Of a DNA stretch of 32,156 bases, positions 1 to 32,156 are shown one piece after another; position 1 is the stretch's first letter; each line of letters starts with the position of its first letter. This DNA is from Bifidobacterium breve (GTDB lineage Bacteria; Actinomycetota; Thermoleophilia; Gaiellales; F1-60-MAGs149). The stretch spans positions 1-32,156 of the forward strand of contig CAMDVX010000006.1 in NCBI GenBank assembly GCA_945877865.1, in the 5' to 3' direction. Under the pieces are notes generated by a model. The model was not told the DNA's origin and did not search any database. It saw only the letters and a list, made by a program, of their open reading frames with translations. Both the position numbers and the translations under genes were made by a program.

Positions 1-93
1 ATTCGCCAGCTGCGCGCGATCGGGCTAGAGCCCTCGTCGCTTGAGCAGCTGTTCGCTGGCGCAGCGCGCCTCATGCCGCGCGCACGCGGGTGA
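1..93 (+). CDS. 3' end of an unidentified CDS truncated by the window start (…IRQLRAIGLEPSSLEQLFAGAARLMPRARG*)
   Basis: Frame 1 is open from base 1 to TGA at 91-93; plausible protein composition but too short to assign. Confidence 0.35.
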   Translation: MRQLRAIGLEPSSLEQLFAGAARLMPRARG

Positions 94-452
94 CGTCAGC
101 CGAACCCGCCTCGGCGCCATCCGTCCGCCCACAACGCCCAACGCACGCCGCCGATCGCGACCCGCGTTGCCTCGGTCGCGGCCTCGACGCGCCGCTGCCC
201 ACCGCCGAGCAACCGAGCGAGCGTGGAGGCGTGGCTGCCGCCGCGAGCGGGCCGATCAGGTCGGCCACGCCTCTGGCCTGGAGCGAGGCGGGGAAGAAGA
301 ACGAGAGCCGCGACCGCCCCCCAGCGAGGCGCGGGAGCTCAGGCGAAGCCATCACGGGTGGAGCACCTGCAGGCGATCGGCCCGAGTCGTTACGCGGTCG
401 TTGCGGGCCGGGTTGGCGGCTCTCCCATGACGTTGATGTGGACCGTCAGGTG

Positions 453-488
453 CAGCGTGTTGGAGGCCATTGCGAGCCTCCAACGCTG
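453..488. other. Strong inverted repeat / hairpin upstream of hppA
   Basis: CAGC-gt-GTTGGAGGC (453-467), 8-nt loop, GCCTCCAACGCTG (476-488): 9 perfect bp plus 4 more beyond a 2-nt bulge. Confidence 0.5.
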
Positions 489-670
489 GCCCGAACCAGA
501 TCAGGTCACGCGGTTGCGGATGAGCCCCGCCTCTCAAAGGGGCATCCCATCCGCGTTCAAGACCCCCAACCGTAGACGACGTGTGGCCGCTGCGCACGGA
601 CCCACTTGATACCCTCCGGCGGCTGCCCATCCGGGTGGGTGTCCCGAGTTCAAGGAGCTTCTCCGACCTG

Positions 671-2788
671 ATGTCCACGCTCTTCAACGAACACGCAGTG
701 CTCATAGCGCTGGTCTGTGGCGTCATCACCGTTCTCTACGGGCTGATTCTGACCCGTTGGGTTCTGTCCAAGCCAGATGGCGACGACAAGATGCGCAAGA
801 TCGCCGCAGCCATTCAGGAGGGCGCGTCCGCCTACCTGAGCCGCCAGTATCGAACGGTCGCCATCGTTGCCGCAGTCTTGGCACTCGTGCTCGCGTTCGT
901 CCCGCACCTCGGTGGCTGGAAGGTCGCCGTCGGCTTCCTGATCGGCGCAGTCCTGTCGGCCGCCGCCGGCTTCATCGGCATGAACGTCGCCGTGCGGGCC
1001 AACGTGCGGACAGCGGAGGCAGCCAAGAAGGGTCTCGGACCCGCACTTGACGTCGCCTTCAAGGGCGGCACCGTCACCGGCATCCTCGTCGTTGGCCTCG
1101 GCCTGATCGGCGTTGCTGGCTACTACGGGCTGCTGCTCGCGCTCGACTGCACCCAGAGCGAGGCCCTCACCGGCCTCGTTGGCCTCGGCTTCGGCGGCTC
1201 GCTGATCAGCGTGTTTGCACGCGTTGGCGGCGGCATCTTCACGAAGGGCGCTGATGTCGGCGCCGACCTCGTCGGCAAGATCGAAGCCGGCATTCCCGAG
1301 GACGACCCGCGCAACCCGGCTGTGATCGCTGACAACGTCGGCGACAACGTCGGCGACGACGCCGGCATGGCTGCTGACCTGTTCGAGACCTACGCGGTCT
1401 CGATCGTCGCCGCAATGCTCCTGCTCAACCAGCTGACGGACGGCAATAGTGCCCTCGTTGGCCTGCCGCTGGTCCTCGCGGGCCTCTCCGGCCTTGCGTC
1501 GATCGTCGGCACGCTCCTCGTGCGCGTCAAGGAGGGCGGCTCGGTGATGGGTGCCCTGTACCGCGGCGTGATCGTCAGCGCCGTTATCTCGGGCCTGCTC
1601 TTCATCCCCGCGATCTTCAGCCTCGATAGCGCGATCGTCGCCAACAGCCTCGCCTTCAGCGGCGCGTCGACCGGCAAGATCTTTGGCTGCGCCATGATCG
1701 GCCTCGTCATCACGGCTCTGCTGATGGTGATCACCGAGTACTACACGGGCAGCAAGTGGAAGCCCGTCAAGGACATCGCTGAGGCCTCCACGACCGGACA
1801 CGCCACGAACATCATCAGTGGCCTCGGCTTCTCGATGCAGGCCACGGCTGCTCCGGTGGTTGTGATCGGTGGCGGAATTCTGCTTGCCAACTGGTTCGCG
1901 GGTCTAGCCGGCATCGCCATCGCCGTCGTTGCGATGCTCTCGATGGCCGGTGTGATCATCGCGCTTGATGCGTTCGGTCCTGTGACTGACAATGCCGGTG
2001 GCATCGCCGAGATGGCCGGTCTGCCTGAAGAGGTGCGCAACAACGTGACCGATCCGCTCGACTCGGTCGGCAACACGACGAAGGCCGTCACCAAGGGCTA
2101 CGCGATCGGATCGGCTGCACTGGCCGCCGTCATCCTGTTCGCGTCGTATCGTGACGAGCTCGTTGCCCAGCTCAACGGCGCGGGCAAGGAGACGATCGCC
2201 AACGCGCTGCGCTTCGACCTGTCCGACCCATGGGTCATCGTCGGTCTGCTGGTCGGCGGCGCGATGCCGTTCGTGTTCGCCTCGTTCTGCATCAGCGCTG
2301 TCGGCAAGGCCGGCAAGGCCATCGTCGAGGAGGTGCGTCGGCAGTTCCGCGAGAAGCCGGGCATCATGGACTACACGGAGGAGCCAGAGTACGGAACCTG
2401 CGTTGACATCGTGACGCGCACAGCGCTCCGCGAGATGCTCGTCCCGGCCGCAATTCCTGTGGTCGTGCCGATCCTCGTCGGACTCCTCGTGATCTGGACC
2501 GATAACGCGCTCCAGATGCTCGGTGGGCTGCTCGTCGGCACGATCGTCACCGGCCTGTTCCTGGCCATCTCGATGACGTCTGGCGGCGGTGCGTGGGACA
2601 ACGCCAAGAAGCTCATCGAGGACGGCGCGCATGGCGGCAAGGGCTCGATTGCCCACCAGGCTGCCATCACGGGTGACACCGTCGGTGATCCCTACAAGGA
2701 CACGGCCGGCCCGGCGATTAATCCGATGATCAAGATCGCGAACATCGTCGCCATCCTGATCATTCCGCTGCTCGTCGCACTGGTCTAG
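671..2788 (+). CDS. hppA: Membrane-bound proton-translocating pyrophosphatase, K+-independent type
   Basis: Multi-TM protein with [47 protein letters not shown] and the [18 protein letters not shown] motif (Lys = K+-independent class). ATG at 671 preceded by GGAG; chosen over the upstream ORF start at 581. Confidence 0.97.
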
Positions 2789-2801
2789 CACGCTGCTCGG
2801 G

Positions 2802-2831
2802 CGGCCCCGTCGGCTCAGGCCGGCGGGGCCG
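2802..2831. terminator. Hairpin between convergent hppA and SDR genes, probably a bidirectional terminator
   Basis: CGGCCCCGTCGGC-TCAG-GCCGGCGGGGCCG: 13-bp stem with one G-U and a 4-nt loop; no long U tract. Confidence 0.7.
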
Positions 2832-2851
2832 TCTGCGTTTACGGCAGCGTT

Positions 2852-3565
2852 TCAGATGCCGGCGAGGAGGCCGCCATCGACCGGCAGTGCGACGCCGGTG
2901 ACCCACGCGGCCTCGTCGGAGCCGAGGTACACGAACGCGTCGGCGACGTCCCGCGGGCTGCCGAGCCGGCCGGCCGGATGCAGCGCCGTCGCGTAGGCGC
3001 GGACAGCGTCCGGATCGTCTTGGCCTGCCAAAAAGGCCTCGAGCATGGGCGTCTCGGTGAAGCCGGGGCAGATGCAGTTAGCGCGTACGCCGTACGGAGC
3101 TCCATCGAGGGCGATCGTCTTGGCGAGCATGACGATGCCGGCCTTGGTGGCGCAGTACGCAGCCTGATTAGCCGAACCGTCAAGCCCGACGACCGAGCCC
3201 GTCAGCAGGACCGTGCCCTTCGCTGCGACGAGGTGCGGCCAGGCCGCCCGCACAAATCGGTGCGCGCTCGTCAGGTTCGTCGCAATGACGTCGTCCCAGA
3301 CATCGTCAGCGAGCTCCCAGAGCGCTCCGACGCAGGGCCGTGCCGCGTTGAGCACGAGGAGGTCAAGGCCGCCGAGAGCGGTCGCGGCAAACGCGACCGC
3401 CGCGGTTACCGCGCTGCCACTGCGGATGTCGCAGACGACATCGCCGCCGTCAAGGTCGGCAACGATGCAGCGCGCACCCTCCTCGCTAAACCGCTCCGCA
3501 ATGGCCGCGCCAATGCCCGAGGCGCCACCGGTGATTAAGGCGCGCTTCCCTGCCAGTCGGTTCAT
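2852..3565 (-). CDS. SDR-family oxidoreductase
   Basis: N-terminal TGGASGIGAAIA, NAA, YCATK active site, C-terminal PVDGG. Start ATG 3565 (MNRLAGKRALITGG) has TAGGCT 6 nt upstream. Confidence 0.93.
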   Translation of the reverse strand: MNRLAGKRALITGGASGIGAAIAERFSEEGARCIVADLDGGDVVCDIRSGSAVTAAVAFAATALGGLDLLVLNAARPCVGALWELADDVWDDVIATNLTSAHRFVRAAWPHLVAAKGTVLLTGSVVGLDGSANQAAYCATKAGIVMLAKTIALDGAPYGVRANCICPGFTETPMLEAFLAGQDDPDAVRAYATALHPAGRLGSPRDVADAFVYLGSDEAAWVTGVALPVDGGLLAGI

Positions 3566-3639
3566 CACCACAGCCTAGTACGACCCATCACGCCAAGCTG
3601 GTTCGAAGGATCCGTGCCTGTGGTTGCGCGGCTGCCCGG

Positions 3640-4923
3640 CTAGGTGGTCGGCAGCACGCGCAGGACAACCGGCTCGCCCTCGCAGAACGCGAGCTCTGCG
3701 ATCCGTGCGATCGCTCGTCGTGCAGCGCCCTCGGGTGCGGGATGCGTGACGATCACGAGCAGCGCCCGACCCTCTGCCGCGCGTTGGACGACGGAGTCGA
3801 TCGACACCGCCTCCTCGGCGAGGATCGTCGCGATGGCCGCCAGCACACCTGGCTCGTCACGCACGTCGAGGCGAAGGTACAGCGGCGACTCAACCTCAGC
3901 CGGTGGCACGATGGGGAGCGAGCGAAAGAAGCCGTCGGCCCGCAGAAAGCCGCTGTTGGAGGTACCGAGGACGCCCATGAGGTCGCCGATGACAGCCGAG
4001 GCGGTCTCGTCACCGCCGGCGCCGGGACCGACCAACGTGACCTCCCGAATAGCATCGCCCCGCAGCATCACAGCGTTGAACGAGCCGGCGACGGCGCTCA
4101 GCGGATGGGTGTGCGGAACGAGCGTAGGGGCGACGCCAACGACGACGCCAGCGGGGACCCGACGCGCCTGGCCAATCAGCTTGACGCTGTAGCCGAGATC
4201 GTTGGCAAACGCCACGTCGACTGAGTCGAGCGTATCGATGCCCTCGTGCGGAACGTCGTCAATGGTGACCCGCGTGTGGAAGGCAATGGAGGCGAGGATG
4301 GCAACCTTCGCAGCGGCGTCCGCGCCGGTGACATCCTCAGTTGGATCTGCCTCGGCGTAGCCAAGCCGCTGAGCCTCGGCGAGCACCGTGGCGTAGTCAG
4401 CGCCTTGCGCCATTGCCGTCAGCATGAAGTTCGTGGTGCCGTTGACGATGCCGAGCACGGCAGTAACCTCGCTCGCGATCATCGACTCACGGAGCACCTT
4501 GACGACCGGGATCGCGGCGCAGACGCTGGCCTCGAAGCGCAGCTGCACGCCATGCTGCTCGGCCGCAGCAAACAGCTCAGCGCCGTGGCGGGCGAGCAGC
4601 TGCTTATTGGCCGTGACCACCGACTTGCCGGCCGCGAAGAGCTCAAGCATCCACGTGCGCGTCGGTTCGACGCCACCCATCACCTCGGCGACCACGGCGA
4701 TGCCCGGGTCGTCCCGGATCACCGCGAAGTCCTCCGTCAGCAAACCGGCGGCAGGAGCGCCTGCGCGTGGTGCCGACGCATCGCGGACCAGCGCGCGGCG
4801 AATCGCGACCGGCGCGCCAACGACGCGGGTGACGTCCTCGCGCCGGGCGCGCAGCAGCCGGTCGACCGCCGAGCCGACGGTGCCGTAGCCGAGCAAACCG
4901 ATGCCGATGGGTGCGTTGCTCAT
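3640..4923 (-). CDS. hom: Homoserine dehydrogenase with C-terminal ACT domain
   Basis: GLLGYGTVGSAV, NGTTNFML, EADPTEDVTGADAAAK; ACT-like C terminus (LRLDVRDEPGVLAAIATILAEEAVSIDSVVQ). Start chosen at MSNAPIGIG. Confidence 0.96.
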   Translation of the reverse strand: MSNAPIGIGLLGYGTVGSAVDRLLRARREDVTRVVGAPVAIRRALVRDASAPRAGAPAAGLLTEDFAVIRDDPGIAVVAEVMGGVEPTRTWMLELFAAGKSVVTANKQLLARHGAELFAAAEQHGVQLRFEASVCAAIPVVKVLRESMIASEVTAVLGIVNGTTNFMLTAMAQGADYATVLAEAQRLGYAEADPTEDVTGADAAAKVAILASIAFHTRVTIDDVPHEGIDTLDSVDVAFANDLGYSVKLIGQARRVPAGVVVGVAPTLVPHTHPLSAVAGSFNAVMLRGDAIREVTLVGPGAGGDETASAVIGDLMGVLGTSNSGFLRADGFFRSLPIVPPAEVESPLYLRLDVRDEPGVLAAIATILAEEAVSIDSVVQRAAEGRALLVIVTHPAPEGAARRAIARIAELAFCEGEPVVLRVLPTT

Positions 4924-4963
4924 TGGATTCGTCAGCCTAGCGGTCGGGTACGGTTCCTGTTGC

Positions 4964-6034
4964 ATGTCGACGTCGCCTCGCAGCCTCGGATTGATTGAGC
5001 GCTATCGCGCCTGGCTGCCCGTGGACGCGGAGACCCCGATCGTGTCGCTCGGCGAGGGCTCGACGCCGCTTCTCCGCGCGCCGCGGCTGGGCGCGCGGCT
5101 CGGCGTCGACCTCTGGCTCAAGGTTGAAGGGGCAAATCCAACCGGCTCCTTCAAGGACCGTGGCATGACGATGGCGCTCTCGCGTGCGGCGCAGGCTGGG
5201 GCCAAGGCCGTCATCTGCGCCTCAACCGGCAATACGTCGGCCTCCGCCGCCGCCTACTCCGCACGGGCTGGGATCCGCTGCGTCGTCGTCATCCCAGGCG
5301 GGAAGGTCGCGCTCGGCAAGCTCGCTCAGGCACAGATCGCTGGGGCCAGCGTCGTCCAGATCGATGGCTCCTTCGACGATGCCCTGCGCCTCGTCCGCAT
5401 CATGTCCGATGAGCACCCGATCACCCTCGTCAATAACCTCAACCCCTATCGGCTAGAGGGTCAGAAGACGGCGGCCTGGGAGATCATCGAAGATCTTGGC
5501 CATGCGCCGGAGTGGACCTGCCTACCGGTCGGCAACGGGGGCAACATCACGGCCTACTGGCGCGGCTACTGCGAGGCGCATAGCCGTGGGGAGATCACGC
5601 GCCTGCCGCGGATGCTCGGCGCTCAGGCGGAGGGCTCCGCCGCCATGGTCCGTGGCGAGGACATCCTCCAGCCCGACACGATCGCTACCGCAATTCGCAT
5701 CGGCGTGCCGGTGCGTCGCGAGGAAGCGGGTGCGGCTGCGGTCGACTCCAACGGTGGGTTTGCCGCGGCGAGCGACCGCGAGATCCTCGATTGGTTCGGC
5801 CACGTGGTGCGGGATGAGGGCGTCTTCTGCGAGCCCTCAAGCGCAGCGTCGCTCGCCGGCTTGGCCAATGCCCGTGCCCGGGGCCTCGTAGCCGAGGGTG
5901 CGGAGGTCGTCTGCATCCTGACCGGCAACGGGCTGAAGGATCCAGATAACGCTATCGCTGAGAGCGCACCACCCATCACGATTCCCGCGGAGCGCTCTGC
6001 GCTAGAGCGCGTCGTGCTGGGCGACCACGCGTGA
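4964..6034 (+). CDS. thrC: Threonine synthase
   Basis: PLP-fold protein with GANPTGSFKDRGM (PLP Lys), ASTGNTSASAAAYSARAG, LPVGNGGNITAYWRGY; divergent from hom. Confidence 0.96.
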   Translation: MSTSPRSLGLIERYRAWLPVDAETPIVSLGEGSTPLLRAPRLGARLGVDLWLKVEGANPTGSFKDRGMTMALSRAAQAGAKAVICASTGNTSASAAAYSARAGIRCVVVIPGGKVALGKLAQAQIAGASVVQIDGSFDDALRLVRIMSDEHPITLVNNLNPYRLEGQKTAAWEIIEDLGHAPEWTCLPVGNGGNITAYWRGYCEAHSRGEITRLPRMLGAQAEGSAAMVRGEDILQPDTIATAIRIGVPVRREEAGAAAVDSNGGFAAASDREILDWFGHVVRDEGVFCEPSSAASLAGLANARARGLVAEGAEVVCILTGNGLKDPDNAIAESAPPITIPAERSALERVVLGDHA

Positions 6035-6888
6035 TCGCAGTCCTTGGCGGCCTCATCGCCGCCTGCACCTGGGGCACCTCCACGCTGTTTGCCAGCCGAG
6101 CCGCGCGCCAGATTGGTCCTGCCTCGACCCTCGCCTGGGTTGGCATCGTCGGTGTGACGTTCATCACGCCGATCGCTCTCTGGTACGGCATTCCGTTCGA
6201 TGCGACGTGGACGGATCTCGGTCTGCTGCTCGCGGCGGGTGTCGGTTCGGCCTTCGGACTGCGGCTGACCTACGCGGCGCTGGCTCGCGGCAAGGTGGGC
6301 GTCGTCGTGGCAATTACGAGCACCGAGGGTGCCGTCGCCGCGCTGATCGCGGTCATCGCGGGCGAGCGACTCGGGCTGCTGGGGGGGATCGGGATCGCTG
6401 TTGCCACGCTCGGCGTAATGGGCGTCGGCCTTGGCCGCCACGTCGATGACTCCGATCACGTCGCCCGCGACAATCGGCGCGCTGCGCTTACGGCGAGCGG
6501 TGCCGCGCTGGTCTTCGGCTCGTCGCTGTGGGCGTCGGGTGACGTCGCCCAGCGCGTCGGTGGGCCGTGGGTCGTCTTCAGCGCCCGCATCACAGCGGTG
6601 CTGACGATCGCGATTCCCTTGCTGCTGCGGCGGCAGCTGCAGTACGCCCGGCCAGGCATCCTGCTGGCCGGTGGTGCGGGCCTGATCGAGTCGATCGGGT
6701 TTCTGGGCTTCCTGTGGGGTGCCGCTGGAGGGCTCGGCATTGCCGCCGTGGTCGCGACGCAGTACGCGACCGTGGCAACGCTGCTCTCGTGGATCTTCCT
6801 CAAGGAGCGCCTGTCCCGCCTGCAGATCACGGGCGTGGCAACCGTGATCGCCGGCGTCATCCTGCTGACCGTGTCGAGGAGCGTCTGA
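6031..6888 (+). CDS. EamA/DMT-family transporter (first of a tandem pair)
   Basis: Ten-TM-like hydrophobic protein with two EamA-like halves; GTG start overlaps the thrC stop (GTGA). Confidence 0.85.
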   Translation: MIAVLGGLIAACTWGTSTLFASRAARQIGPASTLAWVGIVGVTFITPIALWYGIPFDATWTDLGLLLAAGVGSAFGLRLTYAALARGKVGVVVAITSTEGAVAALIAVIAGERLGLLGGIGIAVATLGVMGVGLGRHVDDSDHVARDNRRAALTASGAALVFGSSLWASGDVAQRVGGPWVVFSARITAVLTIAIPLLLRRQLQYARPGILLAGGAGLIESIGFLGFLWGAAGGLGIAAVVATQYATVATLLSWIFLKERLSRLQITGVATVIAGVILLTVSRSV

Positions 6889-7733
6889 TGGGCATCCTGC
6901 TGGGAGCGGTTGCAGCAGTCGTCTGGGGCTGTGCTGGCGTCGCTGGCGGATTGGCCGCTCGACGGCTCGGAGCGCGACAGACGCTGGCGTGGTCGATGCT
7001 GCTCAGCGTGATCGTGGCCGTGCCGCTGGCCCTGCTGTCTGGCGCCCCTGGCGAGCTCAGCCCCATCAACCTGCTTGGGCTCGTGACGGTCGCGACGGGC
7101 GGCCTCAGCGGCTTGATGCTCGTCTACGCGGCGATGCGGATGGGGAACATCTCGGTGGTGACGCCAATCTCCGCAGCCTACGGGGGCGTCGCAGCGATCC
7201 TCAGCGTGCTCACAGGGCAGACGCTGACGACCACGGCCATGCTGGCGCTGGCGGCTGCCGTGATCGGCGCCGTGTTGGCCTCACGCGGAGAATCCTCGAC
7301 GCCCGGTCTGGTCAACGCGCGGCCGGGACTCTCGGCGCTGCTAGCTGGCGGCGCTGCCATTGCCTGGGGAGTCCAGCTGTTCGTCGGCGGCGAGATCGGG
7401 GAGGCAGTCGGCCAGTCATGGGTCGTCGCGTTCATGCGGATGGCGGGCGTGATCGTGATCACGCTGCCGCTCGCCCTGCGTCGCGAGCTGGTCTTTGACA
7501 GGCAGGCGCTGCCGTTGGTGGCGATCGCTGGCATCGGCGAGGTCGCCGGATTTACGCTCTATCTCCTTGCCTCACGCTACGGCATTGCGGAGGCGTCGGT
7601 CATGACCAGCCAGTACGGCACCGTTGCTGCCGTGATCGGCGTGGTGATTCTGCGAGAGCGGCTGCAGGCGATCCAGCTCCTCGGCATCGCCATCATCGTC
7701 GTCGCCGTCGCTGCGCTGGCGCTCGCCGGCTAA
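6888..7733 (+). CDS. EamA/DMT-family transporter (second of a tandem pair)
   Basis: MGILLGAVAAVVWGCAGVAGGLAARRLG…; ATG overlaps the previous stop (TGATG). The longer ORF start at 6567 overlaps the upstream gene and is rejected. Confidence 0.85.
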   Translation: MGILLGAVAAVVWGCAGVAGGLAARRLGARQTLAWSMLLSVIVAVPLALLSGAPGELSPINLLGLVTVATGGLSGLMLVYAAMRMGNISVVTPISAAYGGVAAILSVLTGQTLTTTAMLALAAAVIGAVLASRGESSTPGLVNARPGLSALLAGGAAIAWGVQLFVGGEIGEAVGQSWVVAFMRMAGVIVITLPLALRRELVFDRQALPLVAIAGIGEVAGFTLYLLASRYGIAEASVMTSQYGTVAAVIGVVILRERLQAIQLLGIAIIVVAVAALALAG

Positions 7734-8224
7734 GCCGGCGTCAGGGCGGTCACGAGCGCCTCGCGCGTCGAGACCACCGCAGTCACGTCGTCGCCGAGGG
7801 CCGCTCGGCAGGCGCCAACAGCATCGTCAAGCGAGCCGTCGCCGGCTGCTACGGAGTTGAAGGCGCGAGCGCAGCCGAGCTGCTGCAGCATCAGCTCGAG
7901 CGCCTCCGGCGGCAGCGAGCTGGCACAGGCGAGGCGGCACCCAGAGCGCGAAGCGCGGCGGAGGAGCCCGTTGAGGTCCGGATCGGGTACGAGGTGGACC
8001 GGTGCGTGCGCCTCAAACCAGCGCGTCAGCTCGCTGCGCCAGTTGGCGACCTCGCTGCCCGCCCAGCCGTCGATGGCCGCTAAGGCACCTGGTGCATCGG
8101 TTGGCAGCGCCGCAGGGTCGAGGGGAGGCGTGCCGCCGAGCCGTCGCGAGAGGTAGTCCGCCGCTGCGGCGACGAGGGCGTCGACGCCGGTAAGCGCGCT
8201 GTCGGTGACGATCAGGTGATTCAT
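7730..8224 (-). CDS. Degenerate HAD-superfamily-like hypothetical protein
   Basis: LIVTDSALTG resembles HAD motif I; a CASSLPPEALELMLQQLG segment resembles motif II; no clear DD motif IV. ATG overlaps the VanZ stop. Confidence 0.55.
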   Translation of the reverse strand: MNHLIVTDSALTGVDALVAAAADYLSRRLGGTPPLDPAALPTDAPGALAAIDGWAGSEVANWRSELTRWFEAHAPVHLVPDPDLNGLLRRASRSGCRLACASSLPPEALELMLQQLGCARAFNSVAAGDGSLDDAVGACRAALGDDVTAVVSTREALVTALTPA

Positions 8225-8589
8225 GCGACTCCTCGCAGGTGAGTGACGCGCAGCAGGGCAAGGGAGACGAGGCCCACTCCGATGGCATCGATGGCAACAT
8301 CGTAAGGCGAGCCATGCCGAGTCGGTACGTACGTCTGGTGGAGCTCGTCGACCGCCGCGTAGACGAGGGCGATGATCGCGGCGCTGGGGAGTGCGCGTTC
8401 GAACGTGACGCTTTGGCCGCGCAGCCCAAGCAGACAGGCGCCGGCCAGCGCGCCGAAGACCGTGACGTGGGCGAGCTTGCGCAGCACCGTGTCGAGCGGT
8501 CCGGAGGCGATCGCCAAATCAGGTGTGGAGCTGAGGATCCAGATCACCGCAGCAATCGCGATGGCCGGAGTCCAGAGGAGAACGCGCAC
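8221..8589 (-). CDS. VanZ-like family membrane protein
   Basis: IWILSSTPDL…LRKLAHVTVFGALA…AAVDELHQTYVPTRHGSPYDVAIDAIGVGLV is characteristic of VanZ-like proteins. GTG 8589 with TAGGCT 7 nt upstream. Confidence 0.88.
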   Translation of the reverse strand: MRVLLWTPAIAIAAVIWILSSTPDLAIASGPLDTVLRKLAHVTVFGALAGACLLGLRGQSVTFERALPSAAIIALVYAAVDELHQTYVPTRHGSPYDVAIDAIGVGLVSLALLRVTHLRGVA

Positions 8590-8718
8590 GTTCGGAAGCC
8601 TATCGGCGCGTCCGACGCTGGGACGCGTTCGACCCGCGCCGAGTGAGGAGCGCAGGCCGTCTCGATCTGCGCGTTGGTCGACACACCTGCGGGAGGTCCA
8701 CAGAGCCATCGTCCACGC

Positions 8719-10740
8719 ATGACCAGATTCCTCTCCCACAGCCTCACACACCTGCTCGTAGCGGCGCTCGTCGCCATCGCGGCCGTCGATGCGCACGCGG
8801 CAGACGCGACCATTACCTATCCGCTCCCGACCACCGACGCTGCCGGCATCAGCGCCGTAGTCGGCCCTGGCATTGCTGGCTGCCTGACCGGCTGCGCCAG
8901 CCTCAACGTTCCACCCATCGCCGCCGTTGCCGCCGGTCGCCAGGGTCTCCTCCAGTTCGCAGCACCCGCCGGCTCGCTCGTGGTTGGCGGCACGGTGCAG
9001 GTCCGCTACCGCACGAAGCAGGCCGGGGTCACGGTGCGCCTACGGCAGCGCTTTGGCAGCCGTTGGGTGGATGGGACGCGCCTGCGATCCATCACTGCGC
9101 GAACCGGCACCATGGCGATCTCACCTGGCGTCAGCTCCGTCGCCGTCGCGCTCGCCACGGATACCGCCATCAAGGCGCGGGCCATCTCCAGCGCAGCAGA
9201 GAACGTGGTGACGGTCGAGAGCGTGTCGCTAATCGTGCGAGATCTCACCGCGCCGTCTGCCGCGTGGACCACAGGTGCCCTGTCAGACGACGGGTGGCGG
9301 CGTGGGGTTGTGTGCGCTGCTGCCGCAGGACAGGATGTCGGCCTCGGCGTCGATCGTCTCGAGCTCGCGGTCGGGGCTGTCGTCAGCGCCGCCTCGGCAC
9401 CGGCAGGCACGCGGCTCCAGCCGCGACCACTGGCCTTTGGAGCCCAGCTTTGCATCGATACAGCGCTGCTCACTGACGGCGCCTACGGGACGGCGCTGAG
9501 TGCCGTCGACACGGGAGCCACTGGCAACCGCAGCGCGACCGTGAGTGGCCTGATGCGGATCGACAACACGGCACCGGCAGTGCGACTCGTTCCGGTCAGC
9601 GATCGTGAGGAGCGCCGCCCCGAGCTCGAGCTGGCAGTCGACGAGCGCACGAGCGGCATCACGACGCTGACCATGACCGTTGACGGCGAGGCTGTGCCGC
9701 TCCTGCTGACCGGCACGACGGCCGTCGGTAAGGCGCCGCGCTCGCTGGGCGACGGTCCCCACCGGGTCGCGTGGGAGGCAGTCGATGCAGCTGGCAACTC
9801 GACCTCAGGCAGCGAGGTGATCGCCATTGCCGACGCGACGCCGCCGGCCATCACCGATCTGACGCCCGTTGGCGTCACGACGGGCCAGGCTGCAATCAGC
9901 GCCACCGTCGCTGACCGCAGCGCCGGCGTTGCGCCCGATGGAATCCGGCTCGCCGTGGATGGCGTTGACGTCACCGGACTCCTTGACATCGTCGGTGACG
10001 CAGTGCGCTACGCGCCAACGGTCGCGTGGAGCCCAGGCGCGCACGCCGTGCGGCTCACCGCAACCGACCGCAGCGGCAATCGCAGCATCCAAGCCTGGTC
10101 GTTTAGCGTGCCGTCGCCGCCTGCTCCGCCGCTTCCACCAGCGCCAACCGATGGGGGCACCACGGCTCAGGAGCCTCCCGCTGCCGCTGCGCCCGTGAGC
10201 GATGGAACAGCCCCGGCAGGCCCGCTCGTCCTCAAAGCGCCTGCGTCCGTGACTGCCACCGCTGCGGGCTTGACGCTGAAGATTGCCGCAACCCGAGGTG
10301 ACGAGCCCGCTGCCGGGCTGAGGCTAGACGTCCGCTGGCGGGGAGGCAATCAGCTCACGCCGGCGGTCGTCGACGCGAGCGGGACGGCGACGATCACGCT
10401 GCGCGCCCTGCGGGGAGGCGTCCTCGTGATCACCGCGGGTGACGCTGCGTGCTCCGTTCGCGTCAACCTGGCCGGCGCAGTTATCCTGCGCGCCGCTCAC
10501 CACCGCACGCGGGCGGGTGGCACCTTGACGCTCACGGGCCGAATCCTACGGTTGTCGACGGCTCGCGTGCTGATCGAAGCGCGGGTCGGCGAGAGGTGGC
10601 GTTTGGTGACGACGGTCAGGGTTGACGATCGGGGCCAGTTCGCAACCCCGGTGCGACTACCCGCGGCTGGGCGCTACACGGTCCGTGCACGGGCGGGAGA
10701 GACCGCCTCTGCGGCGGTGACGCTGGTCGCCTCAAGCTAA
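8719..10740 (+). CDS. Secreted multi-domain protein with bacterial Ig-like repeats and a Pro-rich linker
   Basis: Signal peptide MTRFLSHSLTHLLVAALVAIAAVDAHA; repeated Ig-like signatures (DNTAPAVRL…AVDAAGNSTSG; ATPPAITDL…ATDRSGNRS); PSPPAPPLPPAPTDGG linker. Confidence 0.8.
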   Translation: MTRFLSHSLTHLLVAALVAIAAVDAHAADATITYPLPTTDAAGISAVVGPGIAGCLTGCASLNVPPIAAVAAGRQGLLQFAAPAGSLVVGGTVQVRYRTKQAGVTVRLRQRFGSRWVDGTRLRSITARTGTMAISPGVSSVAVALATDTAIKARAISSAAENVVTVESVSLIVRDLTAPSAAWTTGALSDDGWRRGVVCAAAAGQDVGLGVDRLELAVGAVVSAASAPAGTRLQPRPLAFGAQLCIDTALLTDGAYGTALSAVDTGATGNRSATVSGLMRIDNTAPAVRLVPVSDREERRPELELAVDERTSGITTLTMTVDGEAVPLLLTGTTAVGKAPRSLGDGPHRVAWEAVDAAGNSTSGSEVIAIADATPPAITDLTPVGVTTGQAAISATVADRSAGVAPDGIRLAVDGVDVTGLLDIVGDAVRYAPTVAWSPGAHAVRLTATDRSGNRSIQAWSFSVPSPPAPPLPPAPTDGGTTAQEPPAAAAPVSDGTAPAGPLVLKAPASVTATAAGLTLKIAATRGDEPAAGLRLDVRWRGGNQLTPAVVDASGTATITLRALRGGVLVITAGDAACSVRVNLAGAVILRAAHHRTRAGGTLTLTGRILRLSTARVLIEARVGERWRLVTTVRVDDRGQFATPVRLPAAGRYTVRARAGETASAAVTLVASS

Positions 10741-10779
10741 GCCCGGCGCGCCGCGCACCCCCTGCTACCTTGGGTCAAT

Positions 10780-12984
10780 ATGGATGATCAAGCGCTCGCA
10801 GGCCTCAACGCACAGCAACTCGAGGCCATTCAGGCCGAACCGGGGCCGATCCTCGTTGTCGCGGGGGCCGGCTCCGGTAAGACGCGAGTGCTCACCCACC
10901 GGATTGCCCACCTGGTGCACCAGCGTCAGGCCGCCCCATCGAGCATCCTCGCCATCACGTTCACGAATAAGGCAGCAGGCGAGATGGCAGAGCGCGTGAA
11001 TCGTCTGCTCGGTGGCAGAGCCACCGGGATGTGGGTGATGACCTTTCACGCCGCCTGCGCACGAATCCTGCGCGCCGAGGCCACGCGGATCGGCTTCCGG
11101 ACGACGTTCTCAATCTATGACTCGTCTGATCAAGTACGCCTCGTCCGCTCGATCATTGAGGACGACCTCGGCAAGGACGTCAAGCGCTATCCGGCCCGCG
11201 GCGTTCACGCCCGCATCAGCGATGCGAAGAACCGCTTGCAGACACCTGAGGAGTTCATCGACGAGACTGACGGCTACTTCGACACCCTCGTTGGCGAGGT
11301 GTACGTGCGCTATCAGGCGCGCCTGCTTGAGGCCGGGGCCATGGATTTCGACGACCTGCTCGTCCACGCCGCGCACCTGCTGGAGCAGGTGCCGGAGGCA
11401 CGCGACCGCTGGCAGCACGCGTTTGATCACGTCCTCGTGGACGAGTATCAGGATACGAACCACGCCCAGTACCGGCTGATCCGGGCGCTCGGTGCCCGCC
11501 ACAGCAGCGTGATGGTCGTGGGTGACTCCGACCAGTCGATCTACTCGTGGCGGGGGGCAGATGTTAGGAACATCCTCGACTTCGAGCAGGACTTCCCCAA
11601 CGCCCGCACGATCCGGCTGGAGCAGAACTACCGCTCTACCCAGACGATCCTCGACGCGGCGAACGCCGTCATCGCCCGCAATCGCGACCGGCAGGAGAAG
11701 CGTCTCTGGTCAGAGCTCGGCGCCGGGGAGCCTGTCCACGTCGTCGAGTGTCAGGACGAGCGCAGCGAAGCACGCTTCGTGGTGGGGCAGATCAGCCGGG
11801 TCGTCGGCGAGGGAGGGTCCCTGCGTGACGTGGCCGTCTTCTATCGGACGAACGCCCAGTCCCGCGCAATGGAGGAGGCCTTCCGCCAAGCCGACGTCCC
11901 GTACCGGATCATTGGCGGCACGGGGTTCTACGACCGTCAGGAGGTCAAGGACGCACTGGCGTACCTGAAAGCCATCGCCAACCCAAGCGACGACGTGTCG
12001 CTGCGACGGATCATCAACGTCCCTCGCCGGGGGATTGGCGACACCACCGTCTCGCGTCTGGCTGCACACGCTGCCACGCTGGGGATGAGCCTCCGCGAGA
12101 CGCTGAGCCAGGCTGATGCGCTGCTACCGGGCGCCGCAGCGCGCAAGGCCGTCACGGGCTTTGCCGCGCTGCTCGGCCGGCTTGAGGAGGGCTCGGCTCA
12201 GCATGAGCCTGCCGAGCTGCTCGAGCAGATCTATCGGGAGACGGAGATGATTGAGCTGCTGCGCGCGGAGCGGACGCTTGAAGCGAACGGTCGCATTGAG
12301 AACCTCGACGAGCTGCTCGGCGTAGCCCGCGCGGCGACGCTGACGGGCGAGCCGATGGAGGACCTCGCGCGCTTTCTCCAAGATCTCAGCCTCGTATCCG
12401 ATGCCGACCAGCTGCCCGACGCAGAATCAGATGCAGCGGTCACCATGATGACTCTGCACACGGCGAAGGGGCTCGAGTTTCCACGGGTCTACATGATCGG
12501 CCTCGAAGACAACATCTTCCCGCACTCCCGCGCGCTTGAGGAGGCGAACCTCGAGGAGGAGCGTCGTCTCTGCTACGTGGGCATGACGCGCGCGCGGGAG
12601 CGTCTAACGCTGACGTACGCACGGACGCGCAGCCTCTACGGGCGGCAGGACATGAACCCGCCATCGACGTTCATCGCCGAAATCCCCTCTGACCTCGTCG
12701 AGCACGAGCGCGTCAGCCAGCGTGGCGCAACGCCGATGTCGGCGCGTGGCGCGGGCTGGTCGGGAAGCAGCAGCCAGCGCTCGGCGCCGGTGACGCCCCT
12801 GGCTGTGCGCCGCGAGCCGAGGCCGGACCTCCCGGTCGTCTCGACGGGCGATACGGTCCGCCATCGGACGTGGGGGGATGGCATCGTCATCTCCGTTCCG
12901 TCGCCGGAGGAGATTATCGTCCGGTTCCCCGAGGCGGGCGAGCGGCGCCTCCACGTGGCCTACGCGCCGATTGTGGTGCTGTAG
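10780..12984 (+). CDS. pcrA: UvrD/PcrA-type superfamily 1 DNA helicase
   Basis: Walker A AGAGSGKTRVLTHRI, TFTNKAAGEM, VDEYQDTNHAQ, GDSDQSIYSWRGAD, LEQNYRST, TLHTAKGLEFPRVYMIGLE, LCYVGMTRARE. Confidence 0.97.
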   Translation: MDDQALAGLNAQQLEAIQAEPGPILVVAGAGSGKTRVLTHRIAHLVHQRQAAPSSILAITFTNKAAGEMAERVNRLLGGRATGMWVMTFHAACARILRAEATRIGFRTTFSIYDSSDQVRLVRSIIEDDLGKDVKRYPARGVHARISDAKNRLQTPEEFIDETDGYFDTLVGEVYVRYQARLLEAGAMDFDDLLVHAAHLLEQVPEARDRWQHAFDHVLVDEYQDTNHAQYRLIRALGARHSSVMVVGDSDQSIYSWRGADVRNILDFEQDFPNARTIRLEQNYRSTQTILDAANAVIARNRDRQEKRLWSELGAGEPVHVVECQDERSEARFVVGQISRVVGEGGSLRDVAVFYRTNAQSRAMEEAFRQADVPYRIIGGTGFYDRQEVKDALAYLKAIANPSDDVSLRRIINVPRRGIGDTTVSRLAAHAATLGMSLRETLSQADALLPGAAARKAVTGFAALLGRLEEGSAQHEPAELLEQIYRETEMIELLRAERTLEANGRIENLDELLGVARAATLTGEPMEDLARFLQDLSLVSDADQLPDAESDAAVTMMTLHTAKGLEFPRVYMIGLEDNIFPHSRALEEANLEEERRLCYVGMTRARERLTLTYARTRSLYGRQDMNPPSTFIAEIPSDLVEHERVSQRGATPMSARGAGWSGSSSQRSAPVTPLAVRREPRPDLPVVSTGDTVRHRTWGDGIVISVPSPEEIIVRFPEAGERRLHVAYAPIVVL

Positions 12985-13678
12985 CGGCCGAGCGGAAAGG
13001 TAGCTGCAGCGCTTTGCTTGTGCCGGGCTGCCGCTGGCGTCGGGTTGGAGTGGACCGCGCTGGCTACGCAGAGGGTGGCGCTGTCGTCCCGCGGGGGACG
13101 GGGGAGACGTGCGGTTGCCTATCAACAGCCGTTGCCGTGTCGGCGAGCATGCCAGCTGCGAGATGGGTGGGCCCGAACGCCTGTGCTCCGCACCAACCCG
13201 CCCGTTAGCCCATTGCGCTCGTACGCCCCGCAAGCGGTCGCCCCGCAGAGTCGGGCGCGTGCTGATCGCGATTCGCTCCAACGGATACCCGCACGGCCTC
13301 AACGTCAGCCAGCAGCACGGTCGACCTCCGAAACCGCAAATCCCAACGTCTGGGCTCCGTCTGCGCGGCAATGAGGGCGCCGCCAGCTGGGTCCCGAAGC
13401 GCGGGTGCGTGTACGTTCATCGGGCCCACTCGTGCCCGCAACGCAGCTGCGCCCAGCTCGCTGTCATCGCCGGTGCCGACCCCACAGCAGCCGCGGAATC
13501 AAGCCGTCGCGCGCGGGCTTGCGCCGGACCGCAGACGGTACAGCTCGACGGAAGGCTTGCCTCCGCGACGCCTGAGCCACCGGTTGGCCCGGCGACACCC
13601 GATACCCTGTCGGCGGTGGGCGATGCGCCTGTTTTGAGCTGACGCTTCGCACCCGATCGCTAACCATCGGAGCTGCTG

Positions 13679-15115
13679 ATGTTCACCAACACCTATCCAC
13701 GCCTTGAGCCCGTCACACCCGATGGTCTCGCCACGCTTGAGCGCGGCTGGATGCGGATCGTCTCCGAGCTTGGCATCCGCTTCGATCATCCGGAGGCCCT
13801 GCGGATTCTCCGCGAGGCAGGCCAGCGAATCGAAGGCGATATCGTGTTCTTTGATCCCGAGTGGGTGCTGGCGATGGTGGGGCAGGCTCCGAGCGAGTTT
13901 CAGCTGCGGGCACGCAATCCGGCGCACGACATCCGCATCGGCGGAGACGCGATGATCTTCGCGCCCGTGCAGGGACCGCCGTTCGTTCGACGCGGCTTGG
14001 AGCGCCGAGACGCCGTGCTGGCTGATCTCGACGATCTCTGTCGGCTTGTGCAGCACATCGACGACTTCGATCTCGCGGGCGGGTGGCCCGTCGAGCCGAA
14101 CGATATCCCGCTCGATTCGCGCCACCTTGATGCGCTGCGGAGCATCATGACGCTTACCGATAAGCCCGTCGGTGGCCACTCAATCAGCATCGCCGCCGCT
14201 GAGGACGGTCTCGCCATGGCGCGCATTGTGTTCGGCAGCCGGATCGACTCCGAAGCGTGCATCTACACGAACATCAACGTCAACTCGCCGCTCGTCTACG
14301 ACGAGCGCATGCTCGATACGCTCATCATCTATGCGCGAGCCCGGCAGCCCGTGCTCGTGGTGCCGTTCTTGCTGATGGGCGCGATGGCCCCTGCCAGCAC
14401 GATCGCTGCACTCGCTCAGCAGTTCGCGGAGGGCCTCACGGGCATCGCGTTGATGCAGGCGATCTCGCCTGGCTGTCCGGCAGTGCTCGGCTCATTTCTG
14501 TCTACGACAGATCTGAAGAATGGCTCACCTGCCTTCGGCGGTCCGGAGTCGCACTTCGGGCTGCTCGCCTCGGGCCAGCTCGCGCGCCGCTACAACCTGC
14601 CGTGGCGCGCAGGTGGCGGTGCGTTGACGTCGAGCCCCGTCCCCGACGCGCAGGCAGCGTGGGAGGGCATGAACACGATGCAGGCGGCGTTCCTCGCGGG
14701 CGCGAACTGGCACATGCACTGCGGCGGTTGGCTGGAGGGAGGGCTCGTCGCCTCGTTTGAGAAGCTCGTGATCGACCTCGACATGCTGCAGACGCTGATT
14801 CGAGAGTTCACGCCGATCACCATCGACGATGACGCGCTCGCCTTCGGCGCCCATGACGAGGTGCGGCACGGCGGGCACTTCTTGGGCGCGGCGCACACGA
14901 TGGAGCGCTTTCGCGACTGCTTCCACCGGCCGCTGCTGGCGACGACCAGCAACTATCAGCGCTGGACGAAGGACGGTGGCCTCGATGCAGCCGCTCGCGC
15001 CACCGGCGTCTACCAGCAAATGCTCAGGGAGTACACGCAGCCGCCGATGGATGACGCTATGCGCCTCGAACTCGACGAGCACGTGCTGCGTCGTCGTGCC
15101 GCGCTCGGTGACTAG
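13679..15115 (+). CDS. Trimethylamine methyltransferase (MttB)-family protein without an in-frame amber codon
   Basis: MttB-like features: LGIRFDHPEALRILREAGQRI…, GGPESHFGLLASGQLARRYNLPWRAGGGALTSSPVPDAQAAWEGMNTMQAAFLAGAN…EKLVIDLDML. RBS-like GGAG before ATG. Confidence 0.85.
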   Translation: MFTNTYPRLEPVTPDGLATLERGWMRIVSELGIRFDHPEALRILREAGQRIEGDIVFFDPEWVLAMVGQAPSEFQLRARNPAHDIRIGGDAMIFAPVQGPPFVRRGLERRDAVLADLDDLCRLVQHIDDFDLAGGWPVEPNDIPLDSRHLDALRSIMTLTDKPVGGHSISIAAAEDGLAMARIVFGSRIDSEACIYTNINVNSPLVYDERMLDTLIIYARARQPVLVVPFLLMGAMAPASTIAALAQQFAEGLTGIALMQAISPGCPAVLGSFLSTTDLKNGSPAFGGPESHFGLLASGQLARRYNLPWRAGGGALTSSPVPDAQAAWEGMNTMQAAFLAGANWHMHCGGWLEGGLVASFEKLVIDLDMLQTLIREFTPITIDDDALAFGAHDEVRHGGHFLGAAHTMERFRDCFHRPLLATTSNYQRWTKDGGLDAAARATGVYQQMLREYTQPPMDDAMRLELDEHVLRRRAALGD

Positions 15116-16112
15116 TGCCACTACCGACGGCGAGGAGTCGGAGCCCGAGTCTGCTGGAAGCGAGTCCCGTTATCGCTGCTGCTCACCAAGCTTGACGGGT
15201 CGAGCCCAGTTAGGCGATGCAGCGACAGCCTGCCGCTGCGCCACCGGAGTCGCGGCTCAGCGGCCTTCCGGGTGACGCAGTGCAGACATGGGTCGGCGAG
15301 GCTGAGGTCTAGACGGGCGACACGTGCGCATGACGAGCAACCACAACCGAGTTAATCATTACGTATACATATTGTCGTTATGGGGTACGTATGAGTACTT
15401 TTTCTCATCGCGGGTCCGCCTCCCCAGCGTTGGCAGCGATCGGCGAGCCACCGTTTCAAGCGTGGTGGCCCAATCGGTGACGATCAACGGCTGCGCGATC
15501 AAGCCCTACACGCGCTGCGTGGGCGCAAGCCTCGCGTCTCAGGTTCGCGCTGGTGCCTGCGTAGTGATGACGCAGCCCTCAGAAGGGGTCCAGCTGCGTC
15601 GTCGGGGCGATCGTCCCGGTAGAGCGAAGCCTCCTTGCTGCCGCATGACGAGCTGCTGCGAGGTGTGGTTTCTGGCGTGACCAGCGCGAAGAACGCTGGC
15701 CCGCCAGCGTTCGCCCGCAAGGCAGACAGACCAAGTACGGCGGCAACGTAGGCCGTCTCCACGGGCGCTCATACGACGGACTCAGGTGCTGCGAGCCGTG
15801 TGGACCGCAGACGAGCCAACCCGATGTCTCCGGCTCCAGCCCCACCATCATCGTTGGCCAGGGCCACCCCGGCAGGTCGGATCAGAGGCCCGGACGGGAG
15901 GCGTGAGCCAGCCGGGCACCAGCTCCGAGCGCAGCAGGACGCGGTGGTGGTTCCGAGGCACCCGTCGATAATCCGGCCCAGCGGAGTGGGGGTTACGGTT
16001 AACACGCAACCCCGTAGGCCTTGACAATCGATGGCGGCATTCAGACAGCAGCGGGGTTCGGATCGAAGCGGGGCCAAAGCATGACCGCATTTGGTAGATT
16101 CGATCCTCGTCC

Positions 16113-16185
16113 GGGCGGTTAGCTCAGTTGGTAGAGCACTAGCTCGACAAGCTAGGGGTCACTGGTTCGAGCCCAGTACCGCCCA
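16113..16185 (+). tRNA. tRNA-Val (anticodon GAC)
   Basis: Full cloverleaf by hand: acceptor GGGCGGT/ACCGCCC, D arm GCTC-AGTTGGTA-GAGC, anticodon arm CTAGC-TCGACAA-GCTAG, variable GGGTC, T arm ACTGG-TTCGAGC-CCAGT, discriminator A; CCA not encoded. Confidence 0.93.
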
Positions 16186-16206
16186 TCGGACGCACAGCAG
16201 GGGAAT

Positions 16207-16244
16207 GAGACCCGCCGTACCGCCTCAGCGGCATGGCGGGTCTC
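16207..16244. terminator. Hairpin terminator-like structure downstream of tRNA-Val
   Basis: GAGACCCGCC (16207-16216) pairs perfectly with GGCGGGTCTC (16235-16244); inner bases continue the stem with wobble pairs around loop CTCA. Confidence 0.65.
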
Positions 16245-16296
16245 CCCAGTTGCGAGCGTAACGGACGTCCTAGCAGCGCCCACGCGCTCTGAGCCG

Positions 16297-16587
16297 TTAC
16301 TCAACGGTGTCGTAGATCTCCAGCCGACGATCCGTCAGCAGCGGGAAGATCTGTGCCTCGACGATTGCGCGGAAGTGGTCCGAGCTGCAGTGCGCTTGGA
16401 AGGCTGCCTCATCAACGTACTGCTCGTAGAGAAACAGGGCGGATGGATCTGCGGGATCGCGGTGCAGAATGTAGGCATCGCAGCCGGGCTCCGCATTCGA
16501 CGGAGCCACCATCGTGGCTGCGAGTTCGCAGACGCGCTGCTCCTCGTTTGGGCTGATCGTCCAGCGGACGGCGATGGTGTAGGCCAT
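16297..16587 (-). CDS. Antibiotic biosynthesis monooxygenase (ABM)-domain protein
   Basis: 96-aa MAYTIAVRWTISPNEEQRVCELAATMVAPSNAEPGCDAYILHRDPADPSALFLYEQYVDEAAFQAHCSSDHFR typical of YgiN/ABM dimeric barrels; SD-like GGGGGAG upstream. Confidence 0.88.
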   Translation of the reverse strand: MAYTIAVRWTISPNEEQRVCELAATMVAPSNAEPGCDAYILHRDPADPSALFLYEQYVDEAAFQAHCSSDHFRAIVEAQIFPLLTDRRLEIYDTVE

Positions 16588-16665
16588 GGAACTCCCCCTC
16601 GTGTCGGCGAAGCGTCGCAGACCACGCCCTGCTGCGTCGGCGTACGCTCCGGCTACAGTGCCGCC

Positions 16666-17331
16666 ATGACTGCTGTCGCGCAACTGCACTATCTCCCCGG
16701 CGCCGGATCGTTTGCGCCCCACGTGCTGCTGGAGGAGGTCGGGGTGCCCTACGCGCTCGTGCGCGTCCAGCGCGACGAGACGGGCCAGGTCGTCGAGCCG
16801 GCCGGGTACCTCGCGCTCAACCCGTCGGGCCGCGTCCCGACGATCATCTGGGAGGACGGGTCGGTGCAGACCGAGTCGGCTGCCATCTGCCTGAGCATTG
16901 CCGAGCGCGGACCAGCTGGTGCGTTCATGCCGATGCTCGACGATCCAGCGCGGCCGGCCTTTCTCGCCCGCGTGGCCTTTCTCACGAACACGGTGCAGAC
17001 GGCGATTCTGCGAGCCCGCTATCCGCAGCGCTTCGTCACGGGCGCCGAGCACCAGGCTGCAGTGGCTGCGCATGCCACGGAGGAGCTCGCCGTGCTGCGT
17101 GGACGCTGCGCGGGCTGGTACGCCACGGGCGCAGGCTACGTCGCGGGCAGCCAGCCGCGCGTCGACGATGTCTTTCTCGCCATGCTGATCCGCTGGACGC
17201 GCCTCACCGAGTCGCCGTGGTGGGATGACGCCGTCCTCGGTGCGCTCTTCGATCGCGTCTTCGCGCTGCCCGGGGCCGAGCGTGCCCTCGCGCTCGAAGG
17301 CATCGAGGCGCGACCGCCTACTGGCACCTGA
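16666..17331 (+). CDS. Glutathione S-transferase-family protein
   Basis: Thioredoxin-like N terminus LHYLPGAGSFAPHVLLEEVGVPYALVRV…LNPSGRVPTIIWEDGSVQTESAAICLSIAE; helical C-terminal domain. Confidence 0.88.
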   Translation: MTAVAQLHYLPGAGSFAPHVLLEEVGVPYALVRVQRDETGQVVEPAGYLALNPSGRVPTIIWEDGSVQTESAAICLSIAERGPAGAFMPMLDDPARPAFLARVAFLTNTVQTAILRARYPQRFVTGAEHQAAVAAHATEELAVLRGRCAGWYATGAGYVAGSQPRVDDVFLAMLIRWTRLTESPWWDDAVLGALFDRVFALPGAERALALEGIEARPPTGT

Positions 17332-17359
17332 CCCGGCAGCCTCTGCGAGCAAGCCTGCC

Positions 17360-17725
17360 CTAGTGGGAGTGGGCGATCTCTGGGAGCGACTCCACGGCGG
17401 CAATCGCCCGCAGCCAGTCCTGTCCGTCGGTAGCGAAGAGCTCGCCAGCCGAGGCCGATTGCAGCGTCAGGATGACCGTCACCGTGCGATCGCTATCGCT
17501 CATCACCGTGCGGAAGATCAGCGCGTCGCCCTGCTCGGCAATGAACTCGGCCGTGCCCGCGATCACTGGCCCGTCACCGACGCCGTTCGGCGAGGCCAGC
17601 AGCGTGGTGGCCACGCGGCCCTTGATGTCGATCGAGTGGCGCGCCACGACGTGCAGCGACCCGGCGTAGCCCGCCGAGGCCGAGCACGTCGTGGCGACGT
17701 ACGAGAGTCCAGAGAGTGGATGCAC
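17360..17725 (-). CDS. Hypothetical protein
   Basis: 121-aa frame with plausible composition immediately downstream of, and codirectional with, the acyl-CoA dehydrogenase; GTG start inferred. Confidence 0.55.
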   Translation of the reverse strand: MHPLSGLSYVATTCSASAGYAGSLHVVARHSIDIKGRVATTLLASPNGVGDGPVIAGTAEFIAEQGDALIFRTVMSDSDRTVTVILTLQSASAGELFATDGQDWLRAIAAVESLPEIAHSH

Positions 17726-17732
17726 CAGCGGC

Positions 17733-18914
17733 CTAGCGGAACGCCTGGATGCCAGTGACGGCACCGCCGACGACCAGCGTATGGACCTCGTGCGTGCCCT
17801 CGTACGTGACGACGCTCTCGAGGTTGTTCATGTGACGAATCACGGGATACTCCAGCGTAATGCCGTTCCCGCCGAGGATCGAGCGGGCGGAGCGTGCGAC
17901 CTCAAGCGCACCGCGCGCGTTGCCCATCTTGCCGAGGCTGACGTGCTCGGGCCGCAGCGCATCGGCGTCCTTGAGTCGACCAAGATGAAGCGCCATCAGC
18001 ATTCCGCGGTTGATCTCAAGCACCATCTCCGCGAGCTTCTGCTGCGTCAGCTGATACGAGCTGAGGGGCTTCGCGAACACGATGCGCTCCTGGCTGTACG
18101 ACAGCGCCTCCTCGTAGCACGCACGAGCGGCGCCAACCACGCCCCAGACGATGCCGTAGCGCGCCTCGTTGAGGCACGAGAGCGGGCCCCGCAGGCTCGT
18201 GGCCTCCGGCAGCCGATTGGCATCCGGCACACGCACATCTTGGAAGACGAGCTCGGAGGTGACCGACGCACGTAGCGACATCTTCTTGTGAATGTCGGGC
18301 GCCGTGAAGCCCGGCATGCCCTTCTCCACCAGGAACCCGCGGATGCCATCGTCGGTCGCCGCCCAGACCACTGCCACATCCGCGGTCGAGCCATTGGTGA
18401 TCCACATCTTCGATCCGTTGATGATCCAGTCATCGCCGTCGCGCTTTGCGAAGGTCCGCATCGAGCCCGGGTCGGAGCCGGCATCAGCCTCGGTGAGACC
18501 AAAGCAGCCGATCGCGTCGCCGGCGGCCATCCGCGGCAGCCAGCTCTGCTTCTGCTCCTCTGAGCCCCAGCGGTAGATCGCGTACATCGCCAGCGATCCC
18601 TGGACGGACACGGCGCTGCGCAGGCCGCTATCGCCATACTCGAGCTCGTGGTTGATCAGCCCGTAGGCGACGGCATTGACGCCCGAGCAGCCATAGCCTT
18701 CGAGGTGCGCGCCGAGGAAGCCGAGCTTGCCGAACTCGCGGAACACCTCGCGTGGCAGGATCCCCTTGTCAAACCAGTCGCCCACCTCAGGAAGGATCTG
18801 CTCCCGCACGACCTCGCGGACGGCGTCGCGAATCGCCCGCTCATCGTCGCTGAGGAGCGCATCGAAGCCGATGTAGTCGAGGGGATCGATCGCGCGATCG
18901 CTGGTCGTGGACAC
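17733..18914 (-). CDS. gcdH: Acyl-CoA dehydrogenase, glutaryl-CoA dehydrogenase-like
   Basis: CFGLTEADAGSDPGSMRT, WIINGSKMWITNGSTADVAVVWA, MSLRASVTSELVFQDVRVP, ILGGNGITLEYPVIRHMNNLESVVTYEGTHEVH. GTG 18914 preceded by GGAGG. Confidence 0.92.
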   Translation of the reverse strand: MSTTSDRAIDPLDYIGFDALLSDDERAIRDAVREVVREQILPEVGDWFDKGILPREVFREFGKLGFLGAHLEGYGCSGVNAVAYGLINHELEYGDSGLRSAVSVQGSLAMYAIYRWGSEEQKQSWLPRMAAGDAIGCFGLTEADAGSDPGSMRTFAKRDGDDWIINGSKMWITNGSTADVAVVWAATDDGIRGFLVEKGMPGFTAPDIHKKMSLRASVTSELVFQDVRVPDANRLPEATSLRGPLSCLNEARYGIVWGVVGAARACYEEALSYSQERIVFAKPLSSYQLTQQKLAEMVLEINRGMLMALHLGRLKDADALRPEHVSLGKMGNARGALEVARSARSILGGNGITLEYPVIRHMNNLESVVTYEGTHEVHTLVVGGAVTGIQAFR

Positions 18915-19035
18915 GAGTGTGACCTCCAAGTTGAATGACAGCAGCCTACCGTAGGCCCTGCGTAAAACCTTTCGCCAAGCGAGCCACTGGGGCTGAAAGT
19001 GGCAGCGTACGGTAGCTGTGTGTACGCTTTGACGC

Positions 19036-20664
19036 ATGCATAAGCTTCCCCTCACCCTCGTCGCCCTCGCTGCGACCCTGATCTCCGCAGCGCCCGCGGT
19101 CGCGAGCACCATCTCTGGCACCATCAAGGGCGGCAAGGGCACGACCGTGGTGGTCGTGCAGTCCGACGGCAAGGCCCGCAAGTCGACAATTACCGCTGCG
19201 GCGGGCACGTTTAAGGTCACCGGCATCACGCCGGCTGGCGCCTCCATCCACCTCGTCGCAGCCGATGGCTCCTACTGGGGTCCAATCGTGCTCGGTGGAG
19301 CGGGCACGAAGGTCTACGAGACCGTGAAGGGCTCGGCAAACCTTGCCCTCGGCGCCGTCAAGCGTAGGTCTGGGTATGCCACCGCCGTGGTTGCCGCAGC
19401 GCGGTACCAGACGGGCGCCGCCTACGCAGTCGCCGCCCGCAGCGGCAAGCCTGTTGGTGCCAGCAAGCTCGGCCGCGTCAAGGTCGGCAACGGTACGAGC
19501 GCACTCGCGGGCTACGGCGGAGCGGGGCGAGACGCCGACCTCGACGGAATCCCTGGCGCCTTCGACATCGACGACAACGGCAACCTGATCCTCGACAACG
19601 TCGACCGCACCACCCGCACCAGCAAGCGCGTCGCGCGCGCATTCGCACCGGCCCTGCGAGACATCTGTCCGACGCCAGACCAGCCTCAGCCGCCAGGCTG
19701 CACGCCGGCGACGCCGCCATCGGGAGGGCCGACGGGAGGGCCGACGGGATCGCCAACTGGTAGCGGCGCGACGAGCGAGTTCAAGCTCTTCTCGAACTTC
19801 AAGCTGACGGATGCCACCTCGATCAATGCCAACATCAGCACGATCACCGACCTGAACGCGCTGATCGCGACCGCAGTGCCGTCCACGGTCACGCTCGCCA
19901 CGCAGGTCATTGGCGGCGGCACGGCTACCCTCGACTGCCTTGGCAACACGTACTGCGCAAGCCACGGCACCTACCCGCTTGTCAACGGCGCCGCCGCGAC
20001 CTACACCGGCACGTACCTTGACCTCGCAACGGGAACTACCGGCGACGCGCAGATCACCCCGGGCGCTGCCCCTGCTGAGATCGGCTCCGGCGACGCCTTC
20101 CTGGAGATGGTCGGATCGTCCTCATATCCGGGCACGCTCAACTTCGTGTTCAACACGGCACCGGCGCTCGCCTCGTACGACGCAGGCAGTGGGGCGACGA
20201 CCGTCTCGTATGACGCCGTTGGCGTGGCTGGCAGGGGCATGACGCCCTCGACGCGCATCACGACCGCATCGGCAGCCACCAGCCTGACCTTTACGTTCTG
20301 GCGACCACAGCGGGCAGCCCTCGCTACGGAGTCGGGCACGTGGACGGACATCGGTGGCCTCACGTACCGGGCTGACGTTCCGAACACGCCAACCGGGAGC
20401 ACCACGCACTCCTGCGTCGGCTCGTACAGCAATGCGAGTGCCAACGGCGTGCCGATCGTGGCGGGCTCGACGAGTGACGGCGTGCTCGACCCTGCGCTCG
20501 ACGCACCGGCGAGCGCAGGGAACACGGTGTCGTGGACGATCGACCTGCGCGTCTGCTTCAGCTGGGCGCTGATGACGGTCGGCACCACGTTTGACTTCGA
20601 TATCCAGGCCGTCAGCCTCTACGGCGACAATGCGGCCCGCAAGCTCTACTTCATCAAGGGGTAG
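19036..20664 (+). CDS. Secreted protein of unknown function
   Basis: Signal peptide MHKLPLTLVALAATLISAAPAVAS; carboxypeptidase-regulatory-like N-terminal beta domain; DADLDGIPGAFDIDDNGNLILDNVD Asp-rich segment; GGPTGGPTGSPTGSG linker. Confidence 0.78.
   Translation: MHKLPLTLVALAATLISAAPAVASTISGTIKGGKGTTVVVVQSDGKARKSTITAAAGTFKVTGITPAGASIHLVAADGSYWGPIVLGGAGTKVYETVKGSANLALGAVKRRSGYATAVVAAARYQTGAAYAVAARSGKPVGASKLGRVKVGNGTSALAGYGGAGRDADLDGIPGAFDIDDNGNLILDNVDRTTRTSKRVARAFAPALRDICPTPDQPQPPGCTPATPPSGGPTGGPTGSPTGSGATSEFKLFSNFKLTDATSINANISTITDLNALIATAVPSTVTLATQVIGGGTATLDCLGNTYCASHGTYPLVNGAAATYTGTYLDLATGTTGDAQITPGAAPAEIGSGDAFLEMVGSSSYPGTLNFVFNTAPALASYDAGSGATTVSYDAVGVAGRGMTPSTRITTASAATSLTFTFWRPQRAALATESGTWTDIGGLTYRADVPNTPTGSTTHSCVGSYSNASANGVPIVAGSTSDGVLDPALDAPASAGNTVSWTIDLRVCFSWALMTVGTTFDFDIQAVSLYGDNAARKLYFIKG
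19722..19757 (+). repeat. 12-bp tandem repeat encoding the GGPT/GSPT linker
   Basis: gggagggccgac x2 exact (19722-19733, 19734-19745) plus a degenerate third copy gggatcgccaac. Confidence 0.75.
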
Positions 20665-20671
20665 GACCGTT

Positions 20672-20706
20672 TCCACCCCCGGCCGCTGCTAGCGTCCGGG
20701 GGTGGA
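20672..20706. terminator. Long hairpin between the secreted protein and the beta-lactamase-fold gene; contains a -10-like box and the GTG start
   Basis: TCCACCCCCGG (20672-20682) pairs with CCGGGGGTGGA (20696-20706); inner CGCT/AGCG adds 4 bp around GCT. Confidence 0.65.
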
Positions 20707-21745
20707 GACCGACGCATTCGCACTCTGTGGCGCGCTCGTCACGAGTAAAGCGGTGACCGCGGTCCAAGCCGCCGTGCAGCTCGGGTCGGACGAGCCTCAG
20801 CAGGCAGCCTTTGGCGCCGCCTCACTAGGCTCACGCTTTGCGCTCGCCTCGCTGACCAAGCCGCTCTTGGCGGTCGCGTGCCTCGTCGCCTGCGATGAGG
20901 AGGCGCTGGAGCTCGATCGGTCGATCCGGCGGGTGGTCCCCGCTGCAGCGGCTGATGTCACGCTCCGCGAGCTGCTCTCGCACGGCAGCGGCCTGCCACC
21001 GGATGACGCGGCCGCACGCCGGCTGCAGCTGACGGACGAAGCAACGTGGCTCGATGTGGCTGCACGCTACCTCGCCGTCAAGCCGACGGCGCCTCCCCGC
21101 CAGCGTCGCACGTACTCCAACGCGGGGTACGCGGTCGCTGCCGCCGTCCTTGAGCACGCGACCGGCATCGGCCATCGCGACTATCTCGCCGAGGCCGTGC
21201 TCGAGCCGATCGGCATGGCGTCGACCACCCTGGGCGCAGCGCCCGACGCTGCAGGGGTGCTGAGCGTCGCTGAGCCGGGGCTGCTTGGCCATGAGCAGCA
21301 GCTGTTCAACGGCGCGCGCTTTCGCACGCTTGGGCTCCCGCAGTCTGGCGCCTACGGAACGGCTGCAGACTATCTGCTCCTGCTGCGGGTCGTGCTGCGC
21401 GGTGGGCGGCTTGACGATGGACGCCAGCTGCTGTCGCCGGAGTCGGCGCTGGAGCTCGTCACCAATCAGCTCGGCGCGCTCCCCGGAGGAGTGGGGGAGT
21501 TCATGGAGTGGGATCGGTGCGACTGGGGCCTCGGCTTCGAGCTACGGGACGGCAAGGATCCTCATTGGACGGGCAGCGCGCTCTCGCCGACCGCCGCCAC
21601 CCACTTCGGCGCGTCGGGCACGCTCGCCGTGATCGACCCACAGCGCGACCTCGTCGCAGTCGTGCTCGCGAACCGTGGTACGTACTCCCGTTGGATGCTG
21701 GAGCCAGGCGGCTGGGGCGATATCTGCGCGGCGTTGGTCGCCTAG
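20702..21745 (+). CDS. Serine hydrolase / class C beta-lactamase-like (PBP-related) protein
   Basis: SxxK motif ASLTKPLLAV, YSN motif TYSNAGYAVAAAVLEHATG, LRELLSHGSGLP, HFGASGTLAVIDPQRDLVAVVLANRGT. Confidence 0.88.
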   Translation: METDAFALCGALVTSKAVTAVQAAVQLGSDEPQQAAFGAASLGSRFALASLTKPLLAVACLVACDEEALELDRSIRRVVPAAAADVTLRELLSHGSGLPPDDAAARRLQLTDEATWLDVAARYLAVKPTAPPRQRRTYSNAGYAVAAAVLEHATGIGHRDYLAEAVLEPIGMASTTLGAAPDAAGVLSVAEPGLLGHEQQLFNGARFRTLGLPQSGAYGTAADYLLLLRVVLRGGRLDDGRQLLSPESALELVTNQLGALPGGVGEFMEWDRCDWGLGFELRDGKDPHWTGSALSPTAATHFGASGTLAVIDPQRDLVAVVLANRGTYSRWMLEPGGWGDICAALVA

Positions 21746-21852
21746 TGCGACGCCTGCCGGCGCTCTGCTGAACGACGCGCACGGCCGCTTGGCAACCCAC
21801 GGATCATCACCTCGAACTTGTGTCAAGGGACTAAACGCGCCACGCTGCACGT

Positions 21853-22368
21853 ATGCGTCTTCGGCACTACTGTGGATTCTGCGGGGGCCCGCTCGGAGCG
21901 CTGACGGGAAGCAAGCAGGTCTGTGCAGCCTGCGGGGAGGCGTGCTACCACAATGCCAAGCCGTGCGCAGCCGTCATCATCCTCGATCGCGCTGGACGCG
22001 TGCTGCTCGGTCGCCGCGCCATCGAGCCCGCGCTCGGCCTCTGGGACCTACCCGGAGGCTTCTGTCATCCAGACGAGACTCCAGAGGCGTGCGCGGTGCG
22101 CGAGGTCATGGAGGAGACCGGCTGCACGATTCGCATCGAGCGTTTTCTCGACCACCTGATCGACGTCTATGGGAGCGGCGGCGACCACACCCTCAACGCC
22201 GTCTTCACGGCCCGCATCATCACGGGCGAGCCCACGCCAGCCGACGACGTGGCCGAGCTGCGTTGGTACGACCTCACGGCCTTACCACCCGTGGAGCAGC
22301 TGGCGTTCGCCAATACCCGGCGGGCACTCGCTGCCCTGCAGACGGCTGCTGGAAGGAATCAGGGGTAG
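21853..22368 (+). CDS. NUDIX hydrolase with N-terminal zinc ribbon
   Basis: CGFCGGPL…CAACGEACYHN zinc ribbon and NUDIX box GGFCHPDETPEACAVREVMEETGC. Confidence 0.92.
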   Translation: MRLRHYCGFCGGPLGALTGSKQVCAACGEACYHNAKPCAAVIILDRAGRVLLGRRAIEPALGLWDLPGGFCHPDETPEACAVREVMEETGCTIRIERFLDHLIDVYGSGGDHTLNAVFTARIITGEPTPADDVAELRWYDLTALPPVEQLAFANTRRALAALQTAAGRNQG

Positions 22369-22387
22369 CGGCGCGAATCCGGCCGGC

Positions 22388-22582
22388 ATGGCTATCGACG
22401 AAGAAGACGAGTGGGGCGACGAGCCCTCGCTGACCGGGCTCGAGCAGTGGGATGAGGACATTTGGGTTGAGGGCGGGATCGCCTCGATCGAGCGGTTCCT
22501 CGCCCGCCACGCAGCGTTCGACATCTGGTGCGACGAGCAGACCCGCAAGTACGGTCGCTCACCCGGTGAAGCTGGGGCCTAG
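22388..22582 (+). CDS. Small acidic hypothetical protein
   Basis: 64 aa MAIDEEDEWGDEPSLTGLEQWDEDIWVEGGIASIERFLARHAAFDIWCDEQTRKYGRSPGEAGA; fits the gap between NUDIX and ileS. Confidence 0.55.
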   Translation: MAIDEEDEWGDEPSLTGLEQWDEDIWVEGGIASIERFLARHAAFDIWCDEQTRKYGRSPGEAGA

Positions 22583-22626
22583 GCAGCAGCGGTAGAGTGC
22601 GCCTGCGTCCACCGCGCCTGTCTGCC

Positions 22627-25600
22627 GTGAGCTACCAACCCGTCACCGCCACCCCCGACCACATTGCGCTCGAGCACCGTGTGCTGGCGCTCTGGGAGCA
22701 GGAGGGGACGTTTGAGCAGCTGCGCGCCAAGAACAGCGGCGGCGCCCCGTTCTCGTTCATCGACGGACCGATCACGGCCAACAACCCGATGGGCGTGCAC
22801 CACGCGTGGGGTCGCTCGCTGAAGGACCTGTTCCAGCGACATCGAGCCATGCGCGGCCACGAGCTGCGCTACCAGAATGGATTCGACTGTCAGGGCCTGT
22901 GGGTCGAGGTTGAGGTCGAGAAGTCGCTGGGTCTGAACTCGAAGCAGGAGATCGAGGAGTACGGGCTCGACCGTTTTGCGCGCGCCTGTCGTGACCGCGT
23001 CGCCGAGTACTCGGCGGTGCAGACCCGACAGTCCAAGCGCCTCGGACAGTGGATGGATTGGGACCGCTCGTACTACACGATGACCGATCCGAACATCGCC
23101 TCCATCTGGCATTTCCTCAAGGTCTGCGACGAACGCGGAATGCTGTACCGGGGCAATCGGCCGATGGTCTGGTGCCCCCGCTGTGGCACCTCGCTTTCGC
23201 AGCACGAGCTGATCGACTCGTATCGGGACCGGACGCACACCACGCTGCACGTGCGCTTCCCGCTCGTCGACGCGCCGGAGGAGGCCGTGGTCATCTGGAC
23301 CACGACGCCGTGGACGCTGCCGGCGAACGTGGCCGCCGCCGTTGATCCGACCGCCGAGTACGCCGCAGTGCGCACGTCGCAGGGCATCGATTGGGTCATG
23401 GCCGCGCGGGTCGAGGACCTGTTCGGTGCCGCTGCCGAGATCGTTCGCACCGCAGCAGGCGCAGAGCTCGTCGGAAAGGCGTATCGCGGACCCTTCGATG
23501 ACCTCGAGGCACAGGCTGAGGTCGCGCACCGCGTTGTCGCGTGGGACATGGTCGCGGCCGATGAGGGGACCGGCGTCGTCCACATCGCGCCGGGGTGTGG
23601 CGCCGAGGACTTCGAGCTCGGCAAGGTCGAAGGCCTACCGGTCTTGGTTCCCGTCGACGAGGCGGGCCGCTTTACCGAGGCGTACGGCTGGCTCGCCGGC
23701 CAGGCGACGGATGCGGCCGCCGCGGGCATCGCGGAGCATCTCGGCAAGACCGGAGCGCTCGTCCGCGCCGGCTCCATCGACCATCGCTTTCCCGTCTGCT
23801 GGCGCTGTGGAACCGATCTCATCTTCCGCGTTGTTGAGGAGTGGTTCATCTCTGCCGAGCCCGTGCGTCAGGCGATGATCGACGCAGCCGCAACCGTGAC
23901 GTGGGTGCCGGAGCAATACGGCAAGCGGATGGAGGACTGGCTGCGCAACATGGGCGACTGGTGCATCTCCCGCAAGCGCTACTGGGGCCTGCCGCTGCCC
24001 TTCTATCGCACCGAGGCCGGCGAGTACACCGTGATTGGATCCGTCGAGGAGCTGCGCGAGCGAGCGATCGACTCTCTTGATGGCCTTGAGGAGCTGCACC
24101 GGCCCTGGATCGATGGAATCCGCATCCGCACCGATTCCGGCGAGGTGGCAGAGCGTGTCACTGAGGTCGGCGACTGCTGGCTCGACGCCGGCATCGTGCC
24201 ATTCTCCACGCTTGGCTGGGGCCGCGAGGCTGCGGTCGAGGGCGGCTACGCTGAGGGCGCGGGCGTCGGCCTCACGCGCGCTGACCTGCCCGATCAGGCG
24301 TACTGGGAGAAGTGGTTTCCGGCTGACTGGATCTCGGAGATGCGAGAGCAAATCCGGCTCTGGTTTTACTCCCAGCTCTTCATGAGCGTCGTGCTCGTCG
24401 GACGCGCGCCCTACCGCTCCGTGTTGGGCTACGAGAAGCTGCACGATGAGACCGGCCGGGCGATGCACAAGTCGTGGGGCAACGCGATCTGGTTTGACGA
24501 TGCGATCGAGGACATGGGCGCAGACGTGATGCGTTGGATGTACGCCCTGCAGACGCCATCGCAGAACATGAGCTTCGGCTACGGACCTGCCAACGAGGTT
24601 CGGCGACGCCTGCTGACCCTCTGGAACTCGTATGCGTTCTTCGTGCGCTACGCCGAGATCGACGGGTTCTCGCCGACGTGGGCCGACGCCGAGACGGGCC
24701 CACCCACGGCATCAGCGCTTGATCGTTGGATCGTGGCCCGCATTGACGAGACCGTGGCGGCCTGCGACGTTGCCCTGGACGCCTACTGGACGCCGACCTA
24801 CGCCCGAGCGGTGGAGTCCCTCATCGACGACGTGTCTGCGTGGTACATCCGTGGCTCTCGAGCACGCTTCTGGCGCGCTGAGAACGATGGGGACAAGGAG
24901 GCTGCGTTTCGAACCCTCTGGTACTGCCTCGTCCAGCTCTGTCGGCTCGCTGCCCCCGCCATGCCGTTTCTGGCCGAGGAGCTCTGGCAGAACCTCGTCC
25001 GCGGCCAAGACGCGGGCGCACCGAGCTCCGTCCACCTCGCCGGCTGGCCGGTAGCAAAGCCCGTCGACCGAGCTGCGCTCGACGCGATGGCCCTTGCCCA
25101 GACCGCCATCTCGCTCGGTCGAGCGGCGCGCGCCCAGTCGAGCCTGAAGCTGCGCCAGCCGCTGCGGGAGGCGGTCGTAGCGACGCCGGACGCCGCTGCA
25201 CGCGCAGCCGTTGAAGGCCTGCGCGATGAGATCGCCCGCGAGCTGAACGTCAAGTCGGTGCGCATCGCGGATGCGGTCGATGAGCTGCTCGACGTCGAGG
25301 TCGTGCCAAACTTCCGCGCGCTCGGCCCACGGCTCGGCAAGGACATCCCGCGCGTACAGCAGCTCCTCAAGGCTGGCGACTATCAGCGTGTCGGGGACTG
25401 CGTCGAAGTTGGGGGCTACACGCTCGGACCCGACGAGATCGAGCTCCGCACCCGGCCGCGGGAGGGCTTTGCCGTCGCCGACGAGGGCGGCCTCGCCGTT
25501 GCCGTGGACACCGAGCTCGATGATGAGCTGGCCGATGAGGGGCTGGCCCGCGAGCTGATCCACTTTATTCAGGGCGAACGCAAGAGCGCTGGTTTCGAGG

Positions 25601-25785
25601 TGGCAGATCGCATTCGCATCGAGCTTGCTCCAAACGATCGTCTGCGTCGCGTGCTTGAGCGGTTTGGCAGAGACATTGAGAGCGAGACGCTGTGTAGCGA
25701 GATCAGCGAGCCCGGCGATGTCAGCGGCGCCCAGTTCGAAGCGGATGACTGCGTGGCGACCGTCCGCGTCATCCGCGACCGCTGA
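22627..25785 (+). CDS. ileS: Isoleucyl-tRNA synthetase
   Basis: GPITANNPMGVHHAWGRSLKDLFQRHRAMRGHELRYQNGFDCQGLWVEVEVEKSLG, editing-domain TTTPWTLPANVA, GDWCISRKRYWGLPLPFY, MHKSWGNAIWFDDAIEDMGADVMRWM, anticodon-binding domain. Start GTG 22627 preferred; the ORF opens at 22597. Confidence 0.95.
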   Translation: MSYQPVTATPDHIALEHRVLALWEQEGTFEQLRAKNSGGAPFSFIDGPITANNPMGVHHAWGRSLKDLFQRHRAMRGHELRYQNGFDCQGLWVEVEVEKSLGLNSKQEIEEYGLDRFARACRDRVAEYSAVQTRQSKRLGQWMDWDRSYYTMTDPNIASIWHFLKVCDERGMLYRGNRPMVWCPRCGTSLSQHELIDSYRDRTHTTLHVRFPLVDAPEEAVVIWTTTPWTLPANVAAAVDPTAEYAAVRTSQGIDWVMAARVEDLFGAAAEIVRTAAGAELVGKAYRGPFDDLEAQAEVAHRVVAWDMVAADEGTGVVHIAPGCGAEDFELGKVEGLPVLVPVDEAGRFTEAYGWLAGQATDAAAAGIAEHLGKTGALVRAGSIDHRFPVCWRCGTDLIFRVVEEWFISAEPVRQAMIDAAATVTWVPEQYGKRMEDWLRNMGDWCISRKRYWGLPLPFYRTEAGEYTVIGSVEELRERAIDSLDGLEELHRPWIDGIRIRTDSGEVAERVTEVGDCWLDAGIVPFSTLGWGREAAVEGGYAEGAGVGLTRADLPDQAYWEKWFPADWISEMREQIRLWFYSQLFMSVVLVGRAPYRSVLGYEKLHDETGRAMHKSWGNAIWFDDAIEDMGADVMRWMYALQTPSQNMSFGYGPANEVRRRLLTLWNSYAFFVRYAEIDGFSPTWADAETGPPTASALDRWIVARIDETVAACDVALDAYWTPTYARAVESLIDDVSAWYIRGSRARFWRAENDGDKEAAFRTLWYCLVQLCRLAAPAMPFLAEELWQNLVRGQDAGAPSSVHLAGWPVAKPVDRAALDAMALAQTAISLGRAARAQSSLKLRQPLREAVVATPDAAARAAVEGLRDEIARELNVKSVRIADAVDELLDVEVVPNFRALGPRLGKDIPRVQQLLKAGDYQRVGDCVEVGGYTLGPDEIELRTRPREGFAVADEGGLAVAVDTELDDELADEGLARELIHFIQGERKSAGFEVADRIRIELAPNDRLRRVLERFGRDIESETLCSEISEPGDVSGAQFEADDCVATVRVIRDR

Positions 25786-25824
25786 GTCGAGCCCCTCGCC
25801 GGGCTGCGTGGGACACTTCCCACG

Positions 25825-26376
25825 ATGACGGTGTCCCGCCCGCTGCTGCACCACCTTCCTAACGCCCTCACGGTGGCGCGGCTGGCCGCGGTACCGACCT
25901 TCGCACTGCTCATGCTGCACGGTGGTTCCACCGGCTCGCCCATGGCAGCCGTGGTCTTCGCCTTCGCGGCCGTCACCGACCTATTAGACGGCGAGCTCTC
26001 CCGCCGCCTCAACGCCCAGACGCGTTTTGGTCGGGTGCTGGATCCCATCGCTGACCGGCTCCTGATCGACGTGGCGGTCGTCCTGCTCTGGCTTGATGGA
26101 CGCGTACCGCTGTGGCTGGTGCTGATCATCGTCGCGCGCGACCTCGCGCTCCTGCTGTCGCTCGCCTTCCACGCGGGGCGCAAGCACGGTGTGTACGTGA
26201 ACGTCGTTGGAAAGGCCGGTACCCTCGTGATGCTGTTTGGCCTCCTGCTGGCAATGGTCACGCCGGCCGGAGCGCTGGCTGCCGCCGTCGTGCTCTGGAC
26301 GGGCGTTCCACTGCTAGTGGCCGCCGGCGCCCTCTACGCCTACGACGTCCTGAGGCGGCGAGCGGGTGGCCTCTAA
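25825..26376 (+). CDS. pgsA: CDP-alcohol phosphatidyltransferase (PgsA-like)
   Basis: PNALTVARL and DLLDGELSRRLNAQTRFGRVLDPIADRLL, matching the D-x2-DG-x2-(A)R-x8-G-x3-D-x3-D motif. Confidence 0.88.
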   Translation: MTVSRPLLHHLPNALTVARLAAVPTFALLMLHGGSTGSPMAAVVFAFAAVTDLLDGELSRRLNAQTRFGRVLDPIADRLLIDVAVVLLWLDGRVPLWLVLIIVARDLALLLSLAFHAGRKHGVYVNVVGKAGTLVMLFGLLLAMVTPAGALAAAVVLWTGVPLLVAAGALYAYDVLRRRAGGL

Positions 26377-26480
26377 CCCTCAAGGCCAGATCGAGCGCAG
26401 CGGATTCGGTACCGAGACCGCCACCTGAACCCTCAACCAGCAGTGGACCCTTTAGGCGTGGTCGGTGTATGCTGCCGCGT

Positions 26481-26918
26481 ATGTTCTGTCAGGAGTGTGG
26501 ATACCGTAATGCAGCCACCGCGCACTACTGCGCAAAGTGTGGGACGCTCCTCGGTGCCGACTCCGCCGAGGACACGGTTAACTACAGCGGTGACGCGGAT
26601 ACGGAAGAGGTTCCCACCGGGCACGCCCACCGACTCCCGGCGGTCGTATTTCGCACAGGTGGCCGTGCCGGCGAGCACCTCGCGCTGTCTGCCGGACGCG
26701 ACACCATTGGCCGCACCGGCGAGGCGACAATCCTCCTTGATGACGTGACGGTCTCCCGCAGGCATGCCGCGATCGAGCTGGAGCCAGACGGCCGCTACCT
26801 CGTCGATCTCGCAAGCCTCAACGGAACCTACGTCAATAATCGTCGCATCGAGCGAGCGCGCCTTCGCGATGGCGATGAGGTCCAAATCGGCAAGTTCAAA
26901 CTGACGTACCTCGAGTAG
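26481..26918 (+). CDS. Zinc-ribbon + FHA domain protein (GarA-like position)
   Basis: CQECGYRNAATAHYCAKCG zinc ribbon; FHA core TIGRTGEATILLDDVTVSRRHAAIELEPDGRYLVDLASLNGTYVNNRRI. ATG chosen over the overlapping ORF start at 26112. Confidence 0.9.
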   Translation: MFCQECGYRNAATAHYCAKCGTLLGADSAEDTVNYSGDADTEEVPTGHAHRLPAVVFRTGGRAGEHLALSAGRDTIGRTGEATILLDDVTVSRRHAAIELEPDGRYLVDLASLNGTYVNNRRIERARLRDGDEVQIGKFKLTYLE

Positions 26919-26923
26919 GTGCG

Positions 26924-27601
26924 ATGGCGACGAACAGCGACGAGAAGCCACAGACGATCGGTGCGGTCTGCAAGGAGCTCAGGGCCGAGTTCGACGATGT
27001 GTCGATCTCGAAGATTCGGTACCTGGAGGACCAGCGGCTGCTCGTGCCCCTGCGCACCCAAGGTGGCTACCGCCTGTATCGGCGCGAGGATGTCGAGCGG
27101 CTGCGGACGATTCTCCGGCTTCAACGTGACGAGTTTCTGCCGCTGCGGGTGATTCGGCAGGAGATCGAGGGAACCGGCGTCGTGGCGCGTAGCCACGAGC
27201 GAAAGGCACGGCGGTACGCCCGGGCCGAGCTGCAGGAGGACGCGCGTCGCGTTGATCGAGCCGAGCTCCAGCGGGAGACCGGCGTCGACGATGTCGCGTT
27301 GGAGGAGCTTGAGGCCTATGGCATCGTCGCAGGGGACCAGGAGGGAGCCTTCGGCGAGAGCGAGATCGAGATCGTCCGCATCTGCCAGCGAATGGCTGAG
27401 TTCGGGCTCGGCCCGCGCCACGTGCGGCAGCTGCACAGCGGAATCCAGCGCGTGGCCGGGCTGCTTGAGCAGGTTCTGGCACCGGCGCTCAGATCGCGCA
27501 ACGCCGAGCGTAGGGAGCAGGGCCTCGACGAGCTCGCTCAGCTGGCCGGGCTCAGCGCAGAGCTGACTGAGCTGCTGCTGATTCGTGACGTGGACGTCTG
27601 A
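26924..27601 (+). CDS. MerR-family transcriptional regulator (FtsR-like by synteny)
   Basis: TIGAVCKELRAEFDDVSISKIRYLEDQRLLVPLRTQGGYRLYRREDVERLRTILRLQRDEFLPLRVI; directly follows the FHA gene. Confidence 0.9.
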   Translation: MATNSDEKPQTIGAVCKELRAEFDDVSISKIRYLEDQRLLVPLRTQGGYRLYRREDVERLRTILRLQRDEFLPLRVIRQEIEGTGVVARSHERKARRYARAELQEDARRVDRAELQRETGVDDVALEELEAYGIVAGDQEGAFGESEIEIVRICQRMAEFGLGPRHVRQLHSGIQRVAGLLEQVLAPALRSRNAERREQGLDELAQLAGLSAELTELLLIRDVDV

Positions 27602-27636
27602 TCGGGCCTGAGCCGCCGGTCGGCTAGGGTGCGGAC

Positions 27637-28161
27637 ATGACTGATCTTCGCTCGCGCATTCTCGAGGTCGCCGACTTCCCCAAGCAGGGAATCCTCTTTC
27701 GCGACCTGCTGCCGCTGGTCTCGGAGCCGAAGGTCTTTCAGCAGGTCATCCAGGAGCTGAGCGATTTTGCGGCCCCCCTCCAGCCCAGCGTCGTGCTCGG
27801 CGCGGAGGCGCGAGGGTTTCTCTTCGGCCCAACGCTTGCGTTTGCGCTCGGCTGTGGCTTCGCCCCGGCACGGAAGCCGGGCAAGCTCCCTGGCGCGTTC
27901 TGGAGCGAGTCGTACGCGCTTGAGTACGGCAGCAACACGCTGGAGCTAGCGCACCTCGCGATCGAGCCGGGGGCCCGCGTGCTCATCCACGACGACCTGC
28001 TGGCAACGGGCGGCACGGCAGCGGCGGCCATTGCCCTCGTCAAGCAGGCAGGTGCCGAGGTGATTGGTGCCTGCTTCGTCGCGGAGCTCAAGGGCCTCGC
28101 TGGTCGGAGCCTGCTCGGCGACGTGCCAATCCTCTCGCTCGTGGAGTACGACGGCGCGTGA
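27637..28161 (+). CDS. apt: Adenine phosphoribosyltransferase
   Basis: DFPKQGILFRDLLPL, GAEARGFLFGPTLAFALGCGFAPARKPGKLP, PRPP motif VLIHDDLLATGGTA. Confidence 0.96.
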   Translation: MTDLRSRILEVADFPKQGILFRDLLPLVSEPKVFQQVIQELSDFAAPLQPSVVLGAEARGFLFGPTLAFALGCGFAPARKPGKLPGAFWSESYALEYGSNTLELAHLAIEPGARVLIHDDLLATGGTAAAAIALVKQAGAEVIGACFVAELKGLAGRSLLGDVPILSLVEYDGA

Positions 28162-28601
28162 TTCGCCCGGCCGCCGGTGCGGACCTGACGAGCCTCGAGC
28201 TGCTGTGGTGCGACTATCGGGTTGAGGCCGCCGACGGGCGCTTGGCCGATCCGCTCGACTGGCGGCGCTGGATCATGCCGCGGATTGCTGCTGGAGACGT
28301 TCGCGTCGGCCTCGTCGACCGCATGGTGACCGCGTACGTCGCCTGGCAACGCCTCTCCGCGCGAGCGGGCACTACTGATCGCCAGCTGAGCATTCTGGAG
28401 CTCTACGTCCATCCCACTGGTCGGGGCCGGCGGATTGGCTCTGGGCTGCTCGCGCGGGCGATCGACGCTGCCCGGCAGCGTGGCTGCAGCGAGGTGCTCC
28501 TAGAGAGCAACGTCAGAGATGAGGCGGTCCAGGCGCTCGCCTGCCCGTTTGGATTCCACCTGCGCGATGACGTGTTGGTGCTCCCGCTGCGACTCGGCTG
28601 A
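28158..28601 (+). CDS. GNAT-family N-acetyltransferase
   Basis: ILELYVHPTGRGRRIGSGLLARAIDAARQRGCSEVLLESNVRDEAVQAL acetyl-CoA-binding motif; GTG overlaps the apt stop. Confidence 0.88.
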   Translation: MIRPAAGADLTSLELLWCDYRVEAADGRLADPLDWRRWIMPRIAAGDVRVGLVDRMVTAYVAWQRLSARAGTTDRQLSILELYVHPTGRGRRIGSGLLARAIDAARQRGCSEVLLESNVRDEAVQALACPFGFHLRDDVLVLPLRLG

Positions 28602-29726
28602 TCAGGGTGGTGGCGTGGTGCCCGTCCACGTTGACCACGCCGGCTTAGCCGAGCCGAGGGATCCGGTCGCTGCCGCTCGGTACAGCCCTGCGGATGGAGC
28701 GGCCGTAGTGTCCTTCAGGCCACTCCAGATTGCGATGCCAACGCGCGGATTAGCCGCGGCGGCAAGGAATGCACCGACAGCGGCGGACTGGCTCCCGTCA
28801 GACAACCCGGCCTCTGCGGGGCCGGATGGGACGCCGTAGCCGGTCAGCCAGATCGTCTTGCCGCCGCCTGGCCAGTAGGTATCAATGGCCGTGACTACCG
28901 CGGTGAAGTCGGTCAAGGAAAGATTGGCGGGGTCGGCCGCCGCTTCGAGGCCGCTTGGAGGTGACAGGCGAAGACCGATGGCATCGAACGTGACGCGGGT
29001 CCGTGCTAGGCCACGCAGAAATTGCAGCGCCGGCGTGTCAACCGTGGCTGCAGCGTCCGTCCGCGACAGGCCACCCGATACGATCGTGGCGGAGTACCCA
29101 CCTGCCGCGGCGACGCCGGCGAGCTCTGCTTTAGCCGTGGTCAGCAGCAGCCGGTAGAGCCCCGGTGCCACGAGCCGGGTCGCGATCCGCTGCGGTCGGA
29201 GTGACGCTGCGAGATTTGGCTGTGGCCAAATCTCGAACTGCGAGGCTCGCGGAAGCGCCGGACTCCCGTAGGTGCCGCTGTAGCGCTCCGCCACGGCGAA
29301 CACGAAGTTTCGCCACGCCACGCGCTTCGGCATCCACGCCGGATCGCCCGGGCTTCCGCCTGCGCCGCCGTCGTTGCGGGCCCACTCGGGAGTGCCACCG
29401 ATCGACAGCAAGACAGCCGCTCCGTTGGTGGCAGCAGCAATCATCCGTCGATCGACTGAGCGCCAGTCATAGCCGACGCTGTTCGGATTGCGCGGGCTCC
29501 GTGGCGTCGTGGCGGCGATGGCGGGCCAGCGTACGTCAATGCGGACGACGGGCGCAGCCAGCGACGCCACGGTCGGATCCGGCGGAAGACCGATGGCACG
29601 CCACGCGCTCGTCCCTGCGTCGTCGAAGCCGTCATCGTAGACCTGACCCAGCGTGGCGGCCGATGCGGTTCCGCTGAACGCCGCGATGACGACGATGGTA
29701 AGCAGGTTCCTCAGGGCCGATCGCAC
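28602..29726 (-). CDS. Secreted glycoside-hydrolase-like protein with substituted catalytic motifs (putative pseudo-glycosidase)
   Basis: Signal peptide VRSALRNLLTIVVIAAFSGTASA; GTPEWAR, FEIWPQPNLAASLRP and TIWLTGYGVPSG resemble clan GH-A EIWNEPN and LTEFGW positions, with E changed to Q and G. Confidence 0.75.
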   Translation of the reverse strand: MRSALRNLLTIVVIAAFSGTASAATLGQVYDDGFDDAGTSAWRAIGLPPDPTVASLAAPVVRIDVRWPAIAATTPRSPRNPNSVGYDWRSVDRRMIAAATNGAAVLLSIGGTPEWARNDGGAGGSPGDPAWMPKRVAWRNFVFAVAERYSGTYGSPALPRASQFEIWPQPNLAASLRPQRIATRLVAPGLYRLLLTTAKAELAGVAAAGGYSATIVSGGLSRTDAAATVDTPALQFLRGLARTRVTFDAIGLRLSPPSGLEAAADPANLSLTDFTAVVTAIDTYWPGGGKTIWLTGYGVPSGPAEAGLSDGSQSAAVGAFLAAAANPRVGIAIWSGLKDTTAAPSAGLYRAAATGSLGSAKPAWSTWTGTTPPP

Positions 29727-29732
29727 TGCCTC

Positions 29733-29738
29733 ATGGTA
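29733..29738 (-). promoter_or_regulatory. -10 box (TACCAT on - strand) 6 nt from GTG 29726
   Basis: TAnnnT spacing consistent with a leaderless transcript, as at several other genes in the window. Confidence 0.5.
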
Positions 29739-29771
29739 CTCCGAACTGCTGGTCCCCGAACGATTCGTGCC

Positions 29772-29777
29772 TATCCT
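29772..29777 (+). promoter_or_regulatory. -10 box (TATCCT) 6 nt from GTG 29784
   Basis: TAnnnT spacing consistent with a leaderless transcript. Confidence 0.5.
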
Positions 29778-29783
29778 CCGATT

Positions 29784-31421
29784 GTGATTCGTATCGCTCC
29801 AGCCAGAGCAGCAGCCTCCGTGCTCGCGCTGATCATGCTGCTTGGGGTCGTCAGTGCCGCGAGCGCCAACCCCGCTCGCGTGCACGGCAGCAGGATCCTC
29901 GACGGCGCCGGTCATCCGCTGGCGCTGCGTGGCATCAGCTGGGGCGGGGCTCGCTTCGTGCCTGTGGCCGCCGACCAGCCACGTGCGTCCATCGACATCG
30001 CGGACGCAGAGCGAGCGTTCAACCAGATTCGGCGGCTTGGCGGCAACGCCGTGCGCGTCGACGTGTCGAGCGCCCTCAACAGCGACCAAGGCCGCCTGGC
30101 GCTGCAGCAGCTGCAGGTGCTCACGCGCACGCGGAAGCTGGTCCTCTTGATCGCGAACGTGCCGCTCAGCGACACCGACCAGACGGCGTGGCTCCAGACG
30201 ATCGCCGGCTGGCTGGAAGGCAAGGAGAACGTCTGGTACCTACCCGAGGTGGATCCAGGGTGCTCGTTGCTCCAGACGGGCACCACGTGCGACGACGCGA
30301 CCAGCTGGGCGAGCTCGCAGGGCCGCAACATCGATGCTCTGCGCGGCGCTGGCGTCGAGACGCCCATCGTGGTCAACCTCCCGAACTCCTCGCAGACCGT
30401 GACGAAGCAGCTTGCGGCTCGGCTCGACCGCCGCAACGTGATCTTCGCAATTCATCCTCAACCCGGTCAGAGCCCACAGTTCACGAGCGCCGATGGACGC
30501 GCGCTGACAGCGACGCTTGCCGCGGTTGCCACGCAGGTTCCCGTGGTGCTCGACGACGTCGCGCGGGTGTCGACGGTGGTCGATCGGCCCACGGACAGCA
30601 CCCCCGGCGGAGTCGCCACAGCGCTGACGTGCGATCGGCTGCTGTGGGCGCAGGGTCTGCAGGATTGGCTGACGGGCTGGGTAGTCGCCGGCCCGGGCGA
30701 CGGCGCCGTGATCTCTGGCTGGGACAGCGGCACGCGCGATGACCTCAGCCGAGGGCGTGGCCTGTCGGCTTGGGGAAGCGCGGTGGCGAGCGGGTATCTT
30801 GCCGTCGGCTTCCGCGCGGCCTCCGGCCGCAATCCGCGCTCGGGCTTTCTTGGCGCGTTCCAGACAGGTGATCACGGGGTTGGTGTTCGACGGCTGCAAC
30901 GTGCGCTGCAGGAGCTAGGCATCCTCGACGGGCAGTACGTCAACGGCCTCTACGGTGATGCCACCTGGCAGGCCGTCGTCGGCTTCCAAGGCTACTCCGG
31001 CCTGGAGCGCACCGGGTTGGCCACTGCAGAGCTGGTGGCACAGATCCTCAGTGCAAAGCCTCCGACGCCGCAGCAGGGCGGGCCTGCTCACGTTGAGGTC
31101 GACATCACGCGGCAGGTGCTGCTGCTTGTCGATACGGGTGGGCGGGTCGTGCGCACGGTCCACGTCAGCACGGGTGCTACGGACAACACGCCGGACGGCG
31201 AGTTTCGCGTGTTCAGGAAGGAGCTGATGAGCTGGGACTACGCGTTCCACTTCTACCTGCCGTACGCCTCGTACTTCCACGGCGGCTTCGCCATGCACGA
31301 GTTTCCTGATGTGCCCGAGTATCCAGCGTCACATGGCTGCGTGCGGATTGCGTGGAGCGACTCCAAAGCGGTCTACGACTTCGCCGGCTATGGCATGTCG
31401 ATCTTTCTCTATCACTCGTGA
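29784..31421 (+). CDS. Secreted fusion: cellulase (GH5)-like domain + peptidoglycan-binding domain + YkuD L,D-transpeptidase
   Basis: Signal peptide; RILDGAGHPLALRGISWGGARF (GH5-like start); GVGVRRLQRALQELGILDGQYVNGLYGDATWQAVVGFQ (PG_binding_1); VEVDITRQVLLLVDTGGRVVRTVHVSTG…MHEFPDVPEYPASHGCVRI (YkuD with catalytic Cys). Confidence 0.85.
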   Translation: MIRIAPARAAASVLALIMLLGVVSAASANPARVHGSRILDGAGHPLALRGISWGGARFVPVAADQPRASIDIADAERAFNQIRRLGGNAVRVDVSSALNSDQGRLALQQLQVLTRTRKLVLLIANVPLSDTDQTAWLQTIAGWLEGKENVWYLPEVDPGCSLLQTGTTCDDATSWASSQGRNIDALRGAGVETPIVVNLPNSSQTVTKQLAARLDRRNVIFAIHPQPGQSPQFTSADGRALTATLAAVATQVPVVLDDVARVSTVVDRPTDSTPGGVATALTCDRLLWAQGLQDWLTGWVVAGPGDGAVISGWDSGTRDDLSRGRGLSAWGSAVASGYLAVGFRAASGRNPRSGFLGAFQTGDHGVGVRRLQRALQELGILDGQYVNGLYGDATWQAVVGFQGYSGLERTGLATAELVAQILSAKPPTPQQGGPAHVEVDITRQVLLLVDTGGRVVRTVHVSTGATDNTPDGEFRVFRKELMSWDYAFHFYLPYASYFHGGFAMHEFPDVPEYPASHGCVRIAWSDSKAVYDFAGYGMSIFLYHS

Positions 31422-31521
31422 CCGCTCGCAGGGTTAGCGCGAGGGGATCGGCCTGCGGAACGCCTCGCTCAGCCCGTCGTTGCACGCTCTTGGCCAGCCA
31501 ATCCACGCGCTCAGCGCCAAG

Positions 31522-32156
31522 CTAGGCCCGCCGCCGACCTTGCGCGAAATGCTGCGGTGCCGGCACGACTGCCCGCAGCGCTGCTACGTCGTCAGCCTGC
31601 GGCTGCAGCACCCTACGGCTAGGTAGATTGAGTGGGCCGAGCCGCTCGACGCGGACGTTAACCTGCCGGTCGCGCCGCTCAAGGACGCCTCGCGCCAGCA
31701 GCAGCGGCTCAGACCGCACCAGCAGGCGATGCGCCTCGTAGACCTCGGGCAAAATGACGAGGTTGATGAGTCCGAACTCGTCCTCAAGCAGCAGGAAGAC
31801 GATTCCCTTAGCGCTGCCTGGCCGCTGACGGGCGACGGCAAGCCCCGGTAGCACGACCCGTGAGCCGTCAGGGAGATCAGCAAGAAGCCGGCTAGAGGCA
31901 ACGTCACCGAGCGTCGGACGAAGCTGGGCGATCGGGTGCTCCCGAACGGAGACGCCAGTGGTGGCGTAGTCTGAGACCAGCAGCTCCCACGCGCTGGCGA
32001 CTGGAAGCCCCACCGGCGCCTCGCCAAGCTGCAGATTGAAAGCGAGCTGCTGACCCTCGCTAGAGCGCCCCGGTCGCGTCGCTAGCCCGAGCTCCCAGAG
32101 CAGGCTACGTCGTGGTCCCAGCGCGTCGCAGGCACCTGCGGCAATTAGCCGCTGCA
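31522..32156 (-). CDS. dnaE2: Error-prone DNA polymerase DnaE2, C-terminal part; 5' end beyond window
   Basis: Open to the window edge on the - strand: QRLIAAGACDALGPRRSLLWELG…SVREHPIAQLRPTLGDVASSRLLADLPDGSRVVLPGLAVARQRPGSAKGIVFLLLEDEFGLINLVILPEVYE. Confidence 0.92.
   Translation of the reverse strand, partial: QRLIAAGACDALGPRRSLLWELGLATRPGRSSEGQQLAFNLQLGEAPVGLPVASAWELLVSDYATTGVSVREHPIAQLRPTLGDVASSRLLADLPDGSRVVLPGLAVARQRPGSAKGIVFLLLEDEFGLINLVILPEVYEAHRLLVRSEPLLLARGVLERRDRQVNVRVERLGPLNLPSRRVLQPQADDVAALRAVVPAPQHFAQGRRRA

Follow-up and report, generated by a model that had tools for sequence, protein, structure and literature searches.

The chi-lectins, narbonin and XIP-I are GH18 pseudo-glycosidases that have turned into lectins. 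The two proteins described here resemble them in having kept a hydrolase barrel after its catalytic residues were lost, but they belong to clan GH-A, and we know of no transpeptidase fusion among chi-lectins, narbonin and XIP-I. The substituted GH45 proteins of Phytophaga beetles, in which a catalytic carboxylate has been replaced and which are inactive on the substrates tested (PMC6509783), are alike in that replacement but have another fold, come from another kind of organism and are without a wall-crosslinking partner. On the crosslinking side, the nearest relatives are the PG_binding_1-YkuD L,D-transpeptidases (LDTs) such as 4lpq from Xylanimonas cellulosilytica, which have no accessory domain or accessory domains of other kinds. 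Little is understood of what guides L,D-transpeptidases to particular sites in the wall, and a conserved pseudo-glycosidase placed before such an enzyme, with a second one beside it, would allow the idea of targeting through glycan recognition to be tested directly.

Such a pair lies near one end of the window, by which we mean the whole 32,156-nucleotide stretch analyzed (Table 1). The arrangement is real, conserved and specific to one genus of lake-dwelling, freshwater Thermoleophilia (lakes are named in several of its records), and it joins a PG_binding-YkuD transpeptidase with a putative pseudo-GH5 accessory domain to a putative pseudo-GH39-type neighbor. A partial search of the literature found no published description of an LDT arranged with a glycoside hydrolase or pseudoenzyme.

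Table 1. Features of the divergent gene pair and of the intergenic region between its genes.
Feature	Position	Strand	Basis or remark
Left gene, putative secreted pseudo-glycosidase, GH39/Glyco_hydro_cc relative, 374 aa	28602..29726	-	homology, fold, orthologues in 13/13 species
Left Gly296, at nucleophile Glu position	28839..28841	-	WLTGYG vs W[IV]TE[FY]G in active relatives
Left Gln169, at acid/base Glu position	29220..29222	-	EIWPQPN vs E.WNEPN in active relatives
Left -10-like box, TACCAT	29733..29738	-	6 nt before left GTG, leaderless-type start
Right -10-like box, TATCCT	29772..29777	+	6 nt before right GTG
Right gene, putative secreted GH5-like pseudo-glycosidase / PG_binding_1 / YkuD fusion, 545 aa	29784..31421	+	domain and fold matches
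GH5-like domain, residues 31-353	29874..30842	+	hhalign, Foldseek; found only in genus
Right Asp157, at GH5 acid/base Glu position	30252..30254	+	YLPEVDP vs GH5 ..NEP; Asp invariant in genus
Right Asp258, at GH5 nucleophile Glu position	30555..30557	+	VPVVLDD; Asp/Asn/Ser among orthologues
PG_binding_1, residues 366-420	30879..31043	+	E=3.6e-8
YkuD L,D-transpeptidase domain, residues 435-538, SHGCVR (Cys519 at 31338-31340)	31086..31397	+	Pfam, PDB match, invariant residues

An open reading frame check found the two divergent frames, with GTG starts at 29726 (-) and 29784 (+) separated by 57 bp, and signal peptides were recognized by eye at both N-termini, all as an earlier note on this DNA had described. 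That note had also given each gene a TAnnnT box exactly 6 nt upstream of its start. This is true of both genes in the window, but comparison with the genus relatives retained only half of the claim: the left box, spacing and start are kept in 14 of 14 copies, as one would expect if the gene were of the leaderless type of Actinomycetota, whereas the right arrangement is confined to the window genome. Neither the window's intergenic region nor the orthologous ones place a Shine-Dalgarno sequence at the proper spacing from the right start. Many orthologues of the region 29727-29783 share a conserved block, ATACC..GGGAGGAGAC (+ strand), beside the left box, and a conserved CGAA lies further along.

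Taken alone, the left protein has a weak resemblance to GH39 (4ekj in the PDB, E=0.002; Pfam GH39, E=0.2), and Pfam, NCBIfam and PADLOC scans assigned it no confident family. A profile built from the 14 genus copies and set against 35 relatives from the same order gives a full-length alignment (hhalign E=1.3e-48); some of these relatives pass the Pfam cut-offs for Glyco_hydro_cc and Cellulase, and a fold search with the predicted model (mean pLDDT 61, pTM 0.68) returned PslG as the best match (E=9e-8), followed by many clan GH-A enzymes. The left protein thus has the full-length family homology and the GH-A barrel of the GH39/Glyco_hydro_cc (PF11790) hydrolases, PslG included, but unlike them it has lost both catalytic carboxylates. 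The acid/base position holds Gln, Ser, Asn or Ala in all 14 genus copies (EIWP[QSNA]PN) and the nucleophile position Gly, once Asp (WxT[G/D]Y), so that neither Glu occurs in any of them, whereas both occur in 35 of 35 relatives. The same 14 copies, which form one clade (100% SH-aLRT), have RLxP in place of the HPY motif of the cleft.

Loss of catalytic Glu is not in itself proof of sugar binding, and with HPY gone from the left cleft as well, the barrels may bind no glycan at all, being instead an inert fold reused as a protein-protein scaffold or regulator, with the left protein docking, for example, on its right neighbor or on proteins of the divisome or envelope. A conserved Trp in the last strand, which may be structural, would fit such a role. 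The motifs at the C-terminal strand ends, the part of such a fold that receives ligands, are nevertheless strongly conserved in the genus, and we consider a pure scaffold unlikely.

The left protein also has relatives that look active elsewhere in the same genome. One genome of the genus carries two in tandem with both Glu kept (G000:C4 22951-25230; L090:4937-7495), and similar tandems are found in other species of the genus. Genes next to the active-looking relatives (carotenoid, molybdopterin, lipase and 3D-domain genes) do not indicate a single polysaccharide cluster.

The N-terminal 320 residues of the right protein are related to GH5 both by profile, when a broader GH5 set is used (hhalign 96.8%, E=2e-10), and by predicted structure (Foldseek, GH5 endoglucanases, E=3e-8); the domain alone falls below the Pfam threshold. 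Against the genus's own GH5 enzymes only, the alignment is limited to the N-terminal third. With the broader set it spans the acid/base residue and reaches the nucleophile through a low-confidence extension, and because the nucleophile assignment depends on that extension together with the VPV motif of the strand, the acid/base is the more secure of the two. The domain shares the N-terminal signature and fold of GH5 cellulases and mannanases (PF00150) but differs from them in that both catalytic Glu are replaced ([VT]DP instead of NEP at the acid/base; VPV..D[DNS] at the nucleophile) and in a second barrel half that is divergent and poorly predicted. Since residues 256-356 of the model have pLDDT < 50, the domain may not form a complete barrel.

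Invariance of both Asp157 and Asp257 among the orthologues is what one would expect if the domain had remained a hydrolase that uses Asp157 as acid/base and either Asp257 or Asp258 as nucleophile, which would make the right protein a bifunctional glycan cutter and crosslinker. A proton donor can in some cases change between Glu and Asp without loss of activity, as active GH45 xyloglucanases with an Asp-to-Glu change at this position illustrate (PMC6509783), so the right domain could possess weak activity. On the other hand, orthologues have Asp, Asn or Ser where the nucleophile aligns, and the Asn that GH5 enzymes conserve before the acid/base has been lost; a cutting role for this domain strikes us as very unlikely. 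The genus separately encodes apparently active secreted GH5 enzymes with NEP and GEFG motifs (L061:507-2894, L062:3170-5617, L063:3113-5416, L064:4110-5729; G000:C1 70098-71036), three of which end in C-terminal repeats resembling cellulose-binding modules.

The transpeptidase half of the right protein is readily recognized. Its YkuD domain (PF03734) scores 55.3 bits against a curated cut-off of 23.4; His505, His517, Gly518, Cys519 and Arg521, comprising the catalytic HGC and Arg, are invariant in the orthologues; and the LDT part matches the solved enzyme 4lpq (E=2e-21), with which it shares domain order, an intact SHGC-R and ~31% identity. The activity predicted for such a domain is 3-3 crosslinking or the anchoring of lipoproteins. 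What sets the right protein apart from such enzymes is the N-terminal GH5-derived barrel. In sister lineages and other families the PG_binding-YkuD enzyme has no recognized N-terminal domain or a Germane domain, and because this LDT exists in sister lineages with Germane or nothing where the barrel would be, the barrel is best regarded as an accessory module. The genomes of the genus have 2-5 YkuD matches each, the right protein included, which makes it one of several YkuD proteins in the cell. For the right orthologues in three species (G003, G007 and G008; L077, L081 and L082), the GH5-like and transpeptidase halves give discordant trees and identities (80% vs 56% between G003 and G007; 79% vs 59% between G008 and G009), a pattern suggesting that species of the genus have exchanged the transpeptidase half.

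The domain reading of the earlier note is therefore sound on both sides of the intergenic region: the left gene is glycosidase-like with changed motifs by sequence, profile and fold, and the right one carries a GH5-like domain with changed motifs (hhalign, Foldseek), the changes recurring in every genus relative on both sides; behind that domain come PG_binding_1 and a YkuD motif that is intact (domain scan, invariant residues). Profiles and structure prediction place both proteins in clan GH-A, and no correctly positioned catalytic Glu was found elsewhere in either. The note's functional proposal, that the barrels act as polysaccharide sensors or targeting domains directing 3-3 crosslinking, is a hypothesis. 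The note's expectation that relatives would retain the pair has to be narrowed from Thermoleophilia at large to a single genus, in which 13 of 13 species have it in the same divergent arrangement, interrupted by contig ends only. The right GH5-like domain, present in all 13 genus genomes, was absent outside the genus among 399 genomes of the class and 397 of the phylum, and searching 84,980 species genomes for it returned 13 loci, matching the genus members already found. Within the genus, the left protein has an NG86 dN/dS of ~0.08-0.29 and the right protein, taken in its two parts, one of ~0.05-0.46 (some dS values are saturated), and on these values (~0.05-0.46 overall) both are maintained proteins. 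The dN/dS values rule out a pseudogene reading of the pair, and conservation in 13 species rules out chance.

That the two genes stay side by side says less about partnership than one might think, because the whole neighborhood, APRT-GNAT-left-right-dnaE, is syntenic across the genus, so that adjacency is inherited as a block; sister genera keep pgsA-FHA-MerR-APRT-GNAT, and the pair is not beside it. The genes may accordingly be neighbors without a joint function, an LDT with its accessory domain next to an unrelated pseudo-hydrolase. We regard this as somewhat unlikely, given that the catalytic residues missing from the two proteins are those of one broad kind of enzyme, that both look secreted and that a single short divergent promoter region serves them both. 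It also touches the partnership alone, and can be reconciled with a docking role for the right barrel.

Our preferred reading, which we hold to be evenly balanced between right and wrong, is that a lineage-specific pseudo-glycosidase in front of the transpeptidase and a separately secreted one both serve as glycan-binding or docking parts. According to this model, an ordinary secreted PG_binding-YkuD L,D-transpeptidase would have acquired an N-terminal GH5-derived barrel in the ancestor of the genus, and a secreted GH39/Glyco_hydro_cc-type hydrolase would have come to lie divergently beside its gene. Both barrels have lost their glycosidase catalytic residues, as the residue comparison across the genus shows, while remaining under purifying selection. 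The right barrel may have become a lectin-like docking module that, with PG_binding_1, holds the transpeptidase at glycan-marked sites in the wall. The left protein would be a glycan binder secreted separately, its ligand perhaps the same as that of the right barrel or a neighboring wall or surface polysaccharide, and the two would probably be co-expressed from the shared 57-bp region. A more ambitious version, that a pair of clan GH-A hydrolases, inactivated independently and acting one in cis and the other in trans, constitute a secreted two-part glycan-reading device siting LDT crosslinks in the wall, seems to us rather unlikely. The pair is also a clear natural example of catalytic residues being lost from two hydrolase families while selection continues, and the order offers many active-looking relatives for comparison.

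Elsewhere in the window (13679-15115), an open reading frame resembling the trimethylamine methyltransferase (MttB) family runs without an in-frame stop, as judged by eye. Two copies of the pair (G006:C10 and G006:C69; L097 and L098) occur in one MAG recorded as Bifidobacterium breve, the genes of which are those of the Thermoleophilia genus: the record is mislabelled, and the bin is perhaps mixed.
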